Part shown: positions 1 to 64,000 of the stretch, piece after piece | How positions within the stretch are numbered: position 1 is the stretch's first letter | How the letters are laid out: every line of letters starts with the position of its first letter | NCBI GenBank assembly: GCA_018434325.1 | Contig: JAHDPO010000004.1 | Coordinates: 248,001-312,000, forward strand | Length of the DNA stretch: 64,000 nucleotides | Direction of reading: 5' to 3' | From: Clostridia bacterium | Lineage (GTDB): Bacteria > Bacillota > Peptococcia > DRI-13 > UBA5745 | Program-made: the position numbers and the translations under genes | The notes under the pieces: model-generated | What the model saw: only the letters and a program-made list of their open reading frames with translations | Databases searched by the model: none | What the model was told of the DNA's origin: nothing

Positions 1-156
1 TCCCGCGGCATGAAAAACGGCATAGCCATGACCAATATGAAAGTAGAAATCAAAAACCTCGACCATCTCCAGTACGTCATCGACCGGATAGCCAAAGTAA
101 AAGATGTAACGGAGATTCACCGGGTGGTGCCGGGCAAAGAAGGCTTAAGGGAGTAA
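1..156 (+). CDS. relA: RelA/SpoT (p)ppGpp synthetase/hydrolase, C-terminal end (partial)
   Basis: Only the last 51 codons are present; the gene begins before the window. The residues match the C-terminal ACT regulatory domain of long RelA/SpoT enzymes, with an NLDHLQYVIDRI helix followed by a VKDVTEIHRV strand. These enzymes make and hydrolyse the alarmone (p)ppGpp, and the ACT domain takes part in ribosome/tRNA sensing. The identification is helped by the next gene: relA followed directly by dtd is a standard Firmicute arrangement. No catalytic residue is visible in this fragment. Confidence 0.8.
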   Translation, partial: SRGMKNGIAMTNMKVEIKNLDHLQYVIDRIAKVKDVTEIHRVVPGKEGLRE

Positions 157-173
157 AATGGAGGGATTGAATT

Positions 174-620
174 TTGCGGGCGGTAATCCAAAGAGTAAAG
201 TCCTCTGCCGTCAAGGTGGAGGGAAAGATAGTGGGCGCCATCGGCCCCGGGCTTTTGGTGCTGCTGGGCGTCGGTGAGGAAGACAACGGCGATGACCTGG
301 CTTATTTGCTGGAAAAATTACCTTTTCTGCGTATATTTGAGGACGATCAAGGCAAAATGAATTTGTCTCTTCTCGATGTCAAAGGAGAGGTGTTGGCGGT
401 ATCGCAGTTCACTTTATATGCCGATACCCGCAAGGGCCGCCGGCCTGGCTTCAGCCAGGCAGCGGGGCCGGATAAGGGCAATGCTTATTATGAAGCCTTT
501 GTGGAAGGCTTGCGCCGGCAAGGAATAACTGTGGCCACAGGGGTTTTTCAGGCCCATATGGAAGTGGAGCTGGTCAATGACGGCCCGGTGACCATCGTCA
601 TGGATACGAAAAACAGATAG
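174..620 (+). CDS. dtd: D-aminoacyl-tRNA deacylase
   Basis: A 148-residue protein, the usual DTD length. It hydrolyses D-aminoacyl-tRNAs, and Gly-tRNA(Ala), in the cytoplasm and so keeps D-amino acids out of protein. It opens with MRAVIQRV and carries the two family signatures that build the active site: [16 protein letters not shown] near residues 76-92 and NDGPVT near 136-141. The start is a TTG preceded by GGAGGG about 8 bases upstream. It lies 17 bases after relA, as in Bacillus and most clostridia, and is probably cotranscribed with the genes that follow. Confidence 0.95.
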
Positions 621-631
621 GAGGCAATTCC

Positions 632-1291
632 ATGGAAATCATCAATCTGATTTTAGGTTCTTATGAAACAAACTGTTATATATTGTACGAGCCCGGCCAG
701 CCCCAGGGGATCGTCATCGATCCCGGTTTTGAACCGGAGACGATTATCGGCAAACTGAAGGCTATCGGCGTTAAACCGCAATATATCCTGGCCACTCACG
801 GCCACGGTGATCATATCGGCGCTATTCCGGCTCTGAAAGCGGCTTATCCGGAGGCTCAGGTTCTGGTTCATGCCGCCGACGCTCCTATGCTGGAAGACAG
901 CAGCCGCAGCTTTTTGAAAGCTATGGGCAGCACCCAGGCGCCCCGGGCCGACGGCCATCTGGAAGAGGGCGATGAAATTGTTTGCGGCGCCATTAAGCTG
1001 CGGGTGATTCATACACCGGGCCACACTGCCGGTGGCGTCAGCTTGCTGGCCGAGGACAGCGGCTGCCTTTTTGCCGGCGATACCTTATTTAACGGTTCCG
1101 TGGGCCGGACAGATCTGCCCGGCGGCAATTTCAATCAGCTGGAGCTGTCCATACAGGGCAAGCTTTATCAGCTGCCGCCTGAATTCACCGTTTATACCGG
1201 CCATGGGCCCGCCACCAGCATCGGCAAGGAAAAACAGTCCAATCCTTTTGTCCGGGCCAATTCCTCCACCAGGGATGATATCCATGGCTGA
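632..1291 (+). CDS. MBL-fold metallo-hydrolase (glyoxalase II-like)
   Basis: A 219-residue metallo-beta-lactamase-fold protein. The metal-binding motif THGHGDH is at residues 55-61; further ligands are visible in HTPGHTAGG, in FAGDTLF and in the TGHGP near the C-terminus. This is the small glyoxalase II/YqgX-like group, usually hydrolases of thioesters or related compounds; the actual substrate is unknown. A strong AGGAGG stands before the ATG. The end overlaps the hemZ start by 8 bases, so the two are translationally coupled. The same neighbour is found between dtd and hemZ/hisS in many clostridia. Confidence 0.85.
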   Translation: MEIINLILGSYETNCYILYEPGQPQGIVIDPGFEPETIIGKLKAIGVKPQYILATHGHGDHIGAIPALKAAYPEAQVLVHAADAPMLEDSSRSFLKAMGSTQAPRADGHLEEGDEIVCGAIKLRVIHTPGHTAGGVSLLAEDSGCLFAGDTLFNGSVGRTDLPGGNFNQLELSIQGKLYQLPPEFTVYTGHGPATSIGKEKQSNPFVRANSSTRDDIHG

Positions 1292-2819
1292 TCTGAAACC
1301 TTTGTCCTTTTTTTCCAATCACGGCGGCGACGGGGCTGTCCTGGCCGACCTTCTGCGTTCTTACGGTTATCTGTTGGAAGAGGAAGAAGCCGCTTTGAAC
1401 TTTGATCAAACGACGGGGCTTGGCAGAGATGCCAAGCCCTGTTTAAGGGCTTTTTGGCAGGGCGATCAAAGCAGCCTGCAAATGGAATGGCTGCAGGGCG
1501 GCAGCAGCTTGATCAGGGTAGAGCCGGTTCTGCCTTTTGCTTTTGAAGAAACGGCGGAAAACCGGCGGCGGCGGGTGCTGCGGCTGGCCTTTCACCGGCT
1601 GCTGGAGCAGGAGCCTTTATTACAGGCAATTGTTGAGGCGCCGCCAAACCCCTGGGGGATTTTGACAGGGGTCAGGCCTGCAAAAATGCTCCAGCGTTTT
1701 CTGGATCAGGGCTTATCGCAAGAGGAGATTTCCCTTATTCTCAGCCGGGACTTCGGAATTACGGCGGAGCGCAGCTCTTTGCTTTGGCAAGTGGGTACCG
1801 CCCAGCGTCCTTTTTTGCCGGCTTTGCATGAAGGCAGAAAAAAGATCAGTCTTTATCTCAGCTATCCTTTTTGTCCCAGCCGCTGCAGCTATTGCTCCTT
1901 CCCCGGCTACGATGTGAAACGCTGGCGCAAATGGCAGCCTGCTTGCCACGAGGCTATGGAACGGGAGATCCGGGCTCTGGGGCAGGCAGCTAAGGATTAC
2001 GGTCTGCAAGTTGAAACCCTCTACTTTGGCGGCGGCACGCCTACGGCTATGGCGCCAAAAGACATGGCCCGGATCCTCGGCGCCTTGCAGGAGTCCTTTC
2101 CTCTGCTGCCGGAGCTGGAATGGACGGTGGAAAGCGGCCGGCCGGAAACCCTCACCCAGGAGATGCTGGAGGTTTTAGCGACTTATCCCGTAACCCGCAT
2201 TTGCATCAATCCCCAAACCATGAGCCAGGCCACCCTGGATGCTTTAGGCCGCAAGCATGAGGTCAGCGCCATAGATGAAGCCTTTGCCAGGGTAAGAGCC
2301 TTTGCACCGTCAGCCGCTTGGCAGATCAACAGCGATCTGATTCTGGGATTGCCCGGGGAAGACTTGGGGTCGGTGGAAGATAGTATAAAACGAATCCTGG
2401 AGCTTAGGCCGGACAACATTACCCTGCACGGCCTGGCCATCAAAAGAGGATCGGCTTATAAAGAAGGGCTGGAAAGCTTGCCGAAGAGGCAGCTGGGCCT
2501 GGCCATGACGGATTTAAGCTACCGGCTGCTCCGTGAGGCCGGCTATGAGCCTTATTATTTATACAGGCAAAAAGACAGCTTAGCCGGCGGCGAAAACCTG
2601 GGCTTCACCCTGCCGGGCCGCCAATGCCTCTACAATATTTTGATGATTGAAGAAAGGCAGACCATTTTGGGCCTGGGAGTAGGCTCCGGCAGCAAATTTC
2701 TGGCTCCCGGGGATTGGTCTTTGGAAAACCTGTATAATCCTAAAGATTTAATCCAATATATTGAAAGGATCGAGGATTTGATCCGGCGGAAAGTTGACAA
2801 GCTGGCTCAGGTTGGATAA
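1284..2819 (+). CDS. hemZ: Coproporphyrinogen III dehydrogenase-like radical SAM protein HemZ
   Basis: A 511-residue radical SAM protein of the HemN/HemZ group. The 4Fe-4S cluster motif CPSRCSYC has cysteines at 197, 201 and 204, followed by the glycine-rich LYFGGGTPTA strand that binds S-adenosylmethionine. About 185 residues precede the radical SAM core, as in HemZ and unlike HemN/HemW. The expected role is oxygen-independent oxidation of coproporphyrinogen III, although HemZ activity is less well established than that of HemN. The ATG at 1284 was chosen because it opens the recognisable N-terminus and overlaps the preceding stop; the open frame extends further upstream only as shadow sequence. 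Confidence 0.88.
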   Translation: MADLKPLSFFSNHGGDGAVLADLLRSYGYLLEEEEAALNFDQTTGLGRDAKPCLRAFWQGDQSSLQMEWLQGGSSLIRVEPVLPFAFEETAENRRRRVLRLAFHRLLEQEPLLQAIVEAPPNPWGILTGVRPAKMLQRFLDQGLSQEEISLILSRDFGITAERSSLLWQVGTAQRPFLPALHEGRKKISLYLSYPFCPSRCSYCSFPGYDVKRWRKWQPACHEAMEREIRALGQAAKDYGLQVETLYFGGGTPTAMAPKDMARILGALQESFPLLPELEWTVESGRPETLTQEMLEVLATYPVTRICINPQTMSQATLDALGRKHEVSAIDEAFARVRAFAPSAAWQINSDLILGLPGEDLGSVEDSIKRILELRPDNITLHGLAIKRGSAYKEGLESLPKRQLGLAMTDLSYRLLREAGYEPYYLYRQKDSLAGGENLGFTLPGRQCLYNILMIEERQTILGLGVGSGSKFLAPGDWSLENLYNPKDLIQYIERIEDLIRRKVDKLAQVG

Positions 2820-2903
2820 AATAACCTAGTGGTTACAGACCACTTGTAGAGTCAATAAAAATGCAAATCATTAACGTTATTAAGGGAAGACGAGGGAATA
2901 AGA

Positions 2904-4697
2904 ATGAGCGATTCCATGCAGGGATTAAAACGGAGCTGTTATTGCGGACAAGTGACGGCCAAGGATGTAGATAAGGAAGTGACCCTGACGGGCTGGACCC
3001 ATCGCCGCCGGGATCATGGCGGCGTGATTTTTGTGGATCTCAGAGACAGGGAAGGCCTGGTTCAGGTGGTTTTTGATCCTACGGCCATCGGCCCGGAGCT
3101 TTTTGATCTGGCAGAGACCATCCGCAACGAGTATGTTTTAGCGATCACCGGCCGGGTGCGGCTGCGTCCGGAGGGTTCGGCCAACCCCAACCTGAAAACG
3201 GGAGAAATTGAGGTTCTGGCTAAGGATTTGCGGATTTTCAGCGCCGCTAAGACACCGCCTTTTTATATCGAGGATGATATCACCGTCGATGAAAGCATCC
3301 GCCTGAAGCACCGCTATCTGGACCTGCGCCGTCCCCAGCTTTATAAAGGCCTGGCTCTGCGCAGCAAGGTAAACCAGAGCATCCGTAATTACTTTACCGC
3401 TCATGATTTCCTGGAAGTGGAAACTCCCACTCTGATCAACAGCTCTCCGGAAGGGGCCAGAGACTTTCTGGTGCCAAGCCGTTTGAGGGCCGGCGAGTTT
3501 TATGCTTTGCCCCAGTCCCCTCAGATTTATAAGCAAATTTTAATGGTAGCCGGCATCGACCGCTATTTCCAGATTGCCCACTGTTTCCGGGACGAAGACC
3601 TGAGAGCCGACCGCCAGCCGGAGTTTACCCAGCTGGATATGGAGATGTCCTTTGTTGAGCAGGAGGACGTTATCCAAATGGTCGAGGGCATGCTGGTCAC
3701 CGTATTTAAAGAGACCTTAGGTCTTGACCTGCCGCAGCCTTTTCCCCGCATGACCTGGCGGGATGCTATGGAGCGTTTCGGTTCCGATAAGCCGGATACC
3801 CGTTTTGGCCTGGAAATGGTAGAAGTGGGCGATATTATCGCGGAAAGCGAGTTCAAGGCCTTTACCTCCGTTCTTGAAAAGGGTGGTCGGGTTAAAGGCA
3901 TCAATGCCAAGGGCTGCGCCGGTTTTTCCCGGCGGGAAATCGACGAGCTGACGAAGCTGACAGCCATCTATGGAGCCAAAGGCCTGGCTTACATCACCAT
4001 TCAGGAAGACGGCAGCTATAAATCCCCCATCACCAAATTCCTGACCGAGGAGCAGACGGTGGCTTTGGTGGAGCGAATGGCCGGTCAGCCCGGAGATATT
4101 CTGTTCTTTGTGGCCGATACCTTCTCCGTGATGACGGCGGCTTTAGGTCATCTGCGGCTGCGGCTGGGCGAGATTTTGGGCCTCATTGACAAGGATAAAT
4201 TCAATTTCCTCTGGGTAGTGGAATTTCCGCAATTTGAATATTCACCGGAAGAAAAGCGTTACATGGCCATGCACCATCCCTTTACCATGCCTATGGATGA
4301 GGATATGGCAATGCTGGATAAAGACCCCGGCCAGGTTCGGGCCAAGGCTTACGATATCGTTCTCAACGGCGTGGAAGTCGGCGGTGGCAGCATCCGTATC
4401 CATCAGCGGCAGGTTCAGGAGCAGATGTTCCATGCTCTGGGCCTTACGCCGGAGCAATGCCGCAGCAAGTTCGGCTACCTGCTGGACGCCTTTGAATACG
4501 GCGTGCCTCCTCACGGCGGCCTGGCTATCGGTATCGACCGCATGGTGATGCTGATGCTGAAGCGTGAGAGTATCCGGGACGTCATTGCCTTCCCCAAAAC
4601 CCAAAGCGCCATGGATCTGATGAGCATTGCTCCTTCTACTGTGGACGCCAAGCAGCTGGAAGAGCTCCATATTGCGGTAAAGCTGCCGAATAGCTAA
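2904..4697 (+). CDS. aspS: Aspartyl-tRNA synthetase
   Basis: A 597-residue bacterial-type class II synthetase that attaches aspartate to tRNA(Asp). An N-terminal anticodon-binding OB fold (about residues 10-110) is followed by the catalytic core, an inserted GAD domain near the middle and the class II motif 3 ([10 protein letters not shown]) near residue 540. The OB fold has [11 protein letters not shown] and [11 protein letters not shown], resembling non-discriminating AspRS enzymes that also charge tRNA(Asn). In many Firmicutes hisS lies between hemZ and aspS; here it does not. The 84-base gap before the gene holds a short hairpin (2826-2842) but no T-box. Confidence 0.97.
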
Positions 4698-4715
4698 ATT
4701 GGAAATCGCATATAC

Positions 4716-4744
4716 TTGAATTATCGGAGAAGCGATGATACAAT
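4716..4744 (+). promoter_or_regulatory. Sigma-A promoter of the 6S RNA gene
   Basis: TTGAAT at 4716-4721 and TACAAT at 4739-4744 are separated by exactly 17 bases, close to the vegetative consensus. Transcription should begin near 4751, just before the closing stem of the RNA at 4768-4940. It lies 18 bases past the aspS stop, so the RNA has its own promoter. Confidence 0.75.
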
Positions 4745-4750
4745 TTATAT

Positions 4751-4950
4751 GGCAAGATTAATAAAAACCCTGCGGTGATCGTGACCGTGCCCCGTGTTTT
4801 GAGCCAACACATTTTGATTGGGAGCCTGATGCTCCGCTTGCGACTTGCATGCCTGCTGCGGGCAGGAGCGATTAAACAAGCGGGAAGGCACCCACCTGCG
4901 AGAGCAGGTTCAAAACAAAGGCCTCCACGACATTGCGGGGTGATTTTTAT
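4751..4950 (+). ncRNA. ssrS: 6S RNA (SsrS/BsrA type)
   Basis: This RNA mimics an open promoter and binds the RNA polymerase sigma-A holoenzyme. A long terminal stem is visible: 4768-4777 pairs with 4931-4940 (10 pairs, some G-U), then after one bulged A 4779-4783 pairs perfectly with 4926-4930. Between the arms lie about 140 bases containing the GTGTTTTGAGCCAACAC block typical of Firmicute 6S RNAs and an internally paired centre. The position between aspS and tcdA is that of B. subtilis bsrA. A T-rich stretch follows at 4943-4957. The exact ends are estimates from the promoter and stem. Confidence 0.82.
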
Positions 4951-5009
4951 TTATTTTTATTACCAAATTTTTCTGATAATGATTATAATAATGGCTGGGG
5001 GACAAGCTT

Positions 5010-5744
5010 GTGGATTGGCAGGAAAGAAGCCGGCGGCTGGCCGGCCCCGAAAAAATAGCAAAATTAGAGAAGTCTCATGTGCTGCTTTTTGGCTTGGGAG
5101 GAGTGGGCTCTTTCGCTGCGGAGGCTCTGGCCCGTTCCGGCGTGGGCAAGCTGAGCCTGGTGGAATACGACCAGATCATCGATAGCAACCGCAACCGCCA
5201 ACTGCCGGCCCTCGTCGGTACCGTCGGCCAAAATAAGATTGACGTTTGCGCCGCCCGGCTGAAAGAAATCAATCCGGATCTGGAGCTGGTTTTATACCCG
5301 TTCAAAATGACGGCGGAAAATCTGCCTTCTATTTTGGCGGCGGGCCGGCCGGACTTCATTGCCGACGCCATCGATGATTTGGCGGCCAAAGTGCAGCTGA
5401 TCGTCACCGCCAGGCATGAGGATATTCCGATCATTTCCTCCATGGGAGCCGGCTACCGTCTTGATCCCAGCCAGCTGGCCATAGGAGATATCAGTCAGAC
5501 CCATACTTGCCCTTTGGCCCGGCGGCTGCGCCGGAGCTTAAAAGAAGCGGGGATCACCAAAGATCTGCCGGTGGTCTGGTCAAAGGAAAATCCTCTGCCG
5601 GATCAGGATACAATTCAAGGCGAGGACGAAGGCAGCGGCAGCCGGAATACGGCAGATAAAGTCCGGAAAGGCCCGGCCAGCATGATTTTTGTACCGGCTT
5701 CGGCAGGCCTTTTGCTGGCCTCCTATATCATTAGGAATTTGTAG
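5010..5744 (+). CDS. tcdA: tRNA threonylcarbamoyladenosine dehydratase
   Basis: A 244-residue E1-like ThiF/MoeB-fold enzyme. The ATP-binding loop GLGGVGS lies at residues 28-34, followed by DSNRNRQLPA, the arginine-rich motif of the TcdA/CsdL group. It converts t6A at position 37 of ANN-decoding tRNAs to the cyclic form ct6A. The start is a GTG behind GGGGGA. The position after aspS and the 6S RNA, and before rarA, matches B. subtilis yrvM. A low-complexity loop of about 25 residues (QGEDEGSGSRNTADK) interrupts the C-terminal part and is probably surface exposed. Confidence 0.93.
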   Translation: MDWQERSRRLAGPEKIAKLEKSHVLLFGLGGVGSFAAEALARSGVGKLSLVEYDQIIDSNRNRQLPALVGTVGQNKIDVCAARLKEINPDLELVLYPFKMTAENLPSILAAGRPDFIADAIDDLAAKVQLIVTARHEDIPIISSMGAGYRLDPSQLAIGDISQTHTCPLARRLRRSLKEAGITKDLPVVWSKENPLPDQDTIQGEDEGSGSRNTADKVRKGPASMIFVPASAGLLLASYIIRNL

Positions 5745-5776
5745 CTTGGTAATTCCAGAATGAAGGTGATACAGCC

Positions 5777-7096
5777 GTGGATGATTTGTTTAGCGGACTG
5801 AACCAGGAACAAAAGAAAAAACAGACACCTCTGGCTGCCAGGCTGCGGCCGGAAAAATTAGATGAGGTGGTGGGCCAAAGTCATATTTTAGGCCCCGGCA
5901 TGCTGCTGCGGCGGGCTATCGAGACGGATCAGCTGGGTTCGCTGATTTTCTACGGCCCCCCCGGTACGGGGAAGACTACTTTGGCCATGGTGATTTCTCA
6001 GGCCACGGAGGCAGCTTTTGTCCGCATCAACGCCGTCACCTCCGGCGTAGCCGAATTACGCCAGGTGGTGAAGGAGGCCCAGGACAGGCTATCCTATCAG
6101 GGTCAGGGCACCATTGTGTTTATCGATGAGATCCACCGTTTCAATAAATCCCAGCAGGATGCCTTGCTGCCCAGCGTGGAAGAGGGCAAAATCGTCCTGA
6201 TTGGGGCAACTACGGAAAATCCTTATTTTTCCGTGAATTCCGCATTGCTTTCCCGTTCCCGGATCTTTCGCCTGGAGCCTTTGACGGAAGAAGAAACCAT
6301 GCTGCTGCTGAGCCGGGCTCTGGCCGATAAAGAAAAGGGCCTGGGCCTCTTTCATACCGAGGTGGCTCCTGAAGCCTTGCGGCATATTGCCGCCGCCGCC
6401 AGAGGCGACGCCAGACAGGCCCTCAATGGCCTGGAACTGGCGGTTCGCTCCACGCTGCCGGGGCCTGACGGTATTCGCCGCATCGATATGCAAACTGCTG
6501 AGGAATCCATCCAGGAAAAGGCCATCGTTTATGATAAGACGGGAGACCAGCATTACGATGTGGCCTCGGCCTTCATTAAGAGCATGCGGGGCTCCGACGC
6601 CAATGCAGCTATCCACTATATGGCCCGGATGCTGACGGCAGGGGAAGACCCCCGGTTTATTTTCCGACGCATGCTGATTCTGGCTTCCGAAGATGTGGGC
6701 CCTGCCGATCCGATGGCCATGGCCATCGTCAGCGGCGCCGCCCAGGCTTATGAGCAAGTTGGTATGCCTGAAGGCCAGATCATTATGGCCAACGCCGTAA
6801 TCTATCTGTGCAACGCCCCCAAAAGCAACGCTGCCGTCATGGCCATCAGCCAGGCCCAGGAGGACGTCCGCAAGGGCAAATACGGCGCTGTGCCGCCTCA
6901 TCTGCGGGACAGCCATTATCCCGGCGCCGCCGGCTTTGGCCACGGCTTGCAATATAAGTATCCCCACAGCTATGGGGGCTGGGTTGCCCAGGATTATCTG
7001 CCGGCCGAGATGAAGGGCGTCAGCTACTACAGGCCCACAGGTATCGGCAAGGATAAAGGTCCCGCTTTGCCGTCTAAAGAGAAAAAAGAGGACTGA
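5777..7096 (+). CDS. rarA: Replication-associated recombination protein A (MgsA/RarA AAA+ ATPase)
   Basis: A 439-residue AAA+ ATPase related to clamp-loader subunits. It acts at stalled replication forks and single-strand gaps. Walker [10 protein letters not shown] is at residues 60-68, Walker B is [10 protein letters not shown], and the sensor region GATTENP follows. The C-terminal half has the RarA tetramerisation block, including [14 protein letters not shown]. The start is a GTG 32 bases after tcdA. In B. subtilis rarA is followed by cymR, a cysteine desulfurase gene and mnmA; here mnmA follows after only 3 bases. Confidence 0.95.
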
Positions 7097-7099
7097 AAA

Positions 7100-8179
7100 A
7101 TGGAGAAGAACGAAAATAAGATGAAAAAGGTTATTGTCGCTCTAAGCGGCGGCGTGGACAGCGCTTATACAGCATACACTCTCCAGCAGCAGGGTTACGA
7201 AGTCCGGGGCCTTTGCCTGGAGCTTTTTGCCGGCAGCACCGCTGCTGCCGATGCTTTACTGGTGGGTAAAAAATTAGGCATTCAGGTTGATGTCGTTAAA
7301 AGCCATGAGCTGTTTCAGCAGCAGGTCGTGGATTATTTTTGCAGCACCTACGGCAAAGGGCAAACGCCCAATCCTTGCGTGGCCTGCAATCCCGGCGTCA
7401 AATTTGCAGCTTTAATGAAAGCGGCGGCGGAACTGGGGGCGGAGAGGGTGGCCACCGGCCATTATGCCCGCTGCCTTTACGATGAGACTGCCGCCCAATA
7501 CCAATTATGGCGGGCGAAAGATCCCAAAAAGGATCAGAGCTACTTCTTGTACCGCTTGAGTCAGGATATCCTGAGCAAGGTGATCTTTCCTTTAGGGGGA
7601 TATACGAAAGATGAGGTACGGGCTTTGGCGGCTCAAGCAGGAATTCCGGTGGCTCAGAAGCGCGACAGTCAGGAAATCTGTTTCATACCCGACGGCGATT
7701 ACCAAAGCTTTCTGCGCCGGCAGGCCGCCGCAACTGGGTCTCAGGAGATTGCCGGGCCGGGCCTGATTGCCGGCGATTTTGTGGATCGGCAGGGGAAAAT
7801 TCTGGGCCGCCATCAAGGCCTGGCCTGTTACACTATCGGACAGAGAAAAAACCTGGGCATCGCTTTGGGTAAGCCTGTGTTTGTCCTGGAATTGGATGCC
7901 GCCAAAAACCAGGTGATCCTCGGTTCCGAGGAGGATTTATACACGAAAGAGGTATTTACGGCAGACAACATTTTTATTAGCGGAGTTGTGCCGGCAGAGC
8001 CTCTGGAGGTCAAGGTGAAGCTGCGCTCCGGCGCCCTTCCTGCAGCGGCGGTCTACTATCCGGCAGCCGATGGCGGAGCCCGGCTGGCATTCAGTGAAGA
8101 GCAGAGGGCGGTGACGCCGGGTCAAAGCGCCGTATATTATGCAGGAGACCAGGTGCTGGGCGGCGGCATTATTCTTTAA
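7100..8179 (+). CDS. mnmA: tRNA-uridine 2-sulfurtransferase MnmA
   Basis: A 359-residue PP-loop ATPase that thiolates U34 of the tRNAs for Glu, Gln and Lys. The PP-loop SGGVDS is at residues 16-21, the catalytic cysteines are probably C96 (in TPNPCVACN) and C194 (in SQEICFIPDGDY), and the C-terminal beta-barrel follows. TPNPCVACN carries an additional cysteine at 93. No cysteine desulfurase gene is adjacent, so the sulfur donor must be encoded elsewhere. The ATG at 7100 is preceded by GAGG. A second ATG at 7121 lacks a good ribosome binding site. Confidence 0.95.
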   Translation: MEKNENKMKKVIVALSGGVDSAYTAYTLQQQGYEVRGLCLELFAGSTAAADALLVGKKLGIQVDVVKSHELFQQQVVDYFCSTYGKGQTPNPCVACNPGVKFAALMKAAAELGAERVATGHYARCLYDETAAQYQLWRAKDPKKDQSYFLYRLSQDILSKVIFPLGGYTKDEVRALAAQAGIPVAQKRDSQEICFIPDGDYQSFLRRQAAATGSQEIAGPGLIAGDFVDRQGKILGRHQGLACYTIGQRKNLGIALGKPVFVLELDAAKNQVILGSEEDLYTKEVFTADNIFISGVVPAEPLEVKVKLRSGALPAAAVYYPAADGGARLAFSEEQRAVTPGQSAVYYAGDQVLGGGIIL

Positions 8180-8220
8180 ATGCTGACGCCAGATAAACAG
8201 GGAAAAGAAGGGGACGCCAG

Positions 8221-8682
8221 ATGACAGCGGCTGCACAGATAACCGTAAAGGCCTTTGAGGAATTGAGCAATCAGGAACTATATGAGATATTGACCTTACG
8301 GTCTGACGTCTTTCTCATTGAGCAAAACAGCCTTTACCGGGATTGTGACGGCAATGATAACCTGGCCCGGCATATGAGTGCGACGGCTGACGGGATGGTA
8401 ATCGGCTGCCTGCGGCTTTTACCGGCGGGAGTGCTTTACGACAACCCCAGCATCGGCCGCTTTGCCCTCAGGAAGGAATGGCGGGGCAAGGGAATCGCCA
8501 AAGCGATGATGAAGCTGGCTCTTGAGCATTTGCGCCGGGAATGGCAGGCCGAAGCCGTCACTATTTCCGCCCAGGCTTATTTGAGAGATTTTTATGGTTC
8601 TTTCGGGTTCAACGCCATTTCCGAAGAGTTTCTGGAGGATGGAATTCCTCATCTTTATATGCGATGTAATTTGGATAAGTAG
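8221..8682 (+). CDS. GNAT N-acetyltransferase, ElaA family
   Basis: A 153-residue single-domain GNAT protein. The N-terminal LYEILTLRSDVFLIEQN and the acetyl-CoA binding segment FALRKEWRGKGIAKAMM (about residues 80-96) are typical of the ElaA family. The family acetylates an amine, but the physiological acceptor is not known. A good ribosome binding site (AAGGGG) precedes the ATG, 41 bases after mnmA. It may be the last gene of the mnmA transcript; the next 360 bases are non-coding. Confidence 0.85.
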   Translation: MTAAAQITVKAFEELSNQELYEILTLRSDVFLIEQNSLYRDCDGNDNLARHMSATADGMVIGCLRLLPAGVLYDNPSIGRFALRKEWRGKGIAKAMMKLALEHLRREWQAEAVTISAQAYLRDFYGSFGFNAISEEFLEDGIPHLYMRCNLDK

Positions 8683-8712
8683 GCTGGCAAAACAGTTGAG
8701 GCCACTGAAAAA

Positions 8713-8852
8713 TGAGCAAAATTTCAAGTTTAAAGTGTCTGAAACCGTTTTGGGGGCTGTATTTGATTACATTTGGCTATATCCAGTGTATTGTCAATAT
8801 AGTAGACGCTATTTTGATAAGCGAACACACTTTAAACCTGCAATTTTGCTCA
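8713..8852. repeat. Imperfect 26-bp inverted repeat pair, MITE-like element
   Basis: The arm 8713-8738 (begins TGAGCAAAATTTCAAG) is matched in reverse complement by 8827-8852 at 24 of 26 positions, with 88 bases between the arms. No transposase frame lies between them. This is the layout of a miniature inverted-repeat element or a decayed mobile element. The rest of the gap (8853-9040) holds no gene that I can support. Copies elsewhere in the genome would confirm it; none is seen in this window. Confidence 0.45.
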
Positions 8853-9044
8853 AAGTCTGAGACTTGACCGAATTTCTCAGTCGCCTCCAAACAACCGCTG
8901 CACATTTGGCCCGCTGTCCCAATTACGGACCGCACAATAGAGCACGCCGCAATTGCGCAGACTCTTATTTTTTTGCATATTTCTAAAGCTTGGGCGCATG
9001 ATAACCATAGAGAAAGACATTTGATCATCACTATGGGAGAGAAT

Positions 9045-10532
9045 ATGCAAATTAAACAAAGCAGAAAAATAAATCATTTGCCGGTTTACGACAGAGCAAC
9101 AGGGTTGAAAGCCGGCTATATGATGGGCTTTCAGTATGGCGGCAGCGACCGGACGGAAGGCCTATTTTTCATGGATTTGGAAGGCCGCTGGCGGATGATC
9201 TCCCGGGATCAGGTAGAAACGCTAGGCGAGGATGCGGTATTTTTGAAGCCCCAGGCTGAGGCGGTGATCCTGGATAAATCACCGGAAAAAGCAATCCGGG
9301 AACCGAGACCGGCAGTACCGATTTATTCGGCGGAGGGATTGAGCCCCGGCCGGGCCTCCGATATATTGCTGCAGGATCATGAAATCGTGGGGCTGGAGGT
9401 CTCCGACGGGCTGGTGAAGGATGTGCTTCAGGGCCGCAGCCTGCTGATGAATAAAGATATTGAAAAATGGGGGCCGGATATGATTTTGGTGAAGCCCTCA
9501 GCCATACTGTATCAACCCCAATATTCCCTCATGGGCAGACTGGTGCGCCTTTTGCTGCTGCTGGGCATTTTGCTGCTGCTATGGCCTTTAAAAGCGCTGC
9601 TGCGTCCGGTGCTTTTAGGGCTTTTGGTGGCTTACGGCCTCTATCCGGTGTCCGATTGGTTTCAGAAAAAAGGCAGAAAGCCGGGCCTGGCCGCCTTGCT
9701 GTCTTTGCTGTCTTTAGTCGCCGTCCTGGCTCTGGGCGTCCTTCTGCTGATGCCCCTGCTGCAAAAGGAATTCAGTCAGCTTTTGGGGGCCTTGCCAGAG
9801 ATTTTTGACCGGCTGGAAAGGCTGATTCAACAGGTGCCTTTGGTGGCAGCCCGTTTGGGCATCCAAATCAGCTGGCAAAGCTGGCAGGATCTGCTGGACC
9901 AAGCTCAGGCAGGAGGGGCTCAGAAGATCAGCACTTTGCTTTCGGGCTTCGGCACAGGGCTTGGCCATCTTGTGGATTTTCTGCTGGCGCCGGTATTGGC
10001 TTTTTACTTTCTAAAAGAATGGGAAAGGATCAAAGGCTGGGTCTTAAATCTTTTCTCCGTAAGCTTCCAGGGAGATCTGGTTTTTGTAGGCGGAGAGATC
10101 CGTCAAATCGTCATGGCTTTTATCAAAGGTAATCTTTTTACCTCTTTAGTGGTGGCTATCTTAACCTACATAGGGCTGAAAATCCTGGGCTTGGAATATA
10201 CGGGCCTCATGGCGGTGCTGGCGGGCCTGGGCAACCTGATCCCTTATTTCGGCGCTTTCTTCAGCTCAGTACCTGTGATTTTCCTGGGCTTGCTGCAAGC
10301 ACCCTGGAAAGCGGCGGCGGCAGTGGTGATTGTGGTGCTGATCCAACAGTTTGAAGGCGACTTTTTGACGCCCAAGATATTGGGGGCTTCTTTGCGGCTG
10401 CCACCTTTGGCTATCGTTTTGTCCTTGCTGATTGCCGGTAAATTCTTCGGCGTTTTCGGCATGTTTTTGGCGGCGCCTATGGCGGCGGTGATTAAAGTAG
10501 TGGTCAAGAGAGTACTGGCCAGGCTGGTATAA
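9045..10532 (+). CDS. PRC-barrel / AI-2E family transporter fusion protein
   Basis: A 495-residue protein joining two modules. The first ~155 residues look like a tandem PRC-barrel region (KINHLPVYDRATG..., then VPIYSAEGLSPGRASDIL). From about residue 162 the chain has the architecture of the AI-2E/YrrI/PerM permease family: several hydrophobic helices, a middle amphipathic domain (LPEIFDRLERLIQQVP), and the conserved GLGNLIPYFGAF and EGDFLTPKILG motifs. In B. subtilis the PRC-barrel protein YrrD and the permease YrrI are separate neighbours. The ATG at 9045 is chosen for its GGGAGA 5 bases upstream. The transported substrate is unknown. Confidence 0.8.
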   Translation: MQIKQSRKINHLPVYDRATGLKAGYMMGFQYGGSDRTEGLFFMDLEGRWRMISRDQVETLGEDAVFLKPQAEAVILDKSPEKAIREPRPAVPIYSAEGLSPGRASDILLQDHEIVGLEVSDGLVKDVLQGRSLLMNKDIEKWGPDMILVKPSAILYQPQYSLMGRLVRLLLLLGILLLLWPLKALLRPVLLGLLVAYGLYPVSDWFQKKGRKPGLAALLSLLSLVAVLALGVLLLMPLLQKEFSQLLGALPEIFDRLERLIQQVPLVAARLGIQISWQSWQDLLDQAQAGGAQKISTLLSGFGTGLGHLVDFLLAPVLAFYFLKEWERIKGWVLNLFSVSFQGDLVFVGGEIRQIVMAFIKGNLFTSLVVAILTYIGLKILGLEYTGLMAVLAGLGNLIPYFGAFFSSVPVIFLGLLQAPWKAAAAVVIVVLIQQFEGDFLTPKILGASLRLPPLAIVLSLLIAGKFFGVFGMFLAAPMAAVIKVVVKRVLARLV

Positions 10533-10575
10533 TCGGTGTATTATTTGTATAATGGCATGAGATGGAGGCGATTAG

Positions 10576-11958
10576 ATGGAAAAAGCTTTTTTGCTTCATC
10601 CGACAGAGCATATGAACGGTAATCTGCGTTGGCATTTAAGAAATGAATCTGTGCAAGACAAGATATCTGCATCGCTTAATAAAATTTGCAGTCTAGGCTA
10701 TTGGGCCAGTCCTTTTCGGGAAGGCGACGGTATAACCTTTAGTAAAGAAGATTACTCGGCTGAGCAGGCGCTTGAGGATTTCAAAAATTCGTTTGAGTGG
10801 ATTGAGATTGAAGAATGTAAGCGATCAGATTTTCCGAGTAAAATGGCAGAAATCCTTAAAAGGCAAAAATACCGATGCACGGTTTTAGTCCCGATCAGAA
10901 AATTATGGATAGAAAACTCATTTAAGATAGGCGATTTCAAATTTTGGCCACCGATGGAAAAGGACGGATTTTCCGCTAGCGACCACCCCTTGTTTAAATA
11001 CTGTGCGTCTCCCTCCTTTTTTGAGAGTGAGGGGCAAGCTTTAGGCCAATGGGATGGCGAGATAACAAGAGAAGAAGATCTTTTACGTTACCCTTTAATC
11101 GAAGTCAATATTAATATGGATGAATCTGAATTACTGGGAATTGCAAATGATCTTAATGCTCAGATTAGATTGCTCAAAATAGCAAGTCAGCAAGCTGACA
11201 GGGCATTAGATCTATTGAGAATAAATAGCTGTCATTTTAAAAAAATTGAATATTTACCTGACAGAGCAGGGCAGCTAGCCAATGGCTTTACTGTCGCCTA
11301 TTTTATACCCGAACTAAGGCAATACAAAGAAACATTACTTCAGCATATTGTATATCCTATTCGGACATCAAATAATTGGTTAGGCTTAGAAGCGGAATAT
11401 ACCAATGACCCTTATCTGGAATGGCTTGCCGGAATTCTGAAAGGTGACGTCAATAATGAAATCGAAATGGCGATACGCAGCTCCATAATAGCTCTTAGCC
11501 AAGCATTTTATATTACTTATGAAGAAGTAAGCTTTCTGGCCTTGATATTTGCCCTTGACGGTCTTTGTTTACCGGATGCCAATTGGAAAGCCTGGAAGCA
11601 TCGCAGTTATATAGCCGCAATATCCTCCGGCGGCGATATTCATATTTACGAACAGGATTTAAAAATCTTCGAGTACATTTATTCGGATATTCGAAATAAA
11701 TTAGTGCATTCCGGCGCTTCATTTTCCGATATTGAGAATGCGGATTTTAAATCCGTTGCCGCTAGCATACACAGCTTAATTATTCGATGTATTACCGTAA
11801 TCTATCAAGAGAATATCTCTTCAAAAAAGGAACTGCATAATTTGGCAAAGAAAATTTTATCCCAAAAGCAGTTTGAAGATTGCACTAACAAAATAATTGA
11901 TTATTATGATACTCTGAAGGGCAAGGTCACCCATTTTAACCAAAGACCGAAATGGTAA
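10576..11958 (+). CDS. Uncharacterised protein with C-terminal HEPN-like domain (Rx4H motif)
   Basis: A 460-residue soluble protein that I do not recognise as a whole. Near the C-terminus RNKLVH (R373-H378) in an alpha-helical setting matches the R-x4-6-H motif of HEPN domains, most like Apea-type HEPN proteins; many HEPN proteins are RNases in toxin-antitoxin and phage-defence systems. The N-terminal part shows no known motif. GC content is clearly lower than in the neighbours, suggesting horizontal acquisition. The ATG has GGAGG 8 bases upstream. It is a single-gene unit ended by a terminator-like hairpin, with no obvious antitoxin or partner. Confidence 0.6.
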   Translation: MEKAFLLHPTEHMNGNLRWHLRNESVQDKISASLNKICSLGYWASPFREGDGITFSKEDYSAEQALEDFKNSFEWIEIEECKRSDFPSKMAEILKRQKYRCTVLVPIRKLWIENSFKIGDFKFWPPMEKDGFSASDHPLFKYCASPSFFESEGQALGQWDGEITREEDLLRYPLIEVNINMDESELLGIANDLNAQIRLLKIASQQADRALDLLRINSCHFKKIEYLPDRAGQLANGFTVAYFIPELRQYKETLLQHIVYPIRTSNNWLGLEAEYTNDPYLEWLAGILKGDVNNEIEMAIRSSIIALSQAFYITYEEVSFLALIFALDGLCLPDANWKAWKHRSYIAAISSGGDIHIYEQDLKIFEYIYSDIRNKLVHSGASFSDIENADFKSVAASIHSLIIRCITVIYQENISSKKELHNLAKKILSQKQFEDCTNKIIDYYDTLKGKVTHFNQRPKW

Positions 11959-11974
11959 GATAAAACACCTCAAT

Positions 11975-12004
11975 GGGCTTCCTGTTCCGGGAAGCTCATT
12001 TATA
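11975..12004 (+). terminator. Terminator-like hairpin after the HEPN gene
   Basis: GGGCTTCC at 11975-11982 pairs with GGAAGCTC at 11990-11997 (8 pairs, one G-U), followed by the A/T-rich ATTTATA. It lies 16 bases past the stop codon. The T-run is weak. Confidence 0.5.
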
Positions 12005-12065
12005 TTTAAATTGTGAAAATAAACCTGGCCGGCGTCACATTTCACCTATGTAATTTGTTATATAA

Positions 12066-12500
12066 GTGAAAAAGCTTTTAAGAACCCATATGAAAAACAG
12101 CTTTGATACCGATGATATTGTACAGAATGTCTATTTAAAACTGTATAAAAAATTTGACGATTTTAACGACGACGATCACGTAAAACGCTGGCTGATCCGG
12201 GTTGCAATAAACGAGTGCAAGAATTACTTTTTATCAAGCTGGATGAAGAAGATTATTCCTCTTGATGAAACCCTTGTCGACGAAATACCTTTTGAAACGG
12301 AGGATAAAGTTTGGCAAGCGGTGATGGATCTGCCGCAAAAATATCGTATTGTCACCTATCTTTTCTATTATGAGGAGTACTCAACCGCTGAAATTGCCGA
12401 AACCTTAAAAACACAGGAAGCCACTGTCCGAAAACAATTGCAACGGGCAAGAGAGAGGCTGAAAGCAACATTAAAGGAGGCTTGGGATAATGAAGAATAA
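12066..12500 (+). CDS. ECF-type RNA polymerase sigma factor, apparently 5'-truncated
   Basis: A 144-residue sigma-70 family (ECF) protein. Region 2 is recognisable from DTDDIVQNVYLKLYKKF to HVKRWLIRVAINECKNYF; region 4 has LPQKYRIVTYLFYYEEYSTAEIAETL followed by VRKQLQRARERLK, the -35 recognition helices. About 20-30 residues of the usual N-terminus (region 2.1) are missing: a TAA stop stands immediately before the GTG at 12066, and there is no ribosome binding site. The gene overlaps the next one by 11 bases, a normal sigma/anti-sigma arrangement. It may be a pseudogene fragment or begin at ATG 12090. Confidence 0.65.
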   Translation: MKKLLRTHMKNSFDTDDIVQNVYLKLYKKFDDFNDDDHVKRWLIRVAINECKNYFLSSWMKKIIPLDETLVDEIPFETEDKVWQAVMDLPQKYRIVTYLFYYEEYSTAEIAETLKTQEATVRKQLQRARERLKATLKEAWDNEE

Positions 12501-13140
12501 AGAAACCTTCAAAAAATCTTTTAGTAAAATCACTATGCCACAGTATTTAGAAAAGGAGATATTAAATATGACTGAACAGAAGTCTAACAAAAAATCTGCA
12601 TTCATGAAATTTTCAACAGCCGTGGCAGCTATCTTAGTTATCCTAACCATGGGGATAGCCGGTGCATTTGCTAATAGTTTAGGCTTATTCGATTTCCTAT
12701 TGTCAAATAAAGATGTAACACCTGAACAGCAAGACTTAGTACAGCAAACAAATCTTGAAGCAATCGTTGAGGGTGTAACCTTCAAATCCCGTGAATTTTT
12801 ATTTGATGGCAGCAATTTGTATATTAGAGCAGAGGTAACAAGCGAAGAGAATAAATTTGTTGCCGGCGATGACGAAATTCCCTCGTTAAACCCGGAGCAA
12901 TATAAAGCAATCGGCGTGGGACTTTTCGGCGGTGAAATCGCCCACAATCGGCTTAATTGGAGTTATGAAGATGACGGAACATTAATTTACGTTATTAAAG
13001 CTGAAACCAATAGTTTAGACGGCATAAAAATCAGGTTTGTCGTCAACCGCATTGACGAAAATGGCCGCAGCGGTGTTTCAGAAAAAGGTGAAAAAACAAA
13101 AACAACTGTTCCCTTTGTGGAATTGCCGCTTGTAAAATAA
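12490..13140 (+). CDS. Membrane-anchored probable anti-sigma factor (DUF4179-like)
   Basis: A 216-residue protein with one transmembrane helix (AVAAILVILTMGIAGAFA, about residues 43-60), a short cytoplasmic N-terminal part and a ~150-residue extracytoplasmic domain. The layout, and the 11-base overlap with the ECF sigma gene, indicate that it holds the sigma factor at the membrane. The ectodomain (EGVTFKSREFLFDGSNLYIRAEV) resembles DUF4179 proteins encoded beside clostridial sigma factors. AAAGGAGG precedes the ATG by 9 bases. It is AT-rich like the HEPN gene upstream. Unlike the sigma gene it looks intact. Confidence 0.65.
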   Translation: MKNKETFKKSFSKITMPQYLEKEILNMTEQKSNKKSAFMKFSTAVAAILVILTMGIAGAFANSLGLFDFLLSNKDVTPEQQDLVQQTNLEAIVEGVTFKSREFLFDGSNLYIRAEVTSEENKFVAGDDEIPSLNPEQYKAIGVGLFGGEIAHNRLNWSYEDDGTLIYVIKAETNSLDGIKIRFVVNRIDENGRSGVSEKGEKTKTTVPFVELPLVK

Positions 13141-13279
13141 TATAGTCGGAATCCCCGCCGATAAGTGGATGCAAGTCCACACAACTCGCTTTTTTGAGCA
13201 TCCGGCCCCTAAAACTTCTATTCACCCAAAAGAGCAAAGCCCTCAACGATGACTTTGGAAAACTCCAGGTGATATATAG

Positions 13280-13314
13280 TTGAAATAAGTAAAAAGAACT
13301 TATATAATAAGTTC
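13280..13314 (+). promoter_or_regulatory. Promoter with palindromic operator upstream of degV
   Basis: TTGAAA at 13280-13285 and a perfect TATAAT at 13303-13308 are spaced by 17 bases. An inverted repeat, GAACTTAT (13296-13303) and ATAAGTTC (13307-13314), covers the -10 region, so a dimeric repressor bound there would block the polymerase. The remaining part of the 262-base gap (13141-13279) holds only a small hairpin, GTGGA/TCCAC near 13165-13180, that I cannot assign. Confidence 0.6.
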
Positions 13315-13402
13315 AAGATGATTGTAAATTTTTCCAGACGCCTCAATCTATTGCTCTATAGCTGCGGCGTACCAATACTAGAAAGTTAAGGAGAAAATAA
13401 TT

Positions 13403-14290
13403 ATGGGGAAATACATACTTAGCTGTTGTTCCACGGCTGATTTAAGCGAAGAGCATTTTAAGAAAAGAGATATTCACTTCGTCTGCTTTCACTATTCCTT
13501 GGACGGAAAACAGTACGATGACGACTTAGGTAAATCCATACCTTTTGACCAGTTTTACCAAGCAATGCTTAAGGGCGCTGAAACAAAAACTTCTCAAGTC
13601 AATGTGGAAGAATTCATCGACTATTTTACGCCCTTTTTGGAGCAGGGATTGGACATCCTGCATGTGAGTCTGTCCAGCGGCCTTTCCGGCGTATATAATT
13701 CTGCGAATATCGCCAGAACCAGCCTGCTGCAAAAATATCCGGACAGGAAAATCCACATCGCGGATTCTTTGGGTGCTTCCTCCGGCTACGGTCTTCTTAT
13801 GGATAAGCTTGCCGACCTCCGCGACGAGGGCATGGACGTCGACGTATTATACGTTTGGGCAAACGAACATAAGCTGGAGGTGCATCATTGGTTCTTTTCC
13901 ACGGATCTGACCTTCTACGTCAAAGGCGGCCGCATTTCCAAAGCCTCCGGCTGGGTTGGCACCATGTTGAATATTTGCCCCCTGCTCAACATGGATCATC
14001 AGGGAACCCTCGTTCCCCGCTTTAAGATAAAAGGCAAGAAGAAGGTTATCCACGAGATCGTAAGCAAAATGGAGGAATATGCCCAAGGCGGCCTTTATTA
14101 TGAAGGGAAGTGCTACATTTCAAACGCAGGATGCCCTGAAGACGCAGAGGCTGTTGCAGCCCTTGTGGAAGAACGCTTTCCGAAACTCAATGGCCCCGTG
14201 GAAATCAACAGCGTCGGCACCACTATAGGCAGCCATACCGGCCCCGGTACGGTGGCTCTTTTCTTCTGGGGAAACAAAAGAAATAACTAA
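13403..14290 (+). CDS. DegV family fatty-acid-binding protein
   Basis: A 295-residue DegV-fold protein. The family (FakB in Staphylococcus) binds a fatty acid and presents it to a kinase for acyl-phosphate formation. Visible features are the N-terminal CCSTADLS, the LHVSLSSGLSGVYNSA loop near residue 92 that contacts the carboxylate, the YVKGGRISKASGWVG segment, and the C-terminal GTTIGSHTGPGTVALFF signature. No fakA kinase gene is adjacent. It is a monocistronic unit with its own promoter and a strong terminator. GGAGA precedes the ATG. Confidence 0.9.
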   Translation: MGKYILSCCSTADLSEEHFKKRDIHFVCFHYSLDGKQYDDDLGKSIPFDQFYQAMLKGAETKTSQVNVEEFIDYFTPFLEQGLDILHVSLSSGLSGVYNSANIARTSLLQKYPDRKIHIADSLGASSGYGLLMDKLADLRDEGMDVDVLYVWANEHKLEVHHWFFSTDLTFYVKGGRISKASGWVGTMLNICPLLNMDHQGTLVPRFKIKGKKKVIHEIVSKMEEYAQGGLYYEGKCYISNAGCPEDAEAVAALVEERFPKLNGPVEINSVGTTIGSHTGPGTVALFFWGNKRNN

Positions 14291-14321
14291 TCAAAAAATA
14301 ACTGGTCAAGAAAGCCTCGCT

Positions 14322-14358
14322 AATTCCATCTCATTCATTGGGATGGAATTATTTTTTA
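14322..14358 (+). terminator. Rho-independent terminator after degV
   Basis: AATTCCATC (14322-14330) pairs perfectly with GATGGAATT (14342-14350), followed by ATTTTTTA. It separates degV from the opine operon. Confidence 0.85.
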
Positions 14359-14365
14359 CCAATTA

Positions 14366-14437
14366 TTGACTATTATGGATTATCATGGTTAAATAAATTG
14401 ACTAGACAAGTATGGCAATTAAATCTTTAAGTTGTCT
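14366..14437 (+). promoter_or_regulatory. Promoter and putative GntR operator of the opine/TRAP operon
   Basis: TTGACT (14366-14371) and TTAAAT (14389-14394) are 17 bases apart; a second TTGACT is at 14398-14403. Just downstream lie AGACAAGT (14404-14411) and AGTTGTCT (14430-14437), an inverted pair matching at 7 of 8 positions. These half-sites resemble the GTCTAGAC-type sites bound by HutC/UTRA GntR regulators, and such a regulator is encoded in the operon. Assignment of the operator is inference. Confidence 0.5.
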
Positions 14438-14479
14438 GGTTATCTGCAGGGCAAAGGATAAAAACGGGGAGGGGATCAA

Positions 14480-15580
14480 ATGGCAAAATCATATGTTATT
14501 ATCGGCGCCGGCAATGGCGGTCAGTCCCTTGCGGGCGACATGGTTCTCAGAGGCGTTACACCTAAGGCAATCTACGACATAAACGAAACCACTATTGCAA
14601 GCATCCGGGAGCGGGGCGGCATCAAGATGAGCGGTCCCGTTGTGGAAGGCTTTGCGCCTATATCCGGCGCTACCACCAGCCTCGAAGAAGCTGTCCGCTC
14701 CGGCGATGTTTTTTTGGTATGTGTCACATCCAATATATACAACTTGTTTGCAAAGCAGGTGGCGCCCTTTGTTAAACCGGATCAAACTTTCCTGCTGATC
14801 CCCGGCTATGTGGGCAGCTCTATCATGTTTGCCAAGGCATTGCAGGAAAGTGGAGTCAAAGAGCTGCCCCTCATCGGCGAGACAATCAGCTTTCCTTACG
14901 CCACCCGCCTGATTGAGCCGGCTCATGCAGGCATTAAGGCACGCAAGCTGGTTTTACCGATGGCGGCCTTCCCGGCGGCGCGCAATCAAGAACTGCTTGA
15001 TAGCATCAAGCCGGCTATCTTTGAGGCGGCGCTGGGCCAGGATTCGCTGAGCATCGGCTGCAACAACGTCAACCCCACCACCCATATCGTGCCTTATCTA
15101 ATGAATATGGACAAAGTGGAAACACCGCGGCCGTCAGATTTCGACTTCCACGCCTGGGGCTCCGAAACGGTGCAGCGTATTAAACACCAGCTAGACGAGG
15201 AGCGTTGTCAGGTAATGAAGGCGCTGGGTCTCGAAGTGATTACCTACGACGGCTTTAACGAGCTCTGCTACAATGGCAAGCACTATGTGCCGATTCCCCA
15301 GAAGGAGGCTTCCGGCCTGCCCTCTACCGCCAAACAGGCGCCTGACCGCTACATCGACGAGGATGTGCCCATGGGCATTGTCCCCATTGCAGAATTTGCC
15401 CGGCTGCTGGGTATGGAGGTGCCGGTCATTGATACGATGATTCGTCTGGCCAATATTGTCCGCCGGCGCGACTTTTATGCCGAAGGCGCTTCGATGCAGA
15501 AAATGGGTCTTGCAGGCATGGATGCTAAGGAGATCATCGACTACGTGATGACTGGGAAAACCGCTGCAAGGAGGGAGTGA
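14480..15580 (+). CDS. NAD/NADP-dependent octopine/nopaline-type dehydrogenase
   Basis: A 366-residue two-domain dehydrogenase. The N-terminal Rossmann fold has the nucleotide loop GAGNGG at residues 9-14; the C-terminal opine dehydrogenase domain includes GCNNVNPTTHIVPYLMN, whose histidine is the likely proton relay. Such enzymes reversibly join an amino acid and a 2-oxo acid through a secondary amine, or oxidise such opines. It is the first gene of an operon with an argininosuccinate-lyase-like enzyme and a TRAP importer, so a catabolic direction is more likely here. A GGGGAGGGG precedes the ATG. The substrate cannot be read from sequence. Confidence 0.85.
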   Translation: MAKSYVIIGAGNGGQSLAGDMVLRGVTPKAIYDINETTIASIRERGGIKMSGPVVEGFAPISGATTSLEEAVRSGDVFLVCVTSNIYNLFAKQVAPFVKPDQTFLLIPGYVGSSIMFAKALQESGVKELPLIGETISFPYATRLIEPAHAGIKARKLVLPMAAFPAARNQELLDSIKPAIFEAALGQDSLSIGCNNVNPTTHIVPYLMNMDKVETPRPSDFDFHAWGSETVQRIKHQLDEERCQVMKALGLEVITYDGFNELCYNGKHYVPIPQKEASGLPSTAKQAPDRYIDEDVPMGIVPIAEFARLLGMEVPVIDTMIRLANIVRRRDFYAEGASMQKMGLAGMDAKEIIDYVMTGKTAARRE

Positions 15581-15584
15581 GATC

Positions 15585-17084
15585 ATGCGAGAGAGACTGA
15601 AGACCAAACCCAGCGAGACTGTCTGCAAGTACCTCTTTGAGCCCGCTATTCTTGCCGACAGCAAACGCTCTTTTTACAACATGCTGTCATTAAATATTGC
15701 TCATGCCCTCATGCTGAGCAAGCAGGGCATTATCACGCCCGATGAAGCCGGCAAAATCCTTGCAGCCTTTTTGGATCTGGAGAAGGAGGGAAATGCTTCT
15801 TTCAACCTCAACCCCGAATTTGAGGACTATTATTTCAACATTGAAAACTATCTGATCGGCAAAGTTGGCATGGAAGTCGGCGGCAAGCTGCATACAGCCC
15901 GCAGCCGCAACGACCTGCACTCCACAATCAGCCGCATGAATGTGCGCGACCAAATGATTAAGCTGTATCCGCTGGTTTTGAACCTGCGTGACGTGTTGCT
16001 CAGAAAGGCGGATGAGCATAAGGAGACGGTGTTCACCGGCTATACCCACATGCAGCCGGCCCAGCCGATCTCCGTCGCCTTCTATTTCACCGCAGTGGCC
16101 CAGGGCCTTGAGCGCGATTATGCCCGTATGGCGGCGGCCTACGAGCGCCTCAACCAGTGCACGCTGGGCAGCGGCGCCTTTGCCGGTACCAGCTTTCCCA
16201 TCGACCGCCATTATGCCGCCGACCTCCTGGGCTTCAACGGGCCGATGTACAACAATATGGATGCGGTGGCCTCCCGGGACTATCTCCTGGAGTTGCTTAG
16301 CTCTTTCGTGAGCTGCGGCGCTACCATCAACCGCTTTGTCAACGATCTGTATATCTGGGCCACCGATGAGTTCTCCTATATCGAGGTCGACGATTCCCTG
16401 GCAGCCAGCAGCAGCATTATGCCGCAAAAGAAGAATTCGGTGACGCTGGAGCATTGTAAGGCAAAGACCTCACACCTCCTGGGCGCTTATGTCGCTTCCT
16501 TCAGCTGCATGAAGGGCATTCCCTACGGCCACTGCCGCGATATTGCGGGCGAAAGCATCGCCCCTTTCTGGGATGCGGCGACTCAGATGGAAGCGATCCT
16601 CAACCTGCTGGGGGAAACGGTAGAAAAGCTGATGATCAAGACGGACAACATGAAAAACCGGGCCGATCGAAACTTCTGTACAGTCACTGAGCTGGCTGAC
16701 GAGCTGGTCAAAAGGGAGGGGCTTTCCTTCAGAGTCGCCCATCACATCGTAGGCAGCATGGTAGGCGAATGTTTGGATAAAGGTCTGGACGCCTCCCAGA
16801 TGACGGTGGAGATGCTCAATAATGCCGGCAAGGAATTTGCTTCGAAAACCTTTGACTGGAGCCGGCAGGAACTGAGCAGCCTGCTGGATTCGGTCAATTC
16901 GGTGCACAACAAGTACGACTACGGCGCACCCTCGCCGAAGGAGTGCCGGAATATGATCGACCAACTGCTCAAAAAATTGGATGAGGACAGGGCATCTTAC
17001 CAGGAATTGCTGGACGGCTTGCAGGCAGCAGAGCAGAGACTCGACGCCGAAATCCGCAGGTTTGTCACTAAGCCGGAGAGGTAG
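15585..17084 (+). CDS. Argininosuccinate lyase-like enzyme (fumarase/aspartase superfamily)
   Basis: A 499-residue lyase of the fumarase/aspartase fold. All three superfamily regions are visible: HTARSRND at 103-110, GYTHMQPAQP at 152-161, and the flexible catalytic loop SSIMPQKKN at 276-284. Enzymes of this fold cleave a C-N bond to release fumarate from N-succinyl compounds such as argininosuccinate, adenylosuccinate or EDDS. The chain is slightly longer than true ArgH and there is no argG nearby. Its place between an opine dehydrogenase and a TRAP importer suggests a different N-substituted amino acid substrate. It starts 4 bases after the dehydrogenase stop, with GGAGGGAG upstream. Confidence 0.85.
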   Translation: MRERLKTKPSETVCKYLFEPAILADSKRSFYNMLSLNIAHALMLSKQGIITPDEAGKILAAFLDLEKEGNASFNLNPEFEDYYFNIENYLIGKVGMEVGGKLHTARSRNDLHSTISRMNVRDQMIKLYPLVLNLRDVLLRKADEHKETVFTGYTHMQPAQPISVAFYFTAVAQGLERDYARMAAAYERLNQCTLGSGAFAGTSFPIDRHYAADLLGFNGPMYNNMDAVASRDYLLELLSSFVSCGATINRFVNDLYIWATDEFSYIEVDDSLAASSSIMPQKKNSVTLEHCKAKTSHLLGAYVASFSCMKGIPYGHCRDIAGESIAPFWDAATQMEAILNLLGETVEKLMIKTDNMKNRADRNFCTVTELADELVKREGLSFRVAHHIVGSMVGECLDKGLDASQMTVEMLNNAGKEFASKTFDWSRQELSSLLDSVNSVHNKYDYGAPSPKECRNMIDQLLKKLDEDRASYQELLDGLQAAEQRLDAEIRRFVTKPER

Positions 17085-17094
17085 GGCTTTAGCC

Positions 17095-17802
17095 ATGCCA
17101 AAACGCAAAGCAGTCGACGAATCACTTTATAAGCAGATTGCAGACTATATACAGATGAAGATAGACAGCGGAGAGTGGGAGGCAGGCAGCAAAATTCTTT
17201 CCGAAACACAGTTGGCGGCGCAATTTAAGGTGAGCCGGGAGACGGTGCGGCACGCCATATCCCAGCTCCATGCCAAAGGCTTCCTCAACCGCCGGCGGGG
17301 CGCCGGAACTTTTGTCGCAATGCCGACTTATAAATGGGACTATCTCAAAATGTTTTTTCCCGCCGAGGCCGGTACCCACCACAGCTTGCTTGAGATTAAA
17401 ATTATACACGCCTCGGAAAGCCTGGCTCAGACCCTTGAAGTGCCACCGAAAAGCGAAGTATACGAGATTTCGCGGCTTCGTTATCTGTTCGACGAGCGCC
17501 GCATCCCAACGATTCTCGAGAAAGCCTACTTTGCGAAGAGCCTGAATGTTCAAATGGAACTGATTGACTTCAACAAGCGCCTGTACGATTTCCTCGAAGC
17601 TAACGAGGGAATCAAGCTCACCAGATTTAAGAACCTGATCGAACCGGCGCTGCTGACGCCAACAGAGGCGGGCTGCCTTAAGTGCAGCCAAAACAGGCCT
17701 GTGCTGCTCCTATCCCGTATCGGATACAGCGGCGACCGGCCCATCATTCTCACCAAAAGCATCGTCAATTCAGACAGGCTGAAATTGCAAATCGAGCTGT
17801 AA
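17095..17802 (+). CDS. GntR family transcriptional regulator with UTRA domain
   Basis: A 235-residue regulator. The winged helix-turn-helix occupies about residues 8-75 (LSETQLAAQFKVSRETVRHA), followed by a UTRA ligand-binding domain (from about 95 onward, EISRLRYLFDERRIPTILEKAYF). This is the HutC/FarR subgroup, whose members usually bind a substrate or intermediate of the pathway they control. It lies between the enzyme and transporter genes of the operon, so it probably senses the imported compound. The ATG at 17095 starts 10 bases after the lyase stop. A candidate operator lies in front of the operon. Confidence 0.9.
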   Translation: MPKRKAVDESLYKQIADYIQMKIDSGEWEAGSKILSETQLAAQFKVSRETVRHAISQLHAKGFLNRRRGAGTFVAMPTYKWDYLKMFFPAEAGTHHSLLEIKIIHASESLAQTLEVPPKSEVYEISRLRYLFDERRIPTILEKAYFAKSLNVQMELIDFNKRLYDFLEANEGIKLTRFKNLIEPALLTPTEAGCLKCSQNRPVLLLSRIGYSGDRPIILTKSIVNSDRLKLQIEL

Positions 17803-17883
17803 GGCGCCTGCCTGATGCGGTGATTTTGAATGGCACCCTAACCACTAAGGAATAAGAGCACTAATAATGAGGAGGGATCTACC

Positions 17884-18924
17884 ATGAAAAAATGCTTATC
17901 CCTATGTCTGGCGGTTATCCTGGCTTTGGCGGTATTTTCCGGCTGCACATCATCTCCGGCTCCTGCAACTTCTCCGACCACCGCCACTTCCGCCGGCGCC
18001 GGAACGCCTACTGAGGCCAAAGCCCCTGAGCGTCCTCTTGCCCGCCTGCTCCTCGGAACTTCCAGCGTCGGCGGCACCTACTACGTCTGGGGCGCAGGTT
18101 GGTCGAAAATCATGAATGAAAAGGTCGACAATGTCGATTGCTCAGTCGAAGTCACCGGCGGTCCGAACACCAATATGCAGCTGATTCAGCAGGATGAGAT
18201 GGAGCTCGGCTTTGTTACCACCTGGCTCGGCGGTGAAGGCTGGAGCGGCACCGGCTGGACCGAAGGCAAGAAGTATGACAAAATGCGAGGCATGTTTGCC
18301 ACCTACTACAGCGTCATGTACATCTACTCACTTAAAGACAGCGGCATCGAGTCGGTCTACGATTTTGAAGGCAAGAATATTGCTGTGGGCTCTCCCGGCG
18401 CCACCAGCGATCTGGCAGGACGGGCTCTTCTGGAAATCCTCGGCATCAAAGTAAAGAGTGTTACAAGCCTGCCTACGGATGGCCAGCTCAGCGCCCTCAA
18501 GGACGGCACCATTGATGCCTGCTTCTCCATCACCGGCATCCCCGGGCCTTTTATGCTGGAGCTTGAGACCACCCACGACGTACAGCATATCGGACTCAGC
18601 GACGCGGATTTCGATAAAATTTTAGCGGCGCAACCCTACTGGTCAAGGAATGTCATTCCCGCCAATACCTTTAAAAACCAGCCGGAAGATGTTCCGGTCT
18701 GTGCTTTCTGGAATATGATGGTAGGCCATAAAGATCTGGATGACGATCTGGTTTACGACCTGGTTAAGACCACATTCGAACAGAACGAAGCGTTGATCGC
18801 TGTGGACCCGACTGCGGCGATGACCGTGCCCGAAGCGGTCACCAACTGCGTGATTCCGCTGCATCCCGGCGCACTGCGCTACTACGAGGAAATAGGCGTC
18901 ACCGTTCCTGATTCACTCAAGTAA
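17884..18924 (+). CDS. TAXI family TRAP transporter solute-binding lipoprotein
   Basis: A 346-residue extracytoplasmic binding protein. A lipoprotein signal peptide ends in VFSGC (Cys21), followed by a low-complexity Ala/Thr/Pro linker to about residue 50. The TAXI signature region LLLGTSSVGGTYYVWGAGWSKI follows. TAXI proteins capture organic acids or amino acids such as glutamate for sodium-driven TRAP import. AGGAGGG stands before the ATG. With the adjacent permease it forms a complete TRAP system. The ligand is presumably what the opine dehydrogenase and lyase act on. Confidence 0.92.
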   Translation: MKKCLSLCLAVILALAVFSGCTSSPAPATSPTTATSAGAGTPTEAKAPERPLARLLLGTSSVGGTYYVWGAGWSKIMNEKVDNVDCSVEVTGGPNTNMQLIQQDEMELGFVTTWLGGEGWSGTGWTEGKKYDKMRGMFATYYSVMYIYSLKDSGIESVYDFEGKNIAVGSPGATSDLAGRALLEILGIKVKSVTSLPTDGQLSALKDGTIDACFSITGIPGPFMLELETTHDVQHIGLSDADFDKILAAQPYWSRNVIPANTFKNQPEDVPVCAFWNMMVGHKDLDDDLVYDLVKTTFEQNEALIAVDPTAAMTVPEAVTNCVIPLHPGALRYYEEIGVTVPDSLK

Positions 18925-18951
18925 CCTATTTTTTTGTAATAGGGGGTACAC

Positions 18952-20904
18952 ATGTTATTCAAAAAAGCAAATAAAGTCCTTGAGGATATTAATGTAGAGG
19001 AACTCGATCAGGAATCTTCTGCAAAACGGGAACTTTCAAGCGTCTACAAGAAGATTTTCTTCACCTTTGCCGTCCTCACCACTATTGCCCATATTTACTT
19101 CCTTGCTGTGCAGCCTGTAACGGGGTATTTCCTGTTTGCACTGCATGTAGGCACCGGTTATTCCCTGCTTTTGGCTTATTACCCGCCTTTTAAAAAGAGC
19201 AGTAAGGACAAAGTTCCCGTTTACGATCTGGTTCTCATTGCCCTGATGGTTTTTGCTGCGTCCCACATGATCCGTGAGATGAACACCATTGTTTACCGCA
19301 TCGGCATTTCACCGACTACGATGGATATGCTCGTCAGCATCATCGTTGTGCTCATCACGCTGGAGTGTACTAGGCGCACCTGCGGCAACATCCTGCCTGT
19401 TATTGCGATTGTTTTCTTGCTATACGGCCGCTATGGCCACCTGCTGCCGGGAATGCTGGGCCATAGGGAATATTCCTGGTCTAAGGTGCTCTCCTACATG
19501 ATCGGCATGGACGCCATCTTCGGTACCTCGATGAACGCATCCGCAAGGATGGTCTTCCTGTTCATCGTCTTCGGCGCATTCCTTGCGGCCTCAGGGTCCG
19601 GGAAGTTCTTCATCGACCTGTCGCTGAGTGTAGCGGGACACGCCCGGGGCGGCCCCGCCAAGGTTGCGGTCCTTTCCAGCGCCCTCTTTGGAACGGTATC
19701 GGGCAACTCTGTAGCGAATGTGGTAACAACCGGCTCGATGACCATCCCAATGATGAAGTCGATTGGCTACAAAAACCACTTTGCAGGCGCAGTTGAGGCG
19801 ACGGCCTCTACAGGCGGCCAGATCATGCCGCCGATCATGGGTTCGGCAGCGTTCATCATGGCGTCGCTCATCGGTACGCCCTACAGCCGCATTGTCACCG
19901 CCGCCGTCATTCCTGCGCTTCTCTATTTCTACACGGTTTTCCTGATGGTGGATCTGGAAGCGATCAAGCACAACCTGCGGGGGATGGAGCGGGCAAATCT
20001 GCCCTCCTTCAAGAAAATTATGCTGACACAGGGCCATCTGATCCTGCCGCTGGTCGTGCTGATCCTCGTGCTGACCGTGCTTGGCTGGAGCACCATCCGT
20101 TCCGCTTTGGTGGGCATCATCACCTGCATCGTGGTTTCCTGGGTGCACAAGAATACGCGTATGGGACCTAAAACCATTCTCAAAGCCTGCGGCGACGGCG
20201 CCCTATCTGCCACCAGCGTCATTGCGGCATGCGGAACTGCCGGCATCGTGGTGGGCGTGCTCAACGTCACCGGCACAGGACTGAAATTCGCCAGCGCCAT
20301 CGTCCAACTGGCGGGAGGCCGCTTGTGGCTGGCATTGGTGCTGACAATGGTTGCCAGCATCCTGCTGGGCATGGGTCTTCCCACGACAGCCTCTTACCTG
20401 ATTTGTGCGGCAGTGGCCGCACCCGCCCTGGTCCAATTGGGGCTTACTCCACTGCAGGCTCACATGTTCGTTTTCTACTTCGCTTGCATCTCGGCAATCA
20501 CCCCGCCGGTTGCCTTGGCGGCTTATGCCGGCGCCGGCATTGCAAAGGCAAGGCCTATGCAGGTAGCGGTGACAGCGTGCAAGGTCGGTATCTCCGCTTT
20601 TGTTATCCCCTATATGTTCTGCTATGGGCCTGCTCTTCTTTGGGAAGGTTCGGGGACCGTGATCATGACCACGCTGGTCACCGCAATCATTGGCGCCACC
20701 TTCCTATCTTTTGGGATACAGCAGCAAGCCATGCACATTCGGCTGAACAGATTCGAAAGCCTCGTCACCACATTTGGTTCGCTGCTTCTGATCAAACCCG
20801 GATTGCAGACAGATATTATCGGTATTTGTATCTGTGGTGTGATCTGTACAATTGCCGCCATCAGGCATAGAAAGAATCAGTCAAAGATGACACCGGTGGC
20901 GTAA
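18952..20904 (+). CDS. TRAP transporter permease, fused DctQ/DctM type (TAXI-associated)
   Basis: A 650-residue polytopic membrane protein of the fused 4TM/12TM TRAP permease family that works with TAXI binding proteins. Conserved stretches include SGKFFIDLSLSVAGHARGGPAKVAV, GNSVANVVTTGSMTIPMMK, TASTGGQIMPPIMGSAAF, and later GMGLPTTASYL and ISAITPPVALAAYAGAGIA, the substrate/sodium sites of the DctM half. It begins 27 bases after the binding-protein gene, with GGGGG before the ATG, and ends the operon. Transport is expected to be driven by a sodium gradient. Confidence 0.92.
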   Translation: MLFKKANKVLEDINVEELDQESSAKRELSSVYKKIFFTFAVLTTIAHIYFLAVQPVTGYFLFALHVGTGYSLLLAYYPPFKKSSKDKVPVYDLVLIALMVFAASHMIREMNTIVYRIGISPTTMDMLVSIIVVLITLECTRRTCGNILPVIAIVFLLYGRYGHLLPGMLGHREYSWSKVLSYMIGMDAIFGTSMNASARMVFLFIVFGAFLAASGSGKFFIDLSLSVAGHARGGPAKVAVLSSALFGTVSGNSVANVVTTGSMTIPMMKSIGYKNHFAGAVEATASTGGQIMPPIMGSAAFIMASLIGTPYSRIVTAAVIPALLYFYTVFLMVDLEAIKHNLRGMERANLPSFKKIMLTQGHLILPLVVLILVLTVLGWSTIRSALVGIITCIVVSWVHKNTRMGPKTILKACGDGALSATSVIAACGTAGIVVGVLNVTGTGLKFASAIVQLAGGRLWLALVLTMVASILLGMGLPTTASYLICAAVAAPALVQLGLTPLQAHMFVFYFACISAITPPVALAAYAGAGIAKARPMQVAVTACKVGISAFVIPYMFCYGPALLWEGSGTVIMTTLVTAIIGATFLSFGIQQQAMHIRLNRFESLVTTFGSLLLIKPGLQTDIIGICICGVICTIAAIRHRKNQSKMTPVA

Positions 20905-20959
20905 ACATTAAGACTTAGAAATATAACGAGAAACGGAAAAGATCACCGAAAAGACCAAA

Positions 20960-20998
20960 GAAAATTTCGCCTTATCACTGGGGTGAAATTTTCTTTTT
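20960..20998 (+). terminator. Terminator of the opine/TRAP operon
   Basis: GAAAATTTCGCC (20960-20971) pairs with GGTGAAATTTTC (20982-20993; one G-U), followed by TTTTT. It lies 55 bases after the permease stop. Confidence 0.85.
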
Positions 20999-21028
20999 AA
21001 AAATTAACTTGGATTTAGATTTTCACAA

Positions 21029-21057
21029 TTGACAGAAGCGAAAGAGAGGTTTATACT
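21029..21057 (+). promoter_or_regulatory. Consensus sigma-A promoter of the nucleobase permease
   Basis: A perfect TTGACA at 21029-21034 and TATACT at 21052-21057 are separated by 17 bases. The leader from about 21064 to 21165 is ~100 bases long. I looked for a purine riboswitch and did not see one. Confidence 0.75.
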
Positions 21058-21165
21058 AATCTTAAAAATATTTTTGTGTGCTACTAAACTTTTTTTAGCC
21101 AATGGTTTTACACTCATTTTATCCGTGGCCGTCTCCCAATAAAAACAGGTGAAAGAGGTGTTTCC

Positions 21166-22515
21166 ATGAAAAGTGCAGCCTCCGGTTTAGGTAGTTCAGC
21201 CTTGTTTGAGTTAAACGGTAAGCCACCCCTGCGTTTTGCTTTTCCCCAGGCCATGCAGCATATTCTGGCTATGCTGGTAGGCAACATCACCCCGCCTATT
21301 TTGGTAGCACAATTGCTGGGTCTGCCGGAGGAAAGCAAGGTTCTGCTGATGCAGGCCGCCATGCTGATCGGCGGCATCACAACTCTTATTCAACTTTTCC
21401 CTATCTTTGGTTTCGGTATGGGCCTGCCCAACGTCATGGGCGTTGCTTTTGCTTACATGCCGATACTGACCTCTATTGGCCTTGCTTACGGTATACGGGC
21501 TATTTTTGGGGCCCAGCTGGTAGCTGCCTTTGTCTCTATTTTTATTGGCATGGCCATCGGTAAAATCCGCAAGTATTTCCCGCCTATTGTCAGCGGTACC
21601 GTCGTACTAAGTATAGGACTTTCGCTATATACCACCGCCGTCAACTATATGGCTGGCGGCAGCGCCTCCGCCAGCAATTTTGGCGAGCCCCGCTTTTGGG
21701 CTATTGCCTTGATCACCTTGGCTGCAACCTTGGCCTGCAATTTGCTGGGCAAGGGCTACATCAAGGTTTCCGGAATGCTTATAGGTATTGGCGTCGGCTA
21801 CACTATATCCCTGGTTTGGGGTCAGCTGTCAGGGCAGCCCATGATTTCCTTTCAAAACGTAGCCGCCGCCTCTTGGGTGGCCATTCCCAGCATTCTGCCC
21901 TGGGGTCTTGATTTTAATGTTTCCGCCATCATTTCTATGATTTTGATGTATATTGTACAAGCGGTGCAAACCATCGGCGACGTTTCTTCCACCACCATCG
22001 GCGGCTTTAACCGGGAAGCCACAGACGCCGAGCTGGGCGGCGCCATCAAAGGCCAGGGTATCTGCGGCATGCTGGGCGCTTGCATCGGCGGTTTGCCTAC
22101 GGATCCTTACAGCCAAAACGTCGGTTTGATCGTTACCACCAAAGTGGTGGCCAAGCGTGTCTTTGTAATTGTAGGCGGCTTGATGATCGTTGCCGGCTTT
22201 CTGCCCAAGTTTGGCGCTTTAATGACCACCATTCCTTATCCGGTGCTGGGCGGCGCTACCATCACCGTATTTGCCGCCATCACCATGTCCGGTATTCAGC
22301 TGATTTCCCAGCAGCCCTTAAACTACCGCAACCGGATGATCGTCGGCATTGCGCTGGCCTTAGGCGTTGGCATCAGCTCAGTACCCGTTTCGCTGCAATT
22401 TTTCCCTGCGGAATTGCAGAATATCCTGGGCAAATCCCCAATTGTTCTGTCCTTTCTGGTAGCCTTTATTCTGAATATACTTGCGCCAAAGGATGACAGC
22501 GCGGAAGAAGATTAA
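21166..22515 (+). CDS. Uracil/xanthine permease family protein (NCS2)
   Basis: A 449-residue nucleobase:cation symporter-2 protein with about 12-14 hydrophobic segments. Characteristic pieces are the QAMQHILAMLVGNITPP start of TM1, the pseudo-repeat GLPNVMGVAFAYMPIL, and the QTIGDVSS...GLPTDPYSQNVGLI region with the substrate-binding residues. The SQNVG form is common in xanthine/urate transporters, but the substrate (xanthine, uric acid or uracil) cannot be fixed. It is monocistronic between its own promoter and terminator. GAAAGAGGTG precedes the ATG. Confidence 0.9.
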   Translation: MKSAASGLGSSALFELNGKPPLRFAFPQAMQHILAMLVGNITPPILVAQLLGLPEESKVLLMQAAMLIGGITTLIQLFPIFGFGMGLPNVMGVAFAYMPILTSIGLAYGIRAIFGAQLVAAFVSIFIGMAIGKIRKYFPPIVSGTVVLSIGLSLYTTAVNYMAGGSASASNFGEPRFWAIALITLAATLACNLLGKGYIKVSGMLIGIGVGYTISLVWGQLSGQPMISFQNVAAASWVAIPSILPWGLDFNVSAIISMILMYIVQAVQTIGDVSSTTIGGFNREATDAELGGAIKGQGICGMLGACIGGLPTDPYSQNVGLIVTTKVVAKRVFVIVGGLMIVAGFLPKFGALMTTIPYPVLGGATITVFAAITMSGIQLISQQPLNYRNRMIVGIALALGVGISSVPVSLQFFPAELQNILGKSPIVLSFLVAFILNILAPKDDSAEED

Positions 22516-22562
22516 GTTTTCCACGGCAAAGGATCGATTTTAATTTATAGAGCCAAACAAAG

Positions 22563-22589
22563 ACCCATTGGCCCCGGCCATGGGTTTTT
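22563..22589 (+). terminator. Terminator after the nucleobase permease
   Basis: ACCCAT-t-GGCC (22563-22573) pairs with GGCCATGGGT (22576-22585) with one bulged T, followed by TTTTG. Confidence 0.8.
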
Positions 22590-22751
22590 GTTTATTTTCA
22601 AGCGGCTATAAAAACAATGACAAGATAGAAGAATATGGTAAAATAGGAGATAAGAAAGAATAGTATCGGAATGAAAAGAAGCAATGCATCTCCGTCTTTT
22701 TTATGATAAAATAATTTGATCCATAGCGAAATTCAGATCAGGGAGGATATT

Positions 22752-24086
22752 ATGCAGGTTTACCTTGCCACTTACGGCTGTCAGGCCAATGAACGGGATT
22801 CCGAGACGATCCTGGGCATGCTGGAGCAGATGGGATATAGAGAGACAAAGCAAGAGGAAGAAGCAGACCTAATCCTGCTGAATACCTGCAGCATCCGGGA
22901 AAAAGCGGAGCAAAAGGTTTTCAGCTATTTGGGGACGCTGAAGCAATATAAGCAGGACAAGCCGGGTCTGGTCATCGGCCTTTGCGGCTGTATGGCCCAG
23001 GAAACGGATATGATCAAGCTGATCCGCCGCCGGGCTCCTCAGGTCGACTTGGTGCTGGGCACTCACAAGCTGCACCGCCTGCCGGAGATGATCCGCAATG
23101 TCCAGGGTGGTCTGGGCTTTCAGTGGGACCAGGAAGAGACAGGAGAGATCGTCGAGGCTCTGCCGGCTATCCGGCCTTATCCTTTTAAAGCCTTGATCAA
23201 TATTACTTACGGCTGCAATAATTTCTGCACCTACTGCATCGTGCCTTATGTCCGAGGCAGGGAACGCAGCCGCCGCCTGGAGGATATCCTGACGGAAAGC
23301 CGCCGGCGGGTGGCGGAAGGGGCTGTGGAATTGATGTATCTGGGGCAGAATGTCAATGCCTACGGCAAGACGCTGCCGGACGAGAACGGCGAAGGCAAGG
23401 ATAAAGAGGCCAGTTTTGCCAATTTGCTTTATCGGGCTCAAGGGATCGAGGGCCTGGAAAGAATTCGCTACATGACCTCCCATCCCCGGGATTTTGGTGA
23501 GGATCTGATCCGGGCTATTGCCGATTGCCCGAAAGTCAGCCGTCATATCCACCTGCCGGTTCAATCCGGCTCCAGCCGTATTTTGCGGCAGATGAACCGG
23601 GGTTACAGCAGGGAGGATTACCTGTCTTTGGTGGAACGTATCCGCCGGCAGATTCCGGAGGCTGTATTTACTACGGATATTATCGTAGGCTTTCCCGGAG
23701 AGACGGAGGAGGATCTGCAGGATACCATTGAGTTATTGGATCAGGTAGGCTTTGATTCCGCCTTTACCTTTATGTATTCCCCCCGCCAGGGTACGCCGGC
23801 AGCCAAGCTGGCGGAGCAGATTCCTTTGCGTGAGAAAAAGATCCGGCTTCAGGCAGTGATGGCGGCTCAGGCCCGCAATAGCCTGCGCCTCCACCAGGAG
23901 CTGCTGGGACAGACCCTCCATGTGCTGGCCGAAAGCTGGGACAACGGCTTTTTATCCGGCCGTGGCGACGGCAATCAATTGATCCATTTTCCCGGCGAGG
24001 CGGCAGGAGTGGGAGCCTTCCATCAAGTGAAGGTGAAGGAGGCCCAAACCTGGACATTAAAAGGAGAAGCCCATGGCCAAAAGTGA
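22752..24086 (+). CDS. miaB: tRNA-2-methylthio-N6-isopentenyladenosine synthase MiaB
   Basis: A 444-residue radical SAM methylthiotransferase that adds the ms2 group to i6A37 of tRNAs. The N-terminal UPF0004 domain has the cluster cysteines (TYGCQANERD, LLNTCSIREKAE, GLCGCMAQ); the radical SAM motif is CNNFCTYC within ITYGCNNFCTYCIVPYVRG; a TRAM domain ends the chain. The ATG at 22752 is chosen for GGGAGGAT 4-5 bases upstream over the earlier TTG at 22716. It overlaps mutS by 14 bases. miaA, which makes its substrate, lies 6 kb downstream. Confidence 0.96.
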   Translation: MQVYLATYGCQANERDSETILGMLEQMGYRETKQEEEADLILLNTCSIREKAEQKVFSYLGTLKQYKQDKPGLVIGLCGCMAQETDMIKLIRRRAPQVDLVLGTHKLHRLPEMIRNVQGGLGFQWDQEETGEIVEALPAIRPYPFKALINITYGCNNFCTYCIVPYVRGRERSRRLEDILTESRRRVAEGAVELMYLGQNVNAYGKTLPDENGEGKDKEASFANLLYRAQGIEGLERIRYMTSHPRDFGEDLIRAIADCPKVSRHIHLPVQSGSSRILRQMNRGYSREDYLSLVERIRRQIPEAVFTTDIIVGFPGETEEDLQDTIELLDQVGFDSAFTFMYSPRQGTPAAKLAEQIPLREKKIRLQAVMAAQARNSLRLHQELLGQTLHVLAESWDNGFLSGRGDGNQLIHFPGEAAGVGAFHQVKVKEAQTWTLKGEAHGQK

Positions 24087-26937
24087 TTTCGACGTCAAAA
24101 CGCCGATGATGAAGCAGTATTTTGATATCAAAGCAGAAAATCCCGGCGCTTTGGTCATGTTTCGCCTGGGGGACTTTTATGAGTTTTTTGGCGAGGATGC
24201 CCGGATAGCTGCCCGGGAGCTGGATATTGTGCTGACGGGCCGGGACGCCGGCATGGAAGAACGCATTCCGATGTGCGGCATCCCGCATCACGCTCTGGAG
24301 CAATACTTAAGCCGTTTGGTGCAAAGAGGCTACCGGGTCTGCGTCTGCGAACAGCTGGAAGACCCCAGATCCGTTAAAGGCATAGTCAAGCGGGGCGTTG
24401 TCCGGATTGTGACGCCGGGTACTGCCATGGAAGTGGGCGGCAGCGATGAAGAAAGTACTTTCATTGCCGCTTTGCTCCATGGGGATGAGGAGCATTGGGC
24501 CATGGCCCTGTGCGAAGTCTCTACGGGACAGCTGCGGATGTCGGAGTTTAGCGGTCCCGGCTGCCTGACGGAATTATCCGGAGAGATCTACCGGTTAAAG
24601 CCCAGGGAAATACTGATTTCCGAAAACGATTATTTGACTTTGACCGAATTGATCCGCCAATGGACAGGCGAGGACAAGGAAGGCAGCATCGTGACGCTGC
24701 GGCCCGGCTCCGCCTTTGCCCGGCAGGCGGGGCAAGAGCGGTTAACCAAGCAATTTGCTCCTGGATCTGGCACGCAAATTACTTCGCAATTTGCTCCTGG
24801 ATTCGGCAGGCCCTTATGGCTGGATTATCCTCTGGCCGGTGATTGTGCCGCCGCTATCTTAGGCTATCTGGAAGAAACCCAAAAAACTGCTCCGGCCCAA
24901 ATTCGGGAGTTGGAGCTGGATCAGTCCGCCAATCGTCTGATCATGGATCCCACTACCTTCAGAAACCTGGAAATTACCAGAAACTTGCGAACCTATGAGA
25001 AGAAGGGCAGCCTCCTGGATCTGCTGGACGAAACCCGCACAGCTTTTGGGGCACGTTTGCTGCGCAGCTGGCTGGAAAGGCCTTTGGTGGATCAAGTTGC
25101 CATCGAAGCCCGGCTTGACGCCGTAGAATTGCTTAATCGCGATTGGAGCCGCCGCCAGGAGCTGCGCCGCCGACTAAAAGATATTTATGATATGGAGCGC
25201 CTGATGACCCGGGTGGCTTATCAGCGGGCTACACCCAGGGAGCTTCAGGCTTTATGCCAATCCTTTGCAGCGCTGCCGGCTATCCGCCGCCTGGCAGAGG
25301 AGCTGAGCCAGGAAAGCCCTCAGTCGGAACTGGCCCGTATCAGTAGGGAGCTGGATGAGCTGCCAGATCTCCATGAGCGGCTGGCTGCCGCCTTAGTGGA
25401 TGATATGCCCAACAATTGGAAAGAAGGGGGCTTCATCCGCCCCGGTTACCATTCCCAAGCCGACGAATACCGGGATAGCGCCCAAAACGGCCGCAGCTGG
25501 ATGCTGGAGCTGGAACAAAAAGAAAGAGAAAAGACGGGAATCAAATCCCTTAAGGTAGGTTTTAATAAGGTCTTCGGCTATTATTTCGATGTGACAAAAT
25601 CGAATTTATCCGCCGTGCCCGATTATTTTCAACGAAAACAGACCTTGGCTTCCGGTGAACGCTACGTTACGGAAGAATTGATCCGTCTGGAAGGCCTGGT
25701 ACTGGGTGCGGAAGAGAAGATGGTGGCTCTGGAGCTGGAGCTTTATCAGGAGCTCCTAAGCTTTTTGACGGCTTCACTGCCCCGGGTGCAGACTACGGCA
25801 GCGGCTTTAGCCAAGCTGGACGTGTTTCAGTCTCTGGCGGAGCTGGCGGCTGTCCGTCAATACTGCCGGCCGCAGTTTCAGCCTGCCGCATCCTCTTTCA
25901 TTCGCATCAAGGACTTGCGTCATCCTGTGGTAGAGCAAATCCTTGATCAGGACCGTTTTGTACCAAACGATCTGATCATGGACGACGGCACCAATCTTTT
26001 TATTATTACAGGACCCAATATGGGCGGCAAAAGCACCTACTGCCGCAGCGTGGCCATAGCCTTTGTCATGGCGCAGATGGGTTCCTTCGTACCGGCTGCC
26101 CAGGCCGTGCTGCCCCTGCGGGATCGTCTTTTTGCCCGGGTGGGAGCCAGCGATGATCTGCGGGGCGGTCAAAGTACCTTCATGATGGAAATGAATGAGG
26201 TAGCCCATATTTTACAGCATGCCACCCAAAAAAGCCTGGTGATTCTGGATGAGGTGGGACGAGGAACCGGCACTTATGACGGCCTCAGCGTGGCCTGGTC
26301 AGTCAGCCAGTATCTGGTATCTCACATTAAAGCAAAAACTCTTTTTGCTACCCATTACCTGGAGCTGACCACCTTAGAAGAACAGTATCCCGCAGTCAAA
26401 AACTTATCTTTGGTCGTCGAAGAAGAAGGGGAGAGGATCGTCTTTCTCCACAAGATATTGCCGGGCTCAGCCAACAAGAGCTATGGCATCCATGTGGCAC
26501 GGTTGGCGGGATTGCCGGAGGAAGTTATCCAGCAAGCTCGGGGAAAGCTGGCAGAGCTTGAGCAGGCAGAAATCTATCAGGAAGAGAAGCTTCCTCTGCC
26601 CTGGCCGGTGGAGAACTCCCGGATTTATCCAGGCTACCTGGAAACGGCGGAAGAAATCCATGTTGCTCCGCCTGACGGCAGTTTCATAAAAAAAGGTTTG
26701 GCAGAAGAAGGCCGTCAAGCTCAATTGGCCTTATTTGCCGAGGCAGGAGAGGCGGCAGACGGGGAATTGGGAGAGCTGGGAGCGGCTTCGTCTACAGCCG
26801 GGATAGCCAAAAAACCTTTAAAAGAAAAAGAATGGAAAGCCATCAATGAACTGAAGAAAAAAAATATTATGGCCATGACGCCTATAGAGGCTTTAAACTA
26901 TCTGCATAGGCTGCAGCAAAGCCTGCATACCAGCTGA
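24073..26937 (+). CDS. mutS: DNA mismatch repair protein MutS
   Basis: A 954-residue MutS1, longer than the usual ~860. It recognises mismatches and small loops. The mismatch-reading FYE motif is in GDFYEFFGEDA near residue 40, the Walker A is GPNMGGKST, and the Walker B region is LVILDEVGRGT. Extra length comes from a low-complexity linker near the C-terminus (EAGEAADGELGELGAA) and from a small tandem duplication near residues 224-245 where QFAPG occurs twice. The start ATG lies inside the miaB end, with AAAGGAGA upstream. mutL follows. Confidence 0.97.
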   Translation: MAKSDFDVKTPMMKQYFDIKAENPGALVMFRLGDFYEFFGEDARIAARELDIVLTGRDAGMEERIPMCGIPHHALEQYLSRLVQRGYRVCVCEQLEDPRSVKGIVKRGVVRIVTPGTAMEVGGSDEESTFIAALLHGDEEHWAMALCEVSTGQLRMSEFSGPGCLTELSGEIYRLKPREILISENDYLTLTELIRQWTGEDKEGSIVTLRPGSAFARQAGQERLTKQFAPGSGTQITSQFAPGFGRPLWLDYPLAGDCAAAILGYLEETQKTAPAQIRELELDQSANRLIMDPTTFRNLEITRNLRTYEKKGSLLDLLDETRTAFGARLLRSWLERPLVDQVAIEARLDAVELLNRDWSRRQELRRRLKDIYDMERLMTRVAYQRATPRELQALCQSFAALPAIRRLAEELSQESPQSELARISRELDELPDLHERLAAALVDDMPNNWKEGGFIRPGYHSQADEYRDSAQNGRSWMLELEQKEREKTGIKSLKVGFNKVFGYYFDVTKSNLSAVPDYFQRKQTLASGERYVTEELIRLEGLVLGAEEKMVALELELYQELLSFLTASLPRVQTTAAALAKLDVFQSLAELAAVRQYCRPQFQPAASSFIRIKDLRHPVVEQILDQDRFVPNDLIMDDGTNLFIITGPNMGGKSTYCRSVAIAFVMAQMGSFVPAAQAVLPLRDRLFARVGASDDLRGGQSTFMMEMNEVAHILQHATQKSLVILDEVGRGTGTYDGLSVAWSVSQYLVSHIKAKTLFATHYLELTTLEEQYPAVKNLSLVVEEEGERIVFLHKILPGSANKSYGIHVARLAGLPEEVIQQARGKLAELEQAEIYQEEKLPLPWPVENSRIYPGYLETAEEIHVAPPDGSFIKKGLAEEGRQAQLALFAEAGEAADGELGELGAASSTAGIAKKPLKEKEWKAINELKKKNIMAMTPIEALNYLHRLQQSLHTS

Positions 26938-27004
26938 GTCCTTTCTGCAGCCTGCGGCAAAGAGGCGGAAGGGACAGGCATCTATACATAGAAAGAGAAT
27001 AGTT

Positions 27005-29095
27005 ATGGAAAGAATAAGCAATGAAAACAGGATACGGCGGCTGGACAGCCTGACGGCTAACCAAATTGCCGCCGGCGAGGTCATTGAGCGGCCGGTTTCG
27101 GTGGTCAAGGAGCTGGTGGAAAACGCTATTGATGCCGGCAGCACCAAAATCAGAATTGAAATTCGCGAGGGTGGGCTCTCCTTGATCCGCATCATCGATA
27201 ACGGCGGCGGCATCGACGGCCAGGACCTGCCTCTGGCGGTTGAGCGCCACGCCACCAGCAAGCTGCGGCAGATTCAGGATCTCGATGATTTGACAACGCT
27301 GGGCTTTCGCGGAGAAGCTCTGGCCAGCATAGCTTCCGTTGCCGCTTTGGAGATTATCACCCGCAAGACCGGCGATATTCAAGGCCACTGTCTGAAGGTC
27401 AAAGGTGAGGCGGAGGAGCCGGTTATCAACAAGGCCGGCTGTCCTGAAGGCACCAGCATTATGGTGGAACACTTGTTCTTCAACACGCCGGCCCGCTTAA
27501 AGTTTATGAAAACACCGGGTTATGAAGGCGGGCTGATCCACGATTTGATTATCCAGCTGGCTCTGGGTTATCCGGCCATTGATTTCCGGCTGGAGAATCA
27601 GGGCAAAATGATTTTAGATACCGCCGGCATCAACAATACCGAAGATCTGGTGGAGCTTTTCTATGGCAGGGAGGCCCGGCAGGCATTAGTACCCGTTGAA
27701 GCTTCGGTGTCCAAGGGCCGGCTGACAGGTTGGATCACGGCGCCGCCCTACAGCCGGGGCACCAGAAAAGGCTTTCACGTCTACGTTAACGGCCGCCGCA
27801 TTGCGGTGAAAGACATGCAGTGGTCTATTGAAAGAGCTTTTGAATACGTGCTGCCAAAAGGCCGCTTTCCTTTGGCCATACTGGCTTTTCAGCTGCCGGG
27901 AGACCTTCTTGACGTCAATGTTCATCCCGGCAAGCTGGAGATCAGAATTAATGACCCGGATCTGAATCCGTCTCTTACCAGGGCCTTGAGAACTGCTATT
28001 TCCGGCGGCCAGCTGCTGCCGGATGCCGGCAAGCTGGGCATGGTGGCGGGAACAGGAGTTCCTGATCAAGCTGCCCAGCCCGGCAAGGATTTCAATGTTT
28101 CCGATAACGGATCAAAACTTTTATCCGGCAGTCCGGCGGCTAAGCCTGGCGGCGGCCAGATCAGCTTTGCTCAGCCGGTGCGGCAATGGGAGACTTTATA
28201 TAATTTTACCGCCGAAGGAGAATCCCAATTGAGCCGGCTGATTGATCCTGATTCTTTAGTCAGCAATCTGGCTGAAAATCCGGCCGGCTTAGAATTAACC
28301 GGTTTGGTATCTGCCGGTTTGTCCCCTTTAAAACCAGACGCAAAATCAGAGTATGCAGCCGCCAAGAGCCAATACGACGCTGAAAGCGCTGATTTGTTCG
28401 CAGGCCTTGAGGAGAAGACAGCAGAGCTTTTGCCGGGTCAATGGGGCGTCAGCTCCCATAACAAAAGTATGCAGGCCTTGGCCAACGATTGGCGGCGGTC
28501 GGACTTTTTTTTCGGCCCCGATGTGGAATTCACCGTTATCGGCCAGCTGCATGCTACCTTTATTCTGGCGGAAGTAAAAGCCGGTCTCCTGGTAGTAGAC
28601 CAGCATGTGGCCCACGAAAGAATCATCTATGAAAGGCTTTTAGCTAAAGCCCGGCAGCAAGAGACGGCGGCGCAAATGCTGATGCAGCCCATATCGTTGA
28701 ATTTAACTACCGGCGAGGAGGAAATATTGATTCGTCATATTTTGCTTCTTAATGATCTGGGGCTGATCGTGGAGCGCTTTGGCCCCCGTCAATACGTGCT
28801 GCGCTCCGTGCCGGCAGGGCAAACCATGGATCAGGCCATGTTTCGGGAGCTTTTGGAGAAGCTGGCTGAGGGCGGCCCCGGCAGTGATCCGGAGCAGGCA
28901 AAGCAAGCTTTACTGATCATGGCCTCCTGCAAAAGTGCGGTGAAGGCCAATACGCCTTTAAGCCAGCAGGAAATGGCGGCGCTGCTCAAAGGCTTGCAGC
29001 AAACCAGCCACCCTATGACTTGCCCCCACGGCCGACCTATTATGTACTTATTGCCTTATCAGCGCCTGATTCAGGCCTTTGGGCGTTCCTCTTGA
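27005..29095 (+). CDS. mutL: DNA mismatch repair protein MutL
   Basis: A 696-residue GHKL ATPase. N-terminal motifs are NQIAAGEVIERP, ELVENAIDAGS (Mg/ATP) and GFRGEALASI. A variable linker (about 335-500) precedes the C-terminal endonuclease domain, where DQHVAHERIIYE fits the DQHA-x2-E-x4-E nicking motif with Ala replaced by Val, and CPHGRP supplies metal ligands. This is therefore a nicking MutL as in bacteria without MutH. It starts 67 bases after mutS, and its TGA overlaps the next ATG by one base. Confidence 0.96.
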   Translation: MERISNENRIRRLDSLTANQIAAGEVIERPVSVVKELVENAIDAGSTKIRIEIREGGLSLIRIIDNGGGIDGQDLPLAVERHATSKLRQIQDLDDLTTLGFRGEALASIASVAALEIITRKTGDIQGHCLKVKGEAEEPVINKAGCPEGTSIMVEHLFFNTPARLKFMKTPGYEGGLIHDLIIQLALGYPAIDFRLENQGKMILDTAGINNTEDLVELFYGREARQALVPVEASVSKGRLTGWITAPPYSRGTRKGFHVYVNGRRIAVKDMQWSIERAFEYVLPKGRFPLAILAFQLPGDLLDVNVHPGKLEIRINDPDLNPSLTRALRTAISGGQLLPDAGKLGMVAGTGVPDQAAQPGKDFNVSDNGSKLLSGSPAAKPGGGQISFAQPVRQWETLYNFTAEGESQLSRLIDPDSLVSNLAENPAGLELTGLVSAGLSPLKPDAKSEYAAAKSQYDAESADLFAGLEEKTAELLPGQWGVSSHNKSMQALANDWRRSDFFFGPDVEFTVIGQLHATFILAEVKAGLLVVDQHVAHERIIYERLLAKARQQETAAQMLMQPISLNLTTGEEEILIRHILLLNDLGLIVERFGPRQYVLRSVPAGQTMDQAMFRELLEKLAEGGPGSDPEQAKQALLIMASCKSAVKANTPLSQQEMAALLKGLQQTSHPMTCPHGRPIMYLLPYQRLIQAFGRSS

Positions 29096-29913
29096 TGCCG
29101 GGCTATCGTTGGGCCGTGACCACCAGCAGCAAAAGCGGCAGAGATCAGGTGGAGAAAGCCCGGGAGCTGGCGGACCGCTATCATGTGCCTTATGTTCCCC
29201 GGGGAACCTCAAGCCTGGACGAATTAAAAGGCGCTCTTGGCTTGGATTATTTGCTTACCCTGGACAGGGATTACCATTTATTTATGGAGGAGCCGCCGTT
29301 ACATTGGCATCCTTCGATGGCAGTGCCCCGGCTGCGCCAGATAGCGGTCGGCAAACCGGATATCTTTTTAGCTGCCTCCGGACTGAGGGCAGGCCAGCGG
29401 ATTCTTGACTGTACCCTGGGCCTGGCTGCCGATGCTTTGGTCGCAGCCTGGGCCGTAGGCGAAGAAGGAGCGGTGCTGGGTCTTGAGGCCTCACCGGTCA
29501 TTGCCGCCATTACCGATTGGGGCCTCAGACGGGAAACGTCGCAATTTGACAGCAAAAAAACGCCCCTTACCGCTTTATCCCGCCGCATCAGTGTACTGGC
29601 CATAGAGGCTTTGGATTATTTGCGTATGCAGGAAACGGAGAGCTGGGATGTGGTTTACTTTGATCCCATGTTTCGGGCGGCCAATCATCAGTCCGCCGGT
29701 ATCAACAGCTTACGGCCCGTGGCTTGTTATGCTCCTTTTAATCAGGAGATGCTGACCGAGGCCTTTCGGGTTTGCCGCCGGCGGGTTGTTTTGAAAGAGC
29801 GCTGGTTTTCACCGCTTTTTAAAAAACTGGAAGTCACCCGGCTGGAAAAGACAAAATACGGTCCTGTGGCTTACGGCATCTGGGAAAAGGAAGGGATACC
29901 TGGTGACGAATAA
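29095..29913 (+). CDS. Class I SAM-dependent methyltransferase (RsmJ-like)
   Basis: A 272-residue protein. The N-terminal ~75 residues (MPGYRWAVTTSSKSGRDQVEKA) form a small extra domain found in clostridial homologues. The Rossmann part has RILDCTLGLAADALVAAWAVG as the SAM-binding loop and WDVVYFDPMF as motif IV. The VYFDPMFP-like motif and domain type match the RsmJ/YhiQ rRNA m2G methyltransferase fold, but true function is not proven. The ATG at 29095 overlaps the mutL TGA, indicating coupled translation. It overlaps miaA by 11 bases. Confidence 0.75.
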   Translation: MPGYRWAVTTSSKSGRDQVEKARELADRYHVPYVPRGTSSLDELKGALGLDYLLTLDRDYHLFMEEPPLHWHPSMAVPRLRQIAVGKPDIFLAASGLRAGQRILDCTLGLAADALVAAWAVGEEGAVLGLEASPVIAAITDWGLRRETSQFDSKKTPLTALSRRISVLAIEALDYLRMQETESWDVVYFDPMFRAANHQSAGINSLRPVACYAPFNQEMLTEAFRVCRRRVVLKERWFSPLFKKLEVTRLEKTKYGPVAYGIWEKEGIPGDE

Positions 29914-31042
29914 AGCTTTACAAAAAGTAATTGCCATAGTCGGCCCCACGGCTTCGGGCAAATCGGGTCTGGCCATCAACCTGGCCAAAGCGCTGAACGG
30001 CGAAATTATTTCCGGTGATTCCATGCAGATTTATCGGGGCATGGATATCGGCACAGCCAAGGTAACCCGGGAAGAGTGTCAAGGTATTCCCCACCATTTA
30101 TTGGACTTGCGGCTGCCCGGAGAACCTTTTAGCGCAGCGGAGTATCAAAAACTGGCCCGCACATATATTGCCGATATCTTTCAACGGGGCAAAACGCCGA
30201 TTTTAGCAGGAGGCACCGGCTTATATATTGACAGTGTTTTATACAATTATGAATATAATAAAGAAGCAGCCGAGGAGACTAAAGCTACTCTTTTACGGGA
30301 AACTTTAATAGCTGAAGCCGCCTGCCTTGGCCCCCAAGGCTTATGGGAAAAATTGCTTCAAATTGATCCCCAGTCGGCAAAACGTCTGCATCCCAACGAT
30401 ACGAAGCGAATCATCAGAGCTTTGGAGTACGAACAAATCCACGGCAAACCCATCTCCGAAAATATACAAGCTTATAAAGCCCCTCAACTGATTTATCCCA
30501 CTATTTTTTTTGGTTTGAGTATGCCTCGTCAGGAGCTGTATCAGCGGATTAATCTGCGCGTTGATCAAATGGTGGCGGCAGGTTTGCCGGCGGAAGTGCT
30601 GACTTTGCAAAAAAACGGCTTAAAATTAGATAGTCAGGCAGGTCAGGCTATCGGCTATAAGCAATTGCTGCTTTTTATGGAAGGCGCCTATACTTTTGAA
30701 GAAGCTCTGGAAGCCATAAAACAGGAAAGCCGCCGCTATGCCAAGCGGCAGCTGACCTGGTTTCGCCGTAATCCCCATATTTTTTGGCTGAACGGCAAAA
30801 AAATGCAGGAAGAAAGAAGCGCAGAGATATTAGCAGCATTTCTTCAAGAGAGGGAAAGAGTAAGCGAGAGTGCAGAGGAAGAATCAGACTGGGCTTCAGA
30901 TAAGATCAGAGACTTTCTTCATCAAATGGGAATGGCTTTCCTGGATCATATTGGAACCGCCAAGGATCATTTGGGCAACGCCAAAACCGGCAATACTAAA
31001 ACCGATGCGTCCGCCGATCAAGGCGCCTGCTCCGGTGATTAA
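29903..31042 (+). CDS. miaA: tRNA dimethylallyltransferase MiaA
   Basis: A 379-residue enzyme that transfers the isopentenyl group of DMAPP to A37 of UNN-decoding tRNAs, giving the substrate for MiaB. P-loop GPTASGKS is near residues 14-21; other conserved blocks are EIISGDSMQIYRGMDIGTAK, PILAGGTGLYIDS and KRQLTWFRRNP. The start is a GTG within the preceding gene. The chain is ~60 residues longer than usual, and its unusual polar tail (from about residue 315) overlaps a minus-strand small gene. Confidence 0.95.
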   Translation: MTNKALQKVIAIVGPTASGKSGLAINLAKALNGEIISGDSMQIYRGMDIGTAKVTREECQGIPHHLLDLRLPGEPFSAAEYQKLARTYIADIFQRGKTPILAGGTGLYIDSVLYNYEYNKEAAEETKATLLRETLIAEAACLGPQGLWEKLLQIDPQSAKRLHPNDTKRIIRALEYEQIHGKPISENIQAYKAPQLIYPTIFFGLSMPRQELYQRINLRVDQMVAAGLPAEVLTLQKNGLKLDSQAGQAIGYKQLLLFMEGAYTFEEALEAIKQESRRYAKRQLTWFRRNPHIFWLNGKKMQEERSAEILAAFLQERERVSESAEEESDWASDKIRDFLHQMGMAFLDHIGTAKDHLGNAKTGNTKTDASADQGACSGD

Positions 31043-31093
31043 AGCTCCGGTTCCTAAAGCCGACCTGCTAGCTTTGTTTAAAGACCTTTTCAT
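30896..31093 (-). CDS. Small glycine-rich hydrophobic protein, antisense to the 3' end of miaA
   Basis: A 65-residue protein with a basic N-terminus (MKRSLNKASRSA) and a long Gly/Ala-rich hydrophobic segment, GTGALITGAGALIGGRIGFS then IAGFGVAQMILGG, resembling a glycine-zipper membrane helix pair. The start codon follows a near-perfect GGAGGTGAT ribosome binding site on the minus strand, strong evidence that it is translated. It overlaps the miaA 3' end by 147 bases in antisense. I do not recognise the family. It occupies the place where hfq lies in B. subtilis. Confidence 0.6.
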   Translation of the reverse strand: MKRSLNKASRSALGTGALITGAGALIGGRIGFSIAGFGVAQMILGGSNMIQESHSHLMKKVSDLI

Positions 31094-31183
31094 TTTTATC
31101 ACCTCCGGTTTTTAGTATGCCACCGTCATCCTTAGCTATGCCGGATTTAAATGGCGAAAATCATTAATTATAAAGGAGCGCCT

Positions 31184-32602
31184 ATGACGGATATTCGTGA
31201 AATTTTGGACAACCTGGAAAACAATAGCAAACAAGAAGAAAATCTTTTTTTTGAAGAAGGTGTTTTACCTGATGAAATCCTTTTGGCCAATCAAAAAAAA
31301 GGCGGCAAGACCCTCCACCTGGTAGAAAATAATCAACCGGAAAGAGTTTTGCTTTTAGGTTTGAGCAACCATCGTACTCCCGGCGAACTTGATCCTCAGG
31401 CTTCCCTCCAGGAGCTGGCAGGTTTGACGGAAACTGCCGGCGGTCTGGTTATTGATAGCCTGATGGCCAATCGGGACCGGCCGGATCCTGCCCATTATTT
31501 TGGCAAAGGCAAATTGGACGAAATCAAAGAAATCATTGCAGAGCAGGCTATCGATCTGGCTATTATTGACGATGAGCTTTCGGTGCGGCAGCAAAATCAG
31601 TTAGACCAGCGGCTGCCTTGCCGGGTTATTGACCGGACGGCATTGATTTTGCAAATTTTTGCCGATCATGCTCACACCAGAGAAGGAAAATTGCAGATTG
31701 AGCTGGCCCAGCTCAGCTATTTGCTGCCGCGCCTCAGCGGCAAGGGCAAGGAGCTTTCCCGTCTGGGCGGCGGCATCGGCACCAGAGGACCCGGTGAAAG
31801 TCAGCTGGAAAAAGATCGCCGCCATATACGGCAGCGCATTGACAATCTCAAAAATGAAATCGAGCAGATACGGCGGCAGCGCATGGTCAACCGGGGCCGA
31901 CGGGAGAAAAACCAGATACCGGTGTTGGCCTTGGTCGGCTATACCAATGCCGGTAAATCTTCACTGCTCAATACGCTAACCGACGCCGGCGTCAAGGCGG
32001 AAGATAAGCTTTTTGCTACCCTTGATCCCACAACCCGCCGCTTCCGGCTGGACGAAACGGAAGTATTGCTTACGGATACCGTAGGCTTCATCCAGCAACT
32101 GCCCCATTCCCTGATCAGCGCTTTCCGGGCGACTTTGGAAGAAGCCATCTATGCCGACGTTCTTATTCACGTAGCCGACAGCTCCCATAAAGATCTGACG
32201 GGCCAGATCAAAACGGTTCACCGGGTACTGGAAGAAGTAGGCTGCGAACAAAGACCGATGATCCATGTATTTAATAAAATCGATCTATTGCCGGACCCCT
32301 TGGATGTTCAGCATTATCTGTCGGATTACCAGCCGGCGGTGATGATCTCAGCCAAAACCGGCGAAGGCATAGAGCAGCTGAAAAAATTGCTGGCAGAACA
32401 TTTGCCTCAACCCCTGGTCACCAGAAATTTTGTTTTAGGCCAGGATCAGGGCAGCCTGCTAAACCGCTTTTATCAATTGGGCAGCGTCAGCCAGGTTAAT
32501 TATGAGGCTCATCGGATAACCGGCACCGTTATATTGCCCAAGCATCAGGCGGAGCAGTACCGCCAATATCTGACTGAGGATGAAACGAATGACCAGGAAT
32601 AA
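31184..32602 (+). CDS. hflX: GTPase HflX
   Basis: A 472-residue ribosome-associated GTPase that splits stalled or stress-inactivated ribosomes. The N-terminal HflX domain (ANRDRPDPAHYFGKGKLDEI; later GPGESQLEKDRR) is followed by the G domain: G1 GYTNAGKSS, G3 DTVGF and G4 NKID. The ATG at 31184 was chosen for AAAGGAG 8 bases upstream. The miaA-hflX-ynbB order is a conserved Firmicute arrangement, although hfq is missing between them. It overlaps the next gene by 14-23 bases. Confidence 0.95.
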   Translation: MTDIREILDNLENNSKQEENLFFEEGVLPDEILLANQKKGGKTLHLVENNQPERVLLLGLSNHRTPGELDPQASLQELAGLTETAGGLVIDSLMANRDRPDPAHYFGKGKLDEIKEIIAEQAIDLAIIDDELSVRQQNQLDQRLPCRVIDRTALILQIFADHAHTREGKLQIELAQLSYLLPRLSGKGKELSRLGGGIGTRGPGESQLEKDRRHIRQRIDNLKNEIEQIRRQRMVNRGRREKNQIPVLALVGYTNAGKSSLLNTLTDAGVKAEDKLFATLDPTTRRFRLDETEVLLTDTVGFIQQLPHSLISAFRATLEEAIYADVLIHVADSSHKDLTGQIKTVHRVLEEVGCEQRPMIHVFNKIDLLPDPLDVQHYLSDYQPAVMISAKTGEGIEQLKKLLAEHLPQPLVTRNFVLGQDQGSLLNRFYQLGSVSQVNYEAHRITGTVILPKHQAEQYRQYLTEDETNDQE

Positions 32603-33962
32603 CAACAGCGCTTTCAGCTCCGATTCAAATAAAGAGCTCCGGATTTTTTTACAGCAGACGTATCAAGTGCCGGAGCATTTAATTCTGAAGTTAGAGGAAG
32701 CGGAGGCCTCACTTCAAGAAGAATTCGCCTCCATTGAAAACAGGGTTTATTATAATCAAGCCAGGCTGCTGCACATTTTTCAAAAAAACGGCATCACTGA
32801 TTTTCATCTCAACGGCTCCACCGGCTATGGTTATGGCGATGTGGGCCGGGATGCCCTGGAAGCTGTTTTTGCCGAATATTTCGGCGGTGAAACGGCTTTG
32901 GTCAGAAGCCAGATCCTTTCCGGCACCCATGCCTTGGCTTTAGGCTTATACGGTAATTTGCGTCCGGGTCAGGAGCTGATCAGCGCCGCCGGCAAGCCTT
33001 ACGACACCTTGCTTAAAGTCATCGGCCTGGGCGGGGAAACCGATTCTTTACTGGATCAGGGCGTAACTTATAAAGAAATACCTTTGCGGAATGAGACGGC
33101 AGATCAGCCTGCTTGCCTCAAAGACAGCCCTGACGCTGGCGGCGTTATCGACCTGCCCCGGCTTCTGGAGGCCATCAATGAAAAAACCCGGGTGATCCTG
33201 CTGCAGCGGTCAAAGGGCTACCAATGGCGGTCTTCCATAACGATAGGGGAGCTAAAAGAAGTTATCGAAGCAATAAAAGCCAAAAAAGCAGATGTGATCT
33301 GCCTGGTGGACAATTGCTATTGTGAAATGGTGGAGACAGAAGAGCCGGGGCAAGTGGGGGCGGATCTGGTCATCGGCTCTCTCATCAAAAATCCCGGCGG
33401 TACTCTGGCCCCGGCCGGCGGCTATCTTGCCGGCAAAAAAGCTTGCGTGGAAGCTGCCGGCAGAAGGCTTTCCGCTCCGGGTTTAGGCAAAGATCTGGGA
33501 GCTTCTTTGGGTTTTAACCGTCTGGCCTTCCAGGGCTTTTTTCAAGCGCCCCAAACCGTGGGCCAATCGCTGAAAGGCGCTCTCCTGGCTGCCGCTCTCT
33601 TTCAAAAGCTGGGCTATGAGGTATTGCCCGCAGCCATAGATTCTTCTCCCAGCCAAAGAGCCGATATCGTCCAAGCCATCAAGCTGGAGGACAGCCATAA
33701 ACTGGTCCGTTTTTGTCAGGCCATTCAGCAGGCTTGCCCACTTGACAGCACTTTCCTGCCGGAGCCAGATCTGTTGCCGGGCTACGATCACCCGGTGGTC
33801 ATGGCCGGCGGCGGTTTCATCCAGGGCTCCTCCAGCGAGCTTAGTGCCGACGGTCCCTTGCGGCCGCCATATATAGCTTATCTCCAGGGCGGTTTTTCTC
33901 TGGCACAAATACGGCTGGGCCTGCTCTTAGCGGCGAAAACACTTGTCATGGAAGGCATCTAG
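32589..33962 (+). CDS. ynbB: Methionine gamma-lyase family PLP protein (YnbB/'aluminum resistance' type)
   Basis: A 457-residue fold-type I PLP enzyme. HLNGSTGYGYGDVGRDALEAVFAEYFGGE and VRSQILSGTHALA match the YnbB family; the cofactor lysine is probably in GSLIKNPGGTLAPAGGY. The annotated names (methionine gamma-lyase-like, aluminum resistance) come from distant homology and the true reaction is not known. The family is nearly always beside hflX in Firmicutes. ATG 32589 is favoured by GAGG 9 bases upstream; ATG 32580, in frame, is possible. Confidence 0.85.
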   Translation: MTRNNNSAFSSDSNKELRIFLQQTYQVPEHLILKLEEAEASLQEEFASIENRVYYNQARLLHIFQKNGITDFHLNGSTGYGYGDVGRDALEAVFAEYFGGETALVRSQILSGTHALALGLYGNLRPGQELISAAGKPYDTLLKVIGLGGETDSLLDQGVTYKEIPLRNETADQPACLKDSPDAGGVIDLPRLLEAINEKTRVILLQRSKGYQWRSSITIGELKEVIEAIKAKKADVICLVDNCYCEMVETEEPGQVGADLVIGSLIKNPGGTLAPAGGYLAGKKACVEAAGRRLSAPGLGKDLGASLGFNRLAFQGFFQAPQTVGQSLKGALLAAALFQKLGYEVLPAAIDSSPSQRADIVQAIKLEDSHKLVRFCQAIQQACPLDSTFLPEPDLLPGYDHPVVMAGGGFIQGSSSELSADGPLRPPYIAYLQGGFSLAQIRLGLLLAAKTLVMEGI

Positions 33963-33971
33963 TGGTAATAT
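33943..33971 (+). promoter_or_regulatory. Probable promoter of the lysine riboswitch-lysA transcript
   Basis: TTGTCA (33943-33948) and TAATAT (33966-33971) lie 17 bases apart at the very end of the ynbB gene, about 15-20 bases before the first leader hairpin. Confidence 0.5.
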
Positions 33972-33983
33972 ATACAGATAAAG

Positions 33984-34165
33984 CCTCATCTCTCCCGAGA
34001 TGAGGTAGAGGTTGCGGATGGCAATAGTACTCCCGGGAGCCGGCAGGCGATGAAGGGGAGGAAAGGGCCCGCCGCCGAAGTCAGGGCTTGGCAAGGTCCG
34101 GGGCTGGGACTGTACTGAACAAGTGCAGGACTGTCACCATTATTATGGTGGAGCACTATCTCATC
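33984..34165 (+). promoter_or_regulatory. Lysine riboswitch (L box)
   Basis: The stretch has the ordered conserved blocks of the lysine aptamer: GAGGTAGAGGTTGCGG at its start, GGGAGGAAAGG, GCCGCCGAAG, GGGCTTGG, ACTGTCACC and GGAGCACTATCTC at the end. P1 is formed by 33999-34008 with 34156-34165. It stands directly before lysA, which makes lysine. A perfect 9-bp hairpin (33984-33992 with 33997-34005) immediately upstream would use up the 5' strand of P1 and is mutually exclusive with it. No T-run follows, so control is probably at translation. Confidence 0.95.
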
Positions 34166-34190
34166 AAATCAAAAAAAGGAGAGGAAGAAC

Positions 34191-35567
34191 ATGAAAAGAC
34201 ACGGTACAATGACAGTAAACGAAGAGGGCCATCTGGTCATCGGCGGTTGTGATACGGTAGAGCTGGTCAAAGAGTTTGGCAGCCCGCTGTACGTCATGGA
34301 TGAAGATCTGCTGCGGCAAAACTGCCGGGCCTTTCACAAAGCTTTTATCGAAGGGATTCCCGGCGGCGAGGTGGCTTATGCCAGCAAGGCTTTTTGCTGC
34401 CTGGCCATGATGCGGCTGGCGGCCCAGGAGGATTTGGGTATTGATGTTGTATCTGCCGGCGAGCTTTATACGGCTTTGACTGCGGGAGCCGATCCTTCCC
34501 GTATCGATTTTAACGGCAATAACAAGACTCCCGAAGAAATCCACTATGCCTTGGAAAACCGGGTAGGTCGGATCATCGTGGATAATTTTACGGAAATTCA
34601 GTTGATTGACGATATTGCCGGAAGTATGGGCGTAAGGCCGATGGTGCTCCTGCGGGTGCAGCCCGGCATTGAAGCCCATACCCATGAGTATATTCAAACC
34701 GGCAAGATCGACTCCAAGTTTGGCCTCAGCATTTCTACCGGCCAGGCTATGGAAGCCCTCCACCTGATGCATGCCAAAGAGCATATGGAGCTGGTGGGTA
34801 TTCAATGCCACATCGGTTCTCAGGTTTTTGAAGTGGAATCCTTTGCTCAGACCGCCAGAATCATGGCTTCCTTTATGGCCTATGCCAGCGATAATTTGGG
34901 CTTCCATTTGCCTGAGATCAACCTGGGCGGCGGCTTCGGCGTTTATTACCGGGAAGGCGATACGCCGGTGACGCCCGCTGATTTTGCCAAGGCCATCTAC
35001 GAAGCTTTGCAGGAAGAGTTTAACCGGCATAATCACCCCATGCCCAGACGGATTTCCATTGAGCCGGGCCGGGCTATTGTGGGCAACGCCGGCACTACCT
35101 TATATACCGTAGGCTCGATCAAGACCATTCCCCGGGTGCGCACTTATGTGGCCATTGACGGCGGTATGGGCGATAATCCCCGTCCGGCCTTATACCAGGC
35201 CAAATACGAAATGTGCCTGGCCAACAAGATGACGGCCGCCAATCAGATTGTGGCGTCTGTAGCCGGCAAATGCTGTGAGTCCGGCGATATGCTGCTTTGG
35301 GACGCCTCTATGCCCTGGGTGGAAACCGGCGATATTCTCGCTATCTCCACCACCGGCGCCTACAATTATTCCATGGCCAGCAATTACAACCGCATTGCCA
35401 AGCCTGCCGTGGTGATGGTTTCCGGGGGCAAGGCGCATATCGTTGTCAAGAGAGAAACCTTTGAGGATATTGTCCGCAACGACTTAATTCCTGAGCATTT
35501 GCTTTGGGACCACGGCCACCAATGGCAGAAGCTTACGTTACCGAAGGGACAGGTGCCTGTTGATTAA
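34191..35567 (+). CDS. lysA: Diaminopimelate decarboxylase
   Basis: A 458-residue fold-type III PLP enzyme that makes L-lysine from meso-diaminopimelate. The cofactor lysine is in EVAYASKAF near residue 63; the glycine-rich phosphate loop is NLGGGFGVYY, followed by ISIEPGRAIVGNAG, and the dimer-active-site CESGDML is near residue 363. GGAGAGG precedes the ATG by 7 bases and lies just after a lysine riboswitch, so expression should fall when lysine is high. The TAA overlaps the next gene's TTG start region. Confidence 0.96.
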   Translation: MKRHGTMTVNEEGHLVIGGCDTVELVKEFGSPLYVMDEDLLRQNCRAFHKAFIEGIPGGEVAYASKAFCCLAMMRLAAQEDLGIDVVSAGELYTALTAGADPSRIDFNGNNKTPEEIHYALENRVGRIIVDNFTEIQLIDDIAGSMGVRPMVLLRVQPGIEAHTHEYIQTGKIDSKFGLSISTGQAMEALHLMHAKEHMELVGIQCHIGSQVFEVESFAQTARIMASFMAYASDNLGFHLPEINLGGGFGVYYREGDTPVTPADFAKAIYEALQEEFNRHNHPMPRRISIEPGRAIVGNAGTTLYTVGSIKTIPRVRTYVAIDGGMGDNPRPALYQAKYEMCLANKMTAANQIVASVAGKCCESGDMLLWDASMPWVETGDILAISTTGAYNYSMASNYNRIAKPAVVMVSGGKAHIVVKRETFEDIVRNDLIPEHLLWDHGHQWQKLTLPKGQVPVD

Positions 35568-36189
35568 TTTTATTAGTGATTTGCTGCTTATTTTACCGGC
35601 AATCATTATCTCTTTATCTTTTCACGAGTTTTCCCACGCCTTTTCCGCTTATCAATTAGGGGACAGCACGGCCAAGAACGCCGGCCGTCTGTCCCTTAAT
35701 CCTCTGCGTCACATTGATCCCATAGGCCTGCTGGCCTTGATATTCTTTCGTTTTGGCTGGGCCAAGCCCGTGCCGGTGAACCCCTACCAGTTCCGGGATG
35801 TGGATGAGAAGACCGGTATGCTGCTTACGGCCTTGGCAGGGCCCATGTCCAATGTTTTACTATGCTTTATCGGCGTGGGCATATACACCTTTATACCTAA
35901 TCATGTTTTCTACACTGTACCTTTGCTCAGTAGATTTTTAGCCTCTTTCTGCTCCATTAATGCCAGCTTAGCTTTTTTTAATTTGCTTCCGGTGCCGCCC
36001 TTAGACGGCTCGAAAATTCTTTTCGGCCTTTTGCCCGACCGTTTTTACCACGGAGCTCAGATAGTGGAACAATACGGCTTTATTATTTTATTGCTGCTAA
36101 TATATAGCAATGTCCCATCAAGAATCATCGGGCCTCTTTCCAGCGGCCTGATTAATAGTTTTTCAAAATTATTCGGCTTCTTTAATTAA
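35560..36189 (+). CDS. Site-2 protease family (M50) membrane metallopeptidase
   Basis: A 209-residue membrane protein with about 5-6 helices. HEFSH (HExxH, near residues 22-26) in the first helix and NLLPVPPLDGSKI (third metal ligand Asp) near residue 148 are the M50 catalytic motifs. This is the small YwhC/Rv-type group without a PDZ domain; its substrate is unknown. The TTG start overlaps the lysA stop by 8 bases with AAGGGAC and AGG upstream. It lies between lysA and trpS, as in several clostridia. Confidence 0.85.
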   Translation: MINFISDLLLILPAIIISLSFHEFSHAFSAYQLGDSTAKNAGRLSLNPLRHIDPIGLLALIFFRFGWAKPVPVNPYQFRDVDEKTGMLLTALAGPMSNVLLCFIGVGIYTFIPNHVFYTVPLLSRFLASFCSINASLAFFNLLPVPPLDGSKILFGLLPDRFYHGAQIVEQYGFIILLLLIYSNVPSRIIGPLSSGLINSFSKLFGFFN

Positions 36190-36214
36190 CGAACTCATTA
36201 AGGGAGGATCATCC

Positions 36215-37207
36215 ATGTCACAAAAAAAGGGCATTATCTTGAGCGGTATGCGGCCCACCGGCCAATTGCATATCGGTCATCTCAGCGTCCTGGAGAATTG
36301 GGCGCTATTACAGCAGGATTATCAATGCTTTTATATGGTGGCGGATTGGCATGCTCTAACCAGCGATTATGACGATACTTCCCGCATCGACGGTTTTCGC
36401 CAAACCATGCTGCTGGATTGGCTGGCAGCCGGACTGGATCCCCGGCAGTCGTCCATATTCATTCAGTCTCATGTCAAGGCCCATGCGGAGCTGACCCTGC
36501 TCCTGGGCATGAACGTTCCGCTGCCCTGGCTGGAGAGAGTGCCTACCTACAAGGATCAGATCGAGCAGCTGGGCAAGCAGGGCAAAGATATCAACACCTA
36601 CGGTTTCCTGGGTTATCCGCTTTTAATGGCCGCCGATATTCTCGTTTACCGGGCCAATCTGGTACCGGTAGGGGAAGATCAGGGCGCTCACCTGGAATTT
36701 TCCCGGGAACTGGTTCGCCGCTTCCACCATCTGTATAATGCCGATGTTTTCCCGGAGCCCCAGCCGAAATATGCCAAGGTCGCTTCTTTGCCCGGTATCG
36801 ACGGCAGGAAGATGAGCAAGAGCTACCACAACGATATCGCCCTCAGCGCCACTACGGCGGAAATTGCCGAAAAAGTGCGCAATATGGTGACGGATCCCGC
36901 CCGCATCAAAAAGACGGACCCGGGCCACCCCGAAGTCTGCGTGGTCAACAAATACCACGAAATCTATAATGAAGCTGCCGTACCTGAACTGCAGGAAGCC
37001 TGCCGTCAGGGGCAAATGGGTTGTGTGGAATGCAAAAAGCGGCTTGCCGCCATCATCGACGCCAAGCTGGCTCCCATTCGGGAAAGGCGGGAAGCTTTTG
37101 CTCAAAACCCGGGACTTTTGGCGGAGGTCATTGCCGAGGGTGACGCCAAGGCCAATCAGCAGGCGGAAGAAACCATGGCTTTAGTCAGAAAAGCCATGAA
37201 CCTTTAA
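36215..37207 (+). CDS. trpS: Tryptophanyl-tRNA synthetase
   Basis: A 330-residue class I synthetase charging tRNA(Trp). The HIGH signature appears as GQLHIGHL near residue 20, and KMSKS near 199. GGGAGG precedes the ATG. The space before it is only 25 bases, so there is no T-box leader and it is probably transcribed together with the protease gene. Followed by scpA, as in many clostridia. Confidence 0.96.
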   Translation: MSQKKGIILSGMRPTGQLHIGHLSVLENWALLQQDYQCFYMVADWHALTSDYDDTSRIDGFRQTMLLDWLAAGLDPRQSSIFIQSHVKAHAELTLLLGMNVPLPWLERVPTYKDQIEQLGKQGKDINTYGFLGYPLLMAADILVYRANLVPVGEDQGAHLEFSRELVRRFHHLYNADVFPEPQPKYAKVASLPGIDGRKMSKSYHNDIALSATTAEIAEKVRNMVTDPARIKKTDPGHPEVCVVNKYHEIYNEAAVPELQEACRQGQMGCVECKKRLAAIIDAKLAPIRERREAFAQNPGLLAEVIAEGDAKANQQAEETMALVRKAMNL

Positions 37208-37245
37208 TCCGATAAGCGTCAATATTTAGTAGTGAAGAGGCTAAT

Positions 37246-38022
37246 ATGAGCTATCAAGTGGTATTGCCAGTATTTGAAGGCCCCCTGGATTTGCTCCTGC
37301 ATTTGATCGATACTCATAAACTGGATATTTATAATATCCCGATTGCTTTTATTACCGGCCAGTATATGGATTATCTGAAGCAGGCAGAGGAGATTGATTT
37401 GAATCTGTCCGGAGATTTTCTGGTAATGGCCGGTACTCTTTTGGCCATTAAGGCCAAAATGCTCCTGCCTAAAAGGCTTCAGGAGACGGAAGAAGGCGTT
37501 GAGGAGCTGGACCCCCGGGATGAGCTGGTGGAAAAGCTGCTGGAATACCGCCTTTATAAAGAAAATGCCCAGGAGCTAAAGAAAATGGAAACCAGCCAAA
37601 CCCGGATCTATTACCGGGAAGTGGATGACAAACGTTTGCTGGCTCTTTTTCCGCCGCCTAACCCCATTGGCAATTTAAAGGCAGCCGATCTGCATACGGC
37701 CTTTCAAGAGGTGCTCAGACTGATGGCGGCCAGAGGGCAGACCATTACCCTGCATAAAGATACTATGAGCTTAAAAGAGCACATGGATTTAATGATGGAT
37801 ACCCTGGCCCGCCATGGCGGCGGCGTTAAATTTGCCGATTTGCTGGAGCCTTGCCAAAGCGTCATGGAAGTGGTAACCGCTTTTCTGGCCCTGCTGGAGC
37901 TTTTGGCTAAAGGCCGGGTGTGGGTGCGCCAAACCAGCTTGTTTGGTGAAATCTTCGTCTGTATCAACAATTTTCCGGAAAAGGGGGAGCCGGCCTTTGA
38001 ATCTGTATCAGCAGGAGACTAA
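37246..38022 (+). CDS. scpA: Segregation and condensation protein A
   Basis: A 258-residue kleisin subunit of the bacterial SMC condensin complex. The N-terminal FEGPLDLLLHLIDTHKLDIYNIPI and LAIKAKMLLPK blocks bind the SMC neck; a winged helix at the C-terminus (VTAFLALLELLAKGRVWVRQ) contacts the SMC head. The gene overlaps scpB by 26 bases, the normal coupling of these two condensin subunits. Confidence 0.96.
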   Translation: MSYQVVLPVFEGPLDLLLHLIDTHKLDIYNIPIAFITGQYMDYLKQAEEIDLNLSGDFLVMAGTLLAIKAKMLLPKRLQETEEGVEELDPRDELVEKLLEYRLYKENAQELKKMETSQTRIYYREVDDKRLLALFPPPNPIGNLKAADLHTAFQEVLRLMAARGQTITLHKDTMSLKEHMDLMMDTLARHGGGVKFADLLEPCQSVMEVVTAFLALLELLAKGRVWVRQTSLFGEIFVCINNFPEKGEPAFESVSAGD

Positions 38023-38536
38023 AGAAATACTGGAGGCCTTGCTGCTTTGCTCTGCCGAGCCCTTGACCTTGTCTGCTCTCATCGAAATCACCGGCTATGA
38101 ATCCGGCCAGATTTTAGAGGCTTTGGGCTATCTGCAGCAGGAATACGTCCAGCAGGGCAGAGGCTTTGAAATTTGCGAGATCGCCGGTGGCTGGATGTTT
38201 GCCACTTTTCCTAAGCATGCACCCTATATAGAAAAACTGGTCAAACCCCGGCTTTCTACCTTAACGCCCGCTTCCTTGGAGGTATTATCGATTATTGCCT
38301 ACCGCCAGCCTATCACCCGGGCTGAGATGGAAGAAATCCGCGGCGTCAGCTGTGACTCTTCCGTCAACACGCTGCTTGAGCGCAATCTGATTCGGGAATC
38401 AGGCCGCAAAGACGCGCCGGGCCGGCCGATTTTATTTTCGACGACCACGGATTTCCTGAAGTATTTCGGCCTGACCTCTTTGCAGGATTTGCCGGCTTTA
38501 GAGCCGGGGGAAGCAAGCCCCTCCGATAACAAGTAG
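37997..38536 (+). CDS. scpB: Segregation and condensation protein B
   Basis: A 179-residue double winged-helix protein that binds the ScpA kleisin in the SMC complex. Typical blocks are EILEALLLCSAEPLT, LVKPRLSTLTPASLEVLSIIAYRQPITRAEMEEIRGV and LIRESGRKDAPGRPILFSTT. The start is taken as TTG 37997, which lies 7 bases after GGGGGAG and opens with the usual LNLYQQETKE sequence; the frame is open further upstream inside scpA, but that part is shadow. Confidence 0.94.
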   Translation: MNLYQQETKEILEALLLCSAEPLTLSALIEITGYESGQILEALGYLQQEYVQQGRGFEICEIAGGWMFATFPKHAPYIEKLVKPRLSTLTPASLEVLSIIAYRQPITRAEMEEIRGVSCDSSVNTLLERNLIRESGRKDAPGRPILFSTTTDFLKYFGLTSLQDLPALEPGEASPSDNK

Positions 38537-38578
38537 AAAATTCAAGTACAAACTGTGCAATATGGGGAGGTACCCACA

Positions 38579-39505
38579 GTGTCCTTATACATCAAAACGC
38601 CCCTCTTAGAGATGCTTGATTACAGCGGCATTAACAGATCCGTCAGCCTGAAGATGGAAGCCTACCAGCCTGTTGGTTCTTTTAAGCTAAGAGGAATTGA
38701 AGCCTTGTGCAAACAGGCGATTCATGGGGGAGCGAGGCACTTGGTTTCCTCTTCCGGCGGCAATGCCGGTTTAGCCACAGCTTATGCAGGCAGGAAGCTG
38801 GGAATAAAAACTACAGTGGTTCTTCCGAAAACCACGCCGGCTTTTGTCATCGATAAGCTTGAAAAAGAAAAGGCTGCGGTAATAATACATGGAGGGGTCT
38901 GGGACGAGGCAAACGCCTACGCTTTATCCTTGGTCTCGACAAGGGAAACCGCTTATATCCCGCCCTTTGACCATCCTGCCTTATGGGAAGGCCATTCCAC
39001 AATGATAGACGAGTTAAAGGCAGACTGCGCGGAACAACCGGATTTGATTGTGCTGTCTGTGGGCGGTGGCGGTCTTATGTGCGGCGTGATGGAGGGACTG
39101 CTCAAAAACCGCTGGGAAGCCACCCGTATTCTTGCCGTCGAGACAGAGGGCGCGGCCTCATTATATCAATCAGTCAAAAGCAACCGCCTTTTTCAATTGG
39201 ATAAAATTGATACCAGCGCAAGCAGCTTAGGCGCAAAGCAGGTGACACCAAAAGCCTTGGAATATGCCAACAGGTATAATATTTCCCCTTACTTAGTGTC
39301 CGATGAGTCGGCAAACAAGGCTTGCGTTCGGTTTCTCGAAGAATACAGAACGATGATTGAACCGGCCTGTGGGGCGTCTTTGTCCGTTGTTTACGACAAT
39401 AGCCCTGTTTTGCAGGATTATAAGAATATCGTGATCATCGTTTGCGGCGGCGCCGTTGTCAATATAGAAAAAATAATGACTTGGAAAGAACAATATTGTT
39501 TGTAA
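38579..39505 (+). CDS. PLP-dependent serine/threonine dehydratase-like enzyme
   Basis: A 308-residue fold-type II PLP enzyme. The cofactor lysine is in QPVGSFKLRG, the substrate loop is SSSGGNAGLATAYA and the phosphate loop is SVGGGGLMCG. The short single-domain form without a regulatory ACT domain matches the L-serine/threonine dehydratase (SDH-like) group, which deaminates serine or threonine to 2-oxo acids. The GTG at 38579 is chosen because GGGGAGG lies 8 bases upstream. It is a single-gene unit closed by a terminator. Confidence 0.82.
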   Translation: MSLYIKTPLLEMLDYSGINRSVSLKMEAYQPVGSFKLRGIEALCKQAIHGGARHLVSSSGGNAGLATAYAGRKLGIKTTVVLPKTTPAFVIDKLEKEKAAVIIHGGVWDEANAYALSLVSTRETAYIPPFDHPALWEGHSTMIDELKADCAEQPDLIVLSVGGGGLMCGVMEGLLKNRWEATRILAVETEGAASLYQSVKSNRLFQLDKIDTSASSLGAKQVTPKALEYANRYNISPYLVSDESANKACVRFLEEYRTMIEPACGASLSVVYDNSPVLQDYKNIVIIVCGGAVVNIEKIMTWKEQYCL

Positions 39506-39516
39506 TGAGAATTTCT

Positions 39517-39560
39517 GCCGGAGAATTGGCCGCATCAAGCCGTTTCTCCGGTTTTCTTTT
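39517..39560 (+). terminator. Terminator after the PLP dehydratase gene
   Basis: CCGGAGAA (39518-39525) pairs with TTCTCCGG (39544-39551), followed by TTTTCTTTT. Confidence 0.8.
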
Positions 39561-39595
39561 GTATATTTTGCCAAACCTTAGCCAACACTAAAGCC

Positions 39596-40147
39596 ATGCT
39601 TACCACGATCATTTCTCTGCTCATTTTTATCATGCTTTTGCTGCTTTGGCCCTTTACCGTTAAGATCAAGGGCCGGCTGGAAGAAAGTCCGCCGTATTTT
39701 CATTGCAAAGTGAAAGTGGGGCCCATTCGTTATACCCTTTTCCCAGGCAAAAGCATGGCCAGGGTGATGGATATGCCAAAAGGCAGCGGCATCTCGGCTT
39801 TACCGGCAGTTCAACACCTGATGGGGCATATCAGAATCAAAAAAATTACCTGGCAGCTGGCCTACTCTTTACCTGACCCCGCAGCTTTGGCTTTAAGCAG
39901 CGGCTTCTTGCTTACTTGCTGCGATCTGGCTGCCGGCTGGCTGCAGGTCAAAAGCGGCCGCCGTAACAGAGTAGTGTCTTACAGCCTGAAACCAAGCTTT
40001 GGCGGCGACTATAGCCTGACCGGGGAATTTTTATGTATGCTGCGCCTGAACCTGGGGCATATTGTGGTTAGTTTGGGAATTTTTATGATTCGGCAGCGAA
40101 GGTTGCGAAAAAGGGAGGGTATAGCTTATGGAACAGCATCCTATTGA
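39596..40147 (+). CDS. DUF2953 membrane-anchored protein
   Basis: A 183-residue protein with one N-terminal transmembrane helix (about residues 4-20, IISLLIFIMLLLLWPF) and a soluble remainder. DUF2953 proteins are found next to ytfJ in spore formers; function unknown. The tail overlaps the ytfJ start by 20 bases, so the two are translated together. No catalytic motif seen. Confidence 0.75.
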   Translation: MLTTIISLLIFIMLLLLWPFTVKIKGRLEESPPYFHCKVKVGPIRYTLFPGKSMARVMDMPKGSGISALPAVQHLMGHIRIKKITWQLAYSLPDPAALALSSGFLLTCCDLAAGWLQVKSGRRNRVVSYSLKPSFGGDYSLTGEFLCMLRLNLGHIVVSLGIFMIRQRRLRKREGIAYGTASY

Positions 40148-40664
40148 AGGTTTGATGCGCACGGCTCTGGAAAATATCAAGGATATGGTGGACGTCAGCA
40201 CCGTTGTAGGTGATCCCATTGACACCGGCAGCGGCATATTTATGGTGCCGATCTGCAAAGTCAGCTGCGGCTTTATTTCCGGCGGCAGCGAGTTTGGCGG
40301 CCTGGAAATAAGCGGCTCAGGCAGCGGCGGCAATGGCAACGGGAACGGCGGCAATAACAGCAACAACAGCGGCAATTCTCAGCAAAAAGAAAGCAATCCG
40401 CAAAGCCCTGCGGGCCTGCCCGGCACAGGCAGCGCCAGACCGACCTTTCCATTTGGCGGCGGCAGCGGCGCCGGCGTCGGCATCACGCCCATCGGCTTTT
40501 TGGTGGTACAGGGAGATCAGGTGCGCCTGGTGACTTCGGACAGCACGGTAAATCTGGTGGAACGAGTGGCTGATTTGACACCGAAGGCCATTGAAAAGCT
40601 GAAGCAGGTGCTGAGTAAAAATGACGGAGCGGCAAGCTCTGCCGGCGACACAAAGTCAAACTAG
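40128..40664 (+). CDS. ytfJ: GerW/YtfJ family sporulation protein
   Basis: A 178-residue protein of the YtfJ/GerW family, made in sporulating cells and needed for L-alanine germination in B. subtilis. The N-terminal HPIEGLMRTALENIKDMVDVSTVVGDP and the C-terminal GVGITPIGFLVVQGDQVRLV are conserved; between them lies a Gly/Asn/Ser-rich insert (about residues 64-112) that is longer than usual. AGGGAGG precedes the ATG. It points to endospore formation. Confidence 0.93.
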   Translation: MEQHPIEGLMRTALENIKDMVDVSTVVGDPIDTGSGIFMVPICKVSCGFISGGSEFGGLEISGSGSGGNGNGNGGNNSNNSGNSQQKESNPQSPAGLPGTGSARPTFPFGGGSGAGVGITPIGFLVVQGDQVRLVTSDSTVNLVERVADLTPKAIEKLKQVLSKNDGAASSAGDTKSN

Positions 40665-40740
40665 GGTATTATGGATATTTGGCAAGAATAAAGAAAAGCC
40701 TCCCCCCATAAGTTAAACGAAGAGGCGGGAGGTGGAACAG

Positions 40741-41325
40741 TTGTTGTCAAAAATCTGGCTGGGTATGATTCTTATCGGGACGGCCTACGGCTTATTAAAA
40801 GGGGAGGGCAGTGCCGTACTCCAGGCTGCCATCGCCGCAGCGGAGGCGGCAGTGAAAAACGGCTTGCAGCTGGCGGGAATATTGGCTTTTTGGCTGGGTA
40901 TTATGGAAGTGGCCCAGCGTTCCGGCCTCATTGAAAAAATGGCCAAGCTTTGCCGGCCTTTGCTGGTCAGGCTGTTTCCCTCCCTGCCGCCGGATCACCC
41001 GGCCCTGGGCAGCATTTTACTGAATCTTACTGCCAATTTTCTCGGCATGGGCAATGCGGCAACTCCCTTTGGCCTGAAAGCTATGGAGCAGATGGATCAG
41101 CTGGCCGGCCACACCGGCACAGCCAGCGACGCCATGTGCACCTTCCTGGCCTTAAATGCTGCGGGCCTCACCATTATCCCCACTACTGTTTTAGGCCTGC
41201 GCCTGGCTCAGGGCTCCCAATGGCCGGCAGCTTTTTTGCTGCCTATGGTACTGACGGGGCTGACGGGCACGGCGGCTGCATTAATAACCGACCGGCTGCT
41301 GCGCCGACGGAAAAAAGGGTGGTGA
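40741..41325 (+). CDS. spmA: Spore maturation protein A
   Basis: A 194-residue membrane protein with a nucleoside-recognition (gate) domain. GILAFWLGIMEVAQRSGL and LNLTANFLGMGNAATPFGLKAMEQM are typical of SpmA, required with SpmB for full dehydration of the spore core. The start is placed at TTG 40741, 6 bases after GGAGGTG; the GTG at 40732 is part of that ribosome binding site. spmB follows after 2 bases. Confidence 0.92.
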   Translation: MLSKIWLGMILIGTAYGLLKGEGSAVLQAAIAAAEAAVKNGLQLAGILAFWLGIMEVAQRSGLIEKMAKLCRPLLVRLFPSLPPDHPALGSILLNLTANFLGMGNAATPFGLKAMEQMDQLAGHTGTASDAMCTFLALNAAGLTIIPTTVLGLRLAQGSQWPAAFLLPMVLTGLTGTAAALITDRLLRRRKKGW

Positions 41326-41327
41326 CT

Positions 41328-41837
41328 ATGGATAACGGAATAGCGCTGCTGCTTTGCTTTATCTTATTGTTCGGCTATTGCCGCAAAGTGGATTTGTATG
41401 ATTCCTTCATCACCGGAGCCAGCCAGGGCATTAAAAGCGGTTTGGGCCTGATTCCTTATCTGCTGGCTATTTTATTCCCGGTATATCTTTGGCAGGGTCT
41501 GGGACTGACCCAAGCCCTTTGCGATAAGCTGGCCCCCTATTTGGCTTTTATCGGGCTGCCCGGCGAAGTCCTGCCGCTAATGATCATGCGGCCCCTTTCC
41601 GGCAGCGCCTCTCTTGGCATATTGACGGATATTTTCAGCCGTCAGGGTCCTGATTCAGCGGCGGGCCTGCTGGCCTCTATTTATCAGGGAGGCACGGATA
41701 CTACTTTTTTTGTGCTTACTGTCTATTGCGGCTCCGTAGGGATCAGGAATTACCGCCATACTTTAAGAACCTGCCTGACGGCGGATTTCGTTGTTTATGG
41801 GGCAGGGCTTTTTTGGATGACCTTGCTGCTTAAATAA
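41328..41837 (+). CDS. spmB: Spore maturation protein B
   Basis: A 169-residue gate-domain membrane protein. VDLYDSFITGASQGIKSGLGLIPYLLAIL, MRPLSGSASLGIL and YQGGTDTTFFVLTVYCGSVGIRN are SpmB signatures. It acts with SpmA in spore core dehydration. The ATG at 41328 is 2 bases after the spmA stop, so the pair is coupled; the GGGTGGTGA just upstream serves as ribosome binding site. Confidence 0.92.
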   Translation: MDNGIALLLCFILLFGYCRKVDLYDSFITGASQGIKSGLGLIPYLLAILFPVYLWQGLGLTQALCDKLAPYLAFIGLPGEVLPLMIMRPLSGSASLGILTDIFSRQGPDSAAGLLASIYQGGTDTTFFVLTVYCGSVGIRNYRHTLRTCLTADFVVYGAGLFWMTLLLK

Positions 41838-41913
41838 ACATTTGGTATACTAGGCGAGGACAGGATAGCAATTGGCGAAACACGATTAAAAAAAGATTAA
41901 AGGAAGAGATATT

Positions 41914-42633
41914 TTGGAGCGTTTACAAAAATATATCGCCCGTTGCGGTTTAGCCTCCCGGCGGCAGGCTGAAGAAATGATCCGGGAAGGTAAAGTAAAA
42001 GTCAACGGCAAAGTAATAACAGAAATGGGGGCCCAGATCGATCCGGAGAAAGACAGGGTGGCCGTAGAGGGCCGCCGCCTGCGAACTAAAGAAGCTCAGA
42101 CCTATATTTTGCTGTACAAGCCGGCAGGCGTAGTCACTACCTGCCAGGATCCCCAGCGGCGCAAAACGGTGCTGGATTTATTGCCCGGCAAAGAACGGCT
42201 TTTTCCCGTAGGCCGTTTGGACTATGAGACGGAGGGTGTGCTGCTGCTCACCGACGACGGCGAGCTGGCCAATCGGCTGACTCACCCCAAATACAAAATC
42301 CCCAAAACCTATCTGGTGGAAACCGACGGCTTAATCACCGAAGAAAAAGCGGCAAAGCTGGCTAAAGGAATTAAGCTGGAGGATGGGCTGACTCAGCCGG
42401 CCAAGGTGAAAATCGAATATTACAGCCAGGAAGGCAGCCGGTTTTATCTCACCATCACCGAAGGCCGCAACCGCCAGGTACGGCGAATGTGTCAGGCTAT
42501 CGGCCTGAACGTCGTCTATCTTTGCCGCACGAAAATGGGCTTTTTGAACTTAAATGGCCTGGCTTTAGGCGGCCATCGGCGCCTTAGCGCTCAGGAAGTG
42601 AAAAAATTAAAGGCATTAGTCGGCCAGTCCTGA
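41914..42633 (+). CDS. rluB: 23S rRNA pseudouridine synthase (RluB/RsuA family)
   Basis: A 239-residue protein with an N-terminal S4 RNA-binding domain (ERLQKYIARCGLASRRQAEEMI) and an RsuA-type pseudouridine synthase core. The catalytic aspartate is in FPVGRLDYETEGVLLLTDDG (Asp at about 107), and the GRNRQVRRMCQAIG motif is near residue 188. The likely target is U2605-equivalent in 23S rRNA. The TTG start follows AAAGGAAG. The spmAB-rluB-cmk neighbourhood is common in clostridia. Confidence 0.92.
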   Translation: MERLQKYIARCGLASRRQAEEMIREGKVKVNGKVITEMGAQIDPEKDRVAVEGRRLRTKEAQTYILLYKPAGVVTTCQDPQRRKTVLDLLPGKERLFPVGRLDYETEGVLLLTDDGELANRLTHPKYKIPKTYLVETDGLITEEKAAKLAKGIKLEDGLTQPAKVKIEYYSQEGSRFYLTITEGRNRQVRRMCQAIGLNVVYLCRTKMGFLNLNGLALGGHRRLSAQEVKKLKALVGQS

Positions 42634-42703
42634 AATACCTTGCAATATTGAGCAGAAAATAGTAAAATCAAGATTGGACATTGACGAGGGTAGAGGCGCA
42701 TTA

Positions 42704-43153
42704 ATGGAACACGGATCAAAGAAAATCTCATCGGCTGCAATTCGCATGGCATTGACGGACACAAGAGAGGATGAGCAGACCTTAAAAAAGGAATTAGCTT
42801 CAATCGGTATCCGAGCCGTCGCAGTAGATTATGGCGGTGATTTTGCCATGTCTACCAAAAAGATCATTGAGCGAGCCATCGTTGCAGCAAAACGGGAGCA
42901 AGTCATCAAGGATAACCATTACGATGAGGGAGCCGTAGCCGGCGCTACCCGGGAAGCCCTGGGCCAGATTTTAAATAAAGCCTTCGGTCTTAATGTTGGC
43001 GGGAAGCTGGCTATTGCCCGCAGCGGTGATCATATTACGGTCTGCGTTTATTTGGCCATTGGTCTTCTTCATTTGAATGAGATTGCCATCGGTCTGGCTC
43101 ATCGCGTAGCGCCGGACCTCAGGGCAGCAGGGGAGGGAGCCTCATCCAGGTAA
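42704..43153 (+). CDS. HutP family protein
   Basis: A 149-residue protein of the HutP family. HutP in B. subtilis is a histidine- and Mg-activated RNA-binding antiterminator of the hut operon. The fold is recognisable (EQTLKKELASIGIRAVAVDYGG..., KLAIARSGDHITVCVYLAIG, EIAIGLAHRVAP), but by my alignment the metal-binding His73 and His77 of the Bacillus protein fall on glycines in DEGAVAGATREAL; the third (His138) is kept as the H in GLAHR. No hut genes are near. GAGG lies 7 bases before the ATG. Its stop lies within the cmk start region. Confidence 0.75.
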   Translation: MEHGSKKISSAAIRMALTDTREDEQTLKKELASIGIRAVAVDYGGDFAMSTKKIIERAIVAAKREQVIKDNHYDEGAVAGATREALGQILNKAFGLNVGGKLAIARSGDHITVCVYLAIGLLHLNEIAIGLAHRVAPDLRAAGEGASSR

Positions 43154-43818
43154 GTATTGACGGACCTGCCGGTGCAGGCAAAAGCAGCGTGGCTAAAGCC
43201 TTAGCTGCCCAGCTGGGATTTATCCATATCGATACCGGCGCTATGTATAGGGCCCTGACCTGGCTGGCTTTGCAGCAGGATGTTCCTTTGACGGATGAGC
43301 AGGCATTGAGCCTTTTGGCCCAAGAAGCCGTCATCGATTTCCAGCAAGCCGATTCTCCTGAGGAAAAGCAGCAGGTATTTTGTCAAGAGCAAAATGTCAC
43401 GGAAGTGATTCGCAGCCAGGAGGTTAGCCGGGCAGTTTCCCGGGTAGCCGCTGTAGCGGGGGTCAGGGAAGCGCTGACTGAGGCCCAGCGGCGTTTGGCC
43501 GCCGGCCGGGATGTGGTCATGGACGGCAGGGACATTGGCACCGTTGTTTTGCCTCAAGCTGATTGTAAGATTTATTTGACGGCTTCCGTAGAGGAACGGG
43601 CTTTGCGCCGCTGGAAAGAAATGGGGGCCAAAGACCAGGATCAGGCTCTGGAGGATATCGTCCAGGATATTGCCAAGCGGGATTACGAAGATACTCACCG
43701 GATTACCAGCCCTTTGCGGCCGGCGGCCGACAGCATATTGCTTGATTCTACGGCACTGAGTTTTCAGGAGGTTGTCGAAAAAGCTCTTGCTCTTGTCCGC
43801 TCGGTACAAGCTCAATAA
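43144..43818 (+). CDS. cmk: Cytidylate kinase, apparently with an ATC start codon
   Basis: A ~224-residue CMP/dCMP kinase. The P-loop GPAGAGKSS lies near residues 7-15, and the conserved HIDTGAMYRALTW, VVMDGRDIGTVVLPQADCKIYLTAS and KRDYEDTHRITSPL blocks follow. Between the in-frame TGA at 43078-43080 and the GTG at 43189, which lies after the P-loop, there is no ATG, GTG, TTG or CTG. The best start is ATC 43144, 6 bases after GGGGAGGG, giving (I)QVSIDGPAGAGK, the normal family N-terminus. It overlaps the HutP-like gene's end by 10 bases. Confidence 0.88.
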   Translation: MQVSIDGPAGAGKSSVAKALAAQLGFIHIDTGAMYRALTWLALQQDVPLTDEQALSLLAQEAVIDFQQADSPEEKQQVFCQEQNVTEVIRSQEVSRAVSRVAAVAGVREALTEAQRRLAAGRDVVMDGRDIGTVVLPQADCKIYLTASVEERALRRWKEMGAKDQDQALEDIVQDIAKRDYEDTHRITSPLRPAADSILLDSTALSFQEVVEKALALVRSVQAQ

Positions 43819-43833
43819 ACGGAGAAGGATTGC

Positions 43834-44457
43834 ATGTTGTATCAATTTGTTTATCATATTGTCGCCCCATGGATTGTCGGTCCTTTTCTCAAGCTGTTTA
43901 ACCGGGTGGAGGTCAGCGGCCTGGAGCGCATTCCGGCTCAGGGTCCGGCAGTGATCATCGGTAACCATATCAGCTTATGGGATCCTATTTATTTATACTG
44001 CCTGATCCGGCGGCGCACTTATTTCATGGCCAAGGCAGAGCTCTTTGACATACCGGTCATCGGTTTCCTGTTGCGCCGAATCAATGTCTTTCCGGTAAAG
44101 CGCAACAGCCTTGACCGTCAGGCCCTAAAGAAGGCTGCCCAGGTTTTGGAGCAGGGAGACTTGCTGGTGATTTTTCCTGAGGGCAGCCGCAGCCGCAGCG
44201 GGGAGCTGCAGCCATTTAAGCAAGGAGCAGCCCTCTTTGCCCACCGGGCGGAAGCAGCCGTTGTTCCGGTATTATTTAAAAATACAACAAAAACCTTTCC
44301 CAGAGCCATTGGCCAAAAAATCCGAATCATTTGCGGCGAACCGTTGGATCTTATGGAATTTCAAGGCAAAAAAAGCGACTCAGCTTTACTGGACAGTATG
44401 ACGGAAAAATTCCAGCAGAGCATCGTCAGCCTGCAAGAGGAGGCGGCCCAGGCTTGA
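43834..44457 (+). CDS. plsC: 1-acyl-sn-glycerol-3-phosphate acyltransferase
   Basis: A 207-residue membrane-associated acyltransferase that makes phosphatidic acid. The catalytic NHISLWD (HX4D, near residues 47-53) and the substrate motif FPEGSRSRSGELQPFKQGAA are present. AACGGAGAAGG precedes the ATG. The cmk-plsC-ispH/rpsA order is typical of clostridia. Its stop codon overlaps the TTG start of the next gene. Confidence 0.94.
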   Translation: MLYQFVYHIVAPWIVGPFLKLFNRVEVSGLERIPAQGPAVIIGNHISLWDPIYLYCLIRRRTYFMAKAELFDIPVIGFLLRRINVFPVKRNSLDRQALKKAAQVLEQGDLLVIFPEGSRSRSGELQPFKQGAALFAHRAEAAVVPVLFKNTTKTFPRAIGQKIRIICGEPLDLMEFQGKKSDSALLDSMTEKFQQSIVSLQEEAAQA

Positions 44458-46580
44458 GGGAAGACAGCAACTCCAAAAAAGCAATGGAAGTTTTTTTAGC
44501 AGATAAAGCCGGCATGTGTTTTGGCGTCCGGCGGGCTTTGGATTTAGCTCGGCAGGCCGGCGCCGGCCTCGGAGACGGCAGTGAAGCCCGGGTATTGGGA
44601 CAGCTGGTTCACAACCGCCAGGTATCGGAATGGCTGGCCAGCCAGGGCGTTGAGGAGATCAGCGGCGCTGATCCGGAAAACCTGAAAGCCGGCGGCGTAT
44701 ACATTATTCCCAGCCATGGCAAAGGCCCTTTTATCTATGATATAATAGAGAGCAAAGGTGGCACCCTTGTTGACGCCACTTGCCCCTTCGTAGTTCAGGC
44801 ATTAAAAAAAGCAAAAAGCCTCCGGGAAGAAGGATATTTTCTGCTGATTTACGGCGATCCCGGCCACGAGGAAGTTCTGGGTTACCAGGAGTGGCTGGGA
44901 GAAAGCTGCCAGGTCGTTAAAGATTTTGAGGCGGAGCTGAAAAACCTGGCACTGCCCGCCAAGCTGGCAGTGATGGCTCAAACAACGGCTAACCAAGCAG
45001 AGTTTGTCAGGTTTGTGGATTGGTTACATGACAGAGGCTATCAGCCCTTAGTATTAGATACAATTTGCAGCGCCACAAAGGAACGGCGGGAAGCCGCAGA
45101 AAAACTGGCCGCCCAAGTGGATGCTATGGTGGTGATCGGTGGCAAAAACAGCGCCAATACAAAAAACTTAGCGGCATACTGCCAAAAATTTACGCCGACC
45201 TTTCTGATCGAGACGAAAAAAGATATCGATCCTTCATGGCTGGCAGGACTAAAATCTATAGGGATCACCGCAGGGGCTTCTACCCCTGAGTGGATAATCA
45301 AGGAGGTTGTTGAGATGATGGAAGAGTTCAAAGACCAGGAGCAAGTACAAGAGCAGGCGGTTGCTGCTCAAGAAAACGAAACGGATCACGAGGTGGAAGC
45401 AAATTTCTCCGACATGGAAGCGGAGATGGGCTGTCTGGAATTCCATCCCGGCGATGTAGTTAAAGGTACCGTGGTTAAAGTCTCTCCCGATGAGGTGCTG
45501 GTGGATATCGGTTACAAATCAGAGGGAATTATTCCTGCCTTTGAGCTTGCTTTCACCAAAGTTGACCCCCAATCGGTAGTTAAAGTAGGGGATGAAATCA
45601 GTGTTGAAGTGGTGAAGGAAGACCGGGAAGGCAACGTTATCCTTTCCCGTAAAAACGCATTGTTTGAAGAGCGCATCAATGCTCTTGAAGAGGCTTTAGA
45701 AAAAGGTGAACCGGTTACAGCCACGGTTATCGATGTAGTTAAAGGCGGCCTGCTGGTGGATGTGGGCATGAGAGGATTCGTTCCCGCTTCTCACGTTGAG
45801 CGTGGCTTCGTCAAAGATCTTAGCGAATACCTGAAGCAAACTCTGGATTTCAAGATCCTGGAGCTGAACCGCCAGGGCCGCAAGGTGATTTTATCCCGGA
45901 AGGCGCTGCTGGAAGAAGAGTACCAGAAAATCAAAGAGAGCTTCTGGAGCACCATTGAAGAAGGCCAGACCAGAAAAGGCGTAGTGAAGAGACTGACGGA
46001 TTTCGGCGCCTTTGTGGATATCGGCGGCTGCGACGGTCTGCTCCACGTGTCGGAGATGGGCTGGGGCAAGGTTGCTAAGCCTTCCGATGTAGTAGCCATC
46101 AATGACGAGATCGAAGTTTACGTCTTAAAAGTAGACCGGGAAAAAGAAAAGATTTCCCTCAGCCTGAAAAAACTCATCGCCAATCCCTGGGATCTGGCTT
46201 CCGAGAAATATCAGGTGGGCGGCATCTACACCGGTAAGGTAATGCGGGGGGCTTCCTTCGGTGCTTTCATTCAATTAGAGCCCAATCTGGAAGGTTTGGC
46301 CCATATCTCCCAGCTGGCCAGATTCAGAGTCAATAAGGTGGAAGACGTGCTCACCGAAGGCATGGAAATCCCCGTTAAGATTTTGGATATCAATCTGGAG
46401 AAGAAACGCATCAGCTTGAGCGTCAAGGAAGCTATTGACTTGCCTAAGCTGACGAAAGACGAAGTCCAGGAAGAAAAAGCCGCCCCGGCAGCTCCCGCCG
46501 CTGAGGAAGCTCCGTCAGAAGCAGAGATGAAAGAGGATGAGACCCAGACGGATGCCGTCAATGAGGCCATTGAAGAATAA
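44454..46580 (+). CDS. ispH-rpsA: Bifunctional 4-hydroxy-3-methylbut-2-enyl diphosphate reductase / ribosomal protein S1
   Basis: A 708-residue natural fusion. The first ~290 residues are IspH, the last enzyme of the MEP isoprenoid pathway: the three 4Fe-4S cysteines are in AGMCFGVRRAL, DATCPF and TICSATKERR. After an acidic linker (~residues 290-320) come four S1 RNA-binding repeats starting near VVKGTVVKVSP, VTATVIDVVKGG, RKGVVKRLTDFGAFVD and YTGKVMRGASFGAFIQ, then an acidic tail. The TTG start overlaps the plsC stop, with GAGGAGG upstream; ATG 44484 is an alternative. The fusion is known from clostridia and related Firmicutes. Confidence 0.93.
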   Translation: MREDSNSKKAMEVFLADKAGMCFGVRRALDLARQAGAGLGDGSEARVLGQLVHNRQVSEWLASQGVEEISGADPENLKAGGVYIIPSHGKGPFIYDIIESKGGTLVDATCPFVVQALKKAKSLREEGYFLLIYGDPGHEEVLGYQEWLGESCQVVKDFEAELKNLALPAKLAVMAQTTANQAEFVRFVDWLHDRGYQPLVLDTICSATKERREAAEKLAAQVDAMVVIGGKNSANTKNLAAYCQKFTPTFLIETKKDIDPSWLAGLKSIGITAGASTPEWIIKEVVEMMEEFKDQEQVQEQAVAAQENETDHEVEANFSDMEAEMGCLEFHPGDVVKGTVVKVSPDEVLVDIGYKSEGIIPAFELAFTKVDPQSVVKVGDEISVEVVKEDREGNVILSRKNALFEERINALEEALEKGEPVTATVIDVVKGGLLVDVGMRGFVPASHVERGFVKDLSEYLKQTLDFKILELNRQGRKVILSRKALLEEEYQKIKESFWSTIEEGQTRKGVVKRLTDFGAFVDIGGCDGLLHVSEMGWGKVAKPSDVVAINDEIEVYVLKVDREKEKISLSLKKLIANPWDLASEKYQVGGIYTGKVMRGASFGAFIQLEPNLEGLAHISQLARFRVNKVEDVLTEGMEIPVKILDINLEKKRISLSVKEAIDLPKLTKDEVQEEKAAPAAPAAEEAPSEAEMKEDETQTDAVNEAIEE

Positions 46581-46632
46581 GCCGTCAGATAACCGTAAAT
46601 AAACGGCCTTAACGAAACAACGGTTTTTATGT

Positions 46633-46665
46633 CGAATCCCTTGGCAGGCTTTGTCAAGGGATTCG
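46633..46665. other. Perfect 11-bp hairpin between ispH-rpsA and the HAD gene
   Basis: CGAATCCCTTG (46633-46643) pairs with CAAGGGATTCG (46655-46665) around an 11-base loop. No clear T-run follows, so it could be a weak terminator, an RNA stabiliser or a leader structure for the gene at 46723. Confidence 0.5.
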
Positions 46666-46722
46666 TTATGAAAGAAGCAGTTTACCGCTTCGTTTTGATC
46701 GTATAAGAAAGGCAGTAGTAAA

Positions 46723-47556
46723 ATGTTTGCATCTTTATCAGGGGCAAAAGCCAGCCCATTTTCCGCCCCTCCCATATTGCCGGCAACTTTTAACGAGGAT
46801 GGATCCATTGAATGCCGTCTGATAATTTTTGATTTGGACGGCACCATTGTGGATTCCGGCCCCGGCATCAAAAACAGCATCAGCAAAGCCATCGGGAAGA
46901 TGGGCCTGCCGGCTAAGTCGGATGATCAGCTGAACAGCTTTATCGGGCCGCCCCTGCGGGTCTCCTTCCAAAAGGAATTTGGCCTGACCGCGGACGAAGC
47001 CGAAGAGGCTCTTTATTGTTATCGCCGCTTTTATTACCAACAGGGTATTTATGAGGCTGACGTCTATGACGGTATACCGGAGCTTCTCCAGGATCTCCGC
47101 AATAAAGGCTATTTGCTGGCCGTCGGCACTTCCAAACCCTGGGTTTTAGCTTATCGGGTCCTGAGCTATTTCGGGCTGCGCAATTATTTTGATACGGTTT
47201 TCGGCTGCTATATCGACGGGCGCTTAGACAGCAAAGCCCTGGTTTTGCAGGCTTTACTGGAGCATTATTCCGGCAAAAACCCCTTGTCCGCCGGACGTCA
47301 AAAGGGACAAGAGCATTCCTTATCCTTGCCCGGTTCTGCGGCAGCAGCTTCTCCGGCAGCAGCAAGGGCAGCGATGAGGCAGGCTGCAACGAGAGCAGTG
47401 ATGGTCGGCGACCGTTTTTATGATGTGGCGGGTGCCAAAGCCTGGGGGTTACCCACCATCGGCGTAACCTATGGCTACGGCACTGCCGGTGAGCTACGGG
47501 AAGCAGGTGCAGCTTTGGTTGTCGATCACCCCAAAGAAATAGGAGCCAGACTGTAA
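46723..47556 (+). CDS. HAD family hydrolase (phosphoglycolate phosphatase-like)
   Basis: A 277-residue HAD phosphatase. Motif I is IIFDLDGTIVDSG near residue 36, motif II is AVGTSKP, and motif IV is VMVGDRFYDVAGAKAWGLPTIGV near residue 226. The cap domain is the helical C1 type seen in Gph/PpaX. A low-complexity insert (Gly/Ser/Ala, about residues 190-222) sits before motif IV, and ~32 unusual residues precede motif I. The substrate is unknown. Two bases separate it from the ABC-F gene. Confidence 0.82.
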   Translation: MFASLSGAKASPFSAPPILPATFNEDGSIECRLIIFDLDGTIVDSGPGIKNSISKAIGKMGLPAKSDDQLNSFIGPPLRVSFQKEFGLTADEAEEALYCYRRFYYQQGIYEADVYDGIPELLQDLRNKGYLLAVGTSKPWVLAYRVLSYFGLRNYFDTVFGCYIDGRLDSKALVLQALLEHYSGKNPLSAGRQKGQEHSLSLPGSAAAASPAAARAAMRQAATRAVMVGDRFYDVAGAKAWGLPTIGVTYGYGTAGELREAGAALVVDHPKEIGARL

Positions 47557-47558
47557 CT

Positions 47559-49547
47559 ATGGCCTATATATTGGAAGCGGACCAGCTAACAAAATATTTT
47601 GGCGCCACTTGCATTTTTGCTCAGGTTCGCCTGGCTCTGGAAGAAGGAGAGAAGGCAGGGCTGGTGGGGGCAAACGGCGCCGGCAAGACTACTCTCCTCA
47701 ATTGCCTGGCCGGCCGGGAGCCGGTGGAGGGGGGCTTGGCCCGGCTTAAGCCCTATGCTTCCATCGGCTTTTTGGAGCAAACTCTGGAAATGGCTCCGGA
47801 AGATACCTTGTTATCGTCGGTGATGGCGGTTTTTGCTGATGTTTTTGAGCAGCGGCAGCGCCTGGCCGATTTAGAAGCAGCCATGAGTCAAGCCCAGGGG
47901 GAGGAGCTGCAGCGTATTTTGGCCCGTTACGGCAATGAACGGGAGCAATATGAACGCTGCGGCGGCTTTGCTTGCGAAAGCCAAGTCCGGCGGGTGCTCA
48001 TTGGCCTGGGCTTTGCGGAAGAACAATTCAACCGCAATTTTTCCAGCTTCAGCGGCGGCGAAAAGACGCGGATCGGTTTGGCCCGAATATTGGTCAGGCA
48101 ACACCCTTTACTGTTTTTGGACGAGCCTACCAATCATCTGGACTTAACTGCCGTCGAATGGCTGGAGGGCTATTTGAAGACTTATCCGGGGGCATTGCTG
48201 ATCATCTCCCATGACCGTTATTTTCTCGACAAAGTAACGGAAACAACCTTCGATTTGGAAAATGGCCGGCTGAAGCGTTATAAGGGCGGTTATAGCCGTT
48301 ATGCCCTGCAAAAAGAAGAAGAGACGAAAGCTCAAACTAGGGCTTACGAGAAACAGCAAAAAGAGATCCAAGAAACAGAAGCTTATATCCGGCGTTTTAA
48401 AGCCGGGATCAAATCAAAGCAGGCCCGGGGCCGTCAGACCAGGCTTGACCGCTTGGCCAGGCTGGAAAAACCGGGACAGCTATCGGTAATGAGCATGGGT
48501 CAGGCTGGTATTGAGGGCCGCACAGGCGAAAAAGTGCTGGTTCTTGACCAGCTCAGCTATAGCTATCCTGGCAAACAGTTGTTCTCACAATTAAATGCTG
48601 AAATCCGCTACGGCGAGCGGGTGGCTCTTCTGGGCCCCAATGGCGCCGGCAAAACCACCATCCTTAAACTGATACTGGGCCAGCTAAAGGCTCAAACAGG
48701 CGGCGTCTACCTGGGTTCCGGCGTAAAGCCGGCTTATTTCGATCAGGAGCATCAAAACCTCAACTCCTCCAATACGGTGTTTCAAGAAATACTCAATCAG
48801 TACGATCTGAACGTAGAAGAGACGAAAGGCTATTTAGCCCGTTTTCTCTTTACCGCCGAAGAGTGGGATAAGGAAATCAACAAACTCAGCGGCGGCGAAC
48901 AAGGCCGTTTATCTCTGCTGAAGCTGACTCTGGAAAAGGGCAACTTCCTGATCCTAGACGAACCCACCAACCACTTGGATATTCAATCGCGAGAGGTAAT
49001 GGAGGAGTACCTGGCCGATTATCCCGGTACACTCCTAATGGTTTCCCATGACCGCTATTTCCTGGATGCTCTGGCAGAGCGGATCCTGGAGCTGACGCCG
49101 GCAGGACTGATTTCCTACCCCGGCAATTACTCCGATTATCGGGAGTGGAAGGAACGCAAGGAAAGAGAAGAACGCCGCCTCAAAGAACAAAAAGATTTGT
49201 CCGAACAAACGTTCTCGCGAGGGAATAAAGGCGTTGACAGCCAAAATCCGGGAGACGGGCTCAAATTAGAAAAAAGCAATACTAAGGGGAACTCAAATAA
49301 GCCGTTAGACCGCTTTGCCAAAGCCAGACTGCGGCAACGGCTGCAGGAATTGGAGAAAGAAATTGGCGAGCTGGAATCTGAAGAAGCCGCGACAACGGCA
49401 GCTTTAAGCAATCCGGAGACGTACAACGATAGCGACGCCAATACATTGGTGATTCGACTCAATCAACGATTACAGGCTATTCATGAGCGATTGCCTGTTG
49501 CTTATCAGGAATGGGAAGAAGCCGGCAGTCAGCTGGAAGAAGCCTAA
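47559..49547 (+). CDS. ABC-F family ATP-binding cassette protein
   Basis: A 662-residue soluble protein with two ABC ATPase domains and no membrane segments. The first has VGANGAGKTTLL and SFSGGEKTRIGLARIL, the second has GPNGAGKTTIL and LSGGEQGRLSLL; each is followed by LDEPTNHLD. The linker between them is the Lys/Arg-rich P-site tRNA interaction motif region (about residues 235-315). A charged C-terminal coiled coil (560-662) resembles YdiF/Uup. ABC-F proteins act on ribosomes; a resistance role cannot be inferred. Its end overlaps a terminator-like hairpin. Confidence 0.88.
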   Translation: MAYILEADQLTKYFGATCIFAQVRLALEEGEKAGLVGANGAGKTTLLNCLAGREPVEGGLARLKPYASIGFLEQTLEMAPEDTLLSSVMAVFADVFEQRQRLADLEAAMSQAQGEELQRILARYGNEREQYERCGGFACESQVRRVLIGLGFAEEQFNRNFSSFSGGEKTRIGLARILVRQHPLLFLDEPTNHLDLTAVEWLEGYLKTYPGALLIISHDRYFLDKVTETTFDLENGRLKRYKGGYSRYALQKEEETKAQTRAYEKQQKEIQETEAYIRRFKAGIKSKQARGRQTRLDRLARLEKPGQLSVMSMGQAGIEGRTGEKVLVLDQLSYSYPGKQLFSQLNAEIRYGERVALLGPNGAGKTTILKLILGQLKAQTGGVYLGSGVKPAYFDQEHQNLNSSNTVFQEILNQYDLNVEETKGYLARFLFTAEEWDKEINKLSGGEQGRLSLLKLTLEKGNFLILDEPTNHLDIQSREVMEEYLADYPGTLLMVSHDRYFLDALAERILELTPAGLISYPGNYSDYREWKERKEREERRLKEQKDLSEQTFSRGNKGVDSQNPGDGLKLEKSNTKGNSNKPLDRFAKARLRQRLQELEKEIGELESEEAATTAALSNPETYNDSDANTLVIRLNQRLQAIHERLPVAYQEWEEAGSQLEEA

Positions 49548-49592
49548 GGGGGAGGGGTTGAAAAAACCCGTCTGCCCCTTAGGCAATTTTAC
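49542..49592 (+). terminator. Terminator overlapping the ABC-F stop codon
   Basis: GCCTAAGGGG (49542-49551) pairs perfectly with CCCCTTAGGC (49575-49584), with an inner GGTT/AACC; AATTTTACTTT follows. The stem contains the stop codon of the ABC-F gene. Confidence 0.7.
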
Positions 49593-49657
49593 TTTACAAA
49601 ATACTTATTATCGGAAGTAGGAGAAGCGAAATAAATAAATGGTTGCCATTTCGGCAG

Positions 49658-49686
49658 TCGCAATCTCTCCATTTATGAGGTATAAT
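49658..49686 (+). promoter_or_regulatory. Probable promoter of the lexA-like gene
   Basis: TATAAT at 49681-49686 is a perfect -10; the -35 candidate TCGCAA (49658-49663) at 17 bases is weak. Around 49604-49619 stands ACTTATTATCGGAAGT, whose core recurs inverted just after the gene. Confidence 0.45.
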
Positions 49687-49703
49687 TTAATCAGGTGATT
49701 AAT

Positions 49704-50387
49704 ATGACTACTTTTGATATGCTGCCTTCTCATCTGCAGGCCATTCTGCTCTTCATCCAGCAATATATTGAAGACAAAGGTTATGCTCCCTCCGTCCGGG
49801 AAATCGGCAAGGCCAGAAATATTTCTTCCAGCTCCACCGTTCATGGTCATCTCAAGCGTTTGGAAGAATTGGGCTTCTTGCACCGTGACGCCGCTAAACC
49901 CCGGGCTATGGTCGTGCAGACCGAGGGCTTGAATAATTCTTCAGGTAATATATCATCTGAAGCTGCTTTTGGAGGCTTTACAGGGCATTCTGACAAGCCG
50001 TTTTTCAGCCCAAATCTAAAAAAACTGCCTTTGCTGCCCTTTGACGGCGGCGATGGCGCCGATGAAGACTCCTGGCTGATTCCTGCCGCCAAGCTCGATG
50101 ATGCGGATTATTTTTTAATGCCGATGCCCGACGACTCCATGCATAATCGTCAGTTATCTGCCGGAGACCTGTTGATTGTCCGCCGGCAGAATACGGCAAA
50201 CAACAGCGATATCATCCTGGGACGATTGCACAGCGAAATTTTCGTAAGAACTTATTCGAAAGGTCTCAGGCAAATTCGCTTGCAGGCTGAGCACGACGAC
50301 AGCCAGGATCCTGTCGAGGCTATCACGGTCAGCGCCGATGAGTTGGAGATTTTAGGCAAGGTTGTAGGTTTTGTTCATATGTTCTAA
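49704..50387 (+). CDS. lexA: LexA-like repressor lacking the self-cleavage residues
   Basis: A 227-residue LexA homologue. The DNA-binding winged helix is clear: YAPSVREIGKARNISSSSTVHGHLKRLEELGFL (residues 27-59), nearly as in B. subtilis LexA, so SOS-type operators are plausible. In the peptidase domain the serine is kept (Ser145 in PDDSM), but the catalytic lysine position in VRTY is Arg182 (usual VKRF), and the Ala-Gly cleavage site appears as Gly-Gly (DGGDG, about 114-118). QNTANN shows that the alignment is right. Autocleavage therefore looks impaired. ATG 49704 follows AGGTGATT. The hflX/ynbB-lexA link of clostridia is interrupted here. Confidence 0.85.
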   Translation: MTTFDMLPSHLQAILLFIQQYIEDKGYAPSVREIGKARNISSSSTVHGHLKRLEELGFLHRDAAKPRAMVVQTEGLNNSSGNISSEAAFGGFTGHSDKPFFSPNLKKLPLLPFDGGDGADEDSWLIPAAKLDDADYFLMPMPDDSMHNRQLSAGDLLIVRRQNTANNSDIILGRLHSEIFVRTYSKGLRQIRLQAEHDDSQDPVEAITVSADELEILGKVVGFVHMF

Positions 50388-50436
50388 TAACTTCCGATAA
50401 CTATTATCCCCTCTCTCTTTGGGGTTAATAATTGTA

Positions 50437-50482
50437 AAACCAAGAGCCGGCTGCTTCATGAAGCAGCCGGCTCTTGGTTTTA
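50437..50482. terminator. Strong bidirectional terminator between lexA and the Nif3-like operon
   Basis: AAAACCAAGAGCCGGCTGCTTC (50437-50458) is followed after AT by its perfect reverse complement (50461-50482), giving a 22-bp stem with flanking A and T tracts for both strands. It ends lexA (+) and the minus-strand permease/Nif3 operon. Confidence 0.92.
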
Positions 50483-50523
50483 GGGACTTAAAGGGACATT
50501 ATATAAGGCAGGAATAAGCTAAT

Positions 50524-51531
50524 TTATTTCCGTTTCAAGTAAGTGGTAGACATATCTTCGGCATAATCCCGAATTTCCTGGGAGCCGCATTTTTCCAAAG
50601 GAATACTGGTCATTCTTTCCCGGAAAATAACGACCTCTGCTTCCGGCAGATGTTTTTTGATGGCGTTGGCCATAGGCATACCATTTTCAAAAATCTCCAG
50701 AGCATGGGAGTTGCCGCAAATGAAGTTCAGACCTAATTCTTCGGCTTTGGCAATCAGATCATGACCGGGATAAACACGACTGATGGTGGCCAGCAAGGTA
50801 TCCACATCAGGATTGACCTTGATCAGCTCTTCCAGATGCTTGGCGGTAAAGCCGGTGTGGGGGAACATATGGATTACTTTTTTCATGGGGTTTTCCGGCT
50901 TGCCTACCAGGATCTTGCAGCGGGCGGCGATACTGGTTTCTTCGATATCCTCGCATTTGCGGATTTTCTTCTCGGCAGCCAGCATCTCTAAATCTTCATC
51001 TACATTCATCAGCTGATCCAGCCGGGCCATCATATCCCCTACCGTATTGATTCCCGGTAAAACGTCACCAACGTAGACGATGTTGCCGGGGATGCCGTCA
51101 TAGCATACCGTGGCAAAATGGGGCTTGTGGCCATGGAGCCAAGGCAAACCGGGATGCATGCCATGGAAGGCTTCATGGAGCTCGAAGGCTGCCAGATTAT
51201 AAGTACCCAGGTAGTACTTGATCAATACGCCGCCGGAGTTGGCAGCATCAGCAATGGGATGATGGGTAACGATAGCGTTAACGCCGGTGGCTGCTGCCAG
51301 CTCAATGGCGCTTTCCGTCATGGTCATCATCACGGCAATCTTTTTTACCTCCATCTCCGGATCGCCCCAGACCAGACCGGGGGTTTCCGTAACAGCTTTG
51401 CCGGGGATATTGGAGGTTTTCGTTACGACATAGGGATTTTTACCGCTGGCAAAATCGCCGGAGGTTTTTATGCAGCGGCCGTTAGTTAGGTCATCTAAGG
51501 CCTGAAGCACATCTTTTACGCGATAGGTCAT
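50524..51531 (-). CDS. Nif3-like dinuclear metal center protein, copy A
   Basis: A 335-residue Nif3/DUF34 (NGG1p-interacting factor 3-like) protein. Likely metal ligands are in IVTHHPIAD (about residues 90-98), ELHEAFHGMHPG and ICGNSHALE (near residue 280). The family binds two metal ions and has been linked to cyclohydrolase-like chemistry, but its role is not settled. It is the last gene of a minus-strand operon after a second copy of the same length. The ATG at 51531 is preceded by AAAGGAGAG; an in-frame ATG at 51555 has no such site. Confidence 0.7.
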   Translation of the reverse strand: MTYRVKDVLQALDDLTNGRCIKTSGDFASGKNPYVVTKTSNIPGKAVTETPGLVWGDPEMEVKKIAVMMTMTESAIELAAATGVNAIVTHHPIADAANSGGVLIKYYLGTYNLAAFELHEAFHGMHPGLPWLHGHKPHFATVCYDGIPGNIVYVGDVLPGINTVGDMMARLDQLMNVDEDLEMLAAEKKIRKCEDIEETSIAARCKILVGKPENPMKKVIHMFPHTGFTAKHLEELIKVNPDVDTLLATISRVYPGHDLIAKAEELGLNFICGNSHALEIFENGMPMANAIKKHLPEAEVVIFRERMTSIPLEKCGSQEIRDYAEDMSTTYLKRK

Positions 51532-51554
51532 TATCTTCTCTCCTTTTGAATTCA

Positions 51555-52562
51555 TTATTTCCGTTTTAAGTAAGTTCCGGCAATATTTTGACCGTAAGCC
51601 CTGATTTCCGGCGACCCGATAGCGGCAAGGGGAATGCTGGTCATTCTTTCCCGGAAAATCACTACCTCAGCTTCCGGCAGGTGATTTTGAATAGCTTGAG
51701 CTAAAGGAACACCGTTTTCGAAAATCTCCATGGCATGAGAGTTACCGCAGATAAAATTGAGGCCTAGCTCTTCAGCTTTGGCGATTAATTCGTGGCCGGG
51801 ATAAACACGGCTGATCGAGGCCAGTATGGTATCGATCTGAGGATGCTCCGTCAGCAATTGCTCCAGATGCTTTACATTAAATCCCGTATGGGGATGGATG
51901 TGGGCAATATGCTTAACAGGGTTCTCTCTTTCACCCAAATAAATCTTAGCGCCGACCTTGATGCAGGTTTCTTCCAAATCCGGACAATTACGGAGCTGGC
52001 GCTCCATCTCCAATACCTTTTCATCCTCTTCTTTATTGATCAGCAAGTTCAGCCGGTCAATCAACTCTCCCACATTGGAGATTTCCGGTAAGGCTTCGCC
52101 TACATTGACCACACAGCCCTGAATGCCACCCATAGCAATATTGGTATAATAAGGTTTATGGCCATGGAGCCAGGGGATGCCGGGATGGAGACCATGGAAG
52201 GCCTCATGGAGCTCAAAAAGGGCTAAATTATATAGTTTGAGATAGACATTAAAGAGTACGCCACCGGAGTTGGTAGCTTCAGCAACGGGATGATGGGTAA
52301 CAATAGCGTCTACCCCCGTTCCTCCCGCCAATTCGATGGCACTTTCCGTCAGAGTCATCATAACGGCAATCTTCTTGATTTCTTTTTCAGGATCACCCCA
52401 GACTAAGCCAGGCAGTTCTGTAATAGCTTTGCCGGGGATGTTGGAGGTTTTGCTCACTACAAAAGGATTTTTACCCGAAGACCAATCTGCCGAGGTTTTT
52501 AAACAACGTCCATTCGTAATATCATCCAAAGTATTTAAGAGATCTTTTACATAATAGGTCAT
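51555..52562 (-). CDS. Nif3-like dinuclear metal center protein, copy B
   Basis: A 335-residue paralogue of copy A, of exactly equal length and 23 bases upstream of it. The two are nearly identical over long stretches, such as AKAEELGLNFICGNSHA and LPEAEVVIFRERMTSIPL, and differ most in the middle (residues ~150-215). All candidate metal ligands (THHP, HEAFHGLHP, GNSHA) are conserved in both, so both could be active and may form a mixed oligomer. AAAGAGGGG precedes the ATG at 52562. The gene for a gate-domain permease lies upstream. Confidence 0.7.
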   Translation of the reverse strand: MTYYVKDLLNTLDDITNGRCLKTSADWSSGKNPFVVSKTSNIPGKAITELPGLVWGDPEKEIKKIAVMMTLTESAIELAGGTGVDAIVTHHPVAEATNSGGVLFNVYLKLYNLALFELHEAFHGLHPGIPWLHGHKPYYTNIAMGGIQGCVVNVGEALPEISNVGELIDRLNLLINKEEDEKVLEMERQLRNCPDLEETCIKVGAKIYLGERENPVKHIAHIHPHTGFNVKHLEQLLTEHPQIDTILASISRVYPGHELIAKAEELGLNFICGNSHAMEIFENGVPLAQAIQNHLPEAEVVIFRERMTSIPLAAIGSPEIRAYGQNIAGTYLKRK

Positions 52563-52684
52563 ACGTTTATTACCCCTCTTTCCGGCTAAGGCCCAATTAA
52601 AAATGTTAAAACCTGCGGGGGCAGGGCTGCGATTCAATCAAAAATAATTAAAACTATAATCTAGATACTATAAAAAACTAAAAA

Positions 52685-53770
52685 CTAGGAAACCAGGGGA
52701 GTTAACAGCCATGCGCAGAGAATGGCGTAAACCAAACGGATGACGCAGCCGATAACAGCGGCGACCATGCATTCGCTTTCGGAGAGATCCAGAATCGGAG
52801 ACCAAACGGCAGGAATCTGGCCGAAAGGAACCTGGATGGGGAAAGCGGAGTTGGCCAGCACGAAGGAACCGACAACCAGTTTGGGAAGAAGCTGAGCGCC
52901 TTCCTGCAGGTCCTTTGCTAAGGTGCTCATGGCCAGGGTGTTGGAGGTGATAATCGTCAAAACGCCGCTCTTAGGCTCAATGCCTACGATATCCAGGAAG
53001 CTGTTCAGGATTCCGTCAAGGGGCTGCCAGATACCGAAATATTCTAAAGCGCCGATAATGGAGAAGATAACCACACCGGCAGGAATGATGAATAAGAAGA
53101 CCAACTGAGCTCCTTCACGGGCAGCGCCAAAGATCGTATCCATAGGGCTGGTGGTAGGAGTAAAGCGGGGCAGATCGACGATATCCACAGCCTTGGTGTC
53201 TCTCCAGAACAGCCGCAGAAACAGGGGCACCACAAATATCGGTAAAATCAGTCCTACAACGATTACGGGGAAAACGCTGATTTTAGCATAAGTCAAAGCC
53301 ATGATGCCAAAGACGATGATGGAAAAAGAGCAAGGAGCCTGGCACAGAGTAGCAACGGCGATCTTCTGCTCGTCTCTGGTGCAGCCGGCTTTCATAACTA
53401 CGGGAGCCGCAATACGGCCGGCGGCGTTGACGTCGCCCAGGATATTGTAGATGACGCCAACGACGATAGCGGAGTTAACCTTGATGTATTTCATCAAAGG
53501 AACGAAGAGACGCATCAGGGCATCGGTAAAACCAAGACGTTCCAGAATGCGGCCGGTCATAACGCTGACGACGATGGCGGCGCCCAAATTGCGCTCATAA
53601 ATATAGAAACCAAAAATTTTCCAAGCTCTATTAAACATAGCATCATACATGCCAGAGAACCCTTCTTGGAAAAACAACAGAACAACAATGGAAAGAGCCA
53701 CTATGACAAGACCCACGTATTCTATCGGCGCCAGCTTTTTGCGATCCATTGTTTGTTTATCAGTACTCAT
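52685..53770 (-). CDS. Gate-domain membrane permease (CD0519/CD1768-like)
   Basis: A 361-residue membrane protein with about 9-10 hydrophobic segments and nucleoside-recognition/gate domain features, such as LGAAIVVSVMTGRILERLGFTDALM, VGVIYNILGDVNAAGRIAAPVVMKAG and AREGAQLVFLFIIPAGVVIF. It resembles the CD0519/CD1768 family of C. difficile membrane proteins and is distantly related to SpmA/SpmB and YjiH. The ATG has AGGAGG upstream. It is the first gene of an operon with two Nif3-like proteins; a transported nucleoside, base or pterin is only a guess. Confidence 0.65.
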   Translation of the reverse strand: MSTDKQTMDRKKLAPIEYVGLVIVALSIVVLLFFQEGFSGMYDAMFNRAWKIFGFYIYERNLGAAIVVSVMTGRILERLGFTDALMRLFVPLMKYIKVNSAIVVGVIYNILGDVNAAGRIAAPVVMKAGCTRDEQKIAVATLCQAPCSFSIIVFGIMALTYAKISVFPVIVVGLILPIFVVPLFLRLFWRDTKAVDIVDLPRFTPTTSPMDTIFGAAREGAQLVFLFIIPAGVVIFSIIGALEYFGIWQPLDGILNSFLDIVGIEPKSGVLTIITSNTLAMSTLAKDLQEGAQLLPKLVVGSFVLANSAFPIQVPFGQIPAVWSPILDLSESECMVAAVIGCVIRLVYAILCAWLLTPLVS

Positions 53771-54138
53771 TATTTTCCTCCTGTCTTAATTACAATAATT
53801 GCGGACTTAGAAACACAAAATAAAACAAATACAGGAAAAATCACCGCAGCTTGCCCCCGCAAGCCAAAACCGATGTCAGGCTTTTTCTTTTTCCGATCAC
53901 CTCCTTATAAGCTAACCATTTTAATGTCATGCTTCCATAACCCTATAAAAAGAAAAAACCGTACTCTCCTCAGTCAAATCTTTTTTGCTTCCCGAAATAT
54001 TTTTTATATTTCAAGGAGCAATCAAGAAAAACTGCGTCTCGAGTAACGGTCTTGTTGGGCTCAATTAATGGTCCCTCAGCCAGTTGTCATGAAATTGTAG
54101 TTTTAGGGAAAGCGGCCCTTTCCGACTCGCACACAGGA
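53771..54138. other. Non-coding gap with a possible leader peptide for the permease operon
   Basis: These 368 bases hold no gene I can support. On the minus strand a 29-codon frame (53841-53930) begins MTLKWLAYKEVIGKRK and is followed by the permease; it has only a weak ribosome binding site. A GCTTGC/GCAAGC hairpin (about 53849-53864), an AT-rich palindrome GAAATAT/ATATTTC (53994-54012) and a GGAAAG/CTTTCC hairpin (54107-54123) are visible. None has a known regulatory family. Confidence 0.3.
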
Positions 54139-54495
54139 TTACACGGCAAAGGTAGAAATTGGCTCTTGCAGCCTTATGACAGTCGTGGCGGTTTCTGTAG
54201 GCGAATCATAGTCCTTGCTGATAAAGCTGACCTTGATGCCCAGCTCCTGCTCAAGCAATGCCACCAGCCTCTTCTTGAAGTTGCTCAATAAAACATGATG
54301 AACTTCCGCCGTGCTATGACCTTGCTTGTCCAATACTTCTAAGGCAGTGATACGTTTATTGTGAGCCATAATCAGAATGATTTCATCATTAACAAAATAA
54401 ACCTTTTGCGATTTCACACCGTAACCGTAATGCTCCGTATTGACCTGATTGTTGATTCGCATGATTTCCTGACGTAATTCCGACAATGATAGCAT
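54139..54495 (-). CDS. MpsC/DUF2294 family protein, copy 1
   Basis: A 118-residue cytoplasmic alpha/beta protein of the DUF2294 family (named after MpsC of the cation-translocating MpsABC system in staphylococci). Conserved parts are ELRQEIMRINNQVNTEHYGYGVKSQKVYFVNDEIILIM and FKKRLVALLEQELGIKV. No mpsA/mpsB-like transporter is adjacent. The start is placed at ATG 54495, which has GGAG 9 bases upstream; two earlier in-frame starts lack such a site. A related protein is encoded at 55464-55865. Confidence 0.65.
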   Translation of the reverse strand: MLSLSELRQEIMRINNQVNTEHYGYGVKSQKVYFVNDEIILIMAHNKRITALEVLDKQGHSTAEVHHVLLSNFKKRLVALLEQELGIKVSFISKDYDSPTETATTVIRLQEPISTFAV

Positions 54496-54684
54496 CCGCT
54501 TTTTCTCCATTTTGATCAAATTTGCAAACTTGCATCATGACATGACAAGAACGACGGCAGAACCCGATTATTCCCTATCTCTATTACCGCCCTGTCTGAT
54601 TGATTCCAACAATCTTTTTTGGGCCAGGCACCTTTTCCTGCTGCTTTCCATAAAGTAAGGCATAAATGAAAGGGAGGTGGCCTT

Positions 54685-55140
54685 ATGAAGCTGGCCTTTG
54701 AACTGATTACCGGATTACCTGTACATTTTGCTCCTCATCACAAATTTAAACTCTATTTGAAAAAGGATAATGTAGTGCTGGAGGACTCCTTAGGCGAGGA
54801 CACTTTTGATTACAATGGCATGCTGCTGGCTGATTATCCCGTAACCGGTACCGGTCGTAAAGTTCTCCACAGCTACGAGCCGGGGCTGACGATCTACCAA
54901 GGCACCCCTGCCTGTCCTATCGAAGTGCCTCAGGAAGATTTTAAGGGATTATCCCTATGGCTGGACAATAATTCCATCATGTCTCAAGGAGAATTGCAGA
55001 CTTACTATCGGTTAAAGGTTTACTGCAATGATCGGGAATTTGCTGTGCCTTTGCTCTCACCTCTGATGAAAGTATACTGGGAAGGCCAGGGACTTTTCCT
55101 TATGGATCTTACCAGCCTGGATAGTCTGATCAAGCGTTGA
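54685..55140 (+). CDS. Hypothetical protein
   Basis: A 151-residue soluble-looking protein, mostly beta by appearance, which I do not recognise. It has no signal peptide or transmembrane helix. An excellent ribosome binding site (GGGAGGTGG) precedes the ATG and the codon use resembles the surrounding genes, so it is probably real. It is the only plus-strand gene between two MpsC/DUF2294 paralogues. It has no catalytic-looking motif. Confidence 0.6.
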   Translation: MKLAFELITGLPVHFAPHHKFKLYLKKDNVVLEDSLGEDTFDYNGMLLADYPVTGTGRKVLHSYEPGLTIYQGTPACPIEVPQEDFKGLSLWLDNNSIMSQGELQTYYRLKVYCNDREFAVPLLSPLMKVYWEGQGLFLMDLTSLDSLIKR

Positions 55141-55170
55141 GAGCTCAACCTTTGGCCATTTACGAAAAAA

Positions 55171-55224
55171 TAAAAACCGCAAAATAACGGGTATAACCAT
55201 ATATTATTCCCGAATTTTGCGGTT
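55171..55224. terminator. Bidirectional hairpin terminator
   Basis: AACCGCAAAAT (55175-55185) pairs perfectly with ATTTTGCGGTT (55214-55224), with an inner CGGG/CCCG. On the minus strand it is followed by TTTTATTTTTT, a strong terminator; on the plus strand the T-run is poor, but it may still end the hypothetical gene. No minus-strand gene lies directly upstream of it. Confidence 0.75.
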
Positions 55225-55410
55225 GTCTTCAGCACTCGTAAACTTAGCGGCACTTACCATTAAACCCTCAACATAATACTATGTCATATTATGATTGTGA
55301 GTTTCTTGGCGATCCCTTTTGAGTTCTCAATTCACCCGACCTATATAGTTTGTTGTGAAATAATTCGACGAAAAATTTGTTTCTCCTTCTTTTAAACTAA
55401 ACATGTGTTA
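55225..55410. other. Non-coding gap, possible small RNA on the minus strand
   Basis: No reading frame can be supported. It contains an AT-rich palindrome CATAATA/TATTATG (55272-55293). The region lies between two terminators on the minus strand, so a short minus-strand RNA ending at 55171 is possible, but I see no convincing promoter. Confidence 0.3.
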
Positions 55411-55453
55411 AAAAAAATTAAAACAGGCAACTGGGCAGTCGCCTGTTTTAATT
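55411..55453 (-). terminator. Terminator of the second MpsC/DUF2294 gene
   Basis: AATTAAAACAGGC (55416-55428) pairs perfectly with GCCTGTTTTAATT (55441-55453). On the minus strand a run of T follows (55411-55417 in complement). It lies 10 bases after the stop of the gene at 55464-55865. Confidence 0.9.
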
Positions 55454-55463
55454 TTTCTATTCT

Positions 55464-55865
55464 TTATTTTAATGGAAAATCCACAGACTGTCCGCCTTCT
55501 TTCAGCTTTAACGTAGGCAACAGTTCTTCTAAGGGGCGTTCTAATATAGTTATACTTATAGATATCTCCAAATGGGGGTCGTAGTCCTTTAAATGGGCCA
55601 GAACCTTCAGGCCAAAATGTTCTTCCATAGCCCGGACGAAACGGTCTTTAAACTCAATAATCAAGGCGATATCCATTAACTTCGTCGTAGTGGTATCCTT
55701 TTTATCAACCATAGAGAGAACTTTGACACGGCTGTTATTAGCGATAATCAAGATTTTGTCCTGCAATATCTCTACTTTTTGTGAGCGTAAACCCTGGTTG
55801 AACACTTCCATATTGACCCTATTATTGACTTTAATGATTTCTTGTTTAAATTCCCCCATTTGCAT
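55464..55865 (-). CDS. MpsC/DUF2294 family protein, copy 2
   Basis: A 133-residue DUF2294 protein related to the one at 54139-54495: FKQEIIKVNNRVNMEVFNQGLRSQKVEILQDKILIIANNSRV lines up with the same region of copy 1, with moderate similarity. It has a longer C-terminal tail ending in a Leu-rich and Lys/Glu-rich segment. The ATG at 55865 has GGGGGCGA upstream. It is monocistronic, with its own terminator. Function unknown beyond the family name. Confidence 0.65.
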   Translation of the reverse strand: MQMGEFKQEIIKVNNRVNMEVFNQGLRSQKVEILQDKILIIANNSRVKVLSMVDKKDTTTTKLMDIALIIEFKDRFVRAMEEHFGLKVLAHLKDYDPHLEISISITILERPLEELLPTLKLKEGGQSVDFPLK

Positions 55866-55950
55866 GAGCTTCGCCCCCGGTTTAGTTTCTGCTTATATTA
55901 TAACAATATTGTGAAAAAAGAGCAATATCCTCTACTTCCTCTCGTAATAC

Positions 55951-56403
55951 TTATCTGCAATTAAAAACCTCAGCTGGTAAACTTCCTTTCAGCTCATCAT
56001 AATACTTCAAATGTCTGAGCTTTTGGGTAATCAGACCTGTTAACTCCGGCCAATAATCGGGAGCCTCCCTGATAAAGTCCCGATAGCCTTGTTCCAAAAT
56101 TTGATTAGCTAACGATTCATTCCAGGGTCTTATGACCCGGCGGGCCTCTTTTTGTAAAAATGACAAATAGCTCATACATTCCCAATATTCTTCAAGAGCT
56201 AAAAAAAGACGGTGCCAGCGCCAAACAGGCTCTTGCCGCAAATATCGCACCATCACCTTTTTGAGGCGGAAAAGGGGGATCTCCCCCTTCTCCGCCTCGC
56301 CGGCGCCCGCGTCGCCTTCATAGCAAGGCTGAAAACCCAGCCGGCGGCATAATCGCCACTGGGCAGGCCAAAACTTGTGTTGCAGTTGCAGACGAAAATC
56401 CAT
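55951..56403 (-). CDS. Hypothetical protein downstream of spoVAE
   Basis: A 150-residue protein rich in Trp, Arg and Tyr (FWPAQWRLCRRLGFQPCYEG; VWRWHRLFLALEEYWECMSYL), predicted soluble and alpha-helical. I do not recognise the family. It starts 23 bases after spoVAE in the same direction, with AGAGGTG before the ATG at 56403, so it is probably part of the spoVAD-spoVAE transcript and may be a sporulation gene. Confidence 0.6.
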   Translation of the reverse strand: MDFRLQLQHKFWPAQWRLCRRLGFQPCYEGDAGAGEAEKGEIPLFRLKKVMVRYLRQEPVWRWHRLFLALEEYWECMSYLSFLQKEARRVIRPWNESLANQILEQGYRDFIREAPDYWPELTGLITQKLRHLKYYDELKGSLPAEVFNCR

Positions 56404-56426
56404 AAAACACCTCTGCTTTGTCGTTA

Positions 56427-56795
56427 TCAACCTTTGGGATTACATACCGCAGCCACGATCACACCCATGATAATAGCTACAGAAATACCCACGGCTCCGG
56501 CCTTTAAACCGCCGCCAACGGCCTGCAAGAAACCTTCCTTAGCCCCTTCGATAGCCCCTTGAGCCATAGAGTGGCCAAAGCCCGATAAAGGTATTGCCGC
56601 CCCGGAGCCGCCGAAATCGATAAGAGGCTTATACAGTCCAAAAGCACTGAGAATGGCGCCGGCACTGACGTAACCTACCAGGACATGAGCCGGAGTGACT
56701 TTAAAAGGCGTCAAGTCCATGATTAGTTGACCGAGAGCACAAATAGCTCCCCCGGTAATAAAAGCTTTTAAAAAAACAGGCAGCATTTCTGACAT
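56427..56795 (-). CDS. spoVAE: Stage V sporulation protein AE
   Basis: A 122-residue membrane protein with four hydrophobic segments. AFITGGAICALGQLIMDLT, the GYVSAGAILSAFGLYKPLIDFGGSGAAIPLSGFGHSMAQGA core and the C-terminal AVGISVAIIMGVIVAAV match SpoVAE (SpoVAEb type). SpoVA proteins form the channel that moves dipicolinic acid into the forespore and out on germination. GGGGGAAT precedes the ATG at 56795, one base from the spoVAD stop. Confidence 0.93.
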   Translation of the reverse strand: MSEMLPVFLKAFITGGAICALGQLIMDLTPFKVTPAHVLVGYVSAGAILSAFGLYKPLIDFGGSGAAIPLSGFGHSMAQGAIEGAKEGFLQAVGGGLKAGAVGISVAIIMGVIVAAVCNPKG

Positions 56796-56796
56796 A

Positions 56797-57819
56797 TTAA
56801 TTCCCCCTTTCCAAGCAGACTGCATGAGCTATAGTGGGTATAGTTTCCCCTTGGAAAGAGGTAGCCGGAGACAGCAGAGCGCCGGTGCCTACAAAAAGAA
56901 TGCGATTCAAAGGTTTGTTCCAGCGTCCCTCTAAAAACAACGGGCCTAACACCACCGCCGAGCAGCCGCAACCGCTGGCGCCGCTATGGGCATCCTGGCT
57001 TTCGTTGTAAACAAATAGTCCGCAATCAGTAACCGGCTCCGCATTTAAATTAGCTTTTTTGAAAAAATCCAGTAAAACCTTATTGCCCAGGGAACCTAGA
57101 TCACCGGTGACAATACAATCATAATCAGCCATTCCCCTGCCGGTATCGGCAAAGTGAGCCATAATCGTATCGAAGGCTGCCGGAGCCATGGCCGAGCCCA
57201 TATCGTTGCTGTCCTGCACCCCCAGATCATTAACCTTTCCTATGGTAGCCATGGTCAGCCGCCAGTTGGCAGTGCCGCCGGCTTCAGCAGAGCCAAGAAT
57301 ATAGGCGCCGGCGCCGGTGACGGTCCATTGAGCGGTCATCGCCCTTTGGCTGCCCAGTTCTGTAGGAAAACGCAGTTCCTTTTCGGCGGAGTTATGATGG
57401 CTGACAGCAGCCGCGCCTATTTTTTCGCCGAAACCGCCGTCAATCAATATTCCTGCCAAAGTTATACCTTCCGCTAAAGTGGAACAAGCCCCATAAAGAC
57501 CAAAAAAAGGTACACCCAGCTCTCTGGCCGTGAAATTGGAGGAAATGATTTGATTAAGAAGATCACCGGCAAAAAGGAAATCCAAATCCTGAGGCTGCCA
57601 GCCCATTTTGGCCAGCACTAATTCCACACTGTATTGCATAAGCCGCTGCTCGGCTTTTTCCCAGGAGTCCTGACCCAATAATGGGTCCTCGCTCACCATA
57701 TCAAAATAGCTTCCCAAGGGTCCTTCCCCTTCTCTTGGGCCGGTTATCGCAGCCCAATTAAGGATTACCGGCCGATTGGGAAAAGAAATTGTCTGAGCGC
57801 CCATTTTCTTTAACGCCAT
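56797..57819 (-). CDS. spoVAD: Stage V sporulation protein AD
   Basis: A 340-residue protein with the thiolase-like fold of SpoVAD, which binds dipicolinic acid. Typical blocks are NRPVILNWAAITGPREGEGPLGSYFDMV, ARELGVPFFGLYGACSTLAEGI and SHHNSAEKELRFPTELGSQR, and SGASGCGCSAVVLGP near the end. GGAGAGG is 9 bases before the ATG at 57819. spoVAC, normally just upstream, is absent here: the next gene upstream is a lipoprotein. It is the first gene of the spoVAD-spoVAE unit. Confidence 0.94.
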   Translation of the reverse strand: MALKKMGAQTISFPNRPVILNWAAITGPREGEGPLGSYFDMVSEDPLLGQDSWEKAEQRLMQYSVELVLAKMGWQPQDLDFLFAGDLLNQIISSNFTARELGVPFFGLYGACSTLAEGITLAGILIDGGFGEKIGAAAVSHHNSAEKELRFPTELGSQRAMTAQWTVTGAGAYILGSAEAGGTANWRLTMATIGKVNDLGVQDSNDMGSAMAPAAFDTIMAHFADTGRGMADYDCIVTGDLGSLGNKVLLDFFKKANLNAEPVTDCGLFVYNESQDAHSGASGCGCSAVVLGPLFLEGRWNKPLNRILFVGTGALLSPATSFQGETIPTIAHAVCLERGN

Positions 57820-57880
57820 ATTATCCGTCCTCTCCTTCGCAGTCATATTTATTCTGCCTAGGAAAGGAAGGAAATATTCA

Positions 57881-58582
57881 CTAATTATTCATCTCTACAT
57901 CCGGCGGCACAATAAACAGGCTGTCTGCCGGAGCACCGGTCTGGATCTCTGTGAGCTCCAGGCTGTACCAGCCGTTATCATCCGTACCGATATATTTGAC
58001 AGGCAAGCCTAAGGTTTTGCTGATCCAGATTTTTAAAACGCCGAACTCATCCTCCGTCTCCACCACCTGACAGGATAAGCCGGACAAAGTCTCTTCCCCC
58101 ACCGTCTTGAAACGGTAGACCTGATCATTGAGCAAAGCTTCCGTATTGGGAACGAGGCCCATATCGTCGCCGGCTTCCATCATCCGGTAACCGATCTTTT
58201 CCGGCAAGCTGTAATATACTGTGGACTGGCCGTCGCAAATGGATACGGACTGGCTTTCCCCTTCCCGGGTAACCATTTTGACCAGCTGATCTTTTTTGTA
58301 ATATTCGTAGATAAATTCATTATTGCTGCTGTTAAATTTGGCGGTATAGCTGATGTTTTGGATGTCCAGGCCTTTGGATAAAAGGGCGTGGATCTCTTGG
58401 TGATCCTTCTCTTTATCCGCTTCGGCGTCCGTTGCCGGCTCTGTATCCTCCGTCGGGTTATTCTCGGGATCGCTGGCGGCAGGCGGCGGAGAAACCGGGG
58501 TTTCTACAGGCTTATTGCCACAGGCGGTAATCGCTAACAAAATCAAAATCATGAGCAGGTAAAAGCTTTTCTTTTTCAACAA
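57881..58582 (-). CDS. Lipoprotein with LolA/DUF4412-like domain
   Basis: A 233-residue predicted lipoprotein: basic start, hydrophobic helix and lipobox LAITAC (Cys about 21), followed by a Pro/Glu/Asp-rich linker (~25-60). The rest (IHALLSKGLDIQNISYTAKFNS..., then SICDGQSTVYYSLPE) resembles LolA-like outer-membrane lipoprotein-sorting folds used in Firmicutes for surface proteins of unknown role. The start is TTG 58582 with AAGGAGAG 7 bases upstream. Its relation to the spoVA unit is unclear. Confidence 0.7.
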   Translation of the reverse strand: MLKKKSFYLLMILILLAITACGNKPVETPVSPPPAASDPENNPTEDTEPATDAEADKEKDHQEIHALLSKGLDIQNISYTAKFNSSNNEFIYEYYKKDQLVKMVTREGESQSVSICDGQSTVYYSLPEKIGYRMMEAGDDMGLVPNTEALLNDQVYRFKTVGEETLSGLSCQVVETEDEFGVLKIWISKTLGLPVKYIGTDDNGWYSLELTEIQTGAPADSLFIVPPDVEMNN

Positions 58583-58683
58583 GGTCACTCTCCTTCCCAA
58601 ATTTTATGATATCACGAAAAAAACCATTAGAAAAGAAACTCAAACTTAAATTATCATTAAGATTTTAAATAAAAAAGTAATAC

Positions 58684-58712
58684 TGGACAAACAGTCCGTT
58701 ATATAGTATAAC
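58684..58712 (+). promoter_or_regulatory. Promoter of the ccpN-ppsR-ppdK operon
   Basis: TGGACA (58684-58689) and TATAAC (58707-58712) are separated by 17 bases. GTTATA-tag-TATAAC (58698-58712), a perfect inverted repeat, covers the -10 box and could be an operator, possibly for CcpN itself. Confidence 0.6.
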
Positions 58713-58797
58713 ATTATTATTGATTAAAACACAATTATGTCATCATATATACTGGTTTGGCGGCAAACGACAGCCAGTTTAGTAGGAGGTGAATTTT

Positions 58798-59427
58798 ATT
58801 TTACTGAGCAAGCGTCAGGAGGCTATTTTGACTTTGGTACAAAAGAAAGGCCCCATCACCGGCGAAGAGATCGGCGACGCTTTGGGATTGGCCAGAGCTA
58901 CGCTGAGGCCGGACCTGGCTTTTCTTACCCGCACAGGCATTATTGGCGCTAAACCTCGGGTAGGCTATTATTACGATGGCAGGGGCATTCCCGACCAGAT
59001 CAGCAGTAAGCTGAATAAGCTCATTGTCGGCGACTGGATGGGCGTGCCGAAGGTCATCGACAGCAAGCTCTCCGTCTATGATGCCATTGTAGAAATGTTT
59101 ATGCGGGATGTAGGCAGTTTATTTATTACAGCCGCAGACGAAGGTTTAGTAGGCATCGTATCCCGCAAAGATCTGCTTCGGGCCAATATGGGCCAGGGCG
59201 ATATCAAGCAGATGCCGGTTTCACTGATTATGACCCGGATGCCCAATCTGATCACCTGCCGGCCTGAAGACACGTTGCTGTCGGCAGCTCAGAAGCTCCA
59301 GGACCACCAGATCGACAGCTTACCTGTAATAGGCAACGATCCCATAAGCGGCGCCAAGACCCTTCAGCCCTTGGGCAGGATAACCAAAACAACCATTGTC
59401 AAGGCTTTTGTGGGCCTGGGATCCTAA
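58798..59427 (+). CDS. ccpN: CcpN family transcriptional repressor (HTH plus two CBS domains)
   Basis: A ~209-residue regulator. The N-terminal helix-turn-helix is LLSKRQEAILTLVQKKGPITGEEIGDALGLARATLRPDLAFL; two CBS domains follow (IVGDWMGVPKVIDSKLSV... and LIMTRMPNLITCRPEDTLL...). In B. subtilis CcpN represses gluconeogenic genes and senses adenine nucleotides. In-frame TAG TAG stops at 58780-58785 leave only GTG 58789 (which lies in the AGGAGG ribosome binding site), ATT 58798 and CTG 58804 as starts. ATT 58798 has the ideal spacing of 8. Followed by the PPDK regulatory protein gene. Confidence 0.88.
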   Translation: MLLSKRQEAILTLVQKKGPITGEEIGDALGLARATLRPDLAFLTRTGIIGAKPRVGYYYDGRGIPDQISSKLNKLIVGDWMGVPKVIDSKLSVYDAIVEMFMRDVGSLFITAADEGLVGIVSRKDLLRANMGQGDIKQMPVSLIMTRMPNLITCRPEDTLLSAAQKLQDHQIDSLPVIGNDPISGAKTLQPLGRITKTTIVKAFVGLGS

Positions 59428-59482
59428 AGTCTCACGGCATAAATGCAGGAGCTAAAATCGCTGAAAAGGATTGGTCGTTTTC

Positions 59483-60295
59483 ATGTTAATTTTCGTCATT
59501 TCAGACTCCATCGGAGAAACTGGCACCAAAGTAATCCAGGCGGCTACCAGCCAATTCCCCATTGATGACCTGGAAATCCGCCGCTTTCCTTTTGTCCGGG
59601 ATACCTTCACTATCGATAAAGTATTTGAGGATTACCAGCGGGAAAACAGCAACCCGGTAAACGGCATGATCGCTTTTACCCTGGTTTCTCCGGAGCTGCG
59701 GGCCTACACGCTGAACAAAGGCAAAGCGTTAAATATCGTGACCATGGATATCCTGGGTCCTTTTATGGAACAGGTAGCCCGTATGCTTAATCTTGATCCC
59801 CGGCTGAAACCGGGGCTGACCCACCAAATGGATCAGGCTTATTATAAGCGGGTAGAGGCAATTGAATTCGCTATCAAATACGATGACGGCAAAGATAACA
59901 GTGGTCTGAAAGAAGCCGATGTGGTTCTTGTGGGGATCTCCCGTACTTCCAAAACCCCTCTTTGCATGTATCTGGCTTATCAGGCCATCAAAGCCGCCAA
60001 TGTCCCCTTAGTTCCAGAGACGTCAATTCCCCAGGAATTGTTCCAATTGCCTCGGTTTAAAGTTATCGGCCTTACCATCCAGCCCGATGTTCTCCATTCT
60101 ATCCGGGTAAACCGCCTGAAAGAAATGGGCCTTTATGAGGAAACTCATTACAGCAACATGGAAAGAATATTAAAAGAACTGGAATACGGTCAGGAAATCA
60201 TGAAAAAACTTGGCTGTCCCATCATTGATACCTCAAATAAAGCAATGGAAGAAACAGCAGGAAAAATAATGCAAATCATGCAGAGGAGCGTGTAA
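59483..60295 (+). CDS. ppsR: Pyruvate, phosphate dikinase regulatory protein
   Basis: A 270-residue DUF299 protein with kinase and pyrophosphorylase activity that switches PPDK on and off by ADP-dependent phosphorylation and Pi-dependent dephosphorylation of a Thr next to the catalytic His. The P-loop is VGISRTSKTPLCMYLA near residue 149, with ISDSIGETG at the N-terminus and RRFPFVRD. ATG 59483 has AAAGGA upstream; TTG 59471 is possible but badly spaced. ppdK follows after 2 bases. Confidence 0.95.
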   Translation: MLIFVISDSIGETGTKVIQAATSQFPIDDLEIRRFPFVRDTFTIDKVFEDYQRENSNPVNGMIAFTLVSPELRAYTLNKGKALNIVTMDILGPFMEQVARMLNLDPRLKPGLTHQMDQAYYKRVEAIEFAIKYDDGKDNSGLKEADVVLVGISRTSKTPLCMYLAYQAIKAANVPLVPETSIPQELFQLPRFKVIGLTIQPDVLHSIRVNRLKEMGLYEETHYSNMERILKELEYGQEIMKKLGCPIIDTSNKAMEETAGKIMQIMQRSV

Positions 60296-60297
60296 TC

Positions 60298-62943
60298 ATG
60301 ACAGAACAGAAATTTGTGTACCTTTTTGAAGAAGGCCGGGCGGACATGAAGCTATTGCTGGGCGGCAAGGGCGCCAACCTGGCGGAAATGACCAATATCG
60401 GACTGCCCGTACCTCCCGGTTTAACCCTGACCACCGATACCTGCAAAGCATATTTTAAATCCGGCAAAGCTTTTCCCGCCGGCATGGAAGATCAATTATG
60501 GGAGAAACTGGCCCTCATTGAAAAGAAAATCGGCAAGGTTTTCGGCGACGTCAAGGATCCTCTGCTGGTTTCCGTCCGTTCCGGCGCTCCTGTCTCCATG
60601 CCCGGCATGATGGATACGATTTTAAATTTGGGACTCAATGACGACACTGTGGAAGGTCTGATTGCCGCCACCGGTAATCCCCGTTTTTCTCTGGACAGCT
60701 ATCGCCGCTTCATTCAGATGTTTGGCGATGTGGTTATGGGCGTAGAGCATTATCAATTTGAGCTGGCTTTAGAAGATCAGAAAAAAGCCCAAGGCGTTAA
60801 AGAAGATAAAGACCTGAGCCCCGAATCTCTGCGGGCTCTGATTCAGGCATACAAACAGCTGGTTAAAAGAGAAAGCGGCGAAGATTTCCCCAGCGATCCC
60901 AAAAAGCAGCTGCTCAAGGCCATTGAAGCAGTGTTTGCTTCCTGGTACAATCCCCGGGCCGAGGTTTACCGGCGGATCAACAAGATCTCCGAGGAGTTGG
61001 GTACTGCCGTCAATGTCCAGTGCATGGTTTTTGGCAATATGGGCGACGATTCCGGTACCGGCGTAGCTTTTACCCGCAATCCTTCCACCGGTGAGAAAGC
61101 TCTCTATGGCGAATATCTGATGAATGCTCAAGGCGAGGACGTGGTGGCCGGCATCAGAACGCCCCAGCCCATTGCCAAGCTGGCAGCTGATTCTCCCGCC
61201 ATCTACGAGCAGTTCCAGGAAATTTGCACCAATTTGGAAAATCACTACCGGGATATGCAGGATATTGAATTCACTATTCAAAATCAGAAGCTGTATATGC
61301 TGCAAACGAGAAACGGCAAACGTACCGCCCAAGCGGCTGTTCAGGTAGCCGTGGACATGGTGGCCGAGGGCTTAATTACCAAAGAAGAAGCCATCATGCG
61401 GGTAGCTCCCGCTGATTTGGAACAGATGCTCCACCGCCGCATTGATCCGAAGGCTAAGTTTGAAGTCTTGGCTACGGGCCTGCCTGCTTCTCCCGGCGCC
61501 GCCTGCGGTAAAATTGTTTTCGATGCCGATACGGCACACGACCGGGGCGTAGCCGGCGAAAAAGTACTCCTGGTGCGGCCGGAAACCACTCCTGACGACA
61601 TCCACGGCATCGTAATGGCTCAGGGAATCTTGACCAGCCGGGGCGGTATGACCAGCCACGCCGCCGTGGTTGCCAGAGGTATGGGCAAATGCTGCGTCTG
61701 CGGCTGCGATGCTCTGCAAATTGATTTGGTTAAGAAAACTGTTGCTGTAGGCGATATTCTCCTGAAAGAAAATGACCTGCTCTCTCTGGACGGCAGCACC
61801 GGCCGGGTTATTGTGGGTCAAGTGCCCTTAATCGATCCTGTCCTCAGCGGCGCTTTCCTTACCTTCCTGCAATGGGCCGACGAACTCCGCACCATGGGGG
61901 TTTATACCAATGCCGACACGCCGGAAGACGCTGCCAAGGCCCGGGAAATGGGCGCTGAAGGTATTGGCCTTTGCCGCACCGAACATATGTTCATGAGTCA
62001 GGACCGGCTGCCGATCATGCAGAAAATGATCATGTCGGACACCTTGGAGCAGCGCAAGGCAGCCTTAGACCAACTCCTGCCTTTCCAGGAAGAGGATTTC
62101 TACGGCATTCTCAAGGCCATGGACGGTTTAGAAACCACCATCCGTTTGCTGGACCCCCCTCTCCATGAATTCCTGCCTTCTCTGGAAAGCCTGGTGGTGG
62201 AAATCACCACTTTAAGAATTACGCAGGAAGATGAAAAAAGATGTCAGGAGCTGGAGGCTTTACTCCATAAAGTTCGCACCCTCCACGAAGCTAATCCCAT
62301 GCTGGGCACCCGTGGCTGCCGCTTGGGCATCCGTCATCCCGAGATCTACCGCATGCAGGCCAGAGCTATCTTCCAGGCTGCTGCCCGGTTAAAGAAAGAG
62401 GGCTTTGATCCCAAGCCCCAGGTAGAGATTCCCCTGGTCATTGATCAAAAAGAGTTAAGCATTCTGCGGCAGGCTATTCGAGAAGAAGCCGAACATGTCA
62501 TGAAAAATACCGGTTTAGACTTGGAATGCATAGTGGGCGTTATGCTGGAGCTGCCCCGGGCCTGCCTGATGGCGGGAGAATTGGTTCAGGAATCCGATTT
62601 CATGACCTTCGGCACCAACGACCTGACCCAAACTGCTTTAGGCTTCAGCCGGGATGACGCTGAAGGCAAATTTATGACCGACTATCTGGACCAAAAAATC
62701 CTTAAGGAAAATCCCTTCGCCGTACTGGATACAGCAGGCGTGGGCGAACTGATGGATATTGCCATTAGCCGGGCCAGGGCAGTAAAGCCGGATCTGTCCT
62801 TCGGTATCTGCGGCGAGCATGGCGGCGACCCTGCCTCCATCCACTTCTGCCAGAAAGTCAAGCTCACCTTCGTCAGCTGCTCACCCTTCCGGGTGCCGGT
62901 AGCCAGACTGGCGGCGGCCCAGGCAGCACTCAAACAAAAATAA
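60298..62943 (+). CDS. ppdK: Pyruvate, phosphate dikinase
   Basis: An 881-residue enzyme that interconverts pyruvate and phosphoenolpyruvate with ATP and phosphate. The ATP-grasp part begins FEEGRADMKLLLGGKGANLAEM; the swivelling phosphohistidine is in LTSRGGMTSHAAVVARGMGK (His about 456), with the regulatory Thr two residues before the His; the C-terminal PEP/pyruvate domain carries GAEGIGLCRTEHMF and the FGICGEHGGDP motif. GAGGAG precedes the ATG. The upstream genes provide its repressor and its regulatory kinase, so the operon is a closed control loop for PEP/pyruvate balance. Confidence 0.97.
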   Translation: MTEQKFVYLFEEGRADMKLLLGGKGANLAEMTNIGLPVPPGLTLTTDTCKAYFKSGKAFPAGMEDQLWEKLALIEKKIGKVFGDVKDPLLVSVRSGAPVSMPGMMDTILNLGLNDDTVEGLIAATGNPRFSLDSYRRFIQMFGDVVMGVEHYQFELALEDQKKAQGVKEDKDLSPESLRALIQAYKQLVKRESGEDFPSDPKKQLLKAIEAVFASWYNPRAEVYRRINKISEELGTAVNVQCMVFGNMGDDSGTGVAFTRNPSTGEKALYGEYLMNAQGEDVVAGIRTPQPIAKLAADSPAIYEQFQEICTNLENHYRDMQDIEFTIQNQKLYMLQTRNGKRTAQAAVQVAVDMVAEGLITKEEAIMRVAPADLEQMLHRRIDPKAKFEVLATGLPASPGAACGKIVFDADTAHDRGVAGEKVLLVRPETTPDDIHGIVMAQGILTSRGGMTSHAAVVARGMGKCCVCGCDALQIDLVKKTVAVGDILLKENDLLSLDGSTGRVIVGQVPLIDPVLSGAFLTFLQWADELRTMGVYTNADTPEDAAKAREMGAEGIGLCRTEHMFMSQDRLPIMQKMIMSDTLEQRKAALDQLLPFQEEDFYGILKAMDGLETTIRLLDPPLHEFLPSLESLVVEITTLRITQEDEKRCQELEALLHKVRTLHEANPMLGTRGCRLGIRHPEIYRMQARAIFQAAARLKKEGFDPKPQVEIPLVIDQKELSILRQAIREEAEHVMKNTGLDLECIVGVMLELPRACLMAGELVQESDFMTFGTNDLTQTALGFSRDDAEGKFMTDYLDQKILKENPFAVLDTAGVGELMDIAISRARAVKPDLSFGICGEHGGDPASIHFCQKVKLTFVSCSPFRVPVARLAAAQAALKQK

Positions 62944-62955
62944 CTAATCAGGCAT

Positions 62956-63004
62956 AAAAAAACAGGGTATTGCGTTTCAGAACAGCGCAATACCCTGTTT
63001 TTTT
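62956..63004. terminator. Bidirectional terminator between ppdK and tetR
   Basis: A perfect 19-bp stem: 62956-62974 (A7 then CAGGGTATTGCG) pairs with 62986-63004 (CGCAATACCCTG then T7). It serves ppdK on the plus strand and the TetR gene on the minus strand. Confidence 0.93.
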
Positions 63005-63031
63005 ACATAAATGGGATGTTTTCGCCGTCTT

Positions 63032-63664
63032 TTAAAGGATCTCCGAGCTTTGAATGCCCTTCAACAGTATCCGAAAATACTCAAGGCATTCTTTCTTTAA
63101 ATCAAAGTCGGGGTAGCGAATGCACCATTCATAGGAAAGTCCCCGGATGGCCATGACAAAATATCTGGTCAAAGCATCTGGCGAAAGCTCCGACTGGAAT
63201 TCTCCCTGCGTCAGACCCTGCCTAAGAATTTCGGCAAATATTTTATACAAATCCCGCTGATAATTCAGAACCGTTTCCATATTGACGGCTTTGGTGAGCT
63301 GCATCTTATAAGCAGTCCGCATTCTGTTATAGCCGATGGTGTCCGTAAGCACATCGGCTACTTTGGCGGCCAGCGTAAGGAGCTGCTCAGAGGATTTGAT
63401 CCCGGGGGGCAGAGAAACGATGAAGGATTGATAGGTGACGTCCAGACCATTGATATAATCGGAGAGGAAAGCATCGATCAAAGCAGCCTTCGAAGGAAAA
63501 TGCACATAGAACGAGCCTTTGGACACACCCGCACTTTGCACAATGGCGTCAATGGTTACTTCGTCATAATCGTATTGGCCGAAAAGCTGAGCGGCGCTAT
63601 CGTATAGTCTTCTTTTTGTTTCCGCTGCCTGTTCCTGCCTCCGGCTGGATTTTTCTTTTTTCAT
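63032..63664 (-). CDS. TetR family transcriptional regulator
   Basis: A 210-residue TetR protein. The helix-turn-helix is in residues ~15-60 (LYDSAAQLFGQYDYDEVTIDAIVQSAGVSKGSFYVHFPSKAALIDAF), with an all-helical ligand domain after it. AAGGAGA precedes the ATG at 63664. The divergent gene from 63830 encodes an exported protein, its likely target. A palindromic site lies between them. Confidence 0.93.
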   Translation of the reverse strand: MKKEKSSRRQEQAAETKRRLYDSAAQLFGQYDYDEVTIDAIVQSAGVSKGSFYVHFPSKAALIDAFLSDYINGLDVTYQSFIVSLPPGIKSSEQLLTLAAKVADVLTDTIGYNRMRTAYKMQLTKAVNMETVLNYQRDLYKIFAEILRQGLTQGEFQSELSPDALTRYFVMAIRGLSYEWCIRYPDFDLKKECLEYFRILLKGIQSSEIL

Positions 63665-63705
63665 GAGCTAATCTCCTTATTGAAATTTCATAAAAAATAC
63701 TATAA

Positions 63706-63722
63706 AATGACTTGTAGTCATT
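63706..63722. promoter_or_regulatory. Probable TetR operator in the divergent promoter region
   Basis: AATGACT (63706-63712) and AGTCATT (63716-63722) form a perfect 7-bp inverted repeat with a 3-base centre. It lies between a -35-like TTCAAT and a -10-like TAGTAT on the minus strand, so binding would repress the tetR gene itself. Extra half-sites (AGTCA at about 63732, GGTCATT at about 63745) lie toward the divergent gene. Confidence 0.6.
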
Positions 63723-63829
63723 GAATATCAGTCAGTGAGGGACGGTCATTATTTCATTGCTCCCATTATATCTTTGTATACTGATTATTTCAATATATAT
63801 ACCACTCAAGAAAACGGGAGGATAAGAAA

Positions 63830-64000
63830 ATGTTTAAGAAGTTTACGGCAATTATCCTGGGGCTCCTGATGCTGCTGCAAAGCCTGCCGGCCATGGCTTT
63901 CAGTGTGGATGACTTTGTTACCGAGGAGGAAATGCGCCAGGCTGTCCGGGGGGGCGCCAGGTGGGTGGAGCAGTTCCCCCAAGGGCTTTTTAACCTCTTG
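63830..64000 (+). CDS. Exported protein, N-terminal part (partial)
   Basis: The first 57 codons of a gene that runs off the window. A typical signal peptide (MFKKFTAIILGLLMLLQSLPAMA; likely cleavage after AMA at residue 23) is followed by FSVDDFVTEEEMRQAVRGG. GGGAGGAT precedes the ATG by 6-7 bases. The rest is outside, so function is unknown. It is divergent from the TetR gene and probably regulated by it; a drug or membrane-stress role is conceivable, without evidence here. Confidence 0.7.
   Translation, partial: MFKKFTAIILGLLMLLQSLPAMAFSVDDFVTEEEMRQAVRGGARWVEQFPQGLFNLL

Follow-up and report, generated by a model that had tools for sequence, protein, structure and literature searches.

An opine-type dehydrogenase, a relative of argininosuccinate lyase and a TRAP importer encoded side by side raise the question of which compound such a gene set takes up and how it is processed. 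To answer this, we analyzed the locus in its 64-kb stretch of DNA (hereafter the window), in which five genes, all on the + strand, follow one another in the order ODH-lyase-GntR-TAXI-TRAP. The ODH gene (14480..15580) encodes a predicted NAD(P)-dependent dehydrogenase of the octopine/nopaline/CENDH family (366 aa; Octopine_DH PF02317, 90.7 bits, cut-off 30), and the lyase gene (15585..17084) encodes a non-ArgH protein of the argininosuccinate-lyase fold, predicted to be a fumarate-releasing C-N lyase (499 aa; Lyase_1 PF00206, 157.6 bits; ASL_C2 PF14698, 60.9). These are followed by a UTRA-domain GntR regulator (17095..17802; UTRA PF07702, 90.7 bits; GntR PF00392, 69.4 bits), whose reading frame opens at 16981 with ATG 17095 as the likely start, a TAXI-type TRAP solute-binding lipoprotein (17884..18924; 346 aa; TRAP_TAXI TIGR02122, 244.1 bits, cut-off 84.35; lipobox-like LAVFSGC) and a fused TRAP permease (18952..20904; 650 aa; TRAP_fused TIGR02123, 680.7 bits, cut-off 320.65). 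Upstream, the intrinsic terminator of a DegV gene (14321..14357, +; a 13-bp stem and T-run, hairpin 14321-14351, -17 kcal/mol, z -5.88) separates that gene from the operon, and a second terminator lies after the permease at about 20957..20996 (+; an 18-bp hairpin running into a T-tract, -19.9 kcal/mol, z -4.51); in a shuffle test no shuffled sequence folds as well as either hairpin. A sigma-70-like promoter, TTGACT-17-TTAAAT (14366..14394, +), was read from the sequence; it scores under the threshold of the promoter scan, and the aligned stretch is identical in a congener locus (L034). All five same-strand genes that the first-pass annotation placed between a promoter and a terminator are thus present, as the domain calls and the two strong terminators show, and its start at 14366 corresponds to the -35-like TTGACT, 17 nt from TTAAAT.

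A putative GntR operator occupies 14398..14439 (+) and consists of the palindrome TTGACTAGACAAG (14398-14410), which has no further exact match in the window, and a second half-site, TTGTCTGG (14432-14439). Both elements are conserved in L034 and the spacer between them has diverged. GntR orthologs are 79% identical in L034 and 34-41% identical in the Bacillaceae five-gene sets. We considered and rejected an operator common with the Bacillaceae: the shared TGTACnnACAT box (13 copies in 4,420 bp upstream vs. 5 in 344,604 bp elsewhere) is absent from the window promoter, which has its own palindrome. We infer that the UTRA-GntR protein would repress the operon from the palindrome just 3' of the -10 box until a substrate or product binds.

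The five genes are not a chance neighborhood, because the set recurs in other genomes. All five genes, in other orders, are found in at least 12 genomes, comprising the window genome, a congener, another member of the phylum, eight Bacillaceae records and one further Bacilli genome. A scan of genome contigs with the lyase alone as query gave 15 loci, nine of them with all five genes and a tenth with the set cut by the contig end, and two further full sets came from genome samples. In the reverse test with the TAXI as query, only 2 of 378 Bacilli genomes bear an ortholog, and these two, together with the two top genomes of the phylum (at least 58%), are exactly the genomes that carry the lyase; a plasmid search with the same query returned no match. 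Outside the genus, identity across the five-gene sets is 51-59% for the TAXI protein and 51-55% for the TRAP permease. The expectation that the gene set recurs as a unit is therefore borne out in both Clostridia-like and Bacillaceae genomes. Second-tier TAXIs (35-42%) have no lyase or ODH nearby in the five loci examined; by eye, two of these loci were recognized to carry D-glutamate-cyclase-like and M24 genes and two to carry fumarase-beta and HdrB-like genes.

Is the lyase simply a second ArgH of the arginine pathway with unrelated neighbors? The NCBIfam argH equivalog model gives it 399.6 bits against a cut-off of 279.5, a score that favors this explanation and means that the protein will be misnamed, and it also shares with ArgH the fold (VIA Z 39-41) and the catalytic Ser/His/Glu core. 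In the tree, however, 20 ArgH rows form one side of a branch with a support of 100, and the window lyase lies outside in a separate clade. Moreover, the D, Y, N, K and Q on the arginine side, invariant in 28 of 28 ArgH, are all replaced (V or I, H, C or S, R and non-Q, respectively) in 13 of 13 five-gene lyases; the window residues are V286, H316, C317, R318 and A321. The window genome possesses a complete argJBDFGH operon with its own ArgH on a different contig (C10), so the window lyase is probably unnecessary for arginine synthesis, and argG is not found beside it. An ArgH paralog serving arginine synthesis is rejected on tree, residues and separate operon together; the second-ArgH explanation is already contradicted and we regard its probability as close to nil. 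This agrees with the first-pass annotation, which had named a grouping of the lyase inside true ArgH clades, with complementation of arginine auxotrophy, as a refutation beforehand and had judged arginine synthesis unlikely from the lack of argG.

The changes lie in the amine-side pocket, and the catalytic core (R106, R108, N109, T154, H155, S276, S277, K282, N284 and E289) is invariant; the SSxMPQKxN loop, previously called complete, reads SSIMPQKKN. The structure model of the lyase is closest to EDDS lyase and ASL/delta-crystallin. EDDS lyase of Chelativorans sp. BNC1 (6g3d-6g3i, 6rx8) is the best Foldseek match (1e-30), with 464-465 residues aligned at 1.9-2.0 A, the long C-terminal helix included. 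The two enzymes have the catalytic loop in common but are only ~29% identical, and Q159, D290 and Y320 of EDDS lyase correspond to His155, Val286 and His316 in the window lyase. D290 and Y320 are close to the substrate (PMC12363623, from which the wild-type letters are taken, 6rx8 being a D290M/Y320M variant). In the tree, EDDS lyase forms a long branch on the non-ArgH side, having no supported sister relation to the window lyase.

Hints to the product and substrate come from the neighbors of lyase relatives, which are 38-47% identical and may use other substrates. Dcu C4-dicarboxylate antiporters adjoin the relatives at two loci (L071 and L072), and at a third (L076) the relative lies on the same strand as the alpha and beta subunits of an Fe-S fumarase and malic enzyme. 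Other neighbors are asparaginases, amidases, FrlB/FrlC/FrlD-like (Amadori) enzymes and an MmgE/PrpD protein resembling iminodisuccinate (IDS) epimerase (1e-39 to 2hp3). On Cereibacter and Agrobacterium plasmids an MmgE/PrpD gene adjoins the lyase relative, the Cereibacter copy being nearest to IDS epimerase. The window operon contains no asparaginase, epimerase or fumarase. The Dcu, fumarase/malic-enzyme, asparaginase, epimerase-like and Amadori neighbors point to a lyase that would release fumarate from an N-substituted aspartate, and so back the C-N elimination giving fumarate that was proposed at first pass.

The dehydrogenase aligns with CENDH (1bg6) over residues 2-351 (E 2.8e-40) and carries the N-terminal Rossmann nucleotide motif GxGNGG as GAGNGG. 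Its H202 and E294-D295 are invariant among nine aligned sequences and line up with 1bg6; these we take to be the positions to which the catalytic role of the conserved His/Asp of the ODH family is ascribed. The full-length alignment, nucleotide motif and conserved His and Asp are thus common to CENDH, octopine and nopaline dehydrogenases, whereas identity to them is low and the window ODH has a lyase and a TAXI-TRAP importer as partners. Across the five-gene sets the dehydrogenases form two groups with a mutual identity of only ~32%, which may therefore differ in specificity; the tree suggests these two groups, and a single clade is not rejected by the AU test (p-AU 0.28). Recruitment of the ODH into the operon may have occurred once or on two occasions. 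Relatives of the ODH form minimal transporter and ODH units in Paenarthrobacter and Cytobacillus.

The importer shares family, fold and the Tyr45 equivalent (Y66) with the glutamate TAXI-TRAP proteins VcGluP and TtGluBP, but their S75, Q93, E125 and Y200 correspond to P94, T112, S143 and S215 in the window TAXI, and P94, T112 and S143 are invariant among the five-gene TAXIs. Q93 and Y45 are key glutamate determinants in VcGluP (PMC11574862). The pocket in the five-gene sets is not of the glutamate type, and a glutamate importer is rejected on these residues, as every five-gene TAXI has T112 in place of Q93.

Taken together, we give about an even chance to a catabolic operon that is inducible and serves an N-substituted aspartate; the likeliest candidate is an N-(1-carboxyalkyl)-aspartate of the opine or aminopolycarboxylate type. 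With substrate class, reaction direction, order of steps and ODH role all predicted, TAXI-TRAP would import the compound, and Ser277 on the SSIMPQKKN loop would take the beta-proton so that the substituted nitrogen is eliminated, leaving fumarate and the other amino acid. We infer fumarate as the product from the neighboring genes; it would enter central metabolism via fumarase. The ODH would oxidize the secondary amine either in the imported compound or in a stereoisomer or homologue that is no substrate for the lyase, and the imine would hydrolyze to a 2-oxo acid and an amino acid. If lyase and ODH attacked one compound, each would make the other redundant, and the ODH could also, in principle, use a different 2-oxo acid/amine pair or a hydroxy acid.

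The lyase could instead cleave a C-S or C-O bond. In the breakdown of S-(2-succino) thiol adducts, an enzyme of the 2SL type would split an S-succinylated thiol to give fumarate; 2SL enzymes belong to lyase class I and release fumarate from N-acetyl-S-(2-succino)cysteine (PMC9706529), and the same catalytic loop would serve. Characterized 2SL enzymes, however, lie in yxe loci with an acetylase and a deacetylase (PMC9706529), and locus context sets them apart from the five-gene sets, as neither gene is near any of the 12; nor is there a place for ODH chemistry, and this alternative is unlikely. In fructosyl-aspartate (Amadori) catabolism, the lyase would take fumarate from N-(1-deoxyfructosyl)-aspartate and leave fructosamine. 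In one genome (G608), FrlB-, FrlC- and FrlD-like genes and one for a secreted asparaginase indeed form a contiguous stretch with the five-gene set, and on the Cereibacter and Agrobacterium plasmids the lyase relative is paired with an asparaginase gene and one resembling a SIS deglycase, the Agrobacterium plasmid also bearing FrlD- and FrlC-like genes. To our knowledge, however, sugars are not acted on by any known ODH member. No SIS deglycase, kinase or asparaginase lies near the window operon or the nine Bacillaceae loci. Salmonella converts fructose-asparagine to 6-P-fructose-aspartate with FraD and then cleaves it with FraB (PMC4941530), which lends the idea a precedent; the fra-type asparaginase, FraD kinase and FraB deglycase are absent from the window operon and lie beside a five-gene set only in G608. 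We consider Amadori catabolism quite improbable.

The operon might also run in reverse, making an aminopolycarboxylate or opine (metallophore, osmolyte), the lyase working from fumarate and an amine and the ODH from a 2-oxo acid. Opine dehydrogenases of the ODH fold are able to run reductively. EDDS lyase likewise readily adds amines to fumarate in vitro (PMC12363623). Against such biosynthesis, which we think very unlikely, the transport genes encode a binding-protein-dependent importer, and the GntR regulator and the amidase, asparaginase and Dcu neighbors in relatives fit uptake and breakdown. The operon has no exporter and no SbnA/SbnB-like or metallophore gene, in keeping with the initial view that staphylopine-like synthesis is unlikely.

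Returning to the catabolic operon for an N-substituted aspartate, it is composed of known parts in a new combination, and no published ODH-lyase-TRAP operon was found in the open-licence literature. Iminodisuccinate degradation in Agrobacterium BY6, as far as Cokesa 2004 is described in PMC7347537, uses an MmgE/PrpD epimerase and a C-N lyase; set beside that description, the chemistry proposed is of the same kind, but the window operon has no epimerase. In succinamopine catabolism of pTiEU6, the opine is an N-substituted Asn and the region has odh, asparaginase and mmgE, but it uses opine-oxidase-type genes and ABC importers, and an ASL-fold lyase is not mentioned for this region (PMC6733357). 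More tentatively, the operon could represent an undescribed Bacillota pathway for aspartate-built opines or aminopolycarboxylates, fed by TAXI-TRAP, in which the lyase and ODH attack the same secondary amine from two sides. The lyase would then belong to a new C-N lyase subfamily with the motif KKN[PS][VI]TLEH ... H-[CS]-R-D, and its wider clade would act as a constant "aspartate-side" module to which other enzymes (deglycase, epimerase, amidase, ODH) are fitted according to the N-substituent. EDDS-lyase-like enzymes are sought as biocatalysts for N-substituted aspartates, and natural ones whose amine pocket differs are available in this clade. If true, the proposed pathway would provide a physiological role for an EDDS-lyase-like branch labelled argH by public models, would assign a class of ligands to a group of TAXI transporters, for which few ligands are known, and would mean that opines or aminopolycarboxylates derived from aspartate are consumed by free-living Bacillota.

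The first-pass annotation had claimed five co-oriented genes running from a promoter to a terminator, and all of them are present on the forward strand of the window: an opine-type dehydrogenase (ODH, 14480-15580), a lyase of the argininosuccinate-lyase fold beginning 4 nt past it (15585-17084), a UTRA-GntR regulator (17095-17802), a TAXI binding lipoprotein (17884-18924) and a fused TRAP permease (18952-20904). The genes are tightly packed, and their domain scores are far above the curated cut-offs. The upstream DegV gene is terminated by a strong hairpin with a T-run, and a second strong hairpin lies 3' of the permease gene. The DegV-ODH intergenic sequence carries TTGACT-17-TTAAAT and then a palindrome, TTGACTAGACAAG, at 14398. 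Promoter and palindrome are identical in the congener locus, where a second half-site is also kept, which fits a putative GntR operator overlapping the transcription start.

To find relatives, 84,980 genomes were scanned with conserved stretches taken only from the lyase's C-terminal half, which yielded 15 loci. Nine of these hold lyase, GntR, TAXI, TRAP and ODH together (Siminovitchia fordii, Halalkalibacter oceani, Bacillus sp. MRMR6, Oceanobacillus oncorhynchi, Neobacillus niacini, Metabacillus arenae, Lysinibacillus composti, a Bacillus MAG and the congener, a Clostridia MAG), and a tenth (L067) is interrupted by a contig end. With two further sets from the genome samples, G314 (same phylum) and G608 (class Bacilli), and the window genome itself, complete sets total 12, so that the expected recurrence of the gene set in other genomes is borne out. 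The order is ODH-lyase-GntR-TAXI-TRAP in the window and the congener, GntR-lyase-TAXI-TRAP-ODH in most Bacillaceae, and lyase-GntR-TAXI-TRAP-ODH in S. fordii, G314 and G608; constant content despite shuffled order speaks for genes that function together. A shared motif, TGTAC[AG][GTA]ACAT, stands upstream of most Bacillaceae sets and of those in G314 and G608 (13 occurrences in 4,420 bp upstream versus 5 in 344,604 bp elsewhere); in the window and the congener its place is taken by another palindrome. Outside the genus, identity to the window proteins is 51-59% for TAXI and TRAP, 43-47% for the lyase, about 34-41% for GntR and 30-47% for ODH. In the reverse search with TAXI as a query, matches in the Bacilli sample (n = 378) were only G431 and G608, its two lyase carriers; in the phylum sample, matches of at least 58% were confined to the window genome and G314, and neither lyase nor ODH was found at five inspected loci of the next tier (35-42%). 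The lyase clade is rare, occurring in 4 of 398 phylum genomes, 2 of 398 Bacilli (full-length signature, E of 1e-90 or better) and 1 of 274 genomes in the class of Mesosutterella.

The lyase could be taken for argininosuccinate lyase (ArgH), since it scores 399.6 against the NCBIfam argH equivalog model TIGR00838 (cut-off 279.5), and its plasmid relatives H1-H8, H13-H16 and H18-H20 are named argH in public records. However, in the proposed phylogeny (58 sequences) a branch with support 100 sets the 20 ArgH, among them the one of the window genome, apart from the window lyase, the EDDS lyase of Chelativorans sp. BNC1 and all relatives. Moreover, ArgH has Asp, Tyr, Asn, Lys and Gln at window positions 286, 316, 317, 318 and 321 (28/28), whereas at these sites the lyases of the five-gene sets carry Val/Ile, His, Cys/Ser, Arg and a residue other than Gln (13/13), and His290 replaces Leu. 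The identity with ArgH is thus nearly excluded, and the argH label, given by the model to the window lyase and by public records to its plasmid relatives, is a systematic misannotation. On contig C10 the window genome (3.83 Mb) also encodes argJ-B-D-F-G-H as one complete operon; besides this ArgH and the window lyase, its only other Lyase_1 gene, on C13, is taken to be PurB.

The catalytic residues R106, R108, N109, T154, H155, S276, S277, K282, N284 and E289 are invariant in ArgH and the five-gene lyases. Residues within 4-6 Å of the substrate in EDDS lyase include R112, N113, Q159, N288, D290 and Y320 (PMC12363623), which correspond to R108, N109, H155, N284, V286 and H316 in the window lyase. 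These comparisons show a lyase with intact succinyl-side machinery and an amine side altered in a conserved way. EDDS lyase is nearest to the AlphaFold2 model (pLDDT 86) by Foldseek; in VIA-align EDDS lyase and ASL/delta-crystallin score alike (Z 39-41), the alignment to EDDS lyase covering more residues (464-465 at 1.9-2.0 Å).

The ligand determinants of the glutamate TAXI-TRAP VcGluP include Tyr45, Ser75, Gln93, Glu125 and Tyr200 (PMC11574862). Only Tyr45 is retained in the window TAXI (Y66), the others being P94, T112, S143 and S215, and P94, T112 and S143 are invariant among five-gene TAXIs. With these replacements the window protein is no glutamate binder of the known kind, and the sets probably share one ligand class. 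At L137 and L139, TAXI-TRAP genes with the window-type P94/T112 letters have fumarase-beta-like and HdrB/TfrB-like genes as neighbours, a hint at C4-dicarboxylates as ligands of this TAXI branch.

ODH aligns over its full length with CENDH (PDB 1bg6; 2.8e-40), and both its nucleotide motif and the His and Asp positions are conserved. On plasmids of Paenarthrobacter and Cytobacillus, members of the family form minimal units with a transporter, which would suit a stand-alone catabolic role. The ODHs of the five-gene sets form two well-supported groups, compatible with one or two origins. ODH relatives at L097, L098 and L099 adjoin a seemingly cobalamin-binding protein (identified by eye).

Lyase relatives in Pelosinus and Mesosutterella lie beside Dcu-type anaerobic C4-dicarboxylate transporters (the Pelosinus transporter identified by eye), and G314 has Fe-S fumarase alpha and beta and malic enzyme on the five-gene strand, with one opposite-strand ORF between (identified by eye); these point to fumarate as the lyase product. 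One Mesosutterella porci region (L072/L105) holds two clade lyases, the Dcu transporter and two aspartase/fumarase-like genes, perhaps for fumarate respiration on N-substituted aspartates. In G608 (L087, L107) the five genes directly adjoin, on the same strand, a secreted type II asparaginase and frl/fra-like Amadori genes: one fructoselysine-deglycase-like, two fructoselysine-6-kinase-like and one fructoselysine 3-epimerase-like, the last flanked by two lyases. The Cupriavidus relative has an asparaginase a few genes off and a TTT binding protein, and G053 and G381 have a RutB/biuret-hydrolase-like protein with a YfcC-like permease. Plasmids of Cereibacter sphaeroides (pRSKD131A, L110) and Agrobacterium sp. 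33MFTa1.1 (L113) carry asparaginase, GntR, amino-acid ABC importer, MmgE/PrpD protein (in Cereibacter nearest to iminodisuccinate epimerase in the PDB, 9.9e-40), lyase and SIS deglycase-like genes, the latter plasmid also PfkB (fructoselysine-6-kinase-like) and FrlC-like 3-epimerase genes; the arrangement resembles a pathway that combines fructosyl-asparagine and N-substituted aspartate. The common theme is an amidase or epimerase for N-substituted asparagine or aspartate, then a potentially fumarate-releasing lyase. Another lyase subfamily (L088-L095, class Bacilli; 31-36% identical, tree support 99) is accompanied at several loci by a BadF-type kinase, a large secreted PIG-L-like protein or PIG-L deacetylase and an Fbp-like ABC importer, and a relative on a Rhodobacter capsulatus plasmid (L116) adjoins SIS and BadF genes; this pathway is unrelated and apparently undescribed. 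The congener genome has a second lyase, 42% identical (L036, contig C22, 5059-9176), near enolase-superfamily, Asp/Glu-racemase-like and RidA-like genes, a nitrilase-like fragment and an oligopeptide ABC importer.

Rival readings are Amadori aspartate catabolism, breakdown of a thiol adduct as by S-(2-succino) lyase, and operation in the synthetic direction. In the preferred reading, TAXI-TRAP would take up an N-substituted aspartate, most likely of the N-carboxyalkyl type because ODH is present; the lyase would cut it into fumarate and an amino acid, and ODH would act, at the opposite end, on that compound or on one closely akin to it. All enzyme families involved are already known, and no description of this combination and substrate was found in the open-licence literature searched. 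We consider the whole reading about evenly balanced between right and wrong, and it is rather probable that the operon imports a substituted aspartate or succinate and releases fumarate from it.
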